Source: Alphaproteobacteria bacterium (GTDB taxonomy: Bacteria > Pseudomonadota > Alphaproteobacteria > JAAEOK01). Taken from it: a DNA stretch of 64,000 nucleotides. The notes under the pieces were generated by a model. The model saw only the letters and a list, made by a program, of their open reading frames with translations. It did no database searches and was not told the origin of the DNA. Position 1 is the first letter of the stretch; each line of letters begins with the position of its first letter. The stretch is from the NCBI GenBank assembly GCA_024244705.1, contig JAAEOK010000036.1, forward strand, positions 124,001-188,000, written 5' to 3'. A program made the translations under genes and the position numbers. This document shows positions 1 to 64,000 of this stretch, piece after piece.

Positions 1-706
1 TTTGGTCGACGGTCTCCTCTACCGGAAATCGGCTGGGGGATGGCGTGCCTTCGGATGCGCGGCCTTCGATCAACGCATATTGATCGTCGAAACCGAGATA
101 GAGGTCGCCGATGGTCGTCCGAATCAGCCGCAATAGATCACCGACCGGCTGGACGTGTTCGAGTGTGTGTCGGCACGCAACCAAGGCCTCGACCAGGGGG
201 GCGTGCGCCGGCGAGAAATACTCCCTTAGGAATTGGACGTTCGACCCATCGATCGCGTTCGGCCCCGGATCCTCTGCGAAATGGGGATCCAGGCCGGTGC
301 CGCGGTTGCCGCCCATCTCACAGATCAGCTTGAGGAAATGCCCGGGCCCGCAGCCGATCTCAAGCACACAGGTGTGGCGCAGGCCGTGACGCTCGATGAG
401 GCGCCGCGCCAGGGCGTGGCCGAATGCCCGGAAGCGGGAGGAGTGCCATTGGGTCTCCTCGAACACGGCGGCGTAGTCCTGGGCGGCTGGTTCGAAGGAG
501 CGGTTCCAGATGAAGCCGCAACGCTCGCAGACCGCTAGGTCCAGGCGTCCGCCGGGAAAGCCGATTCCCGCCTCGCGGCTTTCGACGAGGCGGCAGGAAT
601 CGACGGGCACCGTGGCCTGTGTGTAGAAATCGATGAACGACCGCGCGTCGCAAGCCGGGCATCGCGAGGCGGCGGGATTGGTGGACCCGGTCGCGACGCC
701 CCTCAC
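1..706 (-). CDS. SAM-dependent methyltransferase with N-terminal zinc-binding motif (3' end cut by window edge)
   Basis: Reading the minus strand gives an open frame to the left edge. An N-terminal pair of cysteine motifs (CPAC, then CERCGF about 45 residues later) looks like the zinc-binding segment of C-methyltransferases of the Methyltransf_13/14 type. It is followed by the Rossmann SAM-binding motif EIGCGPGHFLKL and the acidic turn GLDP. The C-terminus lies outside the window. GTG at 706 is the chosen start; an in-frame GTG at 739 is possible, and neither has a convincing ribosome site. Family knowledge says such enzymes often methylate nucleotide-linked sugars or related metabolites. The envelope-like neighbours fit that, but the substrate is unknown. 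Confidence 0.72.
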   Translation of the reverse strand, partial: MRGVATGSTNPAASRCPACDARSFIDFYTQATVPVDSCRLVESREAGIGFPGGRLDLAVCERCGFIWNRSFEPAAQDYAAVFEETQWHSSRFRAFGHALARRLIERHGLRHTCVLEIGCGPGHFLKLICEMGGNRGTGLDPHFAEDPGPNAIDGSNVQFLREYFSPAHAPLVEALVACRHTLEHVQPVGDLLRLIRTTIGDLYLGFDDQYALIEGRASEGTPSPSRFPVEETVDQ

Positions 707-1191
707 GCCCGGTAACAGTGTCGGCGTCTCAGGCGGCACGGGCGCAACCGCGTCGGTTGACGCTGCGGTGTCGCCGTCGTGACGAATTCAACCGCGTTCT
801 ACACGACGCATGGAAACGAGTATTTGATCGCACCCGACATGCCTTTCGACGACTCGATGGAAGCGTGCGGTGTTGCCGCGCTCGACTTCGACCTCCACCG
901 TCCGAGGCATTGGGGCAGGTATGAGCATTCATTTTATGTGCCCCATGCCAGGCGTTGCAAATAGTCCGTGCGCGGTCGGTGCCGATCCGACAGCAGATGA
1001 AAATCCAAAATCGGGAATATCCCGATCTACGTCGCCGAAGAGGCGCACGGATGAAACGGATATCCGGAACGGCCGGGGGATGGCCGAGACCCGTTTTCCT
1101 GCCGGTTCCGACGCCACTTGGGGCTTGGGTCGCGGGTGCGTTCGATTTATTGTGCGGCGTCGTTGGCTGCCGATTATCGAAGTGTCCCTCC
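707..1191. other. intergenic region between divergent genes
   Basis: About 485 bases between the minus-strand methyltransferase and the first SGNH-like gene. The open frames here lack recognisable protein features. The segment just before 1192 resembles the segment before 5008 (shared TTCGAT and AAGTGTCC stretches), so part of it was duplicated with the downstream gene. It presumably holds divergent promoters, but I could not pick out convincing -35/-10 pairs. An in-frame ATG at 1051 could extend the downstream protein. Confidence 0.5.
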
Positions 1192-2934
1192 TTGAAAGCT
1201 TCGCCTCTTACGCCTCTCGTGATCCTTGCGGTCTTGTCCCTGCTGCTGGCGGTGGTGGTGACGGAAACGGTGCTCTATTCCCGCGCTACGCCGGCCAATC
1301 ATCCGGAATGGATTTTGTCCAAGCGGTTGGTACCGTCGGGGGTCATGGGCGGCGCGGAGGCGTTCGAGACGCGCAACCTCCTGCGCAACAACCGGCTCAA
1401 TCTGCACGAGTGGCATGGCTACCATGAGGTGCTGCTCGATCGAATCTTCGCATTGGGAGAACTGCGGGCGCGATTCAAACTGGGTCCCGACGGCTATCTG
1501 ATCGCGATCTTCAACAAGAACGCTGCCGGTTATTCGGGCGTTCGAGTGAGCCGCAATCCGCTTTTTCCGAACCTGTTCTTTCGGGCCACGGACACGGGTG
1601 AATTTCTGGTATCCGAGGCACTGGAGGACGTGGCCGTCGATAACGGTTGGCACGAACTGCACCTGCGTTTCGAAGGCGGCATGCTCGAGGTCTCCGTCGA
1701 TGACCTACGTATCGGCCGGATAGAGGAACCGTCCCAGGATGAACAAGTCATCGGATTGCGGTCGGGCCGGCGCAAGGCTGTCATCGACGACATCGAGGTG
1801 GCCGCTGCCGATGGATCGCAAATCATCGCGGACGATTTTCGCAACCGTCGTGGGTTCTGGACGACTCTGGTGTCGCTTTTTGCATTCCTGTTTCTGGTCG
1901 CCGCCGCAATCTACCTTGCGTCCCGTCGGCGGGGCGGCGACGGCAAGCCGGCGCTCTTTTCGTTGATCATGGTCGAGGCGGTCCTGGCAATTTCGTTTCT
2001 GCTCTATTTCTTGTTCGACTACTACGCCTATTCGAAAAAATATCATTTCAAGACGATGGCGGAGTGGGTTGCGACGACCAACGAGGCTCTGACCGTCGAG
2101 GCCATGCGCCGTTATGTGTTCACCGAGTTTCCCTTTGCCGATTTCGAAGGCGACGGCCTGCGATCCTATTGGCCCGAACGCGTGATCGAGTTCCTCGGAA
2201 TCGACCTCTCGGACGTCGGCAAGAAAAGCTGGTTGACGGTATTCCGCGGGCCGCCCGACCGGCAGGAGGTTGACTTTATCGAGGACAGCCGAGAGGGGGT
2301 AGATTCCTATCTCGGCCGTAATCCGCTCGGTGCGTCGCTCCGAATCCTCCTGCTCGGCACCTCGCAGACCTGGGGTGTTGGGGCCAACGCCGCGGATGAA
2401 AGGATGGCGCCGACGCTGCAGCGCTTTCTATCGCAGCAGCTTGGCCCGGAACATGGGGTCAGTGTCATCAACGCGAGCAAATGGGGGTCTCGTTCGGGCC
2501 CCCTGTTGGACCGCTACAAGAGCCATGCCCGCCTCTTCCAGCCCGACGTGGTCGTCGTCAACCTATCCAACAATGGTAGTGCGGATGGGTTCGCGGAAGA
2601 CCTGACGGAGATGGCTCAAGTCGGCCGGGACATTAGCACCGAGACCGTGTTCGTTCTCGAGGCCAATACCACCGAAGTCGGCAATTTCCTGGGAACCAAG
2701 CACGGCATGATGAGAGCGGTCGCGGCCGCCAACGACATTCCCGTGATCGACCTCCACGGCTATATGTCACAGCCGTCCATCTACGACAGCGGCGTGATCT
2801 GGTGGGATCGTGTTCACATGACATCCTACGGACAGCGTCTCGCGGCGGAGTTCATCGGCCGCGCCATTGTCGAGAATTTCGATTTGCGTGAAACCAGTGC
2901 ATCGGCCCCTGCACCGCCAGATGCAGGGAACTAG
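1192..2934 (+). CDS. Membrane-anchored SGNH/GDSL hydrolase-like protein, tandem copy 1
   Basis: Predicted order: an N-terminal membrane helix (about residues 6-25), a beta-rich LamG/concanavalin-like region (about 50-215, ending in ADDFRNRRG), two more membrane helices separated by a basic loop (RRRGGDGKP), then a C-terminal SGNH-like domain. SGNH blocks seen are GTSQTWGVG (Ser), NLSNN and WWDRVHMTSYG (Asp-x-x-His). Both large domains should face the periplasm. The start is a TTG at 1192, chosen because the protein then aligns residue by residue with copies 2 and 3; ATG 1051 would add about 47 unconserved residues. A role in acylating or deacylating envelope glycans is inference. Confidence 0.75.
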   Translation: MKASPLTPLVILAVLSLLLAVVVTETVLYSRATPANHPEWILSKRLVPSGVMGGAEAFETRNLLRNNRLNLHEWHGYHEVLLDRIFALGELRARFKLGPDGYLIAIFNKNAAGYSGVRVSRNPLFPNLFFRATDTGEFLVSEALEDVAVDNGWHELHLRFEGGMLEVSVDDLRIGRIEEPSQDEQVIGLRSGRRKAVIDDIEVAAADGSQIIADDFRNRRGFWTTLVSLFAFLFLVAAAIYLASRRRGGDGKPALFSLIMVEAVLAISFLLYFLFDYYAYSKKYHFKTMAEWVATTNEALTVEAMRRYVFTEFPFADFEGDGLRSYWPERVIEFLGIDLSDVGKKSWLTVFRGPPDRQEVDFIEDSREGVDSYLGRNPLGASLRILLLGTSQTWGVGANAADERMAPTLQRFLSQQLGPEHGVSVINASKWGSRSGPLLDRYKSHARLFQPDVVVVNLSNNGSADGFAEDLTEMAQVGRDISTETVFVLEANTTEVGNFLGTKHGMMRAVAAANDIPVIDLHGYMSQPSIYDSGVIWWDRVHMTSYGQRLAAEFIGRAIVENFDLRETSASAPAPPDAGN

Positions 2935-3042
2935 ACGCCTGCGCAGGCTACCGAATAACCGGCGTTCGGCTGGCGCCGGGTTGTGGCCGCGTATCCTTTC
3001 TTGTAAGGCGACTTCCAATTGCAACGGCCGAATTGGTGCCCC

Positions 3043-4785
3043 GTGAGAGTTCCGTTGTTCACACCCCTTGTGATTCTCGCGCTCTTGTCATTGCTGCTGG
3101 CGGTGGTGGCGACCGAGACGGTGCTCTATTCCCGCAATACGCCGGCCCATCATCCGGAATGGGTCCTGTCCAAGACACTGGTATCGGGTCCGTTGATGGG
3201 CGACTGGGAATCCGTCACAACGCGCAACGTCTTACACAGGAACCGCCTCAGGCTGAATGAGTGGCACGGGTTTCAGGAAATCCTGCTCGACAAGGTCACT
3301 GCGCTAGGCTCACTCCACGCCCGCTTCATGCTGGGAGCCGGGGGCTACCTGACCGCGATTTTCAACAAAGATGCTGCCGGCTATGCGGGCGTGCGGGTCA
3401 GCCGCAATCCGCTGTTTCCAAACCTATTTTTTCGCGCGTCGGACAAAGGCGAATTCATCGAGACGTTGCCCCTCGGCGACATCCAGATCCATGACGGGTG
3501 GCACGATCTCGATCTGCGTTTCGATAGCGGCAGGCTTCAGGTTTCCGTGAACGACGAGGTTATCGGCGAGATTGCGGTAACTTCCCGCGGCGAGCAGGTC
3601 GTCGGGCTTAGGTCGGGTCTTCATTTGGCCTCGATCGACAATGTCGAGGTCAGAGCCGCCGACGGGACTCTCCTCATCGCCGAAGACTTTCGCAACGACC
3701 GAGGTTACTGGGCCACCCTGTTCGCGCTTTTTGCGGCGGCATTCTTGACCGTCACCGCGATCTACGTGGCCTCACGTCGACGGGGCCGTGATGGGAAGCC
3801 GACACTGTATTCTTTGATCTTGATCGAGGCATTCCTCACGGTCGTGTTCCTGCTCTATTTTCTGTTCGACTATTACCACTACTCGGAATTCTACTACGTC
3901 AGGAAGAACCCCGACTGGAAAGTGATTCCGGAGAGCACCACGCAGTTGGAGGTGGCGCGGCAGTACATTTTCACGGAACTCCCGTTTGTCGATCTCGAGA
4001 AACGCGACCTGCTGTCTCGTTGGCCCGGACGTCTAATCCAATTCCTGGAGGCCGACCCGGATGACAATGAATCGCATAGTTGGCTCAAAGTGGCGCGGGG
4101 GCCGGTCGGCCGGCAGGAACTCGATCCGATCGATGATAGTCAAGAAGGCGTCGAGGCCTATCTCGGCCGGAAGCCTCTCGATATCTCGACCCGAATTCTC
4201 TTACTCGGAACATCGCAGACTTGGGGCGTTGGTGGTGGCGCGAGGAATGAGCGGATGGCACCGATGCTGCAGCGGGCTCTGTCGGGTCAGCTTGGCCCCG
4301 ACCACGAGGTTGCCATCATCAACGCGAGCAGATGGGGCTCTCGTTCCGGTCCCCTGTTGGATCGCTACCGAAGCCATCTCCACCTGTTCCGGCCCGATAT
4401 CGTCATCGTCAATTTGTCCAACAACGACGCCACCGAAGGGTTCGCGGAAAAGCTGACGGAGATGGTCGAGTTCGGCCGGAACATCGGCGCCGAGACGCTG
4501 TTCGTGCTCGAGGCCAACAGCAGCGAGGCTGGCGATCGACTGAGCGTAAGACATGAAATAATGCGAAACGTCGCATCCGCCAACGATGTTCCGGTGGCTG
4601 ATCTACATGGTATTATGAACGATCCCGAGGTCTACGACACCGGAATCATTTGGTGGGACCGCATTCATATGACCTCCTACGGACAGCGTTTGGCGGCCGA
4701 ATTTATCGGCCATGCCGTGCTCGAGAATTTCAAGCTGGGTGATGAAACGCCGCCGTCGGCCGCCCCATCGGGCACGGGCGACTAG
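3043..4785 (+). CDS. Membrane-anchored SGNH/GDSL hydrolase-like protein, tandem copy 2
   Basis: Paralogue of the neighbouring genes with the same order: membrane helix (about 6-24), beta-rich LamG-like region ending in AEDFRNDRG, two membrane helices, and a periplasmic SGNH-like domain with GTSQTWGVG, NLSNND and WWDRIHMTSYG. The start is a GTG at 3043, matched to the N-termini of the other two copies; a TTG at 3019 would add eight residues. It is separated from copy 1 by about 110 bases. Substrate unknown. Its last 60 or so bases are almost the same as those of copy 3. Confidence 0.75.
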   Translation: MRVPLFTPLVILALLSLLLAVVATETVLYSRNTPAHHPEWVLSKTLVSGPLMGDWESVTTRNVLHRNRLRLNEWHGFQEILLDKVTALGSLHARFMLGAGGYLTAIFNKDAAGYAGVRVSRNPLFPNLFFRASDKGEFIETLPLGDIQIHDGWHDLDLRFDSGRLQVSVNDEVIGEIAVTSRGEQVVGLRSGLHLASIDNVEVRAADGTLLIAEDFRNDRGYWATLFALFAAAFLTVTAIYVASRRRGRDGKPTLYSLILIEAFLTVVFLLYFLFDYYHYSEFYYVRKNPDWKVIPESTTQLEVARQYIFTELPFVDLEKRDLLSRWPGRLIQFLEADPDDNESHSWLKVARGPVGRQELDPIDDSQEGVEAYLGRKPLDISTRILLLGTSQTWGVGGGARNERMAPMLQRALSGQLGPDHEVAIINASRWGSRSGPLLDRYRSHLHLFRPDIVIVNLSNNDATEGFAEKLTEMVEFGRNIGAETLFVLEANSSEAGDRLSVRHEIMRNVASANDVPVADLHGIMNDPEVYDTGIIWWDRIHMTSYGQRLAAEFIGHAVLENFKLGDETPPSAAPSGTGD

Positions 4786-5007
4786 ATGCTACTGCGCCCA
4801 TAGCCGAGCAAGCGGCCGTCCGACGTCGTTCGGTTGTCTTGGCCTGTCGCACCGCAGATCCATGATTCGATTCGGTGCCTGCCGTTTCGGGTTCCGCGAG
4901 GAATCCAACGCCGACTCACCCCTATGGCGGTGTCAGATACTCCGGTTGCGGCCACGGGTTCGATGTTGTACGGCAATTAACCACTTCGCCAGCCAAAGTG
5001 TCCTCCT

Positions 5008-6750
5008 TTGAGACCCTCGCCGTTTATACCCCTCGTCATTCTCGCGACATTGTCCCTGCTGCTTGCGGTGGTGGTGACCGAGACGGTGCTCTATTCCCGC
5101 AATACGCCGGTCCATCATCCGGAATGGGTCCTGTCCAAGCTCCTGGTGCCGGGAGACCTCATGGGGAGCGCGGAGAGTTTCGAGACACGCAACCTCCTGC
5201 GACGGAACCGCCTCAATTTGAATGAGTGGCACGGGTTTCAGGAAACCCTGCTTGACCGGATTGTTGCGTTGGGATCGTTGCGCGCGCACTTTTCGCTGGG
5301 TTCCGAGGCCTATTTAATCGCGATCTTCAACAAGAACGCCGCCGGTTATTCGGGCATCCGGATCAGTCGCAATCCGCTTTTTCCGAACCTGTTCTTCAGG
5401 GCGGCGGACGAGGGCGGATTCATCGAGACGCTGCCGCTCGAGTCATTTCCAATCGATGGCGGCTGGCACGAGCTGGACCTGCTCTTCAAAGACGGCACGC
5501 TTCATGTTTCCGTCAACGATGAGGCGATTGGCGAAATCGAAGAATCGTCCCTCGACCAGCAGCTCGTCGGATTGAGATCAGGTCGCCACACGGCGCTGGT
5601 TGACGAAATCGCAGTGGTGGCGGACGACGGCACCCTCATCATCGCGGAAGACTTTCGGAATCGTCGCGGGCTCTGGACGACCCTGCCCTTGGTATTTGCG
5701 GCCACATTCTTGATCGCCGCCGCGATCTATCTAGCGTCGCGCCGACCGGGGCGCGATGGCAAGCCGGCGCTTTTTTCAATAATCCTCATCGAAGTGTTTC
5801 TTGTCATCGTATTCCTGTTCTATTTCCTGTTCGATTACTACCATTATTCGGAAAATTACTACTACGAATACAACCCGGACTTTGCTGAGATACCCGCGAA
5901 CAAATTGCGGTTCGAGGCGGCGCGCCAGTACCTGTTCACGCAACTGCCATTCGTCGATTTTGAGAATGACGACCTGGTGTCCCACCGGCCCGAACAAGTG
6001 GTTCAGTTCCTCGGGGCCAATCCTTCGGACGAAGGCGCGACGAGTTGGCTAAGAGTGGTGCGCGGGCCGACCGGCGGGCAGGAAATCGACCCGATCGAGG
6101 ACGATCGCGAAGCCATAGAGGTCTACCTCGACCGCAAACCCCTCGATTCCGCCATCCGAATTCTGGTGCTCGGGTCGTCGCAGACGTGGGGGGAGGGCGC
6201 CAAAGCGACGGACGCAAGGATCGCGCCGACGTTGCAGCGGATTCTTTCGCAGCAGCTTGGCCCGAAACATAGTATCGCCGTGGTCAACGGTGCCCGAAAA
6301 GGCACGCGTTCTGGCCCATTGTTGGACCGTTACCGAAGCCACCTCTTCCTTTTCCGGCCCGATATCGTCGTCGCCAATCTGTCGAGCAACGACCGCGGCA
6401 ACGCGTTCGCCGGAAACTTGGCCGAAATCGTCGAAATGGGCCGGGACATTGGCGCCCAAACACTGTTCGTCCTCGAGGCCAATAGTATTGAGCAAAATGA
6501 GTCGATAAGGAGCAATCACGAGACGATGCGGGAAACTGCCGCCTCCATCGATGTCGCGTTGGTCGACCTGAACGGTTACTTGGCTCATCCATCGGTTCGT
6601 GACAGCGGCATCATCTGGTGGGATTTCGTCCATCTGACGTCTTATGGACAGCGTTTGGCGGCGGAATTTATCGGCCGCGCCTTGTTCGAGAATTTCAAGC
6701 TGGGTGATGAAACGCCGCCGTCAGCCGGCCCATCCGGCACCGACGACTAG
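5008..6750 (+). CDS. Membrane-anchored SGNH/GDSL hydrolase-like protein, tandem copy 3
   Basis: Third paralogue. Helices and domains are arranged as in copies 1 and 2. SGNH blocks read GSSQTWGEG, NLSSND and WWDFVHLTSYG, so the putative catalytic Ser and Asp-x-x-His are kept, with small substitutions around them. It starts at a TTG (5008) placed exactly as in copy 1, preceded by the similar AAGTGTCC stretch, and neither shows a Shine-Dalgarno sequence. About 220 bases separate it from copy 2. It converges on the gtrA-like gene with a 3-base gap between stops. Confidence 0.75.
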   Translation: MRPSPFIPLVILATLSLLLAVVVTETVLYSRNTPVHHPEWVLSKLLVPGDLMGSAESFETRNLLRRNRLNLNEWHGFQETLLDRIVALGSLRAHFSLGSEAYLIAIFNKNAAGYSGIRISRNPLFPNLFFRAADEGGFIETLPLESFPIDGGWHELDLLFKDGTLHVSVNDEAIGEIEESSLDQQLVGLRSGRHTALVDEIAVVADDGTLIIAEDFRNRRGLWTTLPLVFAATFLIAAAIYLASRRPGRDGKPALFSIILIEVFLVIVFLFYFLFDYYHYSENYYYEYNPDFAEIPANKLRFEAARQYLFTQLPFVDFENDDLVSHRPEQVVQFLGANPSDEGATSWLRVVRGPTGGQEIDPIEDDREAIEVYLDRKPLDSAIRILVLGSSQTWGEGAKATDARIAPTLQRILSQQLGPKHSIAVVNGARKGTRSGPLLDRYRSHLFLFRPDIVVANLSSNDRGNAFAGNLAEIVEMGRDIGAQTLFVLEANSIEQNESIRSNHETMRETAASIDVALVDLNGYLAHPSVRDSGIIWWDFVHLTSYGQRLAAEFIGRALFENFKLGDETPPSAGPSGTDD

Positions 6751-6753
6751 CCG

Positions 6754-7254
6754 CTACCGCGCCCCATAGACGAACCGCCGGCTGGTCCAATAGTTCCACA
6801 GGAAGGTCGCGATCAGCGCCACGCCCTTGGCCGCGAACACATGCATCGTTTCCTGAAGCGCCCACAGGACGAGATTGGATATGCCAAGCCCGGCCAGATT
6901 GAAGACGAGGAACTTCGGAAATTGCCGACTGATGCGGCCGGCGGACCTCGAATCGCCGAAGGTCCAATACTTGTTCATCAGAAAGCTGTTCACGGTGCCG
7001 CTGCAATAGCCGATCGTGTTGGCCCACAAGACCGGCGTGCCGGCGCCAAGGTAGAGGGCCGAAAAGACGCCGACGTCGATCGCCGTGTTGGCGACCCCGA
7101 CGGCGCCGAATTTGGCCATCCGCACGAACGTCGCGGCGAGTGAGGATTTGGAAATCTCGGTCATTCCCATCTCGTCGGATTCCGAAGCCTGCCGGTCCCA
7201 GTGCGATCGGTTGCTGGCTCGTGGATTTTCGGAACCGGCGGCGCGGCTATACAT
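6754..7254 (-). CDS. GtrA family membrane protein
   Basis: Small polytopic protein with the GtrA pattern: KFGAVGVANT at the first helix, LMNKYWTF in the middle and a final helix ending WNYWTSRRFVY. Four membrane helices are predicted. GtrA proteins are thought to help flip or present polyprenyl-linked sugars for cell-surface polysaccharide modification. Its place beside envelope-type SGNH proteins fits this. The first 28 residues from the 7254 ATG are hydrophilic and atypical; an internal ATG at 7170 gives a more usual N-terminus, so the true start is uncertain. Confidence 0.85.
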   Translation of the reverse strand: MYSRAAGSENPRASNRSHWDRQASESDEMGMTEISKSSLAATFVRMAKFGAVGVANTAIDVGVFSALYLGAGTPVLWANTIGYCSGTVNSFLMNKYWTFGDSRSAGRISRQFPKFLVFNLAGLGISNLVLWALQETMHVFAAKGVALIATFLWNYWTSRRFVYGAR

Positions 7255-7490
7255 GGCACCGTGTTGCTCAACTTGGAAGCGTTATGGCCGGCTTGAGCGC
7301 CGCCGGGTCGCAAGGCGGAGGGCAGCGAATCGATAGACCGAAGGTATGGGTCATCAAGGGCTCGTGACCGGCGGCATCGGTAATGTGATTGGATCGCGGC
7401 ACCGGTCGCGATCATCTTTCCGAGCAGGCCATTATCCGCCCCGCAACCCCGCCGGGTGCCAAACGGCCCAAGCGAAAGGGGATTCCGGTG

Positions 7491-7892
7491 ATGGTGAAGA
7501 AGGCTATTCAGGGCGCGTTGATTTCGACAGCGCTGCTGCTCGCCGCGGTGGCGGCATCCACTGCCCAGGCCGCCGACGGCGCGGCCGTGGCGTCGGGAAC
7601 GTTCGTCGGTCAGAGCGGCCATGCGGCTTCGGGAAGCGTCGCGGTCCACAAGTCCGGGTCGGGCTATACGGTCGTGCTCGGCGAGGATTTCGTCTTCGAC
7701 GGCGCGCCCGATCCGAAACTCGGATTTGGCAAGAACGGCTACGATTCGGCGAGCAAATTTTCCCATCTCAACGCAAACAGCGGCCAGCAGGATTATACGA
7801 TTCCGGCCGCGACCGACGTCGCCGGCTATGACGAAGTGTGGATCTGGTGCGAGCAATACAATGTGCCGCTCGGGGTCGCCAAGCTGAACTAG
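7491..7892 (+). CDS. Exported DM13-domain protein
   Basis: About 133 residues. A signal peptide is clear: MVKKAIQGALIS, a hydrophobic core, then an Ala-x-Ala-like cleavage site (AQAAD). The mature part matches the DM13 fold (GTFVGQSGHAASGSV, LGEDFVFDGAPDPKLGFGK, and a C-terminal VWIWCEQYNVPLG). DM13 domains carry a conserved cysteine and have been proposed to act in redox or electron transfer; here one Cys sits in WIWCEQ. Start ATG 7491 follows an AAGGGG ribosome site. It is a single gene with no obvious partner. Confidence 0.82.
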   Translation: MVKKAIQGALISTALLLAAVAASTAQAADGAAVASGTFVGQSGHAASGSVAVHKSGSGYTVVLGEDFVFDGAPDPKLGFGKNGYDSASKFSHLNANSGQQDYTIPAATDVAGYDEVWIWCEQYNVPLGVAKLN

Positions 7893-7905
7893 GCCATAGA
7901 ATGCA

Positions 7906-8646
7906 CTAATGATCGCGGAACAGCCGGCCGTAGCCGTCGATCTTGTCGTCGATACCGGCCAGGCGCAGGGTGTCCCAGATCATCGCCTGATTGCTGACGA
8001 TCACCGGCTTGCCGAGGGTTGTTTCGATCGAGTCGACGACTTGCAGTGCGCGCAAGGCGCCGCAGCTGATGAACACGGCGTCGGCGTCGGGCCGGTCGAT
8101 GGCGGCGGCGAATTCAGCGATATAGTTCGGTGCGACCCGCACCATGTCGCTGTCGCGCTCGATGTTGAGCCCGTCGATGGCAAGGATGTCGAAGCCGCAT
8201 CGGCGCATATATTCGGCTTCGATCCGGTTGATCTCGTCGAGATAGGGTGTGCCGATGACGATCCGTTCCGCGCCGACCGCCCTGAGGGCGCGCACGACCC
8301 CGGTGATCAACGACGTCGCCTTGGCCTTGGGCGCGCCGCGGTTGAGCTCGGCAAAGGTGCGGTCCTCGCCGAGGACGACACTGCCCGAGGTGCAGGCATA
8401 GGCGACCACATCCAGGGTCCCATCCGGCAGCAGCAGTGCCGCCGCCTCGGCCAGGCTGTCGCCGATATCGCCGAGGGTGGCGACGGTAATGCTGTCGGGG
8501 ATCGATACCCGCGTGAAATGGACGCCGACGCCATCCGGCCGCAGTCGGTATACATCGTCCTCGATCGTCTGCTCGGTGGCGAGCAGGACATAGCCGATCT
8601 TGGCCCGGCCATGGGCGCCATCATCGAAAATTTTGGTCGCGTCCAA
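7906..8646 (-). CDS. Maleate cis-trans isomerase / Asp-Glu racemase family protein (arylmalonate-decarboxylase-like)
   Basis: The Asp/Glu racemase superfamily fold is recognisable from two cysteines in typical places: YACTSGS near residue 85 and ISCGALRAL in the C-terminal half. Having both cysteines fits a racemase or maleate isomerase better than a one-cysteine arylmalonate decarboxylase. It starts one base after the stop of the upstream HMG-CoA-lyase-like gene, so the two are probably co-translated. The substrate is likely a dicarboxylic acid of the same catabolic route; the exact reaction cannot be read from sequence. Confidence 0.8.
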   Translation of the reverse strand: MDATKIFDDGAHGRAKIGYVLLATEQTIEDDVYRLRPDGVGVHFTRVSIPDSITVATLGDIGDSLAEAAALLLPDGTLDVVAYACTSGSVVLGEDRTFAELNRGAPKAKATSLITGVVRALRAVGAERIVIGTPYLDEINRIEAEYMRRCGFDILAIDGLNIERDSDMVRVAPNYIAEFAAAIDRPDADAVFISCGALRALQVVDSIETTLGKPVIVSNQAMIWDTLRLAGIDDKIDGYGRLFRDH

Positions 8647-8647
8647 T

Positions 8648-9604
8648 CTAGCGACCTCGAAAAGCGGAGAGCGAACCGCTACGCATCAGGCGCCCGGCAA
8701 GCGGGCGGCCGATGATGCGCTCGGCGAGGCGCGCCGCCTCGATCAGCGCATCGAGGTCGATTCCGGTCTCGATGCCCAGTTCGTGGCACAGGAAGACCAT
8801 GTCCTCGGTGCAGATATTGCCGGCCGCCGTGCCGTTGCCGTGACCGGCGAAGGGACAGCCGCCGAGGCCGGCCACCGAGCTCTCGAACAGATCGACGCCA
8901 ACCTCCAGTGCCGCCAGGACGTTGGCCGCGCCGAGGCCGCGGGTGTCGTGGAGGTGGAGCCCGACCCGCGCCCCGGGGAGCGTCTCGCGCACCGCGCCGA
9001 CACGCCGTTTGACTTCGTCGGGGCTGGCCCAACCGACCGTGTCGGCGAGAACCAGGACCGGGAGTTCGGCCCCGCGGTCGGCGCATAGGTCGCCAACCCA
9101 GCGCGCCAGCTCGGTGACCGCGGCGACCGGCACCGCGCCGTCGAAGTTACAGCCGAAGGCGGTCATGATATAGGCCGATTCGAGGGTCAGCCCGCGCGAC
9201 CGGTAGAGATCGAGCCAGTCGGCCTGGGCGTCGCGCATCTCAACCGCGGTGCAATTGTTGTTGAGCCGGCTGAAGCCGTCGGTGGTGTAGAACAGCAGCC
9301 GCGGGTCGAGGTCGACCTGGGGCACCGCGGCGGCGCGCTCGAAGCCCTTTCGGTTGAGCCACAGCGCGGTGTGGCGCACCCCGTCGCGGCGCTGGATGGC
9401 GGCGAACAAATCCTCCGCGTCGGCCATATTGGGGACTGCCTTGGGGCTGACGAAGGAGGCGACCTGGATCCGCCGCAGACCGGTCTCGCCGAGGGCGTCG
9501 ACCAACGCTGCTCGCTCGGCCAGCGGATAGGCCCGCGGCTCCATCTGGAAACCTTCGCGCGGGCCCTCTTCGTGGAAGTGGACGAAGCGCGGGTAATCCG
9601 CCAT
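8648..9604 (-). CDS. Hydroxymethylglutaryl-CoA lyase-like (HMGL/TIM-barrel) protein
   Basis: TIM-barrel lyase of the HMG-CoA lyase family. Seen: EEGPREGFQ near the N-terminus (metal-binding region), HLHDTRGLG mid-protein (His-x-His metal ligands), and the loop VAGLGGCPFAGHGNG with the catalytic cysteine. It would cleave a 3-hydroxy-3-methyl-type acyl-CoA or a related aldol. The start is set by the conserved N-terminus. The base run just upstream of the ATG belongs to a mobile element inserted 8 bases away, and no Shine-Dalgarno is visible, so translation may be impaired or depend on a new site. Confidence 0.87.
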   Translation of the reverse strand: MADYPRFVHFHEEGPREGFQMEPRAYPLAERAALVDALGETGLRRIQVASFVSPKAVPNMADAEDLFAAIQRRDGVRHTALWLNRKGFERAAAVPQVDLDPRLLFYTTDGFSRLNNNCTAVEMRDAQADWLDLYRSRGLTLESAYIMTAFGCNFDGAVPVAAVTELARWVGDLCADRGAELPVLVLADTVGWASPDEVKRRVGAVRETLPGARVGLHLHDTRGLGAANVLAALEVGVDLFESSVAGLGGCPFAGHGNGTAAGNICTEDMVFLCHELGIETGIDLDALIEAARLAERIIGRPLAGRLMRSGSLSAFRGR

Positions 9605-9612
9605 CGCGTGCT

Positions 9613-9884
9613 TAGAGCGCTATGTGTCTATGTAGAAGCAATTCTGTTGCGGCTTGGGGGCGGCGGCCCGCGATGCGCCGTCCGAAAAGCGATGCCGAAG
9701 CATCGGGTGAGGACGGCAACGACGCGGACGCCCGCCCAAACGCAACCCTGTCGGGCCGGGACCTGTTTCGCCATGACGGCGTCAACCGCCTCGACCGTAT
9801 GCCGGATACGCTCAGCGGCGCTTTCCTGGTCATGGCGAAAAATGCCTCCGGCAGAATGGTTCTACATGGACACATAGTGCTCTA
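9613..9884. mobile_element. MITE-like element with about 32-bp terminal inverted repeats and TA target duplication
   Basis: Left end 9614-9646 and right end 9852-9883 are near-perfect inverted repeats: AGAGCGCTATGTGTC at the left matches AGAGCACTATGTGTC read from the right, and similarity continues through ATGTAGAA to ATTCTG. A TA dinucleotide flanks both ends (9613-9614 and 9883-9884), the usual target duplication of IS630/mariner-type elements. The roughly 200-base interior has no convincing gene, so this is a non-autonomous miniature element. It sits between mmsA and the HMG-CoA-lyase-like gene in the same operon. Confidence 0.82.
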
Positions 9885-11381
9885 CTTCATGGTCGGGATG
9901 ACGAATTCGGCGCCGGCGCGGATGCCGGTCGGCCAGCGTGAGGTGATGGTCTTCATCTTGGTGTAGAAGCGCACCCCTTCGGGCCCGTGCATGTTGTGGT
10001 CGCCGAACAGCGAGTTCTTCCAGCCGCCGAAGCTGTGATAGGCGACCGGGACCGGGATCGGCACGTTGATGCCGACCATGCCGATCTGGATGTTGCTGGC
10101 GAAATTGCGCGCGGCGTCGCCGTCACGGGTAAAGATCGCGGTGCCGTTGCCGAATTCGTGCTCGTTGACCAGGCCGACCGCGGTGTCGTAATCGGGCGCG
10201 CGCACCACGGACAGCACCGGACCGAAGATCTCTTCCTTGTAGATCTTCATGTCGGGGGTCACGCGGTCGAACAGGCAACCGCCGATGAAGAACCCATCCT
10301 CGTAGCCCTGCATGGTGAAATCACGCCCGTCGACGACGAGATCGGCGCCTTCAGAGACGCCGGAATCGATATAGCCGCGGACCCGGTCGAGCGCCTGGCG
10401 GGTGACCAGCGGACCCATTTCAACGTCGCGGTCCATGCCGGGTCCGATCTTGAGCTGCCGCACCCTTGGCGCCAGCCGTTCGACCAGATCGTCGGCGACG
10501 GCGTCACCGACCGCGACGGCGACCGAGATCGCCATGCAGCGCTCGCCGGCAGAGCCGTAACCGGCGCCGATCAGCGCATCGGTCGCCTGTTCCATGTCGG
10601 CGTCGGGCATGACGACCATGTGGTTCTTGGCGCCGCCCAGCGCCTGCACCCGCTTTCCGTTGCCGCAGCCGGTCTGGTAAATGTAGCGTGCGATCGGCGT
10701 CGAGCCGACGAAGCTGACCGCTTTGATATCCGGGTGGTTGAGGATGCCGTCGACCGCTTCCTTGTCGCCCTGGACGACGTTGAAGACGCCCTTCGGCACG
10801 CCCGCCTCTTCGAGCAGCTCGGCCAGGATCAGAGCCGTCGAGGGGTCGCGCTCCGATGGCTTGAGGATGAAGGTGTTTCCGCAGGCGAGCGCCATCGGAT
10901 ACATCCACATCGGCACCATGCAGGGAAAATTGAACGGCGTGATTCCGGCGACCACGCCCAATGGCTGGCGCATCGAATAGCTGTCGACGCCGGTGCCGAC
11001 ATTTTCGGTGGTCTCGCCCTTGAGAAGGTGGGGAATGCCGACGGCGAATTCGACGACTTCGATGCCGCGGATCAGCTCGCCGTGGGAATCGCTGATCGTC
11101 TTGCCATGTTCGATGGTGATCGCTTCGGCGACCCGGTCGGCGTTTTCTTCGAGCAGGTTCTTGTACTTCCACAGCATCCGAGCACGCTGGATGGGCGGTG
11201 TCTTGGCCCAGCCGGGGAAGGCCGCCTTGGCGGCGTCGACCGCGATCTGCAGCTCGGCGGCATTGGCCAGCGGCGCCTCGGCGATCTGTTCGCCGGTTGC
11301 CGGGTTGAATACGGGGGATGTCCGCCCGCTGGTGCCGGCGACGCGCTCGCCATTGATATAGTGCTGGATCTCGGAGACCAT
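9882..11381 (-). CDS. mmsA: CoA-acylating methylmalonate-semialdehyde dehydrogenase
   Basis: Full-length aldehyde dehydrogenase (499 residues) of the MmsA/IolA type. It converts malonate or methylmalonate semialdehyde plus CoA and NAD to acetyl- or propionyl-CoA and CO2. Seen: INGERV near the N-terminus, [11 protein letters not shown], and the catalytic cysteine in [10 protein letters not shown]. Start ATG 11381 follows an excellent AGGAGGA ribosome site. The stop TAG is hybrid: TA is the target duplication and G the first base of the inserted element, so the C-terminus (FVIPTMK) is intact. Confidence 0.93.
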
Positions 11382-11525
11382 CGGCTTTCCTCCTCCTATC
11401 GGCGTCGGACGCGCCCGGCCAGACGGGCCGTCCGGATCATTTTCCCTGCGTACGCGGTTGATACGCCGCGCGGCGCCCTCTTGCAACCGGCTCGCGACCT
11501 CGATCAGCGGCGTTTTCGTCGGATA

Positions 11526-12605
11526 TCAAAACTCGATCACGTTGCGCAGGGCTTCGCCGCGCTTGACGGCGGCGATGGCCTCGTTGATCTGGTCCAACCG
11601 ATAGCGCCCCGATATCAGCTCGTCGAGCTTGAGGCTGCCGTCGCGGTAGAGGGCGATCAGCTTCGGGATGTCGGTCCGCAGCCGCGTCGACCCCATATTG
11701 CTGCCGAGGATGCGCTGCCCGTCAAAGGCGAAGTCGGCCGCCTCGATCTCGAGCTTGACGCCGGAGGCGGGCATGCCAACGACGACCAGCGTACCGGCCC
11801 GGCGCAGCAGGCCGAGGCCTTGCTCCATGGCCGCCTTACTGCCGACGGTGACGAAGACGTAGTCGGCACCGCGTCCTTGGGTCAGTTCGCGGACTCTTGC
11901 AGCCGCGTCTTGATTGGCGGCATCGATCGCGTGGCTCGCGCCGAAGGCGATGGCCGCCACCAGCTTGTCGGCGGCGAGGTCAATGGCGATGATGGGATCG
12001 CCCCCGCTCAGCGCCGCCCCCTGCACGGCGTTGAGGCCGACCCCGCCGGTGCCGATGACGACGACCGAGCTGCCGGCGGGTACCCGCGCGGTATTGACCA
12101 CTGCGCCGAAGCCGGTGATGACGCCGCAGGCCAGGAGCGCGGCGCTGTCGAGTGGCATGTCGTCCGGCACCGGCTCGATCTGTGACTGATCCACGGTGAC
12201 GTATTCGGCGAAAGCGCCGGTCTGCATTCCCTGATCGATGGCTTCGCCGTTCGACGCAGTTAGTGGCGAACGGGCGTCCAGGGCCAGGTCGCCGTCGCAG
12301 AGATAAGGCGCATCCTGGGCGCAGGCGGGACAGGCGCCGCAGGCGCGGAGCAGGGTGACGATCACCGGATCGCCGGCCTCGACCCGGTCGACGCCGGCTC
12401 CGACCACGTCGATGACACCGGCCGCCTCGTGGCCGTAAACCGCCGGCAGGTCGCCGCCCCAGGCGCCATCGGCGTAATGAATGTCCGAATGGCAGATCGC
12501 GCAGGCCGCCAGCTTGACCTTGACCTCGCCGGGACCGGGCGGCGCGATCTCGACTTCCTCGATGGTCAGCGGTTGACCGAAGGCGCGGCAGATTGCGGCC
12601 TTCAT
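11526..12605 (-). CDS. Zinc-dependent alcohol dehydrogenase (MDR family)
   Basis: Medium-chain dehydrogenase/reductase of about 360 residues. Catalytic-zinc ligands are visible (CAICHSD and GHEAAG), structural-zinc cysteines in CGACPACAQDAPYLC, and the NAD-binding motif GTGGVGLNAVQG. It probably oxidises an alcohol to an aldehyde or ketone upstream of the semialdehyde dehydrogenase in the same cluster. The start at 12605 is set by the family N-terminus MKAAICRAFG; longer frames exist but lack similarity. Confidence 0.9.
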   Translation of the reverse strand: MKAAICRAFGQPLTIEEVEIAPPGPGEVKVKLAACAICHSDIHYADGAWGGDLPAVYGHEAAGVIDVVGAGVDRVEAGDPVIVTLLRACGACPACAQDAPYLCDGDLALDARSPLTASNGEAIDQGMQTGAFAEYVTVDQSQIEPVPDDMPLDSAALLACGVITGFGAVVNTARVPAGSSVVVIGTGGVGLNAVQGAALSGGDPIIAIDLAADKLVAAIAFGASHAIDAANQDAAARVRELTQGRGADYVFVTVGSKAAMEQGLGLLRRAGTLVVVGMPASGVKLEIEAADFAFDGQRILGSNMGSTRLRTDIPKLIALYRDGSLKLDELISGRYRLDQINEAIAAVKRGEALRNVIEF

Positions 12606-12657
12606 CGGCGTACTCCCGGATCGGTGGCGTGGCACGAGTGGCTCCCGGCGCTCATCG

Positions 12658-13842
12658 TCATAATGGCTGCTCGACCGTCTCGAGATGCAGCCCATCGCCG
12701 GAATAGGGATGCGCGGCGGCCACCTCCTCGTCGAGCTCGACACCGAGACCGGGCGCGCCGGAGGGGATGACGTAGCCGTCCTCCCAGCGCACCCCGGTCT
12801 TGAGGATCTCGCGGTGGAATCCGCTCCAATCCTGGATGCCCTCGAGGATCAGGAAATTGGGGCTACAGGTGCCGATCTGGATATTGGCGGCACCGACCAC
12901 CGGTCCGCAATAGAGATGGGGCGCGATCTGGGCGTAGTGAGCTTCGGCCATGCCGGCGATCTTCTTGGCTTCGAGGAGGCCGCCGCAACGGCCCAGGTTT
13001 ACCTGCAGGATCGACGCCGCGCCGCTTTCGAGAACCCGGGCGAATTCGTACTTCGATGCCAGCCGTTCGCCGGTGGCGATCGGGATCGTCGTTTGCCGCG
13101 CGACTGCCGCCATCGCCTCGGGGTTTTCCGGCGGCACCGGCTCCTCGAGCCACAGTGGATCGTAGGGTTCCAATCGCCGCGCCAGGCGAAGCGCGCTCGA
13201 TGGGGTCATCTGGCCGTGGGTGCCAAAGAGGAGATCGGCCCGATCGCCGACGGCATCACGGATCTTGCTGGCGAATTGTTCCGCGCGGTCGAGCGATTCC
13301 AGGGAAAGCTGGCGCGGATCATAGGCGGTATAGGGCCCCACCGGATCGAACTTGACCGCGGTGAAACCCCGTGCGACGGCTTCGGCGGCACGCTCCGCGG
13401 CGAGGTCCGGGTCGCGGTAAACGTCGGTCCTATCGCCGCCCCGCGGATAGAGATAGGTATAGCTGCGCAAGCGCTCGTGAACCCGCCCGCCCAAGAGTTC
13501 GTAGGCCGGGCGCCCAACCTCCTTGCCGACGATATCCCAACACGCCATTTCGATGCCGCTCAGGATGCCCATGACCGAGAGGTCGGAGCGTTGCGTATAG
13601 CCGGCGGAATAGATCGTGCGCCACAAATGTTCGATGCGAAACGGGTCGGCGCCGATCACCTTGCGGGCGCATACATCTTCGATCATGGCGGCGACCACGT
13701 GCGGATCGAACGGCACCGCATAAACCTCCCCCCAACCGACGATACCGCTGTCCGTCCCAAGTTTCAGGAACACCCAGTAGGGTCCGCCGAAATGGGGTGG
13801 CGGATTCGCCACGACGTAGGTCTTGATGTCCGTGATCTTCAT
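12658..13842 (-). CDS. Mandelate racemase / muconate lactonizing enzyme family protein (sugar-acid dehydratase-like)
   Basis: Enolase-superfamily protein of about 394 residues. Seen: N-terminal capping domain MKITDIKTYVVANPPP, barrel strand AVKFDPVGP, acidic ligand strands ending LWLEEPVPPEN and ATGERLASK, and the histidine region QIAPHLYCG. These fit the galactonate/mandelate branch, which takes a proton from carbon alpha to a carboxylate. Dehydration of a sugar acid is likely, but cycloisomerase activity cannot be excluded. It is probably first in the minus-strand catabolic cluster and is divergent from the TauE-type permease. Confidence 0.87.
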   Translation of the reverse strand: MKITDIKTYVVANPPPHFGGPYWVFLKLGTDSGIVGWGEVYAVPFDPHVVAAMIEDVCARKVIGADPFRIEHLWRTIYSAGYTQRSDLSVMGILSGIEMACWDIVGKEVGRPAYELLGGRVHERLRSYTYLYPRGGDRTDVYRDPDLAAERAAEAVARGFTAVKFDPVGPYTAYDPRQLSLESLDRAEQFASKIRDAVGDRADLLFGTHGQMTPSSALRLARRLEPYDPLWLEEPVPPENPEAMAAVARQTTIPIATGERLASKYEFARVLESGAASILQVNLGRCGGLLEAKKIAGMAEAHYAQIAPHLYCGPVVGAANIQIGTCSPNFLILEGIQDWSGFHREILKTGVRWEDGYVIPSGAPGLGVELDEEVAAAHPYSGDGLHLETVEQPL

Positions 13843-14011
13843 GCGCGCCGCGTTCCCCGCCAACTACCGATTTCATAGGCGCATTCGCGCGCCGCTTGCA
13901 ATAATAGTTAGCGGGTCGCGGCCTCGCGGTGCGCTTCTCGGCGCCGGTTTGGGCGCCCGGCAAGCGAAGCGCCGCTGGACATATCGCGGTCATCGCGTGA
14001 GGTTGGATGGA

Positions 14012-14755
14012 ATGTGGACGCCTGAAACGCTCGCCGTCATCTGCGCGATTTTTCTCCTCGCCGGATTCGCCAAGGGAATCGTGGGCTTCGGACTGCCAAC
14101 CGTTTCATTGGCCTTGTTGACCGTGTTGTTCGGGCTGACCGAGGCGATGGCGCTGATGGTCATCCCGGCCTTCCTGACCAACGTATGGCAGGGGGTGGTG
14201 GGCCCGGATTTCAAGGTCGTGCTGCGCCGGTTGTGGCCTTTATTGGGTGCCGGTGCGGCGGCGATTTGGCTGGCGGTTATCCTGCTCGCGCAGTGGGATG
14301 CCACGATCCTGTCCGGTGTTCTCGGACTCCTGCTCTGCGTCTATGCGGGCTATGGCCTGGCGGCGCCCCGCGTCGACCTGGCCGGCGGATCGGAACGCTG
14401 GCTTGGCCCCCTCGTCGGTGCCGTTTCGGGTCTCGTCACTGGGCTTACGGGATCGGCGGTAATCCCCGCGGTGCCCTATTTCCAGGCGCTCGGCCTGTCG
14501 CGGCATGCGTTGGTGCAGGCCATGGGGGTATGGTTCGCGCTGGCCACGCTGGTGCTCGGCGTGTCGTTGCGGCGGCATGACATGCTGCCGGCCGATTTGG
14601 CCCTGTTGTCACTCGTTGCGCTCGCCCCCGCAATCCTCGGCATGATCGCCGGCCAACGCGTGCGCCATCGCGTATCGGAAGTCCGGTTCCGAATCGTGTT
14701 CCTGTGGGCGCTGTTCCTGCTCGGCGCCTATATCGCGATCAGGTCGTTGGTGTGA
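14012..14755 (+). CDS. TauE/SafE family anion permease
   Basis: About 247 residues with seven or eight predicted membrane helices. Family signs are the N-terminal LAGFAKGIVGFGLPT and the second repeat VSGLVTGLTGSAVIPAVPYF. These inner-membrane proteins are thought to export sulfite or organosulfur/organic anions. ATG 14012 is chosen because the preceding TGGATGGA can serve as ribosome site and the first helix begins a few residues in. It is divergent from the enolase-superfamily gene, so it may move a substrate or product of that pathway. Confidence 0.85.
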   Translation: MWTPETLAVICAIFLLAGFAKGIVGFGLPTVSLALLTVLFGLTEAMALMVIPAFLTNVWQGVVGPDFKVVLRRLWPLLGAGAAAIWLAVILLAQWDATILSGVLGLLLCVYAGYGLAAPRVDLAGGSERWLGPLVGAVSGLVTGLTGSAVIPAVPYFQALGLSRHALVQAMGVWFALATLVLGVSLRRHDMLPADLALLSLVALAPAILGMIAGQRVRHRVSEVRFRIVFLWALFLLGAYIAIRSLV

Positions 14756-14897
14756 CGGTTGGGGTCGGTGCCGATGTCGAGATTGCCGGTCGGCACTCCT
14801 CGGCAGGTGTATTATAGTACGTAACCATCGCGCCAATGCGGATAGGTCGCATCCAGCGGTTGTCGGACGTACCGAGCAAGGAGGTTTTCGGGAAGTC

Positions 14898-15569
14898 ATG
14901 GACCACGTGGCTAAGAATCGACTGAACCCGGCTGGCCGGCGTCTCTCGAGGATTCGGGCATTGGCCATTTCGGCGCTGGCGGTGCTCGCCTTCGTCTCAT
15001 TAGGTGGGCCGCCCGCCGATGCTGAAGTGAAGCGTGTCGGCTGGGTCGTGCAACAGGTCGGCGCCGCAACAAGCGAGCGCGCCGGTCACCGGGTGATCTT
15101 GGCGATCGGTGCCTCGGTCTATCGTGCCGACGTAATTCGTACTGCCGAAGACGGTCGAGTCAAGGTGGAGTTCGCCGACGGGACGATCGTCGCAGTCGGC
15201 GGTGGCGGCGAACTCGTGGTCGCCGAATATGCCGTCGACGGAGACGACCGCCTTGGCGCGATCCTATCTCTCCTACGCGGGATTATCCGCGCCACCGTCG
15301 CGGCCGCCCTGCCGTCGGCCGAGTTCGAGGTCGAGACCCGGGCGGCTGTGGCTTCGGTGCGGTCAACCGACTTCATGGTCGAAGCCGAGGACGGGCACAG
15401 CGCGGTGGTCGTTCTCGACGGTCGGGTTGCGGTGGCGGCAGGCGCTGGTGCCGTCGTCCTCGGCCCAGGCGAGGGCACCGACGTCGATCAGGGAGCGTCG
15501 CCGACGCAGCCCAAGTCATGGGGACGGAAACGCGTCGATTCGTTTATCGCGCGGACCAGACTGCCCTGA
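14898..15569 (+). CDS. FecR-domain exported protein
   Basis: About 223 residues. A basic N-terminus and hydrophobic stretch ending GGPPADA act as signal peptide or anchor. The rest is a FecR domain: GWVVQQVGAA, SVYRADVIRT, GRVKVEFADGT, then ASVRSTDFMVE and VVVLDGRVAV. Start ATG 14898 has a strong AAGGAGG site. The next gene is a CHASE2 cyclase 14 bases downstream. FecR plus CHASE2-cyclase pairs recur in Proteobacteria and probably form a periplasmic sensing pair; the ligand is unknown. Confidence 0.87.
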   Translation: MDHVAKNRLNPAGRRLSRIRALAISALAVLAFVSLGGPPADAEVKRVGWVVQQVGAATSERAGHRVILAIGASVYRADVIRTAEDGRVKVEFADGTIVAVGGGGELVVAEYAVDGDDRLGAILSLLRGIIRATVAAALPSAEFEVETRAAVASVRSTDFMVEAEDGHSAVVVLDGRVAVAAGAGAVVLGPGEGTDVDQGASPTQPKSWGRKRVDSFIARTRLP

Positions 15570-15583
15570 AAAATTAGCCCGCC

Positions 15584-17632
15584 ATGTTGCCCCGGCTGAC
15601 ACACGCCATTATCGCGCTGGCCGTTAGCTTGGCGGTGTTGTTGGCATACATGACTTTGGGCAAGGCACCGCTCTTTGCCGATCTCGAAAGCGAGGCGCTC
15701 AACACTCGGTTTCGGCTGCGTGGCACAATCCGGCCGGGTCCCGAGACGGTGATCGTGATGATCGATGACACGACGGTTGCCGAGCTCGGGCAATGGCCGT
15801 TGTCGCGCGAATATATGGCCGAGGCGGTCGATAGATTGGCCGCCTCCGGCGCCCGCGTGATCATCTTCGATCTTCTGTTTTCGGAGCCCGAATCTGCATT
15901 GTCGCCGGTCCTCGATGCGGCTCTGCGGGCTGCCAGGGAACAGCTGGAGGCCTTCGGATCACCGGTATCGATGGAGCTCGACCGCATCCTGCGCGCCGAC
16001 GAACCCGATCGCCATTTTGCGAATTCCATCGCGAAGGCGGGGAACGTGTTGATCCCGTATGCCTTCGTCTTCAGCGCCGTCGACGCAAACGAGATGGCAG
16101 CGCCCAAGGCGATCGCGGATGCCGCCTATGCACGGTACCGATTGCCGCCCGGCGCGCCTCCCGTCGAATCATTGAAGCCGGTCGGATTTCTCGTGCCACC
16201 CGCCGCGATCATCGACACCGCCGCTTTTGTCGCGCACGTAACGATTGCCCTCGACTCAGACGGCAGTCTTCGCTTCGAGCATCCGGTAATCGGTCATGGC
16301 GGTGAATGGTACCCGTCATTGCCGGTTGAGGCCGTTCGCGCGTATCTGGGGCTGCCTCGGTCCGAGGTCGCCGCCGCATTCGGCGAGGGGATCGAAATCG
16401 GCGGTCGCTTCTTTGCCACCGACGGCAATATGCGGCTGCCGGTTAACCACTATGGGCCGACGGGAACGTTTCCGACCTATTCGTTTGTCGATCTGATCCG
16501 CGGACGTTTGCCCGAAGGTGTGTTCCGGGATCGCGTCGTACTCGTTGGTGGCCATGCGCTGGGCATCGGCGACACGCTGCCGTCGCCCTTTACCCAGATG
16601 CTTTCGGGCACGGAACACTATGCCACCGTGGTCGACAATTTGCTCCACGGCCGCACCCTCATACGAAACGATTTGGCGGTATCTTTGGATTTCCTGGCTA
16701 TCGTGATCGGTGGCTTGGCGGCCGCGGCGGTGGCCCGAGTTGGCTCCTTTGGGGTCTCCGCGGTGGCGTTCGTGGCGTTGTTCGCAGGTTGGAGCGGGCT
16801 CAATCTGTTCGCCTTCGCATGGGGGCATTTGTGGCTCAACTTCGTCTTTCCAAGCGGGGCGATGATCGTCAATTTTACTTGGTCCGCGCTCTATCGTGCC
16901 GTCATCGAAGAGAGGCAACGCCGACAAGCCGAGCGCCACCGGCGCAACCTGCGGCGTTATTTCTCGCCGTCCGTAGCCGATGCCTTGGCCGATCAGGACG
17001 AGGTCTTCGCGTTCGACCGCATGCAGGTCGCAGCCGTAATGTTTGTCGACATCATCGGGTCCACGCAATTCAGCGAAAGGATGGCGCCGACCGAAACGAT
17101 GAATCTTTTGCGCGGGTTTCAGCGCCGCGTCGAGCGGACCGTCTTCGCCAATAATGGCACGGTCGACAAATTTCTCGGTGACGGTGCCATGGCCTGTTTC
17201 GGAGTGCCGCAGCCTGGCCCCGACGACCCTGTCAACGCAATCACCTGTGCACGTGCCTTGGCGTCAGAGATCGCCGACTGGCGCGCGTCATTGGCCGCGG
17301 AAGGCAAGCCGCTCGTCGAAATCGGAATCGGCATTCACTATGGACCGGTGGTAATGGGCGATCTCGGCGGCGAGCAACAGTTCGCGTTCACGGTCATCGG
17401 CGATACCGTCAACGTCGCCAGCCGACTCGAGTCATTGACCCGCACCCACGACGCGACGATCGTCATATCGGAAGCCGTCATGGCGGCGGCGAAATCAGCC
17501 GATGCCTCCGAGCGCGTTCTCGATGGCTTTTCGCCTCTGCCGCCGCAGCGGATCCGGGGCCGTGATCAGGTCATGCACCTTTGGGCGTGGCGGGGTCCGA
17601 CCGCAGGAGCCGAACCGGGGACCGGAAAATGA
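15584..17632 (+). CDS. CHASE2-domain adenylate/guanylate cyclase
   Basis: 682 residues: one N-terminal helix, a large periplasmic CHASE2 domain (about 30-350), three membrane helices (about 365-440) and a cytoplasmic class III cyclase domain (about 480-640). Active-site residues are in place: metal-binding Asp in MFVDIIGSTQF and FLGDGAMACF with the adjacent Lys, and the transition-state Asn/Arg in VNVASRLE. It should make cAMP (or cGMP) in response to a periplasmic signal, likely with FecR. Its stop overlaps the start of the HAD phosphatase (ATGA). Confidence 0.92.
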   Translation: MLPRLTHAIIALAVSLAVLLAYMTLGKAPLFADLESEALNTRFRLRGTIRPGPETVIVMIDDTTVAELGQWPLSREYMAEAVDRLAASGARVIIFDLLFSEPESALSPVLDAALRAAREQLEAFGSPVSMELDRILRADEPDRHFANSIAKAGNVLIPYAFVFSAVDANEMAAPKAIADAAYARYRLPPGAPPVESLKPVGFLVPPAAIIDTAAFVAHVTIALDSDGSLRFEHPVIGHGGEWYPSLPVEAVRAYLGLPRSEVAAAFGEGIEIGGRFFATDGNMRLPVNHYGPTGTFPTYSFVDLIRGRLPEGVFRDRVVLVGGHALGIGDTLPSPFTQMLSGTEHYATVVDNLLHGRTLIRNDLAVSLDFLAIVIGGLAAAAVARVGSFGVSAVAFVALFAGWSGLNLFAFAWGHLWLNFVFPSGAMIVNFTWSALYRAVIEERQRRQAERHRRNLRRYFSPSVADALADQDEVFAFDRMQVAAVMFVDIIGSTQFSERMAPTETMNLLRGFQRRVERTVFANNGTVDKFLGDGAMACFGVPQPGPDDPVNAITCARALASEIADWRASLAAEGKPLVEIGIGIHYGPVVMGDLGGEQQFAFTVIGDTVNVASRLESLTRTHDATIVISEAVMAAAKSADASERVLDGFSPLPPQRIRGRDQVMHLWAWRGPTAGAEPGTGK

Positions 17633-18426
17633 CCGTACGCGGCGTACTTCTCGATCTCGAGGGCGTGTTGTACGAAGGCGACGCGGTCGTCGCCGGTGCG
17701 ATCGACGTCGCGCGAGGCCTCGCCGCAAGCGGTTATATATTGCGCTATCTCACCAACACGACGACCCGTCCGCGGCAAGCGATCGCCATGCGCTTGGCCG
17801 GCATGGGGCTGGTCGTCGATTCGAGGCATCTTTTTACACCGGCGATCGCCGCCCATGCATACTTGTCGGCTCACGATCTGCGCCGCCTGTACTTGGCCTG
17901 CCCGCCATCGCTGGGCGAGGATTTCGCCGGTTTCGAGTTCGACGATGAACACCCCCAGGCCGTCATCCTGGGCGACCTCTACAAGGGCTTCACCTGGGAC
18001 CTGCTCAATCGTGCCTACGGGTTCCTCGAGGCCGGTGCCCGGCTCATCGCCCTGCACAAGAACCGATATACGCGACGCGATGGGGAGGGCCTGTCGCTCG
18101 ATCTCGGACCCTTTGTCGCGGCGCTCGAATATGCCTCGGGCCAAGACGCGACGGTGGTCGGCAAGCCGTCCAAGACCTTTTTCGAGATGGCGCTGCGCGA
18201 ATTGAACCTCGGCGTGGACGAGGCCGTCATGGTCGGCGACGACCTCGAATCCGATATCGGCGGGGCCAAGCATGCGGGCTTGCGGGCGATCCAAGTGCGG
18301 ACCGGAAAATTCACCGACGGCGACGAGAAGCGTACCGACATAAGACCCGACTACCGGATCGACAGCATCCGTGACCTGCCTGGGCTGCTCGACGATTTTG
18401 CTGTGGCGGGCACGCGGATTCGCTAG
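17629..18426 (+). CDS. HAD-IIA phosphatase, LHPP-like
   Basis: 265 residues. HAD motif I reads LLDLEGVLYEG with nucleophile Asp; the +2 position is Glu rather than the usual Asp. Motif II is around YLTNTTTRP, motif III is VVGKPSKTFF and motif IV is MVGDDLESDIGGA. The overall pattern (LDLGPFVAALEYA, AIQVRTGKF) matches phospholysine/phosphohistidine inorganic pyrophosphate phosphatase (LHPP). The start overlaps the cyclase stop by four bases, implying translational coupling. Whether it acts on a protein phosphate or a small molecule is unknown. Confidence 0.86.
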   Translation: MTVRGVLLDLEGVLYEGDAVVAGAIDVARGLAASGYILRYLTNTTTRPRQAIAMRLAGMGLVVDSRHLFTPAIAAHAYLSAHDLRRLYLACPPSLGEDFAGFEFDDEHPQAVILGDLYKGFTWDLLNRAYGFLEAGARLIALHKNRYTRRDGEGLSLDLGPFVAALEYASGQDATVVGKPSKTFFEMALRELNLGVDEAVMVGDDLESDIGGAKHAGLRAIQVRTGKFTDGDEKRTDIRPDYRIDSIRDLPGLLDDFAVAGTRIR

Positions 18427-18510
18427 ATCCTTGGCCGGTTCCGGCGGGACTTCGGCCACGGCCCCGATTATCATCCCGAGCGTGTCGCCCCCGTAAGGAC
18501 GCTGTTGTCG

Positions 18511-20061
18511 ATGAATCCAAGCCAAGATGAATATCTCGCCGGCCTGCCCCATTGGTTGCACGACCTGCCGTCGCGCCATGCCCGGGCAGCCCCCGATTCG
18601 GTGGCCATCGTCGAAGGCGCGCGCGCTTACACATATCGAGAGCTGAGCGCATTGATCGCGACCGCGGAATCGAAACTCGCTGCCCACGGCGTGCGTCCCG
18701 GCGACCGCGTCTTGATGCTGGTCGAGAATACGATTGGCGCGGCGGCGATCCTGTTCGCGCTCAGCCGGCTTGGCGCCTGGGCCATGATTGTCAATGCGCG
18801 TTTGACACCACGCGAGATCGATCAAATCCATAGCCATAGCGACCCGCGCCGCGTGATCTACTTCACCGGTGTCTCGGACGAAGCCAAGGCGCACGCCACA
18901 CGGCACGGTGCGACGGCGGAGACCTGGCCCGGCTTGGGCCCGGTCGCGATCGGTAGCCTACGGGACACGGCCACCGAACCGGTCGCATCGGATCCCGCCG
19001 CACGGGCCGCTGTCGTGCTCTATACCTCGGGCACGACGGGCACCCCAAAAGGCGTCATTCTGAGCCATCGCAGCCTGATCTTCGTCGCCTCCGGCGGTGG
19101 CATGAAGGCCCGTGTCGGGCCCGACGACCGCATCTACTGCGTCCTGCCGATGTCCCACATATTCGGGCTCGCATCGACGTTTCTGCGCTGCATATTCGCC
19201 GGCGCGACCGGAATACTCGCACCTCGGTTCTCTGCCGCCGACCTGGCCGGCCGATTGGGTGCCGGCGAGATCACCGTTCTCAACGGCGTGCCGGCGATGT
19301 ATGCGCGGCTTCTCGACTATGCCGCGTCGCACGGGCTTTCGCTGCAATCTTCGGCGCTACAATTGCTTACGGTCGGCGGTTTGCCGGTGGATCCCGACCT
19401 CAAGGTCCGTATCGAGGCCGCCTTCGACCAGACGGCGGTCATCGGCTACGGCCTGACCGAAACGGCGGCGACGGTGTCCCGCAGCCTACCGCCGGTCGCC
19501 GGACCGAACCTCAACGCCGGCCGGCCCCTCGATGCGCTCGAGGTTGGCGTCATGGACGCCACCGGTCAGGCTGTCGCGGCCGGCGAGGTCGGGGAGCTCT
19601 GGGTACGTGGGCCCAATGTCATGCTGGGCTATTTTCGCGATCCGGCGGCGACCGAAGAGGTGCTGAGTGGCGACGGATGGCTGCGCACCGGCGATTTGGC
19701 GCGCTGCGACAGCGAGGGCAATCTGCATATCGTCGACCGCAGCAAGGACATCATCATCCGCTCCGGCTTCAACGTCAGTCCGGTCGAGATCGAGACCGTG
19801 CTCAACGCCCACCCCGACGTCCTGCTCAGCGCCGTCGTGTCGGCGCCGGCCGGCGACGGCGAGGAAGATATTTTCGCCTTCGTCCAATTGGCATCGGGCG
19901 CCGAGAGCGACGAAGCGGCACTATTGACGCATGCGACGGCGGAATTGGCCGCCTACAAACGCCCTTCGCGAATCGTCATCGTCGATGCCCTGCCCGCATC
20001 GTCGACCGGAAAGGTGATCAAGGCGGACCTCAAGCAGCGAGCGTCGGACCTGATCGGCTGA
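18511..20061 (+). CDS. AMP-forming acyl-CoA synthetase
   Basis: About 516 residues of the ANL superfamily. Seen: P-loop YTSGTTGTPKG, GYGLTETAAT, the hinge region WLRTGDLARCD, DIIIRSGFNVSP and the C-terminal catalytic lysine context SSTGKVIKADL. It activates a carboxylic acid as acyl-adenylate and transfers it to CoA. ATG 18511 is chosen; a TTG six bases upstream is the alternative and lies closer to an AAGGA site. It precedes a second ligase and a branched-chain ABC transporter, consistent with activation of an imported acid. Confidence 0.9.
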   Translation: MNPSQDEYLAGLPHWLHDLPSRHARAAPDSVAIVEGARAYTYRELSALIATAESKLAAHGVRPGDRVLMLVENTIGAAAILFALSRLGAWAMIVNARLTPREIDQIHSHSDPRRVIYFTGVSDEAKAHATRHGATAETWPGLGPVAIGSLRDTATEPVASDPAARAAVVLYTSGTTGTPKGVILSHRSLIFVASGGGMKARVGPDDRIYCVLPMSHIFGLASTFLRCIFAGATGILAPRFSAADLAGRLGAGEITVLNGVPAMYARLLDYAASHGLSLQSSALQLLTVGGLPVDPDLKVRIEAAFDQTAVIGYGLTETAATVSRSLPPVAGPNLNAGRPLDALEVGVMDATGQAVAAGEVGELWVRGPNVMLGYFRDPAATEEVLSGDGWLRTGDLARCDSEGNLHIVDRSKDIIIRSGFNVSPVEIETVLNAHPDVLLSAVVSAPAGDGEEDIFAFVQLASGAESDEAALLTHATAELAAYKRPSRIVIVDALPASSTGKVIKADLKQRASDLIG

Positions 20062-20225
20062 CGTTGAAACCGGTATTCGATTCCCCGCTCGCCCTGAATA
20101 GTCCGTTGCCCGCACTCATCCCCGCCGGGGAATGGCCATAGTGACACCGGGCCGTATGTCGCTCTACAATTTCCCCCTCGAGAATGCCTGATAAAGGGCA
20201 CATACATTGACAGGGAGCGACCGTC

Positions 20226-21863
20226 ATGTTGCGTGGGCAGATGATGGACCGGCCGCTGTTGATCAGTTCATTGATCAAGTATGCGGCGGATTACCAGGGC
20301 GACGTGGAAGTTGTTTCGCGTACGGTCGAAGGGCCGATCCATCGCTACACCTACTCCGATTGCCATCGCCGCGCCTGCCGGGTCGCCGGAGCGCTGCGCC
20401 GGCTCGGCGTCGAGCCCGGCGATCGCATCGCGACGCTGGCGTGGAACGGGTACCGGCACCTCGAGCTCTATTTCGGCGTCTCCGGGATGGGCGCCGTGCT
20501 GCATACCGTCAACCCGCGCCTCTTCGCCGACCAGATCGAATACATCGTCAACCACGCCGAGGACAAATACGTCTTTCTCGATGTGACCTTCGTGCCGCTG
20601 CTCGAGCCGTTCGCCGAAATGTTCACCTCCGTGCGCGGCTATGTCGTCATGACCGACCGCGCGAACATGCCCGAGACCACCCTGCCCAACGCGTTGGTCT
20701 ATGAGGAATTGCTTTCCGCCGAAAAGGACGATCACGACTGGCCCGAGTTCGATGAAAATGCCGCCGCGTCGCTGTGCTACACATCGGGTACGACATCCAG
20801 ACCCAAGGGTGCGCTGTACAGCCACCGGTCGACCGTCCTGCACACCTATTCCATCTGTCTGGTGGAGGCGCTCGGCCTTTCCAGCGGCCACGCGGTATTG
20901 CCGGCGGTACCGATGTTTCACGCCAATGCGTGGGGGATCCCCTATGGTTGCGCCCTGACCGGCAGCAAGCTCGTCCTACCGGGTCAGCACTATGACGGCG
21001 AATCGATGTTCGACCTGCTCGAGAACGAAGGTGTGACGATCACCGCGGGCGTGCCGACGATCTGGCAGATGTTGATCGAGCATATGCGAGCGACCGGCAA
21101 GTCGTTCAGCCGGCCGCCGTTGGTCTTGATCGGCGGTGCCGCCGCCCCGCTGTCGATGATCCGGGCATTCGAGGAGGAATTCGGCTGCGACACCCGGCAT
21201 GCCTGGGGGATGACCGAGATGAGTCCGGTCGGCACCTCGGGCCATCTCAAGCCGAGATTGCTTGGCCTGCCCAAAGAGGAGCAATACGCGTACAAGGCCA
21301 AGCAGGGCCATGCCATCTACGGCGTCGACCTCAAGATCGTCGACGACGACGGCAAGGAATTGCCGCATGACGGCGAGGCCTTTGGCGAGCTCTTGGTGCG
21401 CGGTTCCTGGATCATCGATTCCTATTTCAAGGACGAGGATGCGACGGCGGCCGCTTTCGATGACGAGGGTTGGTTCCGCACCGGCGACGTCACGACGATC
21501 GACCCGGATGGCTATATCCACATCGTCGACCGCAGCAAGGACGTGATCAAATCCGGCGGCGAATGGATCAGCTCGATCGATCTCGAGAACATCGCCACCG
21601 GCCATCCCGATGTCGCGCAGGCCGCTGTGATCGGGATCGCTCATCCGAAGTGGGGCGAGCGCCCGTTGTTGATTGTCGTCGCCGCCGGAGATCGCCAGCC
21701 GACGCGCGACGAAATCCTCACGTTTCTCGATGGCAAGATCGCAAAATGGTGGATGCCCGACGACGTCCAGTTCGTCGATGCCTTGCCGTTGACCGCGACC
21801 GGCAAGATCTCGAAATTGCAACTGCGTGAGATGTTCAAGGACTACGCCTTGCCGACGGCATGA
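20226..21863 (+). CDS. Long/medium-chain fatty-acid-CoA ligase
   Basis: 545 residues. P-loop [55 protein letters not shown] and the C-terminal [12 protein letters not shown] show a FadD/AlkK-like acyl-CoA ligase. The ATG has an AGGGAG site nine bases upstream. Its stop overlaps the livG start (ATGA), so ligase and transporter are translationally linked, which suggests the transporter substrate is a carboxylic acid that is activated on entry. Chain-length preference cannot be read from the sequence. Confidence 0.92.
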
Positions 21864-22689
21864 TCGATCATGCCGCGATGACGCATGACACGCAGACCAC
21901 CGAACCGGGCCGAACGGGCGTTCCAGGCGCGCTGCTTGAAGTCGAGGACGCGACGCTTCGTTTTGGCGGCGTAACCGCCCTCGACGCGGTTTCGTTTTCC
22001 GTCGAGGCGGGACACATCGCCGGCCTGATCGGCCCCAACGGTGCCGGCAAAACGACGTTCTTCAATTGCCTGAGCGGGCTCTATCGGCTCGACCACGGCG
22101 AGCTGTATTTCGAAGGCCGGCCGCTGTCCCGCATGCCGGCCCACCGCATCGCCCGGCGCGGCATCGCGCGAACCTTCCAAAACCTTGCCTTGTTCGAGAC
22201 CTTGTCGGTCATCGACAACGTCTTGATCGGCGGTCACGGGTCGGGACGGACCGGGTTCTTGGGCAACGCGATGAACACGAAGCGCGTCAAAGCGGAGGCC
22301 GACGCGCAGCGTCGGCGGGCCCAGGCGATCATCGAGGAACTGAATCTCGGCGCGTCCATGCATGCGCGTGTGTCCGCGCTTCCGTTCGGGACGCGCAAGC
22401 GCGTCGAGTTGGCCCGTGCGCTGATGGCCGAGCCCAAGTTGTTGCTGCTCGATGAGCCTGCCGCCGGCCTCAACCTCGAGGAAGTCGATCGTCTGGCCGA
22501 TACGATCCGCGCCGTCCGGGATCGCTACCGGGTGACGGTCTTGCTCGTCGAGCATCACATGAATCTGGTCATGTCGGTCTCGGACCGTGTGGTCGTTCTC
22601 GATTTCGGCCGCAAGATCGCCGACGGCCCGCCGGCGGAGATGCAAAACGATCCCGCCGTGATCGAAGCCTATCTCGGGTCCGGGGCGGC

Positions 22690-22693
<4 letters not shown>
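21860..22693 (+). CDS. livG: Branched-chain-type ABC transporter ATP-binding protein
   Basis: 277 residues. Walker A GLIGPNGAGKTTFF, the LivG-specific IARTFQNLALFE, signature-like LPFGTRKRVELARAL, and Walker B LLLLDEPAAGLN are all present. It forms the inner-membrane ATPase pair with the next gene. It overlaps both neighbours by ATGA (with the ligase upstream and livF downstream). In HAAT-family systems substrates range from branched amino acids to aromatic or aliphatic acids; the ligase neighbour points to an acid. Confidence 0.93.
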
Positions 22694-23403
<710 letters not shown>

Positions 23404-23407
23404 CTCG

Positions 23408-24274
23408 TTGGAACTTTTCCTCCAGCAAATCCTCAGCGGACTCGCCGTCGGCGGCATCTATGCCAGTCTCGCCCTCGCACTGGTGATGATCTATCAGGCG
23501 ACCGAGCATGTGAATTTCGCCCAGGGCGAGATGGCGATGTTCAGTACCTATATCGCGTGGTCACTGATCGACGCCGGTTTGCCCTACTGGCTGGCATTCG
23601 CCATCACCGTCGCTGCGTCGTTTGCCGCCGGCGTGCTCATCGAGCGGCTCGTGATCCGCCCGATCAAGGGATCGGTGCTGTCCGTCGTGGTGGTGTTCAT
23701 CGGCCTGCTGATCATCTTCCACAGTCTGGCCGGCTGGATCTTCAGCTACACCCAGAAGGCCTTTCCCAGCCCGTTCCCGGACCTGCCGCTGTTCGGCATC
23801 AATCTGCAGGAGCTGGCGGCGATCGGGGTTACGCTGATCGTGCTGCTGCTGGTCTTTCTGTTCTTCCGTTATACCCCCCTCGGCCTCGCCATGCGGGCCG
23901 CCGCGCAGAACCCCGAATCGAGCCGGCTTGTCGGCATTCGCGTTGGCTGGATGCTGGCATTGGGCTGGGGGCTTGCGGCGGCCATCGGCGCCGTGGCCGG
24001 AATGACGGTGGCGCCGAAACTCAACCTCGATCCGTCGATGATGGGTTCGGTGTTGATCTATGCCTTCGCCGGTGCACTCCTCGGCGGCATCAGCAGTCCC
24101 GGCGGGGCGGTCCTCGGCGGCTTCATCGTCGGCGTTCTCGAGAATCTGGTCGGCACCTACATCCCCGTCGTCGGCAACGAATTGAAGCTGACCGTGGCAT
24201 TGGTGCTGATCGTGGGTGTCCTCATCGTCCGCCCGCACGGGATGTTCGGCCACCGAATCGTGAACCGGGTCTGA
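23408..24274 (+). CDS. livH: Branched-chain-type ABC transporter permease
   Basis: About 288 residues with the usual eight or so membrane helices of LivH: GLAVGGIYASLALALVMIY, HVNFAQGEMAMFSTY near the N-terminus and GLAMRAAAQNPESSRLVGI as the cytoplasmic coupling loop. The TTG at 23408 is chosen because MELFLQQ is the family N-terminus and it lies four bases after the livF stop; upstream in-frame starts would sit inside livF. Confidence 0.9.
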   Translation: MELFLQQILSGLAVGGIYASLALALVMIYQATEHVNFAQGEMAMFSTYIAWSLIDAGLPYWLAFAITVAASFAAGVLIERLVIRPIKGSVLSVVVVFIGLLIIFHSLAGWIFSYTQKAFPSPFPDLPLFGINLQELAAIGVTLIVLLLVFLFFRYTPLGLAMRAAAQNPESSRLVGIRVGWMLALGWGLAAAIGAVAGMTVAPKLNLDPSMMGSVLIYAFAGALLGGISSPGGAVLGGFIVGVLENLVGTYIPVVGNELKLTVALVLIVGVLIVRPHGMFGHRIVNRV

Positions 24275-24277
24275 CGG

Positions 24278-25357
24278 ATGGCGACTTCAAGCTCCACCGA
24301 CAACCGGCGCGATATCGCCATGCGACTCAAGCGATGGAACCGCGCCGGCTTCGCGCTGTTGTTGGTGGCGGCCTGTGTGGTGCCGTTCCTGGTCGGCGAT
24401 TACCGTACCTTCCAGCTCACCCAGGCGATCATCTATGCGATCGCGCTGATGGGTCTCAATATGCTGATGGGGTACAACGGCCAGGTTTCCCTCGGCCACG
24501 GCGCGTTCTATGCGATCGGGGCCTACGCCGCGGCGATCCTGATCGATCAGTTCTCGGTACCCTATTACCTGGCCATACCGGCCGCCGCCGCAATCACTTT
24601 CGTGTTCGGGTTTCTGTTCGGTATCCCGGCGCTGCGCCTTCATGGCCTTTACCTTGCCCTCGCCACCCTGGCATTGGCTCTGGCGCTCCCTCAGCTGTTG
24701 CGTTTCGATGCCTTCGAGCCATGGACCGGCGGGGTCCAGGGCATTTTCGTCGACAAGCCGGATGTGCCGTTCGGTTTGCCGTTGTCCCCGGACCAGTGGC
24801 TCTATTTCTTCTCGCTCGCCATCGCCGTCGTCCTGTTTCGCGTCGCCGCCAACCTGATGGGCGGGCGCATCGGGCGCGCGCTGGTCGCGATCCGCGATCA
24901 TCACATCGCCGCCGGGACCATGGGCATAGACACCGCGCGCTACAAATCGATCACTTTCGGCATCAGCGCGCTCTATACGGGTGTCGCGGGGGCGCTGTCG
25001 GCGATCGTGGTGAATTTCGTTGCGCCGGACAGCTTCGACCTCTTCGTATCGATCGCCCTCCTGGTCGGCGTCGTCGTCGGCGGTCTGGCGTCCATTTCCG
25101 GCGCCATATATGGCGGTCTTTTCCTGGTTTTCGTGCCGAATATCGCGCAACAGATCTCGGACGCCGCGCCGTGGACGATTTACGGACTTTTCTTGATCCT
25201 GCTCATGTTTACCATCCCCTATGGCGTCGCGGGTTTCGTGAAAAAGATGGTATTATGGATCGTGGAACGGGACGATCAGGGCGCCTCGCTTCCAGCCCGG
25301 CCCCGCCAAACGATCGGTGAACGCGCGCGCGCGTGGCGCCGCGAGCTTTGGTCGTAG
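24278..25357 (+). CDS. livM: Branched-chain-type ABC transporter permease
   Basis: 359 residues, multi-helix. LivM marks are ALMGLNMLMGYNGQVSLGH near residue 60, the loop GRALVAIRDHHIAAGTMGI and LVGVVVGGLASISGAIYGG. It begins three bases after the livH stop. The C-terminal 30 residues are hydrophilic and rich in Arg and Ala. Confidence 0.92.
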   Translation: MATSSSTDNRRDIAMRLKRWNRAGFALLLVAACVVPFLVGDYRTFQLTQAIIYAIALMGLNMLMGYNGQVSLGHGAFYAIGAYAAAILIDQFSVPYYLAIPAAAAITFVFGFLFGIPALRLHGLYLALATLALALALPQLLRFDAFEPWTGGVQGIFVDKPDVPFGLPLSPDQWLYFFSLAIAVVLFRVAANLMGGRIGRALVAIRDHHIAAGTMGIDTARYKSITFGISALYTGVAGALSAIVVNFVAPDSFDLFVSIALLVGVVVGGLASISGAIYGGLFLVFVPNIAQQISDAAPWTIYGLFLILLMFTIPYGVAGFVKKMVLWIVERDDQGASLPARPRQTIGERARAWRRELWS

Positions 25358-25409
25358 CCGAAAAACGGGTCGTCAGGCGCGGCGCCGAAGGATTTGGGAG
25401 GACAGCACC

Positions 25410-26630
25410 ATGCCGATGAATAGCAGGCCATGGATCGTTCTTGCCGGGGCGGCCGCCCTGGCTGTTGCCGCTACCGCGGAAGCGGCCGAATACGGTCCCG
25501 GCGCCAGCGACACCGAGATCAAGATCGGGCACACCAATCCCTATAGCGGCCGTGCTTCGGCCTACGGCACCATCGGCAAGGTGATTTCCGCCTATTTCGA
25601 CAAGGTCAACGACGAAGGCGGGATCAACGGGCGCAAGATCACGTTCATCTCGCTCGATGACGGCTACAACCCGGCGAAGACGGTCGAACAGGTGCGCAAG
25701 CTCGTCGAACAGGAGGAAGTGCTGCTGCTGTTCCAGAACCTGGGTACGCCGACCAACAGCGCGGTCCACAAATACGTCGATGGGAAGCAGGTGCCGCATC
25801 TATTCCTCGCCACCGGCGCGACGAAATGGGCCGATCCGGACAATTTCCCGTGGACCATGGGGTGGCAGCCCAACTACCAGAGCGAGGCGCGGATCTACGC
25901 GCAATACATTCTCGATAATGTCGAGGACCCGAAGATCGGCGTGCTCTATCAGAACGACGATTACGGCAAGGACTATTTGACCGGCCTTCGCGACGGCTTG
26001 GGCGACAGGGCCGACGAGCTGATCGTCCTGACGGTTCCCTACGAGACCTCCGATCCGACGATAGACTCACAGATCGTCCAGTTGAAGGAAAGCGGCGCCA
26101 ACGTCCTCCTCAATGTGGCGACGCCGAAGTGGGCGGCACAGGCGATCAAGAAGGCCCATGATATCGGCTGGCAACCGGTGCATCTGTTGAACAACGTATC
26201 CACATCCGTTCCGGCCGTACTGGCGCCGGCCGGGTTGGATAAATCCACCGGTATCGTTTCTTCGGCCTACTACAAGAGCCCGGGCGACCCGACCTGGGCC
26301 GACGACCCCGACTTCCAGGACTGGGTTGCGTTCATGAACACCTACTATCCCGACGGCAATACCGGCAGCGGCCTCAATGTCTATGGCTACGCCGTGGCCA
26401 AGACACTCGAACACGTGCTACGTCAAGCCGGCGACGAGCTGACCCGGGAAAACATCATGGAACAAGCGGCGAGTATGTCGGATCTGGAAATTCCTATGCT
26501 GCTGCCCGGAATCGTCATCAACACGAACTCCGATGATTTTAAGCCGCTGGAACAGATGCGATTGCAACGGTTCAACGGCGAGCGTTGGGAGCTCTTCGGC
26601 CCGGTCATGGAGGGTGCGCCCGGCAGCTAG
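25410..26630 (+). CDS. ABC transporter periplasmic substrate-binding protein (LivJ/K-type)
   Basis: About 406 residues: signal peptide MPMNSRPWIVLAG to the cleavage region TAEAAEYG, then a peripla_BP_6 domain (IKIGHTNPYSGRAS, INGRKITFISLDDGYNP, LFLATGATKWADP, GVLYQNDDYGKDY). The start ATG 25410 follows a GGGAGGA site and gives a proper signal peptide; the longer frame overlaps livM. The binding pocket resembles those of aromatic- or aliphatic-acid-binding members rather than clear leucine binders, but this is inference from operon context. Confidence 0.92.
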   Translation: MPMNSRPWIVLAGAAALAVAATAEAAEYGPGASDTEIKIGHTNPYSGRASAYGTIGKVISAYFDKVNDEGGINGRKITFISLDDGYNPAKTVEQVRKLVEQEEVLLLFQNLGTPTNSAVHKYVDGKQVPHLFLATGATKWADPDNFPWTMGWQPNYQSEARIYAQYILDNVEDPKIGVLYQNDDYGKDYLTGLRDGLGDRADELIVLTVPYETSDPTIDSQIVQLKESGANVLLNVATPKWAAQAIKKAHDIGWQPVHLLNNVSTSVPAVLAPAGLDKSTGIVSSAYYKSPGDPTWADDPDFQDWVAFMNTYYPDGNTGSGLNVYGYAVAKTLEHVLRQAGDELTRENIMEQAASMSDLEIPMLLPGIVINTNSDDFKPLEQMRLQRFNGERWELFGPVMEGAPGS

Positions 26631-26723
26631 CCGGAAGTCCGTTGTGATGCGGAAGGGCGGGTTCGCGGGACGCCGACGCCGACCGGAATTCAATTTCAAC
26701 GAACACAGGGGAGAATGGTCGGA

Positions 26724-28823
26724 ATGGCGACGGTCAACCTGGAACTGCGTGATGGAATCGCCCTCGTCACGATCGACAATCCGCCGGTAAACGGTCTTTC
26801 GGCGGCGATGCGAACCGGCCTCGCCGATCATTTGGATCGTTGCCTCGCCGATTCCTCGGTCGGCGCGATCGTCCTCGCCGGCGCCGGCCGCATGTTCGGC
26901 GGCGGCGCCGATATCCGCGAGTTCAACACGCCATTTGCCTTGCAGGAGCCGGCCCTGCCGCAATTGATCGACCGTTTCGAGGCGGCCGACAAACCGGTCG
27001 TCATCGCGCTCCACGGCGTTGCCGCCGGGGGCGCCCTGGAACTGGCCCTCGGCTGCCACTACCGGGTCGCGGCCAAGGGAACACGGCTCGGCCTGCCGGA
27101 AGTGACGCTCGGAATTGTGCCCGGCGCCGGCGGCACCCAGCGGCTGCCCCGCCTGATCGGCATCGAGGCGGCGCTCGACATGATCGTCCCGGGGGCGTTG
27201 ATCCCGGCCGAGAAGGCCGACCGGCTGGGCCTGGTCGATCTGCTGGTCGAGGATGACGCCGCGGCGGCGGCGCTCGACTACGCGCGGTCCGTCCTAACCG
27301 AGGGCCGGGGGATTCGGCGCACCTCGGAACTGAACGATCATATCGAAGCGGCCAAGAGCGACTCCGGGATCTTCGACCGCTACCGGGAAAAGATCGTCCG
27401 TCGTGCGCGCGGGTTCGAGGCTCCCTATGCTTGTATCGAATGCATCGAGGCCGCGGTGACTCTTCCTTTCGCGGACGGACGCAAGTTCGAACGGGAGACC
27501 TTCAAGCGCTGCGTCGAATCGGATCAGTCCAAGGCGCTGCGCCATGCTTTCTTCGCCGAGCGGCAAGCGGCCAAGATCGCCGACGTACCGAAGGATACGC
27601 CGGTCGCCGAGATCGCCCGCGCCGCCGTCGTCGGTTGCGGCACCATGGGCGGCGGGATCGCCATGAACTTCGCCAATTCCGGCATCCCGGTGCGGGTGCT
27701 GGAGACCGATCGTGACCGGCTCGATGCCGGCATTGATTTGATCCGCAAGAACTATGCGGCGACGGTCTCGAAGGGCCGCCTCGACCAGGCGGAGATGGAT
27801 CGGCGGATGGGCCTGATCGAGGGCACCGCCGACTACGCCGATCTCGGCGACGTGGATATCGTGATCGAGGCGGTGTTCGAAGAAATGGATGTCAAGAAGG
27901 AGGTCTTGGCGAAGCTCGACGAGGCGACCCGGCCGGAAGCGATCCTGACCACCAACACCTCGACGCTCGACGTCGACGAGATCGCCCGGGCGACGCACCG
28001 GCCGGCCAAGGTCATGGGCACCCATTTCTTCAGTCCTGCCAATGTCATGCGGCTGATGGAGAACGTGCGCGGCGCGGCAACCGACGCCGAGACGCTGGCC
28101 ACCGTCATGGGCCTGGCCAAACGCATCGGCAAGGTCGGCGTCCTAGTCGGCGTCTGCGACGGCTTCGTCGGCAACCGCATGCTGTATGCCTATGCGCGCC
28201 AGGCCAACTTCCTGCTCGAAGAGGGCGCGCTGCCGCAGCAGATCGACAAGGTTATCTACGATTTCGGCTTTCCCATGGGTCCGTTCGCGATGGGCGATCT
28301 GGCGGGGCTCGATGTCGGCTGGCTGGTCCGCAAGGCGCGCGCCAAGATCCGCCCGTCGAATTTCCGCTATTCGCCGATTGCCGATCGCATCTGCGAGATG
28401 GGGCGATTCGGACAGAAAACCGGCGCCGGTTGGTACCTTTACGAGGACGGCAGCCGAGCCCCCATACCCGACCCCGAAATCGAAGCCCTGATCGCGGCGG
28501 TGTCGGAAGAGCTTGGTTTCGAGCGCCGCCAGATCTCCGACCAGGAGATTCTCGAGCGCTGCCTCTATCCGTTGATCAACGAGGGCGCCAAGATTGTTGC
28601 CGAGGGCATCGCCCAACGGCCCTCCGATATCGACGTGATTTGGCTTTACGGCTATGGCTTTCCCCGCTATCGCGGCGGACCTATGTTTTATGCCGACACA
28701 ATCGGCGTCGACAGGGTGTATGAGGCGATGTCCCGGCTCTACGATATCCATGGCGATTGGCTGGAGCCGGCACCGCTATTGGCCGAATTGGCCAAGACCG
28801 GCCGCAAATTCGGCGACATTTAG
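26724..28823 (+). CDS. Bifunctional enoyl-CoA hydratase / 3-hydroxyacyl-CoA dehydrogenase
   Basis: About 699 residues. N-terminal crotonase domain (IDNPPVNGLS; oxyanion loop AGRMFGGGADIREF; HGVAAGGALELALGC; catalytic Glu region LPEVTLGIVPGAGGTQ). C-terminal dehydrogenase: NAD motif VVGCGTMGGGIAMN, catalytic His in MGTHFFSPANVM, and KVGVLVGVCDGFVGNR. This is the FadB/peroxisomal-multifunctional type and performs two beta-oxidation steps. ATG 26724 is chosen over 26715 because the GGGGAG site is then ten bases away instead of one. Confidence 0.94.
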   Translation: MATVNLELRDGIALVTIDNPPVNGLSAAMRTGLADHLDRCLADSSVGAIVLAGAGRMFGGGADIREFNTPFALQEPALPQLIDRFEAADKPVVIALHGVAAGGALELALGCHYRVAAKGTRLGLPEVTLGIVPGAGGTQRLPRLIGIEAALDMIVPGALIPAEKADRLGLVDLLVEDDAAAAALDYARSVLTEGRGIRRTSELNDHIEAAKSDSGIFDRYREKIVRRARGFEAPYACIECIEAAVTLPFADGRKFERETFKRCVESDQSKALRHAFFAERQAAKIADVPKDTPVAEIARAAVVGCGTMGGGIAMNFANSGIPVRVLETDRDRLDAGIDLIRKNYAATVSKGRLDQAEMDRRMGLIEGTADYADLGDVDIVIEAVFEEMDVKKEVLAKLDEATRPEAILTTNTSTLDVDEIARATHRPAKVMGTHFFSPANVMRLMENVRGAATDAETLATVMGLAKRIGKVGVLVGVCDGFVGNRMLYAYARQANFLLEEGALPQQIDKVIYDFGFPMGPFAMGDLAGLDVGWLVRKARAKIRPSNFRYSPIADRICEMGRFGQKTGAGWYLYEDGSRAPIPDPEIEALIAAVSEELGFERRQISDQEILERCLYPLINEGAKIVAEGIAQRPSDIDVIWLYGYGFPRYRGGPMFYADTIGVDRVYEAMSRLYDIHGDWLEPAPLLAELAKTGRKFGDI

Positions 28824-28859
28824 CCGCGCCCCGTCGCGCCACAGCATGAGGATTACGTG

Positions 28860-30041
28860 ATGCGAGATGCCGTCATCGTTTCGACCGCCAGGACGCCCAT
28901 CGGCCGGGCCTTCCGCGGCGCTTTCAATAATACCCATGGAGCAACCCTCGGTGGCCACGTGATCAAGACCGCCGTCGAGCGCGCCAAGATCGACGCCGAA
29001 GAGGTCGAGGACGTGTTGATGGGCTGTGGCTTTCCGGAGGGCGCCACGGGCCACAACATCGCCCGGCTGTCCTCGATTCGCGCCGGGCTGCCGGCGACCA
29101 CCTCGGCGGCGACGGTCAACCGGTTTTGCAGTTCCGGCCTGCAAGCGATCAGCATGGCCGCCCAGCGGGTCATCACCGATCAGGTTCCGGTCATGGTCGC
29201 GGGTGGATTGGAATCGATCAGCCTGGTTCAGAACAACCAGAACCTGCACCACTACCGCGAAGACTGGTTGATGGCGAACAAGCCCGAGCTGTGGATGAGC
29301 ATGATCGAGACCGCCGATACGGTCGCCGAGCGCTACGACGTTTCGCGCGAGGCCCAGGACGAATACGCGCTGGCGAGCCAGTTGCGGACCGCTGCCGCCC
29401 AGCAGGCGGGGCGGTTCGACGACGAGATCGTCCCCTTGACCACCACCAAAATCGTCACCGACAAGGACAGCGGCGACAGCTGGGAGGAAGAGGTGACCCT
29501 GGCCCAGGACGAAGGCAACCGCCCTGGAACGAACCCGGAGGGGCTGGCCGCGCTGATGCCGGTGATGGGCGAGGACAAGTATGTCACCGCCGGAAACGCC
29601 AGCCAATTGTCGGATGGGGCCTCGGCCTGCGTCGTCATGGACAGCCAGTTGGCGGAACGCCGGGGATTGGAGCCGCTGGGCATTTGGCGCGGCTTCACGG
29701 TGGCCGGCTGCGAACCCGACGAGATGGGAATCGGCCCCGTCTTCGCTGTGCCCCGGTTGCTGAAACGGAACGCGATCAAGATCGACGACATCGATTTGTG
29801 GGAGCTCAACGAGGCCTTCGCCGTCCAGGTCGTCTATTGCCGAGACAAACTGGGCATTCCGATGGAGAAACTCAACGTCGACGGCGGCTCGATCTCGATT
29901 GGACACCCGTACGGCATGTCGGGCGCGCGGCTGGTCGGTCATGCCTTGATCGAAGGCAAGCGGCGCGGCGCGAAATTTGTCGTCGTCACCATGTGCATCG
30001 GCGGCGGCATGGGCGCGGCGGGCCTCTTCGAGGTCGCTTAG
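28860..30041 (+). CDS. Acetyl-CoA acyltransferase (thiolase)
   Basis: About 393 residues. Thiolase active-site cysteine in [12 protein letters not shown], the GGLESIS loop, catalytic His in [16 protein letters not shown] and the second Cys in [16 protein letters not shown]. It completes beta-oxidation with the preceding bifunctional enzyme, releasing acetyl-CoA. ATG 28860 is preferred to the adjacent GTG 28857 given a GAGG site at proper distance. The gap to the preceding gene is 36 bases. Confidence 0.94.
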
Positions 30042-30102
30042 TCGAAGCCGGAAACCGGGCGAAACGGATGTCCGACCGCGTTGATCTGTTGGAGTGTCGG
30101 CA

Positions 30103-31107
30103 GTGACCGAAACCGTGCCCGTCATCGATTTAACGCCCTTGATCAAGGGCGCGGATGATGCCGGTTGCGATGGCGTCGCCGGCGAGATTGCCGATGCATG
30201 CCGGCATTGGGGTTTCTTCCAGGTCGTCAATCACGGCATTCCCCGGCCGCTGATCGATCGCGTGTGGCAGCAAACCATCGCCTTCTTCGACCTGCCGCTC
30301 GCCGAAAAGCGGAAGCTGCTGCGCACCAAGGACAATCCGCGCGGCTATTACGATCGCGAGCTGACCAAGAACGCCCGCGACCTCAAGGAGGTTTTCGATT
30401 TCGGTCTCGATCCTTTTCCCGACTTGCCCAGCGACCATCCGGCCAATCACCTGCCGGTGGATGGGCACAACCTGTGGCCTTCCAAGCTGCCGGATTTCCA
30501 GCCGACCATGAGCGAATACTTCAGGTCGTGCGACCGATTGGGCCACCGGCTCCTGGAGATGTTCTGCCTCGGTATCGGCGCCCCGCGAGATCGTCTCGAC
30601 GCCTATTTCGGCCACGACCACACCAGCTTCGTCCGCCTCAACTATTATCCGCTCGAGGACCCGCTCGAGCCGGACCAGTCGGCGCAGGTCACCGCGCTCG
30701 GCGACATGGCACTGCACCACCATACCGATGCCGGCGTGCTGACGATCCTGCTACAGGATGAGGTTGGCGGCCTGCAGGTGTTCTCGCGCGGCGCGTGGTG
30801 GGATATCGCACCGATCGACGGCGCCATGGTCATCAATATCGGCGACATGATGCAGGTGTGGTCGAACGACGCGTATCCGGCGGCCTTGCACCGGGTGAAG
30901 TCGGTCACCGACCGTCCGCGATACAGCCTGCCGTTCTTCTTCAACCCGTCCTACGCCACCGATTGCGCGCCGCTCGAGCCGTTGATCACCGCCGAGGGGC
31001 CCCATTACCGCCCGATCAATTGGGGCCATTTCCGCCAGCTCCGCACCGACGGCGACTACGCCGATTACGGCAAGGAAGTACAGCTCGACGATTTCAGGCT
31101 GGTGTAG
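30103..31107 (+). CDS. 2-oxoglutarate/Fe(II)-dependent oxygenase (isopenicillin N synthase-like)
   Basis: About 334 residues. N-terminal DIOX_N region PVIDLTPL and CRHWGFFQVVNHGIP; iron ligands in HHHTDAGVLTIL (His-x-Asp) and distal His in AALHRVKSV; the 2-oxoglutarate Arg in RYSLPFFFNPS. It hydroxylates, desaturates or cyclises a small substrate. GTG 30103 has GGAG eight bases upstream; GTG 30094 is the alternative. The gene sits between the thiolase and the NRPS-like enzyme on the same strand, so it may act with either. Confidence 0.9.
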   Translation: MTETVPVIDLTPLIKGADDAGCDGVAGEIADACRHWGFFQVVNHGIPRPLIDRVWQQTIAFFDLPLAEKRKLLRTKDNPRGYYDRELTKNARDLKEVFDFGLDPFPDLPSDHPANHLPVDGHNLWPSKLPDFQPTMSEYFRSCDRLGHRLLEMFCLGIGAPRDRLDAYFGHDHTSFVRLNYYPLEDPLEPDQSAQVTALGDMALHHHTDAGVLTILLQDEVGGLQVFSRGAWWDIAPIDGAMVINIGDMMQVWSNDAYPAALHRVKSVTDRPRYSLPFFFNPSYATDCAPLEPLITAEGPHYRPINWGHFRQLRTDGDYADYGKEVQLDDFRLV

Positions 31108-31248
31108 CACCGGAATTGATAACGGCGGCGCGGCTGCGGGTTCCAGGAGCCGGTTGCGTGCGCTGCGCCATTGGCGCACCATCGGATGGGCGAGCCGCGA
31201 TCATGCCGCTGCACCCGGTGAGCGTTCGTCATCCAGCGAAGCGAGCCC

Positions 31249-33891
31249 GTGATGGGTCAGGATGTCCGACGATTCCTCAAGACGACGGGTTTCGTTCCCT
31301 TCCATAGGGACGCGATCGAAAGCTCTATACCGGAAATCTTTGCCCGCCAGGTGCGCGCCGCGCCCGACCGGTTCGCCGTCCGTTGCCGGCGGACCAGCCT
31401 CACCTATGGCGAGCTTGACAGAAAAAGCAGCCTCATCGCCCACGCCATTCTCGACCGCCTCGGCCGCGGTAACGAGCCTGTCGGGCTGCTGTTCGGGCAG
31501 GGGGATGCGGCGGTTGCGGCGATCCTCGGCGCCCTCAAGGCCGGCAAGATCTATGTCGCCATGGACCCGGCCTGGCCGGCCGACGACCTGCGCCGGGTCG
31601 TCGCCGATTGCCGCCCGCGTTTGATTCTGACCGCCGGGGAAATCCGAAATTTGGCGTTGGATCTCGCCGGCGCCGCGGATCGCTGGCTGGACGTCGAGGA
31701 GATCCGACCCGGCACACGGGACGATGACCCCGAACTCGAAATCGCGCCGGCGGATACCTGTTACATCTACTACACCTCGGGCAGCACAGGCCTACCCAAG
31801 GGTGTCTACGACAGTCATCGAAACGTCCTCCACAACGTGATGCGATACACCAACAGCCTCGGCATCGGCCCTGCCGATCGCTTGTCGCTGATCCAGTCGC
31901 CGGCCTTCAGCGGTACCGTGTCGACCCAGTTTTCGGCGCTGGCGAATGGTGCCGCGCTGTTTCCGTTCGACCTGCATCGCGCCGGCATCGGGCGGCTGGC
32001 CGACTGGATTGCCGATGAAGGCGTCACGATCTTCCACTCGGTCCCTGCCATTTTCGAGAGCCTCATGGCAACCGGTCGCAGCTTCGACAGCTTGCGCATC
32101 GTTCGCCTCGAAGGCGACCGCGCGGAACGGCGCCAGATTGCTCTTTTTCAGGAGCGTTTCGGCGATCGGTGCATCCTGGTCAATGGATTGGGCGCGACCG
32201 AGACCGGGCTCGCGCGGCAGTATTTCATTGGTTCGAAAAGCCAACTCCCGGGCGATGTGGTTCCGGTCGGCTACCCGACCGACGACATGATCGTGCGTGT
32301 CGTTGACGATGACGGCGCCGAGGTGCGGCGAGACGACATCGGCGAGATCGCCGTCACCAGCCCCTATCTGGCGCTGGGCTATTGGAACCGCGCCGAGAAG
32401 ACCTCCGAGGCGTTCACGACCGAAGCCCGGTCAGAGAGCGAGTGGACCTACCGCACCGGCGATCTCGGCCGGATGGGCGACGACGGTTGCCTCGAAGTTC
32501 TCGGTCGAAAAGATTTTTGCCCCAAGCTCAATGGCCGCCGGATCGACATTCCGGCGATCGAAGCGGCGCTGCATCGCCTCCCGGCCATAGAGCAGGCGGT
32601 GGTCGCGGTCGACGGAAACGGGCACGGCGGGCAACGCCTCGTCGCCTATATCGTGGCCTCCGGCGCCGGGCCGGCGGTCGGGGCCATGCGGCGCGCGCTC
32701 GCCGATTCCTTGCCGCCCCACATGATACCCAATCGCTATCTCTTCATCGATGACCTGCCCCTCGACCGCAACGCAAAAGTCGACCGCCGCAGGCTACCGG
32801 CCGCTCCGTCGTCACGCCCCAAGCTGGAGGAGCCTTTCGTCGCCGCGCGAGGCGCGGTCGAGGAGGCGATCGCGGCGTGTTTTTGTGAGGTGCTATATAT
32901 CGACTCCGTCGGCGCCGACGACGATTTCTTCGATCTCGGGGGCGATTCGCTGTTGTACTTGGAACTCCTGACCCGGATCGAGCAGCGCTTCGAGATGTCC
33001 ACGTTGCCCGACATCCCCGGGGAGCGCTTTACCGTATCCACGTTCGCCCAATCGGTGAACGGGGGAGGCCGATCGACCACGTTGGTTCCGTTCCGCAGCG
33101 GCGGAACGGGGCCGGCTCTGTTCTGTATGCACAACCATCCCGGCAATATTCCGGAATACCGCCGCCTCGCCGCCCGCCTGGCGACCGCTCGGCCGGTCTA
33201 CGGGCTGCAGCGCATCGGCGCTCCCGACAGGGGGTTCGAAGTGCTCGAAATAGAGGATCATGCCGAGATATTTGTGCGGGAAATCTGTGCCCTTCAGCCC
33301 GACGGCCCCTATCATTTGTGCGGCAATTGCTTCGACGGCGTGGTTGCGTTCGAAGTAGCGCGGCAGTTGCAAGGGCTGGGCCGAGAGATGGGAAAGGTGA
33401 TCCTGGTCGACACTGCGTTTCCAGCCCGTGACCCTGGCGCCATCGGGCAGCAGTGGCGCAATCACCACTTCTGGCGATGGTTCGCCGCCCGCCCTTTTGA
33501 CGAGCAACTCGCTTTTCTAGGCCGCCGCGTGAGAGGCATCGGAAATTTGTCGGTCCGCGCGATCGCGGGGCGATTGCCGGGCACCGGGAAGCAGGCGCGG
33601 GAGAGCGATGCCGATGACGGCGGCGGGTTCCGCTCCAATGCGATTGCCGCCCATAAAGCGGCGCTCCGGCGCTATCGCCCGCGGCCCTACGATGGCGAGA
33701 TCACGCTGATCTGTCCGGGACCCCCGCACAATCAGCGCGGTTGGGCGAAGGTCGCCGACCGCGGGCTGTGCGTTCGCGAGATTCCGGTCGGTCGCGACGT
33801 CGGCGGCCGGAAGTTCGAGATGCCCCATCTGACGGCGGACCCGTATCTGACGCCATTGGCGGCCCTGATCGACGAAATTCTCGACGCCTGA
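31249..33891 (+). CDS. NRPS-like A-T-TE enzyme with cysteine-type thioesterase
   Basis: About 880 residues, no condensation domain. Adenylation domain (about 20-510): YYTSGSTGLPKGV, NGLGATETGLA, YRTGDLGRM and the C-terminal lysine in PLDRNAKVDRRRL. Carrier domain: DDFFDLGGDSLLYL with phosphopantetheine Ser about 567. Thioesterase domain (about 620-880): the nucleophile elbow reads CGNCFDG, giving Cys694 in place of Ser, and a final HL near the C-terminus may supply the His. The usual FDxS amino-acid-recognition motif is replaced by FSGT, so the substrate may lack an alpha-amino group. The start is GTG 31249 or ATG 31252. Product unknown. Confidence 0.88.
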   Translation: MMGQDVRRFLKTTGFVPFHRDAIESSIPEIFARQVRAAPDRFAVRCRRTSLTYGELDRKSSLIAHAILDRLGRGNEPVGLLFGQGDAAVAAILGALKAGKIYVAMDPAWPADDLRRVVADCRPRLILTAGEIRNLALDLAGAADRWLDVEEIRPGTRDDDPELEIAPADTCYIYYTSGSTGLPKGVYDSHRNVLHNVMRYTNSLGIGPADRLSLIQSPAFSGTVSTQFSALANGAALFPFDLHRAGIGRLADWIADEGVTIFHSVPAIFESLMATGRSFDSLRIVRLEGDRAERRQIALFQERFGDRCILVNGLGATETGLARQYFIGSKSQLPGDVVPVGYPTDDMIVRVVDDDGAEVRRDDIGEIAVTSPYLALGYWNRAEKTSEAFTTEARSESEWTYRTGDLGRMGDDGCLEVLGRKDFCPKLNGRRIDIPAIEAALHRLPAIEQAVVAVDGNGHGGQRLVAYIVASGAGPAVGAMRRALADSLPPHMIPNRYLFIDDLPLDRNAKVDRRRLPAAPSSRPKLEEPFVAARGAVEEAIAACFCEVLYIDSVGADDDFFDLGGDSLLYLELLTRIEQRFEMSTLPDIPGERFTVSTFAQSVNGGGRSTTLVPFRSGGTGPALFCMHNHPGNIPEYRRLAARLATARPVYGLQRIGAPDRGFEVLEIEDHAEIFVREICALQPDGPYHLCGNCFDGVVAFEVARQLQGLGREMGKVILVDTAFPARDPGAIGQQWRNHHFWRWFAARPFDEQLAFLGRRVRGIGNLSVRAIAGRLPGTGKQARESDADDGGGFRSNAIAAHKAALRRYRPRPYDGEITLICPGPPHNQRGWAKVADRGLCVREIPVGRDVGGRKFEMPHLTADPYLTPLAALIDEILDA

Positions 33892-33937
33892 TCGTCGCCT
33901 CGTTGGCGATGCCCGCGAGCCCGCAACGCCGGACGGG

Positions 33938-34723
33938 CTAAGTATAACGCCCGCTGGCGATGGTGACGCCGCCATCGACGACGATGGCTTGGCCGGTGAT
34001 CCAGCTCCCGGCGCGGCTCGCCAGCAATAAGGCGGTGCCGGCGATGTCCACGGGCTCACCCAAGCGGCCGAGCGGGTAGTGGCGAACCGCTTCGTCGTGG
34101 GTTTCCCGGTCCTCCCACAAGGTGCGCGCCATGTCGGTCTTGACGATGCCCGGCGCGATGCAGTTGGCGCGGATATTGTGCGGCCCCCATTCGACGGCCA
34201 GATTTCGCGCCAGCTGCAGGTTGGCCGCCTTGGCCAACCCATAGATGCCCAGTTTGTCGTGACCCTTGAGCCCGCCGATGCTGGAAACGATGATGACCGT
34301 CCCGTCGCGCCGCTCCGCCATTTGTGGCAGGACCAGGTTGCACAGCCACAGCGTGCTCTTGACGTTGGTATCCATGATCTTGTCGTAGGCCGCCTCGGAG
34401 ACGCCGAGCATCGGCCCGTAGTGGGGATTGACCGCCGCGTTGCAGACCAGGATGTCGATGCGGCCCCACTCGGCCAGCGTCCGCTCGACCAGGTTCTCGA
34501 GGTCGTCTTGGTGCGACACATTGCACGCGATGTCGATGGCCGTGCCGCCCGCCGCGGCGATGGCTTCGGCGACCGTCTTGCAGGCATCGGCCTTGCGGCT
34601 CGAAACGACGACCTTGGCGCCGGCCGCGGCCAGGACCTCGGCGATCGCGCGTCCGATGCCTTTCGTTGCTCCGGTGACGATGGCGACTTTCCCGGAAAGA
34701 TCGAACAGGTCATGATGGTTCAT
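33938..34723 (-). CDS. Short-chain dehydrogenase/reductase
   Basis: About 261 residues. Classical SDR signs: TGATKGIGRAIAE (NAD(P) binding), NAAVNPHYG, catalytic Ser in VSSIGG, YGLAKA (Tyr-x-x-x-Lys) and the C-terminal GQAIVVDGGV. The Arg in SSRKAD after strand 2 hints at NADPH. Start ATG 34723 follows AAGGAATT. It is divergent from the acyl-CoA dehydrogenase pair and convergent with the NRPS-like gene. The substrate is unknown, possibly a hydroxyacyl compound. Confidence 0.9.
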   Translation of the reverse strand: MNHHDLFDLSGKVAIVTGATKGIGRAIAEVLAAAGAKVVVSSRKADACKTVAEAIAAAGGTAIDIACNVSHQDDLENLVERTLAEWGRIDILVCNAAVNPHYGPMLGVSEAAYDKIMDTNVKSTLWLCNLVLPQMAERRDGTVIIVSSIGGLKGHDKLGIYGLAKAANLQLARNLAVEWGPHNIRANCIAPGIVKTDMARTLWEDRETHDEAVRHYPLGRLGEPVDIAGTALLLASRAGSWITGQAIVVDGGVTIASGRYT

Positions 34724-34833
34724 TGCGGGCAATTCCTTGCGGCGATGGGCCCCGGGATCATATCGCGGGCTGGCGGACGCCGACACCGGTATCCATGTCC
34801 GCCGGCCGGATCGCAGGGGAGGGGAGAACCGAC

Positions 34834-36030
34834 GTGGATGTAAAGCTCAATGCCGAGGACGCCGCCTTTCGTGACGAGGTGCGTCAATTCATCGCCGACA
34901 ACCTGCCCGCCGATATCCGCCGCCGGGTCGAGACCGGCAAGCGGCTGTCGAAGGACGACCATGTCCGCTGGCAGAGGGTCCTGCACCAAAAGGGCTGGAT
35001 CGCGCCCCATTGGCCGGTCGAGCATGGCGGCACCGGCTGGAGCCCGCTGCGGCGCTATATCTTCGAGGAAGAGCTCGGCCGGGCGCCGACGCCGCGGATC
35101 ATACCCTTCGGGCTGGCGATGGTCGGGCCGGTGATCATGACCTTTGGCGACGATCGCCAGAAGGCGCATTACCTGCCCCGCATCCTGTCCAGCGAGGATT
35201 GGTGGTGCCAGGGCTATTCCGAGCCCGGCGCCGGTTCCGATCTCGCCTCGCTGCAAACGCGAGCGGTCGCCGATGGTGACGATTACATCGTCAACGGGCA
35301 GAAGACGTGGACCACGATGGCCCAGCACGCCGACATGATTTTCTGCCTGGTGCGGACCTCGACCGCGGGCAAGCCCCAGGAGGGAATTTCATTTCTGCTC
35401 ATCGACATGAAGAGCGCGGGGATCGAGGTGCGCCCGATCACCACGCTCGATGGCGGCCAGGAGGTCAACGAGGTCTTTTTCGACGATGTCCGCGTGCCCA
35501 AGGCCAATCTGATTGGCGGGGAAAACAAGGGCTGGACCTACGCCAAGTTCCTGCTCGGCCATGAGCGCGCCAATATCGCCGATGTCGGCCGCTCGAAGCG
35601 CGAACTGGCCCGCCTCGAAGCGATCGCATCCAGCGAGCTCTCGGACGGGCGGCCGCTGCTCGACGACCCCGCGTTTCGAAGCAGACTGGCGGCGCTCGAG
35701 ATCGAGCTGATGGCGTTGGAATCGGTGGTCCTGCGCATGCTTGGCGACGGCACGAATTCGGGCCCGCCGGGACCCGAGGCCTCGCTGCTCAAGGTCAAGG
35801 GCACCGAAATCCAGCAAAAAATCACCGAGCTGCTGTTCGAGGCCATCGGTCCCTATGCCGCGCCCTTTGTCACCGAGGCGCTCGATGACGGCTGGAACGA
35901 GGCGCCGATCGGACCCGATTACGCGGCACCGCTGGCGCCGTATTATTTCAACTGGCGCAAGGCGTCGATCTACGGCGGCAGCAACGAAATCCAGAAGAAC
36001 ATCATCGCCAAAATGGTGCTGGGGTTTTAG
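34834..36030 (+). CDS. Acyl-CoA dehydrogenase (large, FadE-like subunit)
   Basis: About 398 residues. Flavin/substrate motifs QGYSEPGAGSDLASL, KTWTTMAQHADM and the C-terminal YGGSNEIQKNIIAKM are typical of FadE17/FadE26-like members, which often work as heteromers with a second subunit encoded next to them. The next gene is such a partner. GTG 34834 has an AGGGGAG site; the longer frame from 34723 has no similarity. Confidence 0.9.
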   Translation: MDVKLNAEDAAFRDEVRQFIADNLPADIRRRVETGKRLSKDDHVRWQRVLHQKGWIAPHWPVEHGGTGWSPLRRYIFEEELGRAPTPRIIPFGLAMVGPVIMTFGDDRQKAHYLPRILSSEDWWCQGYSEPGAGSDLASLQTRAVADGDDYIVNGQKTWTTMAQHADMIFCLVRTSTAGKPQEGISFLLIDMKSAGIEVRPITTLDGGQEVNEVFFDDVRVPKANLIGGENKGWTYAKFLLGHERANIADVGRSKRELARLEAIASSELSDGRPLLDDPAFRSRLAALEIELMALESVVLRMLGDGTNSGPPGPEASLLKVKGTEIQQKITELLFEAIGPYAAPFVTEALDDGWNEAPIGPDYAAPLAPYYFNWRKASIYGGSNEIQKNIIAKMVLGF

Positions 36031-36034
36031 GGCG

Positions 36035-37168
36035 ATGGCGATCGCATTGAGCGAAGAGCAGCGCCTGTTGCAGGAAAGCGCACGTCGCTTCGTCGAACGC
36101 GATTACGGGTTCGCGACCAGGTCCCGCATCGTCGCCAGCGAAGACGGGATCGACGGCGAGAAATGGAGGCAGTTCGCCGAGCTTGGCTGGCTCGGCGTCG
36201 CCGTGCCCGAGGCCTATGGCGGTATGGATGGGGGCCTCGCCGAGATCGCCGTCCTCTTGGACGCGGTTGGTCGCGGCCTGGTCGTCGAGCCGCTGCTGTC
36301 GACCATCGTCCTCGGCGGCGGGCTGATCGGCGAGCTCGGCACCGAGGCGCAGAAGCGGGACCTGCTGCCGCCCATGGTGGCCGGAGAGCGGCGCTTCGCG
36401 GTCGCGCTCGGCGAGCCGCAGGCGCGCTACGATCTGCACGATGTTACGGCCCGTGCAAGGCCCGAGGGGGACGGCTTCGTGATCAGCGGCCACAAGAGCG
36501 TCGTCTATGATGCGCCCGGCGCCGATATGCTTCTCGTCGTCGCCCGCTCGGCGGGCGAGCCGCGCGACGTGGACGGCCTGAGCTTGTTCCTGGTCGCCCC
36601 TGGAATGCCCGGGGTTACCCTCAGGCCTTATCCGACCATCGATGGCGGCCGCGGCGCCGATGTCGTCCTCGACGATGTCCGGGTATCCGGCGATGCCATC
36701 CTCGGAACACCCGGTTCGGCGCTAGCCGCCCTGACCCGGGCGGTGGACCGGGCGCGGATCGTCCTCGGCTCGGAAGCCGCCGGGATCATGGCGGTTCTCG
36801 TCGACGCGACGCGGGACTACCTCAAGACCCGCCGCCAATTTGGCACAACGCTGGAGAAATTTCAGGTCCTGCAACACCGGCTTGTCGATATGCTGATCGC
36901 GCAACAGATGACCGAAGCGTTGGTGCTGCGCGTCGCCCTCGAATACGACGACTTGGACAACTCGGAGAAAGCGCGGGCTGCGGCTGCGGTCAAGGCCAAG
37001 GTCGGGGAGGCCGGAAAATTCATCGGCCAGCAGGCCGTTCAACTGCATGGTGGCATTGGCATGACCGACGAACTGCCGGTCGGCCACTACTTCAAGCGGC
37101 TGTCGATTATCGGAACGATGTTCGGCGACGCGGCGTATCACCTGCGGCGTTTCCGCGACCTGGCCTGA
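36035..37168 (+). CDS. Acyl-CoA dehydrogenase (second subunit)
   Basis: About 377 residues, acyl-CoA dehydrogenase fold: N-terminal LSEEQRLLQESARRFVERDYG, WLGVAVPEAYGG, middle GFVISGHKSVVYDAP, and C-terminal KTRRQFGTTLEKFQVLQHRL and QLHGGIGMTDE. The canonical catalytic Glu position is not obvious at the C-terminal site, as in several alpha/beta heteromeric enzymes. It starts four bases after the preceding subunit; the pair is likely one enzyme for a bulky acyl-CoA. Confidence 0.9.
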   Translation: MAIALSEEQRLLQESARRFVERDYGFATRSRIVASEDGIDGEKWRQFAELGWLGVAVPEAYGGMDGGLAEIAVLLDAVGRGLVVEPLLSTIVLGGGLIGELGTEAQKRDLLPPMVAGERRFAVALGEPQARYDLHDVTARARPEGDGFVISGHKSVVYDAPGADMLLVVARSAGEPRDVDGLSLFLVAPGMPGVTLRPYPTIDGGRGADVVLDDVRVSGDAILGTPGSALAALTRAVDRARIVLGSEAAGIMAVLVDATRDYLKTRRQFGTTLEKFQVLQHRLVDMLIAQQMTEALVLRVALEYDDLDNSEKARAAAAVKAKVGEAGKFIGQQAVQLHGGIGMTDELPVGHYFKRLSIIGTMFGDAAYHLRRFRDLA

Positions 37169-37176
37169 GTATTTCG

Positions 37177-37662
37177 CTACGAGGCGGGCTTGCCGGTCTG
37201 CCATTCGGTGAGCGCGTCGTGGGCGCGAGCCGCCGCTTCCGCGGCATAGCCCTCCGATCCCTCGGCCGGCGCGGCGAGCTCGATGACATAGCCGTTGGGG
37301 TCGCGGAAATAGATCGATTGAATAAACCCGTGATCGGCGACACCGCGCGTTTCCCGGCCCTCCGCCCTACCCTTGGCGAACATCGCCGCTTGTGTTTCGG
37401 CATCGACTTCCAGGGCGATGTGAAGGTCGTAGTCGTGCTGATCCCTGAACTCGAAGGGCGCGCCCGGCACTTCGAAGAAGGCGAGGAACGATCCGTCGCC
37501 GAGGCGATAGAAGCTGTGCAATGCCTTGGTGACGCGCCCGGTCTTGGTCTCGGTGATTTCGAAAGCGTCGGCCAGGGGAAGGCCAAGGAAATCCTCATAG
37601 AACTTTCGCGTTTCTTCCGAATCGCGGCAGCGATAGGCGTTGTGATGGAGGCCCTTGATCAT
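37177..37662 (-). CDS. VOC-superfamily (glyoxalase/dioxygenase-like) protein
   Basis: About 161 residues. Vicinal oxygen chelate fold: first metal His in GLHHNAYRCRD, second half DYDLHIALEV with His, and Glu ligand near NGYVIELAAP. These small metalloproteins include glyoxalases, extradiol dioxygenases and epimerases; the exact activity is not identifiable. ATG 37662 is the family-type start. It converges on the acyl-CoA dehydrogenase operon. Confidence 0.84.
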   Translation of the reverse strand: MIKGLHHNAYRCRDSEETRKFYEDFLGLPLADAFEITETKTGRVTKALHSFYRLGDGSFLAFFEVPGAPFEFRDQHDYDLHIALEVDAETQAAMFAKGRAEGRETRGVADHGFIQSIYFRDPNGYVIELAAPAEGSEGYAAEAAARAHDALTEWQTGKPAS

Positions 37663-37839
37663 GGCGGCATGTCCCGTGCGATTGCTACGCAACCCCGATC
37701 TTGAGCGTCCCTGGCGTCGCGTCAAGGGGCGGCCCGACGAGGCTGCCGGTCGACATCGACCGCCGATGTTGGAAAACCAAAGAGTTTCAAGATGTTATCG
37801 CCGTCAGGCGTCACCAGTGCCCCGGCCGTCGCGGCCGGA

Positions 37840-38544
37840 TCAGGCTTGCACCCGGCCGTAGAGATAGCCCGCGACCGAGCCCAGAACGGCCCAGAAAATG
37901 GCGCCACCGGCGACCGACAGGATGGCAAACTCGGCGGCCAATTCGGGCGGCGCCAAGCCGATTCCGTCACCGAGAGGTAGCGAGAGCAATTGCGGCAGGA
38001 CGATCGCCGCGACGCCCACGGCCTTCAGCCAGGGCCGCGCGCCGAACGCGATAAGGGCGATACCGCCAGCGGTGGCGACGGCGATGCCGAGCCACGCCAT
38101 CTGGCGGAGCGATACGTCGATCGCCGCCGCGCCCGGCAACTCCGGCGGCATCTGCAGCGCGGGCGCCAGGACGAAGGCGGCAAACCCCGCCATCCCCCAC
38201 AGCAATCCGTTGCTCGCGCGGACCGGCCGTCCGGAGAGGATGAACCCGGCGACCAGCAACAAGGCGAAGCCGATGCCGGTCAGGATATTGGCGAGCGAGG
38301 TGAAACCGACCCGCTCGATCCCATCCGCGGGGGCCCAGGCGCCGTCGCCGTGGTCATGCTCCGCCGCCACGCCGGCCGCGGGTTCGGCCCCATGCGTGTC
38401 ACCGGCCGGAGAAGTGGACGCCGCGTGTTCGAACGTTTCCGCCTCGTGGATCAACGGCGTCAGCTTGTAGGATTGCAGCAGCGTTACCGCCAAACCGGCG
38501 ACGGCGCCGGCGATGACGGCGATCAGGAGCGCGCGCAGAATCAC
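37840..38544 (-). CDS. cbtA: Cobalt transporter subunit CbtA
   Basis: About 234 residues with five or six predicted helices: a first helix LRALLIAVIAGAVAGLAVTLL, then a periplasmic loop rich in His, Glu and Asp (AAEHDHGDG), and a conserved region around LQMPPELPGA. CbtA with CbtB is a B12-regulated cobalt uptake system inferred from comparative genomics. The GTG at 38544 is chosen as start because the helix begins immediately after; it lies ten bases past the cbtB stop. Confidence 0.87.
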   Translation of the reverse strand: MILRALLIAVIAGAVAGLAVTLLQSYKLTPLIHEAETFEHAASTSPAGDTHGAEPAAGVAAEHDHGDGAWAPADGIERVGFTSLANILTGIGFALLLVAGFILSGRPVRASNGLLWGMAGFAAFVLAPALQMPPELPGAAAIDVSLRQMAWLGIAVATAGGIALIAFGARPWLKAVGVAAIVLPQLLSLPLGDGIGLAPPELAAEFAILSVAGGAIFWAVLGSVAGYLYGRVQA

Positions 38545-38554
38545 GGGTCGTGGC

Positions 38555-38737
38555 CTAGTGGCAGGGGAATGCCATGGAATGCCGCGAATCGTGGGCCGCG
38601 TTGTGCAGCGTGCTCGACTGCGCGAAGCCGACACCCCAAACAATGAACATTCCCAACAATGCGAGAACGATGACCGCCCCCAGGCGCTCTTGGGTACCGA
38701 CCGAAAGCCGTCCGTGCTGTGTAGCGTTGGTTTGCAT
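38555..38737 (-). CDS. cbtB: Cobalt transporter subunit CbtB
   Basis: About 60 residues: a single membrane helix (LGAVIVLALLGMFIVWGVGF) followed by a His-rich tail (HNAAHDSRHSMAFPCH) typical of CbtB and thought to bind cobalt. ATG 38737 has a GGAG site; an ATG at 38752 is possible. It lies directly before cbtA in one operon. No cobalamin riboswitch motif was found upstream on this strand, unlike many cbtBA operons. Confidence 0.87.
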   Translation of the reverse strand: MQTNATQHGRLSVGTQERLGAVIVLALLGMFIVWGVGFAQSSTLHNAAHDSRHSMAFPCH

Positions 38738-39003
38738 GTGCTTCAGCTCCATCGACTGTGCCCCTGCGGGACGTGGCGCCGCCATCATGGCAGCACGGCC
38801 ACGTTCATGTCAGCCCGACAGGCAGCCGCGTGTCTAGTTTCTAACCGAACAGAAATTGTCGTCAAGCGATCCCTGCGCCGGTCGATACGATTATACGCGA
38901 TATTATGCGCCGTGAACCCTGCGCGACGAACGGTTTGCACCCAGTGGCGGTCGGCTGCTATGGAGGACCGTGAGCTGCCCCAGGCTTCGAATACAGGCCC
39001 TCG

Positions 39004-40029
39004 ATGATGGATGAAAAGGACGCCCGTCCGCACCACGGCGGCGGATTGGATGCGGTCAGGCCATTGAAGACATCGCGGGGCGATGCCTGGATCGACCTGT
39101 CGACGGGAATCAATCCCTGGCCCTATCCGCTGCCCAAGATAGAATCCGCGGCCTGGCACCGCCTTCCCGGCGTCGAGCTTTTGGAGGCGGCGCTGGACGC
39201 CGCCCGGTCCTGCTATGGCGCTCCCCAAGACGCCCGGCTCGTCGCGGCGCCGGGTTCGCAGGCACTCATCCAGTGGCTGCCGTGGCTGCGATCACGCGGC
39301 CGCGTGGCCGTCTTGGGTCATACCTATGGCGAGCATGCCTATTGCTGGGGTCAAGCGGGTCATGACGTGGCCGTCGTCGACGATCTCGGGGATGCGATCA
39401 GGACGGCGGATGTCGTTGTGGTGACTAATCCGAACAATCCCGACGGGCGTGTCCGAGCCCCGGCAGAGCTGCGCGAGGCCGCGGTTCTGCTGGCCGCGCG
39501 CGGCGGCTGGCTGATCGTCGACGAGGCCTTCGCCGATCTGCAACCCGATTGCTCGCTTGCGTCGGCGGCCGATACCCCCGGCGTTTGCGTGCTGCGATCG
39601 GTCGGCAAGTTTTTCGGACTGGCCGGCTTGCGGCTCGGCTTCCTGATCGGCGCCCAGGATATCGCCGACCGCGTCGAAGCGGCGCTCGGCCCGTGGGCGG
39701 TCAGCGGCCCCGCGCTCGCCATCGGTTCGCGGGCCCTCGGCGATCGCGCTTGGATCGACAAGACGCGCGCGCGGCTGTCGGACGCGGCCGCTCAATTGTC
39801 GTCTCTTCTCGATGCGGCCGGATTCGAGGACATCGGCGGAACCAGCCTGTTCCGCCTGGTGGCTCACGAACGCGCGGCGGCCATTCATGACGGATTGCTC
39901 GGGGCGGGCATTCTGGTGCGGAACTTTCCCGAACAACCGCGCTGGCTGCGGTTCGGGCTACCGGCCAGCGGCCGCGAGCGGACCCGATTGGAGCGGAGCC
40001 TGGCGGCAATTATCGGCCCTCAGTCATGA
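39004..40029 (+). CDS. cobC: L-threonine-O-3-phosphate decarboxylase
   Basis: 341 residues, PLP fold-type I. Seen: HHGGGLDAV, LSTGINPWPYP, NPNNPDGR, DEAFADL and the PLP lysine in RSVGKFFGLAGLRLGF. It makes (R)-1-amino-2-propanol phosphate for the cobalamin nucleotide loop. It is divergent from cbtBA and lies upstream of the riboswitch, so its own transcription is not under that element. The naming follows the Pseudomonas/Rhizobium scheme (CobD in enteric bacteria). Confidence 0.92.
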   Translation: MMDEKDARPHHGGGLDAVRPLKTSRGDAWIDLSTGINPWPYPLPKIESAAWHRLPGVELLEAALDAARSCYGAPQDARLVAAPGSQALIQWLPWLRSRGRVAVLGHTYGEHAYCWGQAGHDVAVVDDLGDAIRTADVVVVTNPNNPDGRVRAPAELREAAVLLAARGGWLIVDEAFADLQPDCSLASAADTPGVCVLRSVGKFFGLAGLRLGFLIGAQDIADRVEAALGPWAVSGPALAIGSRALGDRAWIDKTRARLSDAAAQLSSLLDAAGFEDIGGTSLFRLVAHERAAAIHDGLLGAGILVRNFPEQPRWLRFGLPASGRERTRLERSLAAIIGPQS

Positions 40030-40059
40030 ATTCGCCGCTGTGGACAGGCGCGGTTAAAA

Positions 40060-40089
40060 TTGACAGCCGGAGCGCCGAGTCCATAGAGT
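40060..40089 (+). promoter_or_regulatory. Sigma70-type promoter for the cobP-cobW-cobN-cobO operon
   Basis: TTGACA at 40060-40065, an 18-base spacer and TAGAGT at 40084-40089. Transcription would begin just before the cobalamin riboswitch. Confidence 0.65.
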
Positions 40090-40097
40090 GGCGCCGC

Positions 40098-40302
40098 TGG
40101 TTTCGGGTCTTCGTTCGCCGCTCGGGGAACGGAGGGTAACAGGGAACACGGTGCGGCGGTGTCGACCGCTCATTCCGTGACTGCCCCCGCAACTGTAAGC
40201 GGCGAGCCCGCGCTGCAACGGGCCACTGATCGGGGCGATAGGCCGGGTCGGGAAGGCGCAGCGCAGGGCGACGACCCGCGAGTCAGGACATCTGCCCGGA
40301 TT
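40098..40302 (+). ncRNA. Cobalamin riboswitch
   Basis: All hallmarks are present in order: GGGAACACGGTG (40142-40152), GCCCCCGCAACTGTAAGCGG (40183-40202), GCCACTG (40222-40228), GGGAAGGCG (40250-40258) and the B12-box-like GTCAGGACATCTGCC (40282-40296). It lies between the promoter and cobP, about 70 bases before its start, and should repress the operon when adenosylcobalamin is plentiful. Confidence 0.96.
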
Positions 40303-40373
40303 CCAGCCTTACGAAACCGTTTCGGGCGGGGTGCACCGATGGGTCTTTTTACGGCATTGCGACGGCGAAGGTC

Positions 40374-40925
40374 ATGGCGCCACTGGCGGCGGCAATGGGT
40401 GCCATGCTGCCGCCCTTGACCCTGGTCCTGGGCGGCGCCCGGTCCGGCAAGAGCGCCTACGCCGAATCGCTCGTCGACGATGATGGCCGCCCGCCGGTCT
40501 ACGTCGCGACCGGCAGTGCCGGGGACGACGAGATGGCGGCGCGCATCGCCCGCCACCGCGAACGCCGCGGCAAGCGCTGGGAAACCATCGAAGAGCCGCT
40601 TGATCTCGCCGAAGTCCTGTCGCGGACCGCGGCCCGCGATACCGTTCTGCTGGTCGATTGCCTCACCCTGTGGTTGACCAACGTTCTGCTGTCCGACCGC
40701 GATGTCGAGGCCGCGTGCCAAGACCTGGTGGCAGCGCTGCCGGTCCTCGACGGGCCGGTGGTGCTGGTTGCCAACGAAGTCGGTCTTGGAATCGTTCCCG
40801 AAGCGCGGCTGGGGCGTGAATTCCGCGACCGCGCCGGCCGCCTTCATCAGGATATCGCGGCCGTGGCCCAGTCGGTGGTTCTGGTCGTCGCCGGTCTGCC
40901 CCAACATCTCAAAACAGCATCCTGA
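40374..40925 (+). CDS. cobP: Bifunctional adenosylcobinamide kinase / adenosylcobinamide-phosphate guanylyltransferase
   Basis: 183 residues. P-loop LVLGGARSGKSAYAE, RHRERRGKRWETIEEP (His for guanylylation) and VLLVDCLTLWLTN are diagnostic of CobP/CobU. It phosphorylates adenosylcobinamide and adds GMP. It is the first gene after the riboswitch, 11 bases before cobW. Confidence 0.95.
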   Translation: MAPLAAAMGAMLPPLTLVLGGARSGKSAYAESLVDDDGRPPVYVATGSAGDDEMAARIARHRERRGKRWETIEEPLDLAEVLSRTAARDTVLLVDCLTLWLTNVLLSDRDVEAACQDLVAALPVLDGPVVLVANEVGLGIVPEARLGREFRDRAGRLHQDIAAVAQSVVLVVAGLPQHLKTAS

Positions 40926-40936
40926 ACGGAGACCCC

Positions 40937-41971
40937 ATGCCAACCGCTCAAAAGATTCCGGCCACCATCATCACCGGATTTCTCGGCGCCGGGAAGACGA
41001 CGACGATCCGGCATCTCCTCGAAACCGCGAACGGGCGGCGCCTCGCATTCATCATCAACGAATTCGGCGATCTCGGGATCGATGGCGAGATCATCAAGAG
41101 CTGCGGCATCGAGGGCTGCGACGAGGACGACGTCGTCGAACTCGCCAACGGTTGCATCTGTTGCACCGTCGCCGACGATTTCCTGCCGACCATGCAGGCG
41201 CTTCTGGATCGGCCCCAGCCGCCGGACCACATCATTATCGAAACCTCGGGCCTGGCGTTGCCCAAGCCCCTGATCAAAGCCTTCAACTGGCCGGAAGTGC
41301 GGTCTCGCGTGACCGTCGATGGGGTCATTGCGGTGGTCGATGGTCCGGCCGTTGCCGAGGGGCGTTTCGCCGACGATCCCGATGCGGTGAACGAGCAACG
41401 CGCGGCGGACGAGATGCTCGATCACGAGAGCCCGCTCGAGGAGCTGTTCGAGGAACAATTGGCGGCCGCGGACTTGGTCGTTCTCAACAAGACCGACCTG
41501 CTCGATCCGCCCGCCCGTGAAAGCGTGACGGCCACCATACACAAAGAGATGCGGCACATGGCGAAGTCGGTCGCCGCCCGGCACGGCAGGATCGACGCCG
41601 AAATCCTGCTCGGGCTCGGCGCCGCCGCCGAGGACGATCTCGATACCCGGCCGTCCCATCACGACGACGGCAGCGAGCACGACCATGACGACTTCGTCAG
41701 CTTCGACGTCGATCTCGACCCCGATCGCGAACCCGAGACCCTGGTCCGGCGGCTGGCGCCGGCCATCGCGGCCCACGACATACTGCGGATCAAGGGGTTT
41801 GCCGCCATCGCCGGGAAGGACATGCGCCTGGTGGTGCAGGCGGTCGGGCCGCGTATCCAGCACTATTTCGACCGCCCGTGGCGCGCCGACGAGCCGCGGC
41901 GAACCCGGCTGGTGGTGATCGGCGAGAGCGGTCTCGATCGCGACGCCGTTGCGGCGGCCCTGAAGGGGTAA
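40937..41971 (+). CDS. cobW: Cobalamin biosynthesis GTPase/metallochaperone CobW
   Basis: 344 residues. Walker A ITGFLGAGKTTTI, the metal-binding ELANGCICCT (Cys-x-Cys-Cys), base-specificity NKTD, and an internal Asp/His-rich stretch (SHHDDGSEHDHDD) before the C-terminal CobW domain. It is thought to deliver Co(II) to the CobN chelatase, which is the next gene, five bases downstream. Confidence 0.95.
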   Translation: MPTAQKIPATIITGFLGAGKTTTIRHLLETANGRRLAFIINEFGDLGIDGEIIKSCGIEGCDEDDVVELANGCICCTVADDFLPTMQALLDRPQPPDHIIIETSGLALPKPLIKAFNWPEVRSRVTVDGVIAVVDGPAVAEGRFADDPDAVNEQRAADEMLDHESPLEELFEEQLAAADLVVLNKTDLLDPPARESVTATIHKEMRHMAKSVAARHGRIDAEILLGLGAAAEDDLDTRPSHHDDGSEHDHDDFVSFDVDLDPDREPETLVRRLAPAIAAHDILRIKGFAAIAGKDMRLVVQAVGPRIQHYFDRPWRADEPRRTRLVVIGESGLDRDAVAAALKG

Positions 41972-41975
41972 CGGA

Positions 41976-44900
41976 TTGCATCTTCTTCAAGCCCAGGCCG
42001 GCGCCATTGCCGACGGATCGGAGGCCGTCGATCTCGGTCAGACGCCGGGCGATATCGTGGTGCTCTCGGCGGCAGACACCGAACTGGCGAATTTGGCTCA
42101 AGCCCGAGCCTCCCTGCCGGAGCAGATTGGCCGCGTCCGCATCGCCAACCTCATGCAGCTCGGCCACAATCTATCGATCGACGTCTATACGGATGCGGTG
42201 ATTCGCAACGCCAAGCTCGTCGTCGTCCGCCTGCTCGGTGGGGTTGGCTATTGGCCTTACGGGGTCGAGCAACTGATCCTTGCCTGCCGCGAGACGGGTG
42301 CGATGCTCGCCCTGCTTCCGGGCGACGACCAGCCGGATGTCGAACTCGCCGCGCAGTCGTCGCTGCCGGCGGACGCCTACAACCGGTTGTGGCAGTACCT
42401 GGTTCAGGGCGGGCCGGACAATGCGCGCCATTTCCTCGCCTATTGCGCGGACCTGATCGGCAATCCGTCGACCTGGTCCGAGCCGGTGCCGCTGTTGCGG
42501 GCCGGCCTCTATTGGCCGGGTCACGACCGGCCGAGCTTGGCCGATCTCCAATCGCGGTGGACCGAGGGAGCGCCCGTCGCCGCCGTGGTGTTTTATCGCG
42601 CTCATCTTCAGGCCGGCAATCTCGAACCGATCGACGCCCTCATCGGCGCGTTGCAACGCCACGGCGTCAACCCGCTGCCGTTCTATGCCGCCAGCCTCAA
42701 GGACCCGGCCTGCGCCGACCTTGCCGCGCACCTCCTGGGGGAGGCCGGTACCGGTCTTGTCATCAACACCATGGGGTTCGCCCTTTCGCGACCGGGCGGG
42801 CCGCGTTCGGAAACACCGTTCGATGCCCTCGACTGCCCGGTTTTACAGGTCGTTCTGTCCGGCGGGGCTGAGGACGGTTGGCGCGCCGGCACGAATGGCC
42901 TGTCGCCGCGCGATATCGCGATGAACGTGGCCCTGCCGGAGGTCGACGGGCGCATCCTCGGCCGCGCGATCTCGTTCAAGCATGAAAGCGGCTTCGACGC
43001 CGCCACCGAGAGCCTGATCGTGCGCTACCGAAGCGTGCCGGATCGGGTCGAGTTTTGCGCGCGCTTGGCGGCCAATTGGCTCACGTTGGGGCGTACGCCG
43101 GTCGCCGCGCGCAAGGTCGCCGTGGTCCTCGCAAATTATCCCAACAAGGACGGGCGCATCGGCAACGGGGTCGGGCTGGATACGCCGGCGGCAACCATCG
43201 AACTGCTGGCGGCGATGCAGGGCGCAGGATATGGCGTGCGCGATCGTCCCGCGTCCGGCAACGATCTGATCGCCCGTCTGCAGGCCGGGCCGACCAACGC
43301 GGCGGTTGCCGGCCGCAGAGTGGAGACGCGCCTGGCCCTGTCGGACTATGTCTCATTCCTCGCCACGCTGCCGCCGGAGGTTCGCCAACAGGTCGATGCG
43401 CGCTGGGGTCCGCCGGAGCAGGACTCGATGTTCGAGGCGGACGCCGAAACGCCATGCTTCGCGTTGCCGGTGATGTGGTGCGGCAATGTCCTGGTCGGCG
43501 TTCAGCCGGCGCGTGGTTATAATATCGACCCCGCCGCCACCTATCACGATCCCGCCTTGGTGCCGCCCCATGGTTACCTGGCGTTCTACGCCTATCTGCG
43601 GCGCGACGTGGGGGCGGTGATCCACATGGGCAAGCACGGCAATCTGGAATGGCTGCCAGGCAAGTCGCTCGCCTTGTCGGAATTGTGTTTTCCCGACGCC
43701 GTGTTCGGACCCTTGCCGCATATCTATCCCTTTATCGTCAACGATCCGGGCGAAGGCACCCAGGCCAAACGCCGCGCCCAGGCGGTGATTGTCGATCATC
43801 TGACCCCGCCGCTGACGCGGGCCGAGACCTACGGCCCTTTGGCCGAGCTCGAACGGCTCGTCGACGAGTATTACGACGCCGCCGGCGTCGACCCCCGCCG
43901 CCTCGGTCTTCTGCGCCGGGATATCGTCGAACTGTCGGCCCGGATCGGGCTCGACAGCGATTGCGGGATCGCACCGGGCGAGGATGCGGATAGCGCATTG
44001 GCAAAATTGGACAATTACCTCTGCGAATTGAAGGAAATGCAGATTCGCAGCGGTCTCCATGTCTTCGGCCGCGCGCCGCAAGGCCTAGCCTTGACCGATC
44101 TCCTGGTCGCCCTGGTCCGGGTGCCGCGCGGCGACGGCAAGGACGGTGATGCCTCCTTGATACGGGCCTTGGCCCGCGACCTCGGTATCACCGAGTTCGA
44201 TCCGCTCGATTGCACGCTCGGCGCTTCGTGGGATGGGCCGCGGCCGGATGCGCTGCGCGAGATACTCGGGCCCGATGTGCGGTGGCGCACCGCCGGCGAC
44301 ACTGTCGAGCGGCTCGAGGCCCTGGCCCAGGCGCTGGTCGGCGGGGACATGGCGGCCGATCCCCAGTGGGCGCGGACTTCGGCGGTCCTGCGGAATGTGG
44401 AATCCGATGTGGGTCCGGCGGTGCGGCGGTCCGGCGCCGCCGAGATCGCCGGCGTGCTGACCGCGCTCGACGGCCGGTTCGTGGCGCCCGGCCCATCCGG
44501 CGCGCCGACCCGCGGACGGCTCGATGTTCTGCCGACCGGGCGAAACTTCTATTCCGTCGACACCCGCACGGTCCCGACGCCGACCGCGTGGCGGCTCGGC
44601 TGGGCCTCGGCGACGGCGCTGGTCGACCGCCACCGCCAGGAGCAAGGGGAATGGCCGCGGGTTATGGCGCTGTCCGCCTGGGGTACTTCCAACATGCGCA
44701 CCGGCGGCGACGACATTGCCCAGGCGTTGGCGCTGATCGGCGTGCAACCGATCTGGGAGGTCGCCTCGCGCCGGGTCACCGGTTTCGAGATCATGCCGGC
44801 CTCGGTCCTCGACCGGCCGCGGGTCGACGTGACGCTGCGCATCTCAGGGTTTTTCCGCGACGCCTTTCCGGCCCAGATCGATCTCTTCGATTCGGCGGTA

Positions 44901-45731
44901 CGCGCGGTCGCCGGCCTCGACGAGACCGACGACGTCAATCCGCTGGCCGCGCGCTGCCGTCGCGAGGTCGCCGAGCTGATCGCCGACGGGCAGGCGCCCA
45001 ACGATGCCGAGCGACGGGCGGCGACCCGGGTCTTCGGCTCCAAGCCCGGTGCCTATGGCGCCGGGTTGCAGGCCCTCATCGACGAACGCGGGTGGCGCGA
45101 CGCCTCGGATTTCGCCACTGCCTATCTCGCCTGGGGCAGCTACGCCTATGGTGCCGGTCAACAGGGGCGCGCCGAGGAGGCACTCTTTCGCCGCCGCCTC
45201 GGCGGGGTGCAAGCGGTCATCCACAACCAGGACAACCGCGAGCACGATCTGCTCGATTCCGACGACTATTACCAGTTCGAAGGCGGGCTGGCGGCGACCG
45301 TGAACCACCTGTCGGGGCGCAAACCGATCGTCTATCACAACGACCATTCGCGGCCCGAACGGCCTGTGGTGCGGCGGCTCGAGGAGGAGATCGCGCGGGT
45401 CGTCCGCGCCCGCGCCGTCAACCCGAAGTGGATCGCCGGGGTCATGAACCACGGCTACAAGGGCGCCCTCGAGATGGCGGCGACGGTCGACTACCTGTTC
45501 GCCTTCGCGGCGACCACCGGCGCCGTTGCCGACCATCATTTCGACGCCGTCTACGACGCGTATCTGTGCGACCAGACGGTGCGCGACTTCTTCGCCGACA
45601 ACAATCCGGCCGCCTTGCGCGAGGTCGCCGCGCGCCTACTCGAGGCGCAGCAGCGCGACCTGTGGCGACCGCGTCGCAACACCGCATTCGAACATCTCAC
45701 GCAATTGGCCGGCGAGGAGGCACGACCATGA
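41976..45731 (+). CDS. cobN: Cobaltochelatase subunit CobN
   Basis: 1251 residues, full family length. It begins MHLLQAQAGAI from a TTG with GGGG upstream. Conserved segments include GMGK-like VIHMGKHGNLEWLPGK, IYPFIVNDPGEGTQAKRRAQ and the C-terminal KWIAGVMNHGYKGA. It is the large ATP-dependent subunit that inserts cobalt into hydrogenobyrinate a,c-diamide with CobS/CobT, which are not in this window. It overlaps cobO by four bases. Confidence 0.96.
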   Translation: MHLLQAQAGAIADGSEAVDLGQTPGDIVVLSAADTELANLAQARASLPEQIGRVRIANLMQLGHNLSIDVYTDAVIRNAKLVVVRLLGGVGYWPYGVEQLILACRETGAMLALLPGDDQPDVELAAQSSLPADAYNRLWQYLVQGGPDNARHFLAYCADLIGNPSTWSEPVPLLRAGLYWPGHDRPSLADLQSRWTEGAPVAAVVFYRAHLQAGNLEPIDALIGALQRHGVNPLPFYAASLKDPACADLAAHLLGEAGTGLVINTMGFALSRPGGPRSETPFDALDCPVLQVVLSGGAEDGWRAGTNGLSPRDIAMNVALPEVDGRILGRAISFKHESGFDAATESLIVRYRSVPDRVEFCARLAANWLTLGRTPVAARKVAVVLANYPNKDGRIGNGVGLDTPAATIELLAAMQGAGYGVRDRPASGNDLIARLQAGPTNAAVAGRRVETRLALSDYVSFLATLPPEVRQQVDARWGPPEQDSMFEADAETPCFALPVMWCGNVLVGVQPARGYNIDPAATYHDPALVPPHGYLAFYAYLRRDVGAVIHMGKHGNLEWLPGKSLALSELCFPDAVFGPLPHIYPFIVNDPGEGTQAKRRAQAVIVDHLTPPLTRAETYGPLAELERLVDEYYDAAGVDPRRLGLLRRDIVELSARIGLDSDCGIAPGEDADSALAKLDNYLCELKEMQIRSGLHVFGRAPQGLALTDLLVALVRVPRGDGKDGDASLIRALARDLGITEFDPLDCTLGASWDGPRPDALREILGPDVRWRTAGDTVERLEALAQALVGGDMAADPQWARTSAVLRNVESDVGPAVRRSGAAEIAGVLTALDGRFVAPGPSGAPTRGRLDVLPTGRNFYSVDTRTVPTPTAWRLGWASATALVDRHRQEQGEWPRVMALSAWGTSNMRTGGDDIAQALALIGVQPIWEVASRRVTGFEIMPASVLDRPRVDVTLRISGFFRDAFPAQIDLFDSAVRAVAGLDETDDVNPLAARCRREVAELIADGQAPNDAERRAATRVFGSKPGAYGAGLQALIDERGWRDASDFATAYLAWGSYAYGAGQQGRAEEALFRRRLGGVQAVIHNQDNREHDLLDSDDYYQFEGGLAATVNHLSGRKPIVYHNDHSRPERPVVRRLEEEIARVVRARAVNPKWIAGVMNHGYKGALEMAATVDYLFAFAATTGAVADHHFDAVYDAYLCDQTVRDFFADNNPAALREVAARLLEAQQRDLWRPRRNTAFEHLTQLAGEEARP

Positions 45732-46354
45732 CCCGCAAGGACATGACCGAAGAGGAGATCGACCGGCGCCACGCCGAGAAGATGGCCAAGAAGAAGGCGG
45801 CCCGGGACAAGATCATCGCCACCAAGACCATCGAGAAGGGCCTCGTCATTGTCCACACCGGAAAGGGCAAGGGCAAGTCGACGGCGGCCTTCGGGTTGGT
45901 CATGCGGGCGATCGGCCACGGCTTCAAGATCGGCATCGTCCAGTTCGTCAAGGGCCGGTGGGAGACCGGCGAACGCAAGGTGCTCGAGGCATTCGCCGAT
46001 CAGGTGACGATCCGGACCATGGGCGAGGGCTTTACCTGGGAGACCCAGGACCGGCAGCGCGACATTGCCGCCGCGGCGACGGCATGGGAGCGGGCGCGGG
46101 AGATGATCCGCGATCCGAGCTACAAACTGGTCCTCCTCGACGAGCTCAACATCGTCCTGCGCTACGACTATCTCGATGTCGACGAAATCGTCGCCTTCCT
46201 TCGCGACGAGAAGCCCGCCGACACCCATGTCGTCATCACCGGCCGCAACGCCAAGGATGCGCTGATCGAGCAGGCCGATCTGGTCACCGAGATGACCATG
46301 GTCAAGCATCCCTTCCGCTCGGGCGTCAAGGCGCAGCCCGGCATCGAGTTTTAG
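45728..46354 (+). CDS. cobO: Cob(I)yrinic acid a,c-diamide adenosyltransferase
   Basis: 208 residues. P-loop HTGKGKGKSTAAFG, GIVQFVKGRWETGE, VLLDELNIVLRYDYL and HVVITGRNAKD match CobO/BtuR. It adds the upper adenosyl ligand. The start lies in the cobN stop (ATGA), so it is translationally coupled. A repeat-like hairpin follows before cobQ. Confidence 0.96.
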   Translation: MTRKDMTEEEIDRRHAEKMAKKKAARDKIIATKTIEKGLVIVHTGKGKGKSTAAFGLVMRAIGHGFKIGIVQFVKGRWETGERKVLEAFADQVTIRTMGEGFTWETQDRQRDIAAAATAWERAREMIRDPSYKLVLLDELNIVLRYDYLDVDEIVAFLRDEKPADTHVVITGRNAKDALIEQADLVTEMTMVKHPFRSGVKAQPGIEF

Positions 46355-46397
46355 GACATAAGCGATGACACCGGTTCAGGTCCCGCGTCATCTCGCT

Positions 46398-46472
46398 GCC
46401 CCCCACCCTCCCGCTATGCGGGTGCCTCCCTCTCCCCGTCGGGGAGAGGGTTGGGGTGAGGGGGAAGGCACC
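46398..46472. repeat. GC-rich palindromic intergenic repeat
   Basis: Between cobO and cobQ. A 10-bp perfect stem (46428-46437 with 46441-46450, 3-base loop) sits inside an outer 7-bp pairing (46421-46427 with 46466-46472), next to a small CCCGC/GCGGG hairpin (46410-46422). CCCTCTCCCC-type palindromes like this occur dispersed in alphaproteobacterial genomes. No U-run follows, so it is not a standard terminator. Confidence 0.7.
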
Positions 46473-46493
46473 GACTTCATTCGCTAGAGTTTC

Positions 46494-47963
46494 GTGTCAG
46501 ACACTCCAGCACTCATGCTCCAGGGCACCGGGTCCGATGTCGGCAAGTCGCTGTTGGTTGCCGGCCTGTGCCGGCTGTTCCGCGATCGCGGCCTGGCGGT
46601 GCGGCCGTTCAAGCCCCAGAACATGTCGAACAACGCGGCGGTGACGGCGGACGGCGGCGAGATCGGCCGTGCGCAGGCGCTGCAGGCGCGGGCGGCGGGG
46701 GTGGCGCCGTCCGTCGACATGAACCCGGTCCTGCTCAAGCCCGAATCCGAGCGCGGCGCCCAGGTCATCGTCTGCGGCCGGCGCACCGAAACCTTGTCCG
46801 CCCGCGATTACGTCGCGGCGAAACCGCGGCTGATGTCGGCGGTGCTGGAAAGCTTCCGGCGACTTCAGGCGGAAGCCGATCTGATCGTGGTCGAAGGGGC
46901 GGGCAGCCCGGCCGAGGTCAATCTGCGCGCCGGCGATATCGCCAATATGGGTTTCGCCGAGGCCGCCAATGTCCCCGTCGTGCTGGTCGCCGATATCGAC
47001 CGCGGCGGCGTGATCGCCAGCATCGTCGGCACTCACGCAGTCCTGAGCGAGGCGGAGCGGCGGCGAATCAAGGGCTTCGTGGTCAACAAGTTCCGTGGCG
47101 ACCCGACCTTGTTCGACGACGGTCTCGCCGTCATCAGCGATCGCACCGGCTGGCCGAGCTTGGGTCTGGTGCCCCATTTCCCGGCGGCGCTCAAATTGCC
47201 GGCGGAGGATGCGATGGTGCTCGACCGGCGTCGGCCGGGGGCGTCCGGCGCGACACGGATCGCCGTGCCGCGCCTCGGCCGGATCGCCAATTTCGACGAT
47301 TTCGATCCCCTCAGCCTGGAGCCCGAGGTGGCGGTCGATATGGTGGCGCCCGGTCGGCCGCTGCCGGGCGATGCGGACATGATCGTGCTGCCCGGATCGA
47401 AGTCGACGATCGGCGATCTCGCCGATTTCAGGGCCCAGGGCTGGGACATCGATCTTGCCGCTTATGTCCGCCGCGGTGGCCGCGTGCTCGGCATCTGCGG
47501 CGGCTATCAGATGCTCGGCCGGACGATCCACGATCCCGAGGGGATCGAGGGACCGGCCGGATCGGTCGCCGGGCTCGGCCTGCTCGACGTCGAGACCACG
47601 CTGATCGGGGACAAGGCCTTGGTCGAGGTTTCCGGCGTCCACCGACCGAGCGGCAGGACGGTGACGGGCTACGAAATGCATCTCGGCCGAACCCAGGGCC
47701 CGGATACGGCGCGGCCCATGCTCGACCTCGACGGGCGGCAAGAGGGGGCGCTCTCGGCGGACGGCCGGATCGCCGGATGCTATCTCCACGGTCTCTTTGC
47801 CGCCGACGACTTCCGCCGCGCGTGGCTCGCCGACCTTGGCGCGGCGTCCGCTACCGAGGTCGATTTCGAGGCCGAGATCGAACAAACGCTCGACGCTCTC
47901 GCCGCCCATCTCGAGGCCCATGTCGCGGTCGACGAGATCCTCAGGCTGGCCCGGGAACGATAA
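46494..47963 (+). CDS. cobQ: Adenosylcobyric acid synthase
   Basis: 489 residues. N-terminal P-loop-like [37 protein letters not shown], then a class I glutamine amidotransferase domain with the nucleophile Cys in [12 protein letters not shown] and distal His in GCYLHGLF. It amidates four side chains of adenosylcobyrinic diamide. GTG 46494 is the start. Its 3' end overlaps the convergent cobD by 23 bases. Confidence 0.95.
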
Positions 47964-48951
47964 GCAGCGCCGCGAGGACCGGGGCCCACAACAGACCGGT
48001 CGCGGCAACGTAAAGACGCAGCGCGCGGTCGATGTCGGCCGGTTCGGCATCGGTCGCGCCGTCGCGGTTCATCCAGGCGTCGTCGACGACCGCGCTGTCA
48101 TAGACGCGAGGGCCCGCCAGGGCGAGGCCCAGGGCTCCGGCCATCGCGGCTTCCGGCCATCCGGCATTGACCGAGCGATGACGGCGGGCGTCGTTCCACG
48201 CGGCGCGCCACGCCATTACTGGTCCCGCCCGGGGCCGCCGCGTCGGCATCACCACAGCCGCGACCGCGATCAGCACGGCATCGATGCGCGCCGGCAGGTA
48301 ATTGGCGACATCGTCGAGCCGTGCCGCGGCCCAACCGAACTGGCGGTGACGGGCGTCGCGGTAGCCAACCATCGAATCGGCGGTGTTGAGCATCTTGTAA
48401 GCAAACAGACCGGGCAGGCCGAACAGCAGATACCAGAACACCGGCGCGATAACCCCATCGCTGTGGTTCTCGGCCAGCGATTCGATCGCCGCGCGGCAGA
48501 TTCCGGCCTGGTCGAGTCGCGCGGGATCGCGCCCGACGATGTGGGCCACCGCCTCTCGGGCGTCATCGATGCCGCCGGCCGCAAAGGCGCGCGAGACCGC
48601 ACGGACGTGAAGGTAAAGGCCGCGCTGGCTAAGCAGGATCGCGACGCAGAATCCCTCGAGCCACCAGCCGTTGGGATTGAGAGCGAGGAAATTGGAAAGG
48701 CCGTGTCCGGCGAGTATCGCCAGTGCCAGGACGACACCGATCATCGCCGCGCCGGCCGCATATTGCTGGACCGGACCGCTGTCGCCGCGGTTGAGCAGGC
48801 GGTCGCACCAGCCGATCACGACGCCGGCCCAGGCGACCGGATGGGAGGTCCGCCGCCACAGCCAGGCCGGATCGCCGAACAGGGCGTCAAGCATCAGCGC
48901 GATCGCGAGCGCAGAGAGGACCGTCGCCGGATCCCATACCGAAAGAAGCAT
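47941..48951 (-). CDS. cobD: Adenosylcobinamide-phosphate synthase
   Basis: 336 residues with several helices. CbiB/CobD signs: [54 protein letters not shown]. This membrane enzyme joins the aminopropanol arm made by CobC to adenosylcobyric acid. It is the only cobalamin gene on the minus strand besides cbtBA, converging on cobQ. Confidence 0.95.
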
Positions 48952-48962
48952 GTAGCCTTGTT

Positions 48963-48981
48963 CCCCGAATCACTTCGGGGG
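48963..48981. terminator. Hairpin between small lipoprotein gene and cobD
   Basis: CCCCGAA and TTCGGGG form a 7-bp stem around a short loop. On the minus strand it follows the small lipoprotein gene and precedes cobD by about 10 bases. There is no U-run, so it may be a weak terminator or a leader hairpin. Confidence 0.35.
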
Positions 48982-49032
48982 ACGATTTGGCACCGGATCG
49001 GCGCCCGACACAATGGTCAACGAGTCAATGGG

Positions 49033-49263
49033 TCAGTGCGGGCGGAACCCATATAATCGCCGCGAACCGTAAACGCCGCCATAGGCATTGCTACCGCCAC
49101 TGCTGTATTTGACGTCCGATTTGCTGCCGTCGTCTCCAGTGCCGTCCGCGGCGCAGGCCGATAGCATCAAGGCCATCGCGATCACCAGCGCCGACATGCC
49201 GGCGACCGAAATGGCGCTCCGCATCCTGGCGTCGGCTACAACAAATGATGTCCGTTCGATCAT
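49033..49263 (-). CDS. Small lipoprotein
   Basis: About 76 residues. A basic N-terminus, a hydrophobic stretch (MSALVIAMALM) and the lipobox LSAC show a type II signal peptide, leaving a short Gly/Ser/Tyr-rich mature part (KYSSGGSNAYGGVYGS, ending in RRLYGFRPH). ATG 49263 follows a GAGAG site. No function recognised. Confidence 0.72.
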   Translation of the reverse strand: MIERTSFVVADARMRSAISVAGMSALVIAMALMLSACAADGTGDDGSKSDVKYSSGGSNAYGGVYGSRRLYGFRPH

Positions 49264-49408
49264 TTTGGTACTCTCGCTGTCGTGCGGTGTTGGTTTTATA
49301 GGTTGGCCGTTTTTGCCGCCATGGCGAGTGGTGAATGCCACACTTCACACGGGTTTTACCGAACGTGTCCCGACCGTGAGCGGGGGCTCAGGCCTGATCG
49401 GCGCGCGT

Positions 49409-49675
49409 CTAGCGCCGACCGACGAGGAATCGCACGCCGTCGCTACCGACCGTTTCCGTATGCGGCACGCCGATGGCGATCGAATACCTATCGCCGGTCC
49501 GGCAGGTCGTCGCGCCGTCCTCGGTCTCGAACGTTATATCGCCGGCGAGGATCAGGAGCGCGCAATCGCAGTCGTGGCTATGGATGTCGTTGAATTTGTT
49601 CGCTACCCATTCGACCGCATCGGCGGCGCCGTAGCCCTACTCCGCCAACATTTTCCGGAACGCCGTTTCGTCCAT
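49409..49675 (-). pseudogene. Cupin-domain protein interrupted by an in-frame TAG at codon 13
   Basis: ATG 49675 has a strong GGAGG site eight bases upstream. The reading frame gives MDETAFRKMLAE, then TAG, then about 75 uninterrupted residues with a cupin pattern: FNDIHSHDCDCALLILAG (metal-type His-x-His), GDITFETEDG, RTGDRYSIAIGVPHTE, and the end GVRFLVGRR. No in-frame start codon lies close after the TAG, so the gene is probably non-functional, by a one-base nonsense change (or a sequencing error). Confidence 0.7.
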
Positions 49676-50007
49676 CGATGGACCCTCCGCCTGTCAGAAT
49701 CCTACGCCGCGTACTCATAAATGCCCGCGCCACAGCTTCCTACATCATTCCCGTTTCCGACGGATCTCCGGACAGGATGAGCGCTGCTTCGCATGTCTCA
49801 GAATAGCCAGAAGCAGACATCAACCAAACAGCCCGAATTTAGTCGTCGCCGGAATGCGTCCTTTGGGCCTGCCGCACGTCTACATACACAAAGAAGTGGT
49901 TTGATCAGAGGCGCCCGAAATAGGCGGTCCGTCGTGACCGCCTCCAACCGGACAAGGCTCGATATTTGAGCAGCCATCTTATCGAACCCCGGGATAGAGT
50001 CGGTAAA
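49676..50007. other. intergenic region, nothing recognised
   Basis: About 330 bases between the cupin pseudogene and the tRNA-binding-domain gene. Base composition becomes visibly more A/T-rich from about 49700 on, marking the left border of an accessory segment. No gene, promoter or repeat could be supported. Confidence 0.45.
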
Positions 50008-50337
50008 ATGATGATTACTCCGAAAGAATTCATGGCGATGGACATGAGGGTGGCGGAGATCGTAACCGCCGAGCCCGTGGATGGGACGGACCGCCTCCTC
50101 AAAGTGAATGTCGATCTGGGTCAAGAACAGCGGACCTTGGTGGCCGGATTGGCTGCGTACTACCGGCCCCAGGAACTGCTGGGCAAGAAGGTCATAGTGG
50201 TAGCCAACATGAAACCCGCCCGCATCCATGGCGTGCTCTCTGAAGGGATGTTGCTGGGTGCGGGGTGCAGCAGCGGTACGGACGTGTCCTTACTGACCGT
50301 TGACAAAGCAGTGGACAAAGGAACCCGCGTGGAATGA
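50008..50337 (+). CDS. tRNA-binding OB-fold protein (MetRS C-terminal / CsaA / Trbp111-like)
   Basis: About 109 residues. The EMAP-II-like OB fold is visible as DMRVAEIVTAEPVDGTDRLLKVNVDLG, KKVIVVANMKPARIHGVLSEGM and LLGAG (shown as separate pieces of a conserved domain). Stand-alone forms bind tRNA or act as chaperones. Two ATGs are adjacent (50008 and 50011). The following crotonase frame overlaps its end, so the pair may be co-translated. Confidence 0.82.
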   Translation: MMITPKEFMAMDMRVAEIVTAEPVDGTDRLLKVNVDLGQEQRTLVAGLAAYYRPQELLGKKVIVVANMKPARIHGVLSEGMLLGAGCSSGTDVSLLTVDKAVDKGTRVE

Positions 50338-51136
50338 GCGGTTCCTGTTGGCAAACCGGATCGGGGTAGAAGCGTTGGTCATAACGTTGAAAATTGACAG
50401 ACCGGCAGCCCACCTGACACTGGACGTGCTGCCGGTCAATGCCCTGGATATGCCCGCCTTGGAGGAACTCGATGGCCTCCTAAAACGCATAGAAGGCAAT
50501 CGGGACGTCAGGGTGTTAACGATTGCCAGTGGCATCAAGGGGCTGTTCTGTGCCGGTGGCGACATGAAGTTTTGGCCGAGAGAGTTCCCTGACCGACCGG
50601 ACTTGGTTTGCGATTCGGGGCGGCGCGTTTTCGCCCGAATTGAGAGATTGGCCCAACCGACCATTGCCCTCATTGACGGCAAGGTCATCGGCGACGGTCT
50701 ATCGCTGGCCCTGGCCTGTGACCTGCGCGTAGCCTCCCATGACTCGTCCTTTCACCTCCCGGAGCTGGACTATGGCTTCATCCCTGGTTGGGGGACCGTA
50801 GGCAGGATGATACGGGAGATAGGCAAGGCGGCTGCTTCGGAGTTGTTGCTGATCGGCGAGCCGGTCGATGCTGCGATCGGTCTACGCATGGGCCTCGTCC
50901 ACCGCGTCTTTGACGCCCAAGAGATTTGCTCGGCGACCCAACACCTAGCCGCCGGATTGGCAAACAAACCGCCCATGGCCATGAGCCAAGCTAAGGCAGC
51001 CCTGCGCGGCAGGACAAGTGACTCAACCGATGGCGACTGGGAGTTGGATTGCTTCAAGGCCGTCTGGGGAGGCAAAGAGTGGGCCGCAGGAGTGGCCAGG
51101 GCATTCAAGGTCGACGTTTCCGCAATAGAGGAATGA
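50300..51136 (+). CDS. Enoyl-CoA hydratase/isomerase family protein (crotonase)
   Basis: About 278 residues from a TTG at 50300; a TTG at 50348 would avoid the 38-base overlap with the preceding gene. Oxyanion-hole segments IKGLFCAGGDMKFW and KVIGDGLSLALACDLRVAS are clear, and LPELDYGFIPGWG covers the usual catalytic-Glu region. The substrate is unknown. Base composition is more A/T-rich than neighbouring core genes. Confidence 0.8.
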   Translation: MTKQWTKEPAWNERFLLANRIGVEALVITLKIDRPAAHLTLDVLPVNALDMPALEELDGLLKRIEGNRDVRVLTIASGIKGLFCAGGDMKFWPREFPDRPDLVCDSGRRVFARIERLAQPTIALIDGKVIGDGLSLALACDLRVASHDSSFHLPELDYGFIPGWGTVGRMIREIGKAAASELLLIGEPVDAAIGLRMGLVHRVFDAQEICSATQHLAAGLANKPPMAMSQAKAALRGRTSDSTDGDWELDCFKAVWGGKEWAAGVARAFKVDVSAIEE

Positions 51137-51275
51137 CCAGAGGATCCCGGGGAGTTGAATCAGGCGATCAAAGTCATCGACTATTCTTATGGGTTTGATC
51201 GCCAACTCGATATTTGACGCAAATGGTTGGTAACCCCACATTTTGTGTATTATGTTAGGTACTTGAGCAGGAAAC

Positions 51276-51815
51276 ATGATGATGGCCAGCTTGGATCTCG
51301 CGTGGGAGGAATACGGCCCTGCGCTGAAGAATTTCATCCGCCGCCGCGTGTCAGATGAAGCTTTAGTCGAGGACATACTCCAAGACGTTTTTGTCAAGGC
51401 GCAGTCGCGTCTGGACAGCCTCAGGGATAAGGCAAAACTGAAGCCGTGGATCTATCAGAATTGCCGTCACACGATCATAGATCATTACCGTCGCAAGAAA
51501 ATCGTGACCGAACAGCCGGACACACTCTTTGTTGAAACGCAGATAGAGGAAGAGCGGTTCCGCGATGACCTCAATTCGTGCGTCCGGAAATTGACGGAAA
51601 ACCTGCCGGCCAAATTCGGCCAAGCGTTGTTTCTGACCGCCTATGATGGCCTGACCCAAAAGGAGATGAGCGAACATCTGGGTATATCCGTTTCCGGGGC
51701 CAAATCAAGGGTCCAGAGGGCCAGGGAGAGGCTGAAGTCCGAACTGCTGGACTGCTGCAACCTGGAGTTCGATACGTTCGGAAAAATAATCGACTACACA
51801 CCCAAGGAACGATAG
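51276..51815 (+). CDS. ECF-type RNA polymerase sigma factor, SigZ-like
   Basis: About 179 residues. Region 2: EDILQDVFVKAQSRL and KPWIYQNCRHTIIDHYRR; region 4: TAYDGLTQKEMSEHLGISVSGAKSRVQRAR (an HTH). The tail LLDCCNLEFDTFGKIIDY with a paired Cys is typical of the SigZ group. No anti-sigma gene is adjacent. It probably drives the downstream arsM group, though its promoter motif is unknown. Confidence 0.9.
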   Translation: MMMASLDLAWEEYGPALKNFIRRRVSDEALVEDILQDVFVKAQSRLDSLRDKAKLKPWIYQNCRHTIIDHYRRKKIVTEQPDTLFVETQIEEERFRDDLNSCVRKLTENLPAKFGQALFLTAYDGLTQKEMSEHLGISVSGAKSRVQRARERLKSELLDCCNLEFDTFGKIIDYTPKER

Positions 51816-52026
51816 CCGCCAACGCACCGCCCAGCCGGGGTCTGCTGCGACTCCACGCCTATTGATTTCCCTCCTTTTTCCTCGTGCCATTCGCCTCGGT
51901 CTGCGGCCAGCGATCGCCTTCGATCCGATCCGTCAGTCCAAGCCATACCGCCAGCCGATTCCCCTTGCGTCCTTTTTCCTCTCTTTTCGTCTACCAATTC
52001 AGTCAAGATTCAAATGGACTGGAACG

Positions 52027-52848
52027 ATGAAAGAGCAAGACAGGATGAGGAGCATTGTCCGGCAGCGCTACGGCAGCTTGGCTGGTCAAAACGGAGACTG
52101 CTGCGATACGAACGTAACCCGGCAGTCCTCACACTGTTGCACGCAGCCCGAGAGTGCATCTGAGACGACTGCTGCTGCTGGTTTCTTCTACACCGACCAA
52201 GAGGTCGGTGCGGCTCCAGAAGGATCCTTTATGGGCTTAGGCTGCGGCAACCCCTTGGCCCTAGCGGGGCTGCGGGCCAGAGAGACGGTTCTGGACCTAG
52301 GTAGTGGCGGCGGGTTTGATTGCTTTTTGGCGGCTCAACAGGTTGGACCCGACGGAATGGTGATCGGCGTTGACATGACCCCGGAAATGGTCGCCAGAGC
52401 CAGAGCGAATGCCGTGCGGGAGGGATACAAGAATGTTGATTTCCGTCTTGGGGAGTTAGAGAACCTGCCCGTGGCGGACGGATCAGTCGATGTCATCATC
52501 TCCAACTGTGTGGTCAATCTCTCGCCGGACAAGCCGCAGGTTTTTGCCGAGTCCTTCCGCGTCCTCAAACCCGGCGGACGATTGATGATCATGGACATGG
52601 TCGCCAAGGCGTCCTTGCCGGATCGGTTGCGTGACGATCCGAGCCTCTACTGCGAGTGCGTCTCCGGCGCGGCCGAGGTTGGAGCCGTTGAGGCAATGTT
52701 GGCTGAAGCGGGCTTCGGTTCGATCCGGATCAGATTCAAGGATCAAAGTCGGGAGCCGTCCAGCGAAGAGGTGAGTGAGGACAACGTTCATCAATTTGTT
52801 TCATCGGCCGGCATCGAAGCGGTCAAATCCGCCCCGGCCGACACCTGA
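52027..52848 (+). CDS. arsM: Arsenite S-adenosylmethionine methyltransferase
   Basis: About 273 residues. SAM motif VLDLGSGGGFDCFLAAQQVG, GVDMTPEMVARARANA, and the ArsM signature IISNCVVNLSPDKPQVF with the arsenic-binding Cys, plus a second Cys in SLYCECVSGAAE. Extra N-terminal Cys pairs (GDCCDTN and SSHCC) occur before the conserved core. It methylates As(III). ATG 52027 begins the family-conserved region; the frame upstream has no similarity. Confidence 0.92.
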   Translation: MKEQDRMRSIVRQRYGSLAGQNGDCCDTNVTRQSSHCCTQPESASETTAAAGFFYTDQEVGAAPEGSFMGLGCGNPLALAGLRARETVLDLGSGGGFDCFLAAQQVGPDGMVIGVDMTPEMVARARANAVREGYKNVDFRLGELENLPVADGSVDVIISNCVVNLSPDKPQVFAESFRVLKPGGRLMIMDMVAKASLPDRLRDDPSLYCECVSGAAEVGAVEAMLAEAGFGSIRIRFKDQSREPSSEEVSEDNVHQFVSSAGIEAVKSAPADT

Positions 52849-53018
52849 CGATCGAGCTGAGGCTGAGACGAGGCCTCCAGCCCATCGGTTGGCAAGAGGT
52901 TCCGGTGCCAAGGAATATCCATCGATTACAGCGTGTCGAGCGCGGCCGCCATTGGCCGCGAGAGCGAGAGACGTGAGCTACGGCCCCAACTAGAGCAATG
53001 ACATCTGGAGTGAAAAAA

Positions 53019-53243
53019 ATGGACGAGCGGATGAAAGAGCTTGTAGCGATAGGTGCCTCAGCGGCAGCCAACTGCCATCCCTGTATCGACCACCACTTGA
53101 CTAAGTGCGATGAGCTAGGAATTTCTCGTCAAGAGGTTATTGAAGCAGTCAAGGTGGGACTGATGGTCAACCACGGTGCCGAGCGTGCCATTCGCAAGAA
53201 AGCACGAGAGCTACTGGGTGAATCGATGATTGATCCAGCTTAG
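53019..53243 (+). CDS. AhpD/carboxymuconolactone-decarboxylase-like small protein
   Basis: About 74 residues with the redox motif NCHPCIDHH (Cys-x-x-Cys and His) typical of AhpD-like proteins. ATG 53019 has a GGAG site nine bases upstream; ATG 52998 adds seven residues. Such proteins often lie beside arsM, where they may handle peroxide or metalloid redox stress (inference). Confidence 0.85.
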   Translation: MDERMKELVAIGASAAANCHPCIDHHLTKCDELGISRQEVIEAVKVGLMVNHGAERAIRKKARELLGESMIDPA

Positions 53244-53280
53244 GCGCACGAACACGGCTGTAGATTGGAGGATGAGGAAA

Positions 53281-53547
53281 ATGGCACAAGCGACCCCTAT
53301 GCCGATGTGCCCGATGGCAGAAACCTGCAAGGGCATGAAGGAGAAGCCTCTTTCCGGCCTGATGATGATCCCAGGGATCGCGTTCATAGCCCTGGGCGTA
53401 TTGATCATCGTCTGGCAACCTGTCCTGCCGTGGCTGGTGGCCGCCGCGTGCATCCTGGTAGGTGGCGCCATGCTTGTGATGGCCAACCTCATGCGCAGGA
53501 TTGGCTCCCGATTCAAGGAGATGCACGAACACGGCTCTTCCGCCTGA
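53281..53547 (+). CDS. Small Met/Cys-rich two-helix membrane protein
   Basis: About 88 residues. A short N-terminus rich in Met and Cys (TPMPMCPMAETCKGM) precedes two predicted helices (GLMMIPGIAFIALGVLIIV and WLVAAACILVGGAMLVM). Such residues suggest soft-metal or metalloid binding. ATG 53281 has GAGGAAA upstream. It lies at the end of the sigZ-arsM-AhpD group, 37 bases after the AhpD-like gene. No family assigned. Confidence 0.72.
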   Translation: MAQATPMPMCPMAETCKGMKEKPLSGLMMIPGIAFIALGVLIIVWQPVLPWLVAAACILVGGAMLVMANLMRRIGSRFKEMHEHGSSA

Positions 53548-53552
53548 GATCT

Positions 53553-54740
53553 ATGACGCATCGTTTTGACATTGCGGCGATCGAGGATTGGCTGGTCGAG
53601 CAGGGCGTTTTGAGGCCGAAATTCGAAACGCTGATCGAAGACTATTGTGAGCGTTTGGTTGCTGTCGGCCTGCCTATATGGCACGCGTATTTCACCAGTC
53701 TGACATTGCATCCAACGACGGCGACGATCGGCTGTTTATGGCACCGCGATAGCGAGGTGGAACGCAGATCATATACTCATGAAGATGCCCGATTCGGCGG
53801 TTGGGAGAAGTATCCGCTCCACTTCATGTTCAAGAACAGGGTCAACGTCCTGCGGCGCCGACTTACGGGGCCGGATGCGATGGTGGATTTTCCGCAGCTT
53901 GAGGAACTCAAGAAACATGGGGCGACCGATTATGTCGGCCAACTAACCGAATTTGGTTTGGATGGTACGCCGGATCGCGAAACCGGATTCCTGGCGTCCT
54001 GGAGTACCGATCGATCGAGTGGGTTCTCCGACGCCGATATCGCAGCGCTGGAATACCTGCAGCCGCGATTGGCCCTAGCACTGCAAAGCCGTATCAGCTA
54101 CGAAATTGAGGTCAATCTGCTTGATACCTACGTCGGCCCGGATGCCGGCAGACGGATACTCGCGGGCGAGATCAAGCGCGGCAAAGGCAAACGCATCCGC
54201 GCGGCAATCATGCTTTCCGATCTTGGCGGCTTCACCGCAATGACCGATCGGCTGCCGTCCGAGCAAGTCATTGCGCATCTCAACGACTATTTCGGGATCA
54301 TGGCGACCGAGGTGCAAGAGCAAAGCGGCGAGGTGCTAAAGTTCATCGGCGATGGCATGCTCGCGGTTTTCGACATCGAAGGTTCGGCCCATGACAAAGC
54401 CTGCTGTCAGGCTATTCATGCCGCCATCGGCGCCGCGAACGCCTTGGCGTCGCTTAACCAGGATCGGGCGGAAAAACTCAATGTCCGAATGGCATTGCAT
54501 TTGGGTGAGGTGGTCTATGGCAACATCGGCGCCGCTGATCGCCTCGATTTCACCGTTATCGGTGCGGCGGTCAACGAAACGGCCCGGATAGAGGGGCTTT
54601 GTCGGGCACTCGACAGGCAAATCTTGACGTCGGCTAGTTTTGCATCGAGCTGTACATGCAAACCGCTCATCTCTGTTGGTTTTCATCATCTCCGAGGTGT
54701 AAGCGAACCCCAGGAATTGTTTACTCCAGCTTCAAATTGA
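53553..54740 (+). CDS. Class III adenylate/guanylate cyclase, soluble
   Basis: About 395 residues. The N-terminal ~200 residues (containing GWEKYPLHFMFKNR) are of a type found with some cyclases but not assigned. The C-terminal cyclase domain has MLSDLGGFTAMTDRL and KFIGDGMLAVFD (metal Asp), and VNETARIEGL (Asn/Arg). No membrane helix is seen. It begins only five bases after the membrane-protein stop, yet base use looks like the core genome. It should make cAMP or cGMP. Confidence 0.88.
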   Translation: MTHRFDIAAIEDWLVEQGVLRPKFETLIEDYCERLVAVGLPIWHAYFTSLTLHPTTATIGCLWHRDSEVERRSYTHEDARFGGWEKYPLHFMFKNRVNVLRRRLTGPDAMVDFPQLEELKKHGATDYVGQLTEFGLDGTPDRETGFLASWSTDRSSGFSDADIAALEYLQPRLALALQSRISYEIEVNLLDTYVGPDAGRRILAGEIKRGKGKRIRAAIMLSDLGGFTAMTDRLPSEQVIAHLNDYFGIMATEVQEQSGEVLKFIGDGMLAVFDIEGSAHDKACCQAIHAAIGAANALASLNQDRAEKLNVRMALHLGEVVYGNIGAADRLDFTVIGAAVNETARIEGLCRALDRQILTSASFASSCTCKPLISVGFHHLRGVSEPQELFTPASN

Positions 54741-55105
54741 TACCTGTGCACCAAACCCTACTTCTCGATTCACACCACCCTTGCAGCGATCCCGAACTTC
54801 TGGTTTGGGTCAGACTTTACCGTCAGCGTCCGTTCCGGTCTACGTCGGCTGATCGGGGTACAACGGTCGAAGACCACTCAAGCTTCCGGTGTCAGGAGCA
54901 TTGCCGCCATGATTGCAGGCAGCTCCGGACGGCAAGGTTGTGCCAAGACCTGACATGGCAATGCTGTACATACGGTGCTGACTACGCCGTTGTGGTGGGG
55001 ACCGGCAGTTCTCGGCCTTCTTGGTTCATCGGTGGCAGCCGCTCATATTCCTGGTAATCTGATTTTGGGTAGAGAATCCGCGATCTTTGAAACGGGAAGC
55101 CTCTC
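54741..55105. other. intergenic region, nothing recognised
   Basis: About 365 bases without a supportable gene on either strand and no clear hairpin terminator. It presumably carries the promoter for the serine hydrolase gene. Confidence 0.4.
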
Positions 55106-56221
55106 ATGATCGCTCGTCGTCCATTGTTGGTTCTCGGGAGCGTCATCTTGTCTGTCTCGCTCAACTCGGCGGACGCGGGCCCTCCGCATGACTGGCAACA
55201 GATCTCGCCGGCCGAAGCCGGGTTCTTGCCGGACGTGGGGGAGAAGCTTGATGACGCTGTCCGAACGAACGAATTCGCCAATCTCCATGCGGTCGTCGTT
55301 GCCCGAGGCGGGAAGTTGGTTCTGGAGCGCTACTATGAGGGCGCAGACGAACGCCGGGGCGATGCTCTCGGCATCGTCAAATTCGGACCCGAGGTCAAGC
55401 ATGACCTGCGTTCCGTTACCAAGAGCATCGTCGACCTGCTGTACGGGATCGCGCTGGCGGATGGAAGGGTCGCCGATCTGGATCAATCGCTTGTCGACCA
55501 GTTTCCGGCTTACGAGGATCTCGCAGCCGATCCGAAGAGAAGGCGAATGACGGTCCTTCACGCCCTATCGATGACGCTGGGAACAGAGTGGGATGAGGAT
55601 TTGCCCTATAGCAATCCGCGCAATAGCGAGACCGCCATGGATCTGGCCACCGATCGTTACCGCTACGTGTTGGAGCGACCGTTCGTCGCGGAGCCCGGCA
55701 GCCAGTGGAACTACAACGGCGGCGCCACCGCGTTGCTGGCGCATTTGATCAGCCGAGGCACCGGACGGCCGCTCCTCGACTTCGCACGCGAGAGACTGTT
55801 CGAACCCCTGGGGATCGCCGATGTGGAATGGCTCGCCGGTTCGGACGGCGAGCCGATTGCAGCTTCGGGTCTGCGCATGCGCCCGCGAGATCTCGCCAAG
55901 ATCGGCCAACTGGTCCTCGATCGCGGAACCTGGGGCGAGTCTCGGTTGGTGCCGTCCGAATGGCTCGACCAATCCTTTACGCCGAGGGTCCATGCGGCCG
56001 ATGATCTCGACTATGGCTATCACTGGTGGCTGGGCAAAATGAAAGCCAACGATCAACCTTGGATCGGCGCTTTTGGCAATGGTGGCCAGCGCCTTTTCAT
56101 CATCCCGAGCCTGCAGCTGGTGGTTGTGATCGCCGCCGGCAACTACAATAAGCCAGATCAGTGGAAATTGCCGGTCGCCGTCATGAGCAAAGTTGTCCTG
56201 CCGGCGTTGCGCGATAAGTGA
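55106..56221 (+). CDS. Exported serine hydrolase of the beta-lactamase/penicillin-binding family
   Basis: 371 residues. A signal peptide (MIARRPLLVLG to SADAGPP) leads a class C beta-lactamase-like domain: Ser-x-x-Lys in SVTKSIVD, Tyr-x-Asn in WNYNGGATALL, and a C-terminal GNGGQRLFIIPS in the usual third-motif position. ATG has a CGGGAAG site. These proteins include D-aminopeptidases, esterases and carboxypeptidases; true beta-lactamase activity is not implied. It lies between two cyclase genes on the same strand. Confidence 0.86.
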   Translation: MIARRPLLVLGSVILSVSLNSADAGPPHDWQQISPAEAGFLPDVGEKLDDAVRTNEFANLHAVVVARGGKLVLERYYEGADERRGDALGIVKFGPEVKHDLRSVTKSIVDLLYGIALADGRVADLDQSLVDQFPAYEDLAADPKRRRMTVLHALSMTLGTEWDEDLPYSNPRNSETAMDLATDRYRYVLERPFVAEPGSQWNYNGGATALLAHLISRGTGRPLLDFARERLFEPLGIADVEWLAGSDGEPIAASGLRMRPRDLAKIGQLVLDRGTWGESRLVPSEWLDQSFTPRVHAADDLDYGYHWWLGKMKANDQPWIGAFGNGGQRLFIIPSLQLVVVIAAGNYNKPDQWKLPVAVMSKVVLPALRDK

Positions 56222-56512
56222 ACTCCAACACCCTTGAGCAGCCATGAATGTCAGCAGAGGGTCACAACTCACCTTCAGCGACATGTTCGGCCTACGACCA
56301 GAATTGGAGTTAGAGCCGTCGAAATCGGCAAGAAAGCGGACTCCGCTTTTCGAACGACCAGAGTTAGGTGAGTCGCTGCCGTGGTTAGGGCCGACACAGA
56401 TAGGCTGGAACTAGTCAAAACCGGACCGACATGGCCCTTTGCATTAGCTGAGCGCTCACACTACCATCCGAAGACCTTCCCGAATTCCGAGGAGGCGTTC
56501 GGTCAGCCAGCG
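56222..56512. other. intergenic region before the ATPase-linked cyclase
   Basis: About 290 bases. The open frame extends upstream of 56513 to 56381 but without similarity. An AGGAGG lies 17 bases before ATG 56513, too far for normal spacing. Confidence 0.4.
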
Positions 56513-59500
56513 ATGACAGAGTTAGCAACATGGCTGGAGAAGCACGGGCTTGGCCAATTTGCCCAAGTCTTAGCCGAAAACGACATCGATTTCGACGTGT
56601 TTCCGAGCCTGACAGAGGACGATCTCAAGGAGCTGGGCTTGTCCATCGGACACCGGCGACGGTTTCTCAATGCGCTGCAAAAGTCCGCGCTGAAGTTGGG
56701 CCGAAGCGACGCGGCGCAGGCTGAAAGGGTCGATGACCAGGAGAGCGCGGACCGACGCCAGCTCACGGTGATGTTCTGTGACCTGGTCGGATCTACCGAG
56801 CTGTCCGAGAAGCTCGATCCCGAAGATATGCGCAGTGTCCTCGGCCAGTATCACAACACCGTGGCGAATACCGTCTCCCAGCATGAAGGTCATGTGGCCA
56901 AACTTCTCGGAGACGGAGTCCTCGCTTATTTCGGTTGGCCGCAGGCACATGAGGCCGCCGCCGAAGTCGCGGTTCGCGCAGCCCTGGCCGCTGTCTCGGC
57001 AGTAGGCGAACACGAGGTGGCGGGAGAACCGCTCGCTGCGCGCGTCGGGATTGCGACCGGCTCAGTGGTGATCGGCGACATGATCGGAGAATCGGCACAG
57101 GAACGGGGGGCCGTCGTCGGATCGACGCCAAATCTCGCGGCCCGTCTCCAGGCCCTGGCACAACCTGGCGAGGTTGCCATCAATGATGGGACGCGTCGCC
57201 TGATCGGCGCCGCCTTCGATCTCGAGGACCGCGGTGCGCATGCGCTCAAGGGCTTCGAAGACCCAATCCCGGTCTGGCGAGTGAGCGGCGTCGGGTCGGT
57301 GGTGAGCCGGTTCGACGCGCTGCATGGCTCCGGCCTCACCGATTTCGTCGGTCGGACCCATGAGATTGGTCTACTCGAAGATCGTTGGCGTCAAGCCCAG
57401 AATGGTGAGGGCCAGGTCGTGTTGCTTTCCGGCGAGGCCGGGATTGGCAAGAGCCGGATCATGCGCGAGTTCGCCCTGGCCCGAACGGCCGAAGAGAGGC
57501 AGATCTTGCGCTACCAGTGTTCTCCGCATGAGGTCCACGCCGCCTTCCACCCGATCGTGACCGAACTGTCGGCGGCGGCGGGATTCTTGCCCAACGATCC
57601 CCCCGAGCTCCGTCTCGACAAACTGGAGACCCATCTCGGCGAGATCTTCGAGGAGCTCGACGAGGCAGCGCCCCTATTTGCATGCCTCCTGTCCCTGCCG
57701 CGTGAACGCTATCCACCGATTGAGATGGGGCCACAGCGTCGCAAGCAGCGCACCGTTGCGCTATTGAGCGAGCGCGTCGCCCGGCTCGCCACTGAACAGC
57801 CGGTGCTGATTCTGGCGGAGGACCTCCACTGGGCCGATCCGTCAAGCATTGAGGCGCTCGACGCCGTTATCGAGCGGACGCAGGAGCTTCCGGTGCTCGT
57901 GGTCGCGACCACCCGCCCCGAGTATGCCCCTGAGTGGGACGGTCATGGACACGTAACTTTGCACTCGCTCAACCGGCTCGGGCACGGCGACGGCCGGGCA
58001 ATTGCCGAAGCGGTCGCCGTTGGTAAAGCGTTGCCTAAGGAAGTGCTCGAACGCATCGTTATGCAGACCGACGGCATTCCGCTGTTCGTCGAGGAGCTAA
58101 CCAAGACGGTGCTTGAATCGGGATTGCTCGAGGAACGCAACGACCGCTACGTCCTGACGGGGCCGCTGCCGGATTTGGCAATCCCGTCGACCCTGCAGGA
58201 CTCTCTGATGGCCCGCCTTGACCGGCTGGCTCCGGTCAGACAGGTGATCCAGGCGGCGGCCTGCATCGGCCGGGAGTTCGATGCAGGTCTTCTCTCGGCC
58301 GCGGTCGCGATGGACAGCGATTCACTTGACGATGCCCTCGATCAGCTTGTGGAAGCTCAGCTGATCTTCAGACGCACTGGTGTCGCCGAAGAAAGATACA
58401 TCTTCAAGCATGCGCTCGTGCAGGATGCGGCTTATGCGAGCCTGCTCAAGAGTTCGCGGCAACCGCTTCACGCCCGCCTCGCCCGCGCCCTCGAGGAGAC
58501 CAGGGACCCTGACGCGCTGGAGCTGGCACGTCATCACTTCGCGGCGGGCGCCTACGAACGCTCCGCCGGACTATTTCTGAGCGCCGGACAGAAACTGCTC
58601 GAAGCCAGTGCGGTGGCCGAAGCCATCGGCGCTCTAGAGCAGGGGCTCGTTGCCATGCAGGCACTACCCCCGTCGCGCGACCGCGACCGGCTCGAGCTGG
58701 ACATCCGCATCGCCCTTGGCGCAGGGCGCATGGCAAATTTCGGTTGGGCGCATCCTTCCGTGTCGGAGGCGTTCGAGCCCGCCTATCCGCTGGCAAGAAG
58801 CTTTGGCGACAACGTGGCACTCGCCTCGATTTTGTGGGGACTCTGGGTCCACTACCAAACGAGGACGAATTTTCCGCAGGCGCACGAATGGCTCAGCGAA
58901 TTGAGAACCGTCGCGGGAGAGAACAGTGAAACGGACCTGCCGGTGGTCTACGACATGTCAGCGGGCTGCCAGTACTTCTGGGAGGCCGACTATGAGCATG
59001 CCGTCGTCCACACGGATCATTTGAAAGAGATCTACGTTCCCGAGCGGCATGCGCGGATCGCGTCGTTGACCAACCACGATCCACTGGTTTTTTCCCAGCA
59101 TTGGGCGGGGAGTCTTGCGGAGTGGATTCGGGGATATCCTGACCGCTCAATCGAAAGGCTCGACGAAGCCGTGTCTCTGGCACGGAAGATCGGCCATCCC
59201 TTCAACCTCATGTTTGCGCTGACCGCGGGGGCGACAGCCCTCATTTACCGTGGCGAAGCGGACCGGCTTCTCGAATTCTGCGACGAGGCGGAGAAGGTCG
59301 TCACCGAGGAGGCGCTTGGTCAGTTTTCGATGAATGTCTGCGTGTACCAGTGGCGTGGTGCCGCCCGTATCCAACAGCGCGAATTCGGGATCGGGCACTC
59401 GCTAGCCGTGAAGGGCAATGAGTATTGGACGATGAGCGGTGGAGGAATCTGCACTGCGATGATGCGCAGCTGGATCGTCCTTGGCCTCCAGGGCCTCGGT

Positions 59501-59857
59501 CGAATCGATGAGGCACTTGGCCTGAACGCGGGCAACATCACTCACTGCCGCGAGACTGGCGATCGGTACATGGAGCCGGAGTGCATCCGCTTGCAGGGCG
59601 AACTGATGCTCCGCGTGTCGGATCCGGATCTTGAAGCCGCGGAGCATTTCTTCCGCGAAGCGGTCACTATCGCGGGGGCCCACGACGCTAAGTCCTGGGA
59701 ACTGCGGGCTGCGATGTCGCTGGCCGACCTGCTAGGGTCCCGGGACCGGCACAAGGACGCCATTGCTTGTCTTGAGCCGGTCCTGGGCTGGTTCACGGAA
59801 GGACTGGAAACAGCCGATTTGCGCCGGGCGTGTGCGCTCCTATGCTCGCTCGCATGA
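56513..59857 (+). CDS. SAM-domain, class III cyclase, AAA ATPase and TPR fusion protein
   Basis: About 1114 residues. Order: SAM domain (about 1-65, WLEKHGLGQFAQVLAEND), cyclase domain (about 85-260; VMFCDLVGSTELSEKL, KLLGDGVLAYFG, STPNLAARL), AAA/STAND ATPase (about 290-600; Walker A SGEAGIGKSRIM, Walker B LILAEDLHWADPS), then a long helical TPR-like region to the end. This architecture is common in Rhizobiales and other Alphaproteobacteria and likely links ATP-driven assembly to cyclic-nucleotide output. ATG 56513 is chosen because the SAM domain begins there. Confidence 0.9.
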   Translation: MTELATWLEKHGLGQFAQVLAENDIDFDVFPSLTEDDLKELGLSIGHRRRFLNALQKSALKLGRSDAAQAERVDDQESADRRQLTVMFCDLVGSTELSEKLDPEDMRSVLGQYHNTVANTVSQHEGHVAKLLGDGVLAYFGWPQAHEAAAEVAVRAALAAVSAVGEHEVAGEPLAARVGIATGSVVIGDMIGESAQERGAVVGSTPNLAARLQALAQPGEVAINDGTRRLIGAAFDLEDRGAHALKGFEDPIPVWRVSGVGSVVSRFDALHGSGLTDFVGRTHEIGLLEDRWRQAQNGEGQVVLLSGEAGIGKSRIMREFALARTAEERQILRYQCSPHEVHAAFHPIVTELSAAAGFLPNDPPELRLDKLETHLGEIFEELDEAAPLFACLLSLPRERYPPIEMGPQRRKQRTVALLSERVARLATEQPVLILAEDLHWADPSSIEALDAVIERTQELPVLVVATTRPEYAPEWDGHGHVTLHSLNRLGHGDGRAIAEAVAVGKALPKEVLERIVMQTDGIPLFVEELTKTVLESGLLEERNDRYVLTGPLPDLAIPSTLQDSLMARLDRLAPVRQVIQAAACIGREFDAGLLSAAVAMDSDSLDDALDQLVEAQLIFRRTGVAEERYIFKHALVQDAAYASLLKSSRQPLHARLARALEETRDPDALELARHHFAAGAYERSAGLFLSAGQKLLEASAVAEAIGALEQGLVAMQALPPSRDRDRLELDIRIALGAGRMANFGWAHPSVSEAFEPAYPLARSFGDNVALASILWGLWVHYQTRTNFPQAHEWLSELRTVAGENSETDLPVVYDMSAGCQYFWEADYEHAVVHTDHLKEIYVPERHARIASLTNHDPLVFSQHWAGSLAEWIRGYPDRSIERLDEAVSLARKIGHPFNLMFALTAGATALIYRGEADRLLEFCDEAEKVVTEEALGQFSMNVCVYQWRGAARIQQREFGIGHSLAVKGNEYWTMSGGGICTAMMRSWIVLGLQGLGRIDEALGLNAGNITHCRETGDRYMEPECIRLQGELMLRVSDPDLEAAEHFFREAVTIAGAHDAKSWELRAAMSLADLLGSRDRHKDAIACLEPVLGWFTEGLETADLRRACALLCSLA

Positions 59858-60054
59858 CACCTGGCGAGAGGCCATGGCGGGGCCGTTCATTGTCCGCTTG
59901 GGGTCATTCCGCGACATTGGGCTGCCGCATGCCAATGTCCGCAGGCGAGTGTTCTTCTGACATGGACTGCCCCGCATTGAACTGTCGGGTGGCGCCGTGA
60001 TTCATGTGTCGACGGGGCCCATTGACCGAGGGATTTTGAGACCACCCGTCCAAC

Positions 60055-60083
60055 TTGACGCGGTTCGGCGCCGCGCCTAGGGT
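60055..60083 (+). promoter_or_regulatory. Sigma70-type promoter for the cbiX-cobH-cobL-cobI operon
   Basis: TTGACG at 60055-60060, 17-base spacer and TAGGGT at 60078-60083. It is similar in form to the promoter before the cobalamin riboswitch at 40.06 kb. Confidence 0.6.
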
Positions 60084-60250
60084 CATGGCGCGACGGCGTC
60101 CCGGCAGGGGCTGAGAGAGATCCTGGTGCGATCGACCCAATTCGGGGATCAACGCCGGGGCTGTCTGGCAAATCTGAACGCGGCGGCATCCCCATGCCAC
60201 CGCCCCATCCCCGGAACGCTATCGGAGACGACGTATTCGGCGCATTTGTG
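60084..60250 (+). ncRNA. Structured 5' leader of unknown class (weak TPP-like motif)
   Basis: Between promoter and cbiX lies about 190 bases of leader. It contains GGGGCTGAGA, then a GATC/GATC hairpin, then GACCC. This order occurs in thiamine pyrophosphate riboswitches, but the required 3' half (CTGATC, TAAT, CCAGCG, AGGGA) is not found. None of the cobalamin riboswitch blocks are present. GGCGGCAT/ATGCC pairing around 60184-60207 suggests another hairpin. Confidence 0.35.
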
Positions 60251-60276
60251 CGCCGATCCGCGGTGAGGGACGAGGC

Positions 60277-61254
60277 ATGGGCGATCGTATGGGCGTGATG
60301 ATCTGCGGGCACGGCAGCCGCGATGAACGGGCGGTCGCCGAATTCGCCCGCGTCGCCGAGGCCTTGCGCGGGCGCTTCGCCGACTGGCCGGTCGACTACG
60401 GTTATCTCGAATTCGCCACGCCGGTCATCCGCGACGGCCTCGACCGCCTGCGCGAACAGGGCGCGACGCGGATCCTTGCGGTTCCCGGCATGCTGTTCGC
60501 CGCCGGCCACGCCAAGAACGACATTCCCTCGGTGCTCAACACCTATCGGGCGGAACACGACGGCCTGCGCATCGACTACGGCCGCGAGCTCGGGATCGAC
60601 CTCAAGATGCTGCGCGCCGCCGGCGCCCGAATCGAAGAGGCGCTGGCGGCGGCGGGCGACGACGTGCCGCGCCATGACACCGCGCTCGTCGTGGTCGGCC
60701 GCGGCGCCTCGGATCCGGACGCCAACTCCAACGTCGCCAAGGTCATGCGGATGTTATGGGAAGGGCTCGGCTTCGGCTGGGGCGAGACCTGCTACTCCGG
60801 CGTCACGTTTCCCCTGGTCAAGCCGGCCCTCGAGCATGTCGCGCGGCTCGGTTACCGGCGCGTCGTCGTGTTTCCCTATTTCCTCTTCACCGGAATTTTG
60901 GTGCGCCGCATCTACGATCATACCGACGCGGTCGCCGCACGTTACCCCGGGATCGAATTCGTCAAGGCGCCTTATCTCAACGATCATCCCCTGGTCATGG
61001 ATACCTTCGCCGAGCGGGTACAAGAGATCCTCGACGGCGATAACAAGATGAACTGCCAATTGTGCAAGTATCGCGAACAGGTGCTGGGCTTCGAGGACGA
61101 GGTCGGACTGCCGCAGGAAAGCCACCATCACCATGTCGAGGGCATCGGCGGCGGTCACGACCATGGCCACGGCCATGCCCACCATCACCCTTATCCCCAC
61201 GCCGACCATCCGCTCGGGCCGCGGAGTTTCGATAAGCCGGTCGAGCCGGAGTAG
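60277..61254 (+). CDS. cbiX: Sirohydrochlorin cobaltochelatase CbiX
   Basis: 325 residues. Two CbiX/SirB halves: the first with MICGHGSRDERAV (catalytic His) and GMLFAAGHAKNDIP, the second with VVVGRGASDPDANSN and FPYFLFTG. The tail adds MNCQLC, matching the MxCxxC iron-sulfur motif of long CbiX, then a long His-rich stretch (HDHGHGHAHHH). It inserts cobalt into sirohydrochlorin. ATG 60277 is used; there is a GAGG-like site upstream. Confidence 0.93.
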   Translation: MGDRMGVMICGHGSRDERAVAEFARVAEALRGRFADWPVDYGYLEFATPVIRDGLDRLREQGATRILAVPGMLFAAGHAKNDIPSVLNTYRAEHDGLRIDYGRELGIDLKMLRAAGARIEEALAAAGDDVPRHDTALVVVGRGASDPDANSNVAKVMRMLWEGLGFGWGETCYSGVTFPLVKPALEHVARLGYRRVVVFPYFLFTGILVRRIYDHTDAVAARYPGIEFVKAPYLNDHPLVMDTFAERVQEILDGDNKMNCQLCKYREQVLGFEDEVGLPQESHHHHVEGIGGGHDHGHGHAHHHPYPHADHPLGPRSFDKPVEPE

Positions 61255-61265
61255 GGGCGGCGGCG

Positions 61266-61895
61266 ATGGTTCCCTATCTCAAGGATCCGGCGGCGATCTA
61301 CCGCAAGTCTTTCGCGACGGTGCGGGCGGAGACCAGTCTCGACGGCATGCCGCCGGAGGTCGCGGACACCGCGCTGCGCATGGTTCACGCCTGTGGCATG
61401 CCCGATATCGTCGACGATTTGCGCTACAGCGTCGACGTGGTCGCCGCGGCGCGGACGGCCTTTGATGCCAGTGCTCCCATACTCGCCGACTGCACCATGG
61501 TCGTCGCCGGCATCCTGAAGGCGCACCTGGCCGACGGTGTCGGCGTGCATTGCTATATTGATGACCCGGCGGCCAAATGCTTGGCGGCCGACCTGGCGAC
61601 CACCCGGTCGGCGGCGGCGGTCGAACTGTGGCGGCCGGTTCTCGATGGTGCCGTGGTCGTCATCGGCAATGCCCCGACGGCGCTGTTCCGGCTCCTTGAA
61701 GTACTGGATGAAGGCGGTCCCCGGCCGGCCGCGATCGTCGCCTGCCCGGTGGGCTTCGTCGGTGCCGCCGAGTCGAAACAGGCCCTTGCCGATAATCCGC
61801 GCGGCGTGCCGTACCTGACCCTTCTCGGGCGCCGTGGCGGCAGCGCCATCGCCGCCGCGGCGATCAATGCCGTGCTGGTGGGAGCCGCGACATGA
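61266..61895 (+). CDS. cobH: Precorrin-8X methylmutase
   Basis: 209 residues. The catalytic His lies in LRMVHACGMPDI; DCTMVVAGI and ACPVGFVGAAESK are conserved. It moves the C11 methyl to C12 to form hydrogenobyrinate. It lies 11 bases after cbiX; the stop overlaps cobL by ATGA. Confidence 0.95.
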   Translation: MVPYLKDPAAIYRKSFATVRAETSLDGMPPEVADTALRMVHACGMPDIVDDLRYSVDVVAAARTAFDASAPILADCTMVVAGILKAHLADGVGVHCYIDDPAAKCLAADLATTRSAAAVELWRPVLDGAVVVIGNAPTALFRLLEVLDEGGPRPAAIVACPVGFVGAAESKQALADNPRGVPYLTLLGRRGGSAIAAAAINAVLVGAAT

Positions 61896-63106
61896 CGCCA
61901 TGGCTGTCGATCGTCGGGCTCGGCGAGGACGGGCTCGACGGGCTCACCTCCGGTGCCCGGTCATTGATCGACAACGCCGAAGTGCTGGTCGGCGGCGACC
62001 GCCACCTCGCCATGGTGCCGCCGGCAGCCGACGAAGACCGGCCGCGTCTGGTCTGGACGACACCGTTGTCGAAGCTGGTCGAGGACATCGTCGGGCGGCG
62101 GGGTCAGCGGGTCTGCGTGTTGGCGACCGGCGACCCGTTGTGGTATGGCATCGGTGTCACCCTGGCGCGCCATATCCCCATCGCGGAGATGCGGGTGATC
62201 CCGGTGCCGTCGGCGTTCAGCCTGGCCTGCGCGCGGCTCGGCTGGTCGCTGTCCGAGGTTGCGACCTTGACCCTGCACGGCCGCCCACTGTCGCTGCTGA
62301 ACGGATTCGTCCAGCCGGGAGCGCGGCTTATCGTGTTGAGCGACAGTCGGGATACGCCGGCCGCGGTCGCCCGCATTCTCGACGAGGCGGGTTACGGGCA
62401 CAGCCCGATCATCGTGCTCGAACACATGGGCGGCCCCGATGAACGAATCGTCAACGCGACCGCCGGAACCTGGCGGGAGACCGAAATTCGCGATTTCAAC
62501 ACGATCGCCATAGATTGTATGGCCGGGCCGGATGCCAAGGTGCAATCGCGTGTTCCGGGCCTGCCCGATGACGCCTATCGCCATGACGGTCAATTGACCA
62601 AGCGCGAGGTGCGTGCGGCGACCCTGGCGGCCTTGATGCCGACGCCGGGCGCACGATTGTGGGATGTCGGCGCCGGCGCCGGATCGGTCGCCATCGAGTG
62701 GCTTCGCGCCATCGACCATGGTTCCGCGGTCGCCATCGAACGCGATCCGGACCGCGCGACTTGCATCGCCGACAACGCGCTCGCTCTGGGTACGCCGACG
62801 CTCGAAGTGGTGACCGGAACGGTCCCGGCGGCACTCGCCGGATTGCCGCCCCCGGACGCGGTTTTCATCGGCGGCGGCCTGACCGAGCCCGGTGTCGTCG
62901 ACGCGTGCTGGCAAGCTCTCGGTTCCGGCGGCCGTCTGGTCGCCAACGGGGTGACGCTCGAATCGGAAGCGCGGCTGATCGCCCTTAGCTCGGAATACGG
63001 TGGGACATTGACCCGGCTTAGTATTGCGCGTGCCGAACCGGTGGGCGGTTTTACCGGATGGCGGCCGCTGATGCCGGTCGTCCAATGGGCGGTGCGCAAG
63101 CGATGA
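61892..63106 (+). CDS. cobL: Bifunctional precorrin-6Y C5,15-methyltransferase / C12-decarboxylase
   Basis: 404 residues. N-terminal tetrapyrrole methylase half (SIVGLGEDGLDGLT, LATGDPLWYGIG) and C-terminal CbiT-like half with SAM motif LWDVGAGAGSVAIEW and AIERDPDR. Fused CobL is the form usual in Alphaproteobacteria. It overlaps both neighbours by four bases. Confidence 0.95.
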   Translation: MTPWLSIVGLGEDGLDGLTSGARSLIDNAEVLVGGDRHLAMVPPAADEDRPRLVWTTPLSKLVEDIVGRRGQRVCVLATGDPLWYGIGVTLARHIPIAEMRVIPVPSAFSLACARLGWSLSEVATLTLHGRPLSLLNGFVQPGARLIVLSDSRDTPAAVARILDEAGYGHSPIIVLEHMGGPDERIVNATAGTWRETEIRDFNTIAIDCMAGPDAKVQSRVPGLPDDAYRHDGQLTKREVRAATLAALMPTPGARLWDVGAGAGSVAIEWLRAIDHGSAVAIERDPDRATCIADNALALGTPTLEVVTGTVPAALAGLPPPDAVFIGGGLTEPGVVDACWQALGSGGRLVANGVTLESEARLIALSSEYGGTLTRLSIARAEPVGGFTGWRPLMPVVQWAVRKR

Positions 63107-63810
63107 CCGGTACGCTTTTCGGATTGGGCGTCGGACCCGGCGATCCTGAGCTGCTGACCCTGAAGGCGCTGCGCCTGCTGCGGGCATCGCCGGTCGTGGC
63201 CTATCCGGCGCCGGAGACGGGTGACAGCTTCGCCCGCTCCATCGTCGCGGACCATCTTTGCAACGGCGTGATCGAGGTGCCGATCCGCATTCCCATCGCC
63301 GGCGGGGCCTTCCCCGACGAGACGATCTATGACAGGGCGGCCAAGACCTTGAGCGAGCATCTCGCGGCGGGGCGGGACATCGCCGTGCTGTGCGAGGGCG
63401 ATCCCTTCTTCTACGGCTCGTTCATGTATCTGTTCGGCCGTCTCGCCGCGACGCACAAGGTCGAGGTCGTTCCCGGCGTTTCCTCTCTCATGGCCTGCGC
63501 CGCGGTCCTCGGCGCGCCGCTCTCGGCACGCAACGACACCCTGGCCGTGCTGCCGGCGCCGCTGCCGGCCAAAGTGCTGCGCGAACGCCTGCGCGACGCC
63601 GAGGCGGCGGCGATTATCAAGGTCGGGCGGCATTTCGAGAAAGTGCGCGGCGTGCTGAACGAACTCGGGCTCACCGATTGCGCCCACTACGTCGAGCGGG
63701 CGACACTGGAAAACCAGCGCATCGTCGCGATCGAGGCGGTCGATCCGGCGACCGTACCCTATTTTTCCTTGATCCTGGTTCACCGCCGCGGATCGGCGTG
63801 GCGGCCATGA
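63103..63810 (+). CDS. cobI: Precorrin-2 C20-methyltransferase
   Basis: 235 residues. SAM-dependent tetrapyrrole methylase: GLGVGPGDPELLTLKA, VLCEGDPFFYGSFMYL and VVPGVSSLMACAA. Start ATG 63103 lies in the cobL stop; the stop overlaps the next start by ATGA. Confidence 0.94.
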   Translation: MTGTLFGLGVGPGDPELLTLKALRLLRASPVVAYPAPETGDSFARSIVADHLCNGVIEVPIRIPIAGGAFPDETIYDRAAKTLSEHLAAGRDIAVLCEGDPFFYGSFMYLFGRLAATHKVEVVPGVSSLMACAAVLGAPLSARNDTLAVLPAPLPAKVLRERLRDAEAAAIIKVGRHFEKVRGVLNELGLTDCAHYVERATLENQRIVAIEAVDPATVPYFSLILVHRRGSAWRP

Positions 63811-64000
63811 CGACGCCGGCGATCATCGTTCTCACCCAGGCGGGACTCCCTGTCGCGGAGCGCATTCGGTCCGCGCTGGGCCGGGGCGAGATCCATGTTC
63901 TCGTCGGCCGCGTCGACGGCGGCGACGTCGCCTTTGAAACGCCCACCGTGCATTTGCGCGGGCAGTTCCAGGCCGGGCGGCCGATCGTCGGCATCTGCGC
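63807..64000 (+). CDS. CbiG-like N-terminus, probably fused to CobJ (3' end outside window)
   Basis: Only about 64 residues are in the window: MTTPAIIVLTQAGLP near the start, then GRVDGGDVAFE and AGRPIVGIC. This resembles the CbiG-type N-terminal domain that in many Alphaproteobacteria is fused to precorrin-3B C17-methyltransferase (CobJ). Translationally coupled to cobI (ATGA). The identity of the remainder is inferred. Confidence 0.72.
   Translation, partial: MTTPAIIVLTQAGLPVAERIRSALGRGEIHVLVGRVDGGDVAFETPTVHLRGQFQAGRPIVGIC

Follow-up and report, generated by a model that had tools for sequence, protein, structure and literature searches.

Several described systems come close to a stand-alone protein with an adenylation (A), a carrier (T) and a thioesterase (TE) domain. 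In synthetases of the ralfuranone and quinone type (RalA, EchA, the fungal atromentin and polyporic acid synthetases) the TE joins two aromatic α-keto acids. RalA comes from a plant pathogen. By the literature, these enzymes share the A-T-TE order, lack a condensation (C) domain and miss the Asp that corresponds to Asp235 of PheA. PacP (pacidamycin, A-T-TE0) is a stand-alone A-T-TE tridomain as well. CmaA/CmaE and SyrB1/SyrB2/SyrC pair an A-T didomain with a TE-like acyltransferase, and the syringomycin pair also works with a 2-oxoglutarate (2OG) enzyme.

The nucleophile of a TE can be a Cys. The termination modules AB3403, ObiF1 and SulM carry it in a GxCxG elbow. All three contain C domains, and their substrates are amino acids. 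Two ring-forming Cys TEs have been studied structurally, ObiF and SulM, and both have their triad Asp at position II (PMC11298585, PMC6668435).

Here we compare these systems with an A-T-TE protein encoded in a stretch of 64,000 nucleotides of alphaproteobacterial DNA (the window). The protein is a rare one-module enzyme: its general type is familiar, but this variant is little known. With a confidence slightly above even, we read it as a free-standing NRPS-like synthetase that adenylates a non-α-amino, most likely polar acid, loads it onto its carrier, moves it to Cys693 and releases it through the TE.

The substrate class, the release chemistry and the activity of the carrier domain, as we infer them, would be the following. 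The A domain would adenylate a carboxylic acid without an α-amino group, most likely of the α-keto, α-hydroxy or dicarboxylic type. The acid would be loaded onto Ser566 of the protein's own carrier domain, and the acyl group would then move to Cys693 of the TE. The TE would release it either by handing it to an acceptor or by coupling two acyl units, with no hand-over to an elongating module.

Domain content and genome setting

AMP-binding, AMP-binding_C, PP-binding and Thioesterase are the sole Pfam domains of the protein (Table 1). Pfam finds no condensation domain in it, just as the original prediction had claimed. The combination of A, T and TE in one chain without a C domain is that of NRPS-like A-T-TE enzymes. 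Carrier Ser566 and the catalytic Lys509 of the A domain are both present and are invariant among the three homologues discussed below. The frame of 880 codons is intact. GC content and codon use are host-like, on which ground we rejected a recent acquisition in the window genome. A promoter scan gave no signal exceeding chance.

Table 1. Features of the A-T-TE gene and the adjoining oxygenase gene. Positions refer to the window. Residues are numbered from ATG 31252 unless stated otherwise; the Cys694 of the original prediction (counted from GTG 31249) is Cys693 here.
Feature	Position	Strand	Remarks
2OG-Fe(II) oxygenase, IPNS-like	30103..31107	+	DIOX_N and 2OG-FeII_Oxy (Pfam)
A-T-TE synthetase gene	31252..33891	+	879 aa from ATG 31252; 880 aa if the start is GTG 31249
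Adenylation core PF00501	31339..32385	+	Pfam E=3.2e-61; residues 31-379 counted from GTG
Ser220 in PAFSGTVS, position of PheA Asp235	31909..31911	+	alignment
Arg285-Leu-Glu287, pocket positions 299 and 301	32104..32112	+	invariant in three homologues
Ala315 replacing the YGPTE Pro	32194..32196	+	compare StsA Met415 (PMC11253843)
AMP-binding C-terminal subdomain; invariant Lys509 corresponds to K517	32557..32778	+	
Carrier (T) domain; phosphopantetheine Ser566 in GGDSL	32866..32997	+	
Thioesterase domain	33079..33888	+	Pfam match covers the N-terminal half
Cys693 in nucleophile elbow CGNCFDG	33328..33330	+	
Asp720, triad Asp at position I	33409..33411	+	
His859, probable triad His	33826..33828	+	

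The host genome encodes several carrier-domain proteins, yet we detected no condensation domain (PF00668) in it, and AcpS was the sole PPTase. The assembly consists of 127 contigs and is 96.7% complete with 4.4% contamination, so that both absences are strong, though short of absolute. As no C domain is detectable in the genome, release or transfer of the acyl group must fall to the TE alone. As AcpS is the only PPTase found, formation of the holo-enzyme and its activity are not assured.

The gene block around the A-T-TE gene holds acyl-CoA ligases, a branched-chain-type ABC transporter, a FadJ-like protein, a thiolase, an SDR and two pimeloyl-CoA-dehydrogenase-like genes. Cobalamin genes follow. 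We rejected membership in a conserved β-oxidation operon: in eight relatives (thiolase identity 70-74%), neither the oxygenase nor an A-T-TE gene adjoins the thiolase. A FadJ-like gene directly adjoins the thiolase in two of the eight.

Elsewhere in the window, the acyl-CoA ligase at 20226-21863 scores above the NCBIfam cut-off for 3-(methylthio)propionyl-CoA ligase. Three tandem genes at 1219-6750 encode proteins of 566-571 aa with a C-terminal GDSL-type lipase domain; their GC content is 0.58-0.60, compared to a window average of 0.64.

The adenylation pocket

Motif alignment yields the pocket code SGSHREGLAK. The Asp235 column holds Asp in at least 90% of a 38-sequence alignment, and Ser220 in our protein. 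Hence FSGT does stand where amino-acid-activating domains have FDxS, and the Asp that binds the amino group is missing, as originally proposed. The code SGSHREG(L/I)xK occurs in all three homologues, which have lost Asp235 and kept Lys517. All three also have a replacement of the Pro in YGPTE (A/L/A). Among the fetched domains, which are related sequences and hence give non-independent counts, 211 have both Asp and Pro, 40 the Asp alone, 17 the Pro alone and 20 neither.

In the keto-acid A domain StsA, both Asp235 and the YGPTE Pro are replaced, as Ser220 and Ala315 replace them here; hydroxy-acid domains and McyG likewise lack the Asp (PMC11253843, a review). The α-keto-acid A domains of StsA and CesA resemble ours in these two replacements (shown in StsA). 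They differ in their codes: SGSHREGLAK matches none of the keto-acid codes (VGMWNG.., GIFWLG..) of PMC5238615. Their modules differ as well: they have an embedded ketoreductase (PMC4455996), and none was found in the A-T-TE protein.

The loss of both Asp235 and Pro, compared with StsA, the hydroxy-acid domains, McyG and the listed codes, makes a non-amino acid the likelier substrate. Judged from the pocket residues, the substrate is probably an acid without an α-amino group. The invariance of Arg285 and Glu287 further suggests a polar pocket.

Alternatively, the enzyme may activate an amino acid after all, with another residue such as Glu287 (position 301) binding the amino group and the TE hydrolysing or cyclising the product. 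The amino-acid domain McyG works on L-Phe despite lacking the Asp (PMC11253843), the three homologues share Glu287 and Arg285 without exception, and the pocket is rearranged in some β-amino-acid A domains. However, β-amino-acid domains retain the Asp, and in our protein the changes at Asp235 and at the YGPTE Pro, typical of non-amino substrates, occur together. We regard an amino-acid substrate as unlikely. The original prediction had also asked whether the pocket Asp is supplied elsewhere. There is no obvious acidic replacement, but Glu287 keeps this possibility alive.

A non-amino acid could also be aromatic, with the TE joining two aromatic α-keto acids as in the ralfuranone and quinone synthetases. 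The A-T-TE order, the absent Asp235 and the dispensable C domain all match, and bacterial members, RalA and EchA, exist (PMC10316625). Code position 5 does not match: it is Ile/Val or Asn in the quinone synthetases (PMC10316625), but Arg285 in all three homologues. Nor is there a transaminase partner that could supply a keto acid: CobD (39004-40029), 5 kb downstream, is the closest aminotransferase. On this comparison of domain order, pocket code and partner genes, an aromatic keto-acid synthetase seems rather improbable.

The thioesterase and its cysteine

We return to the non-α-amino acid and its release. Foldseek matches the protein over its full length, ~900 columns, to the NRPS termination modules EntF, AB3403, ObiF1 and SrfA-C. 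In the AlphaFold2 model (mean pLDDT 80.7), Cys693 lies where strand 687-692 turns into helix 694-708. Asp720 (Cys+27) comes after the following strand and His859 before the final helix; the TE lid, residues ~735-795, is poorly modelled. A sequence search of the PDB gives AB3403, and the alignment places Cys693 on its elbow GGWCFGG. The predicted strand-turn-helix and the AB3403 alignment agree on a Cys at the nucleophile elbow CGNCFDG. Looking for the failure that the original prediction had allowed for, a Cys off the elbow, we found Cys693 on it.

The Cys alone does not make the protein rare. We rejected this idea since 19 TE domains have a Cys at the elbow in a non-random sample, the 75 TE domains of the fetched relatives. 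AB3403, ObiF1 and SulM have it in the same GxCxG context as the A-T-TE protein, which differs from all three in having no C domain. The predicted Cys-Asp-His triad also separates our protein from PacP, whose TE lacks a triad (PMC8748450).

Cysteine TEs had raised the suggestion of strained-ring formation. In ObiF and SulM it goes with a Cys nucleophile, an Asp at position II and a Gly at position I. The A-T-TE protein has the Cys (C693), but its Asp720 is at position I. A triad Asp at position I is common to the A-T-TE protein, EntF and AB3403 (for AB3403: PMC11298585). Thus the Cys nucleophile stands, but the different placement of the triad Asp in ObiF and SulM weakens the case for a strained ring.

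The host genome also encodes a stand-alone carrier-thioesterase didomain (L145:6856-7962, + strand). It has a Ser elbow, GYSIG, and adjoins a DctM-type transporter gene.

Homologues and the adjoining oxygenase

One other genome of the same class carries two close homologues (48% and 43% identity); no close homologue was found in the other sampled genomes. A scan of genome contigs gave no match above 37% identity. A second class-level genome sample, centred on G230, returned the same matches again, and the order of genome G007 contains G007 alone. A plasmid search gave none above ~33% identity among the matches listed. We did not accept the annotated plasmid homologues with more than 90% coverage as true relatives: they are much larger multidomain NRPS with an identity of ~30%.

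Both close homologues keep the S/G/T pocket residues and the elbow Cys. Their conservation at 48% and 43% identity goes beyond chance. The family does not keep the TE triad throughout, because one homologue (L017, 697-3363, - strand) has lost the equivalents of Asp720 and His859. Its position I is occupied by Gly, an Asp lies near position II, and the His is absent; judged from these residues, its thioesterase is possibly altered or inactive.

In the A-domain tree the three homologues group with a support of 100. They belong to a clade of seven (support 96) with two A-T-LpxL-like fusions from the host genome and two A-T-C proteins from another genome. All seven lack Asp235 and the YGPTE Pro; the neighbouring DAMHVGG domains keep both. 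The fusions (L143:6066-8852 and L144:3158-6013, both on the - strand) have open frames of 929 and 952 aa. They look like AlmE, AlmF and AlmG combined in a single protein. AlmE, however, retains the Asp (PMC11253843), which the fusions lack. The A-T-C proteins, from genome G230 (L150:5941-9444, + strand; L151:2-3118, - strand), lack Asp235 and have an Arg at position 299.

The protein could belong to a small clade of adenylating enzymes without a C domain. They would load acids lacking an amino group onto a carrier and hand these straight to acceptors, through a Cys TE in our protein and through LpxL-like acyltransferases in its two sisters from the host genome. Lipids or other molecules would then be decorated with unusual acyl groups without peptide elongation. 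We offer this as a speculation that is unlikely to hold.

The family is distributed patchily. In the other genome the homologue genes have a GC content of 0.56-0.57, compared to 0.61-0.65 in their short flanks. Both observations, together with AcpS as the only PPTase found in the host genome, would fit a decaying or inactive acquisition, a protein that is made but not phosphopantetheinylated. We consider this highly improbable, given an intact 880-codon frame with host-like codon use in which the core A motifs, the carrier Ser and the Cys-Asp-His triad are retained.

A 2OG/Fe(II) oxygenase gene does precede the A-T-TE gene on the same strand, as the original prediction had stated; the spacing is 144 bases. 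The oxygenase motifs HTD (207-209), His263 and RYS (273-275) are intact. Hence a cassette like CmaA/CmaE or SyrB1/SyrB2/SyrC is conceivable, in which the oxygenase hydroxylates the tethered substrate and the Cys TE passes it on or releases it. CmaE-type enzymes indeed shift aminoacyl groups from carrier to carrier (PMC8748450).

However, no second carrier or C domain lies nearby. The TE is fused in-chain, and the oxygenase, separated by those 144 bases, is of the DIOX_N/IPNS-like hydroxylase type. Its linkage to the A-T-TE gene is not conserved either. The comparison rests on homologue L009, since the contig of L017 is too short. L009 has no oxygenase beside it; its flanks, labelled by reading translations, are a fragment of an AraC-type regulator (C-terminal part) upstream and a lepA-like gene downstream. 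The genome with both homologues, a fragmented assembly, has no close oxygenase match at E<=1e-50. With no oxygenase beside L009, no close match in that genome and neither gene beside the eight thiolases, the adjacency of oxygenase and A-T-TE gene is seen just once.

We therefore dropped the partnership as unsupported, and with it the small joint pathway originally proposed. The search for A-T-TE homologues with both a Cys and an oxygenase returned two that keep the Cys, but no oxygenase adjoins L009. A cassette is very unlikely, and the oxygenase probably stands outside the A-T-TE function.

Our preferred reading remains a free-standing synthetase for a non-α-amino acid. A single enzyme of this A-T-TE size and layout can yield a complete product, which makes such enzymes easy to express and test. 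Together with a Cys TE and a genome without a detectable C domain, a pocket code outside the listed keto-acid codes would point to a substrate and a release chemistry beyond those of characterised A-T-TE enzymes.
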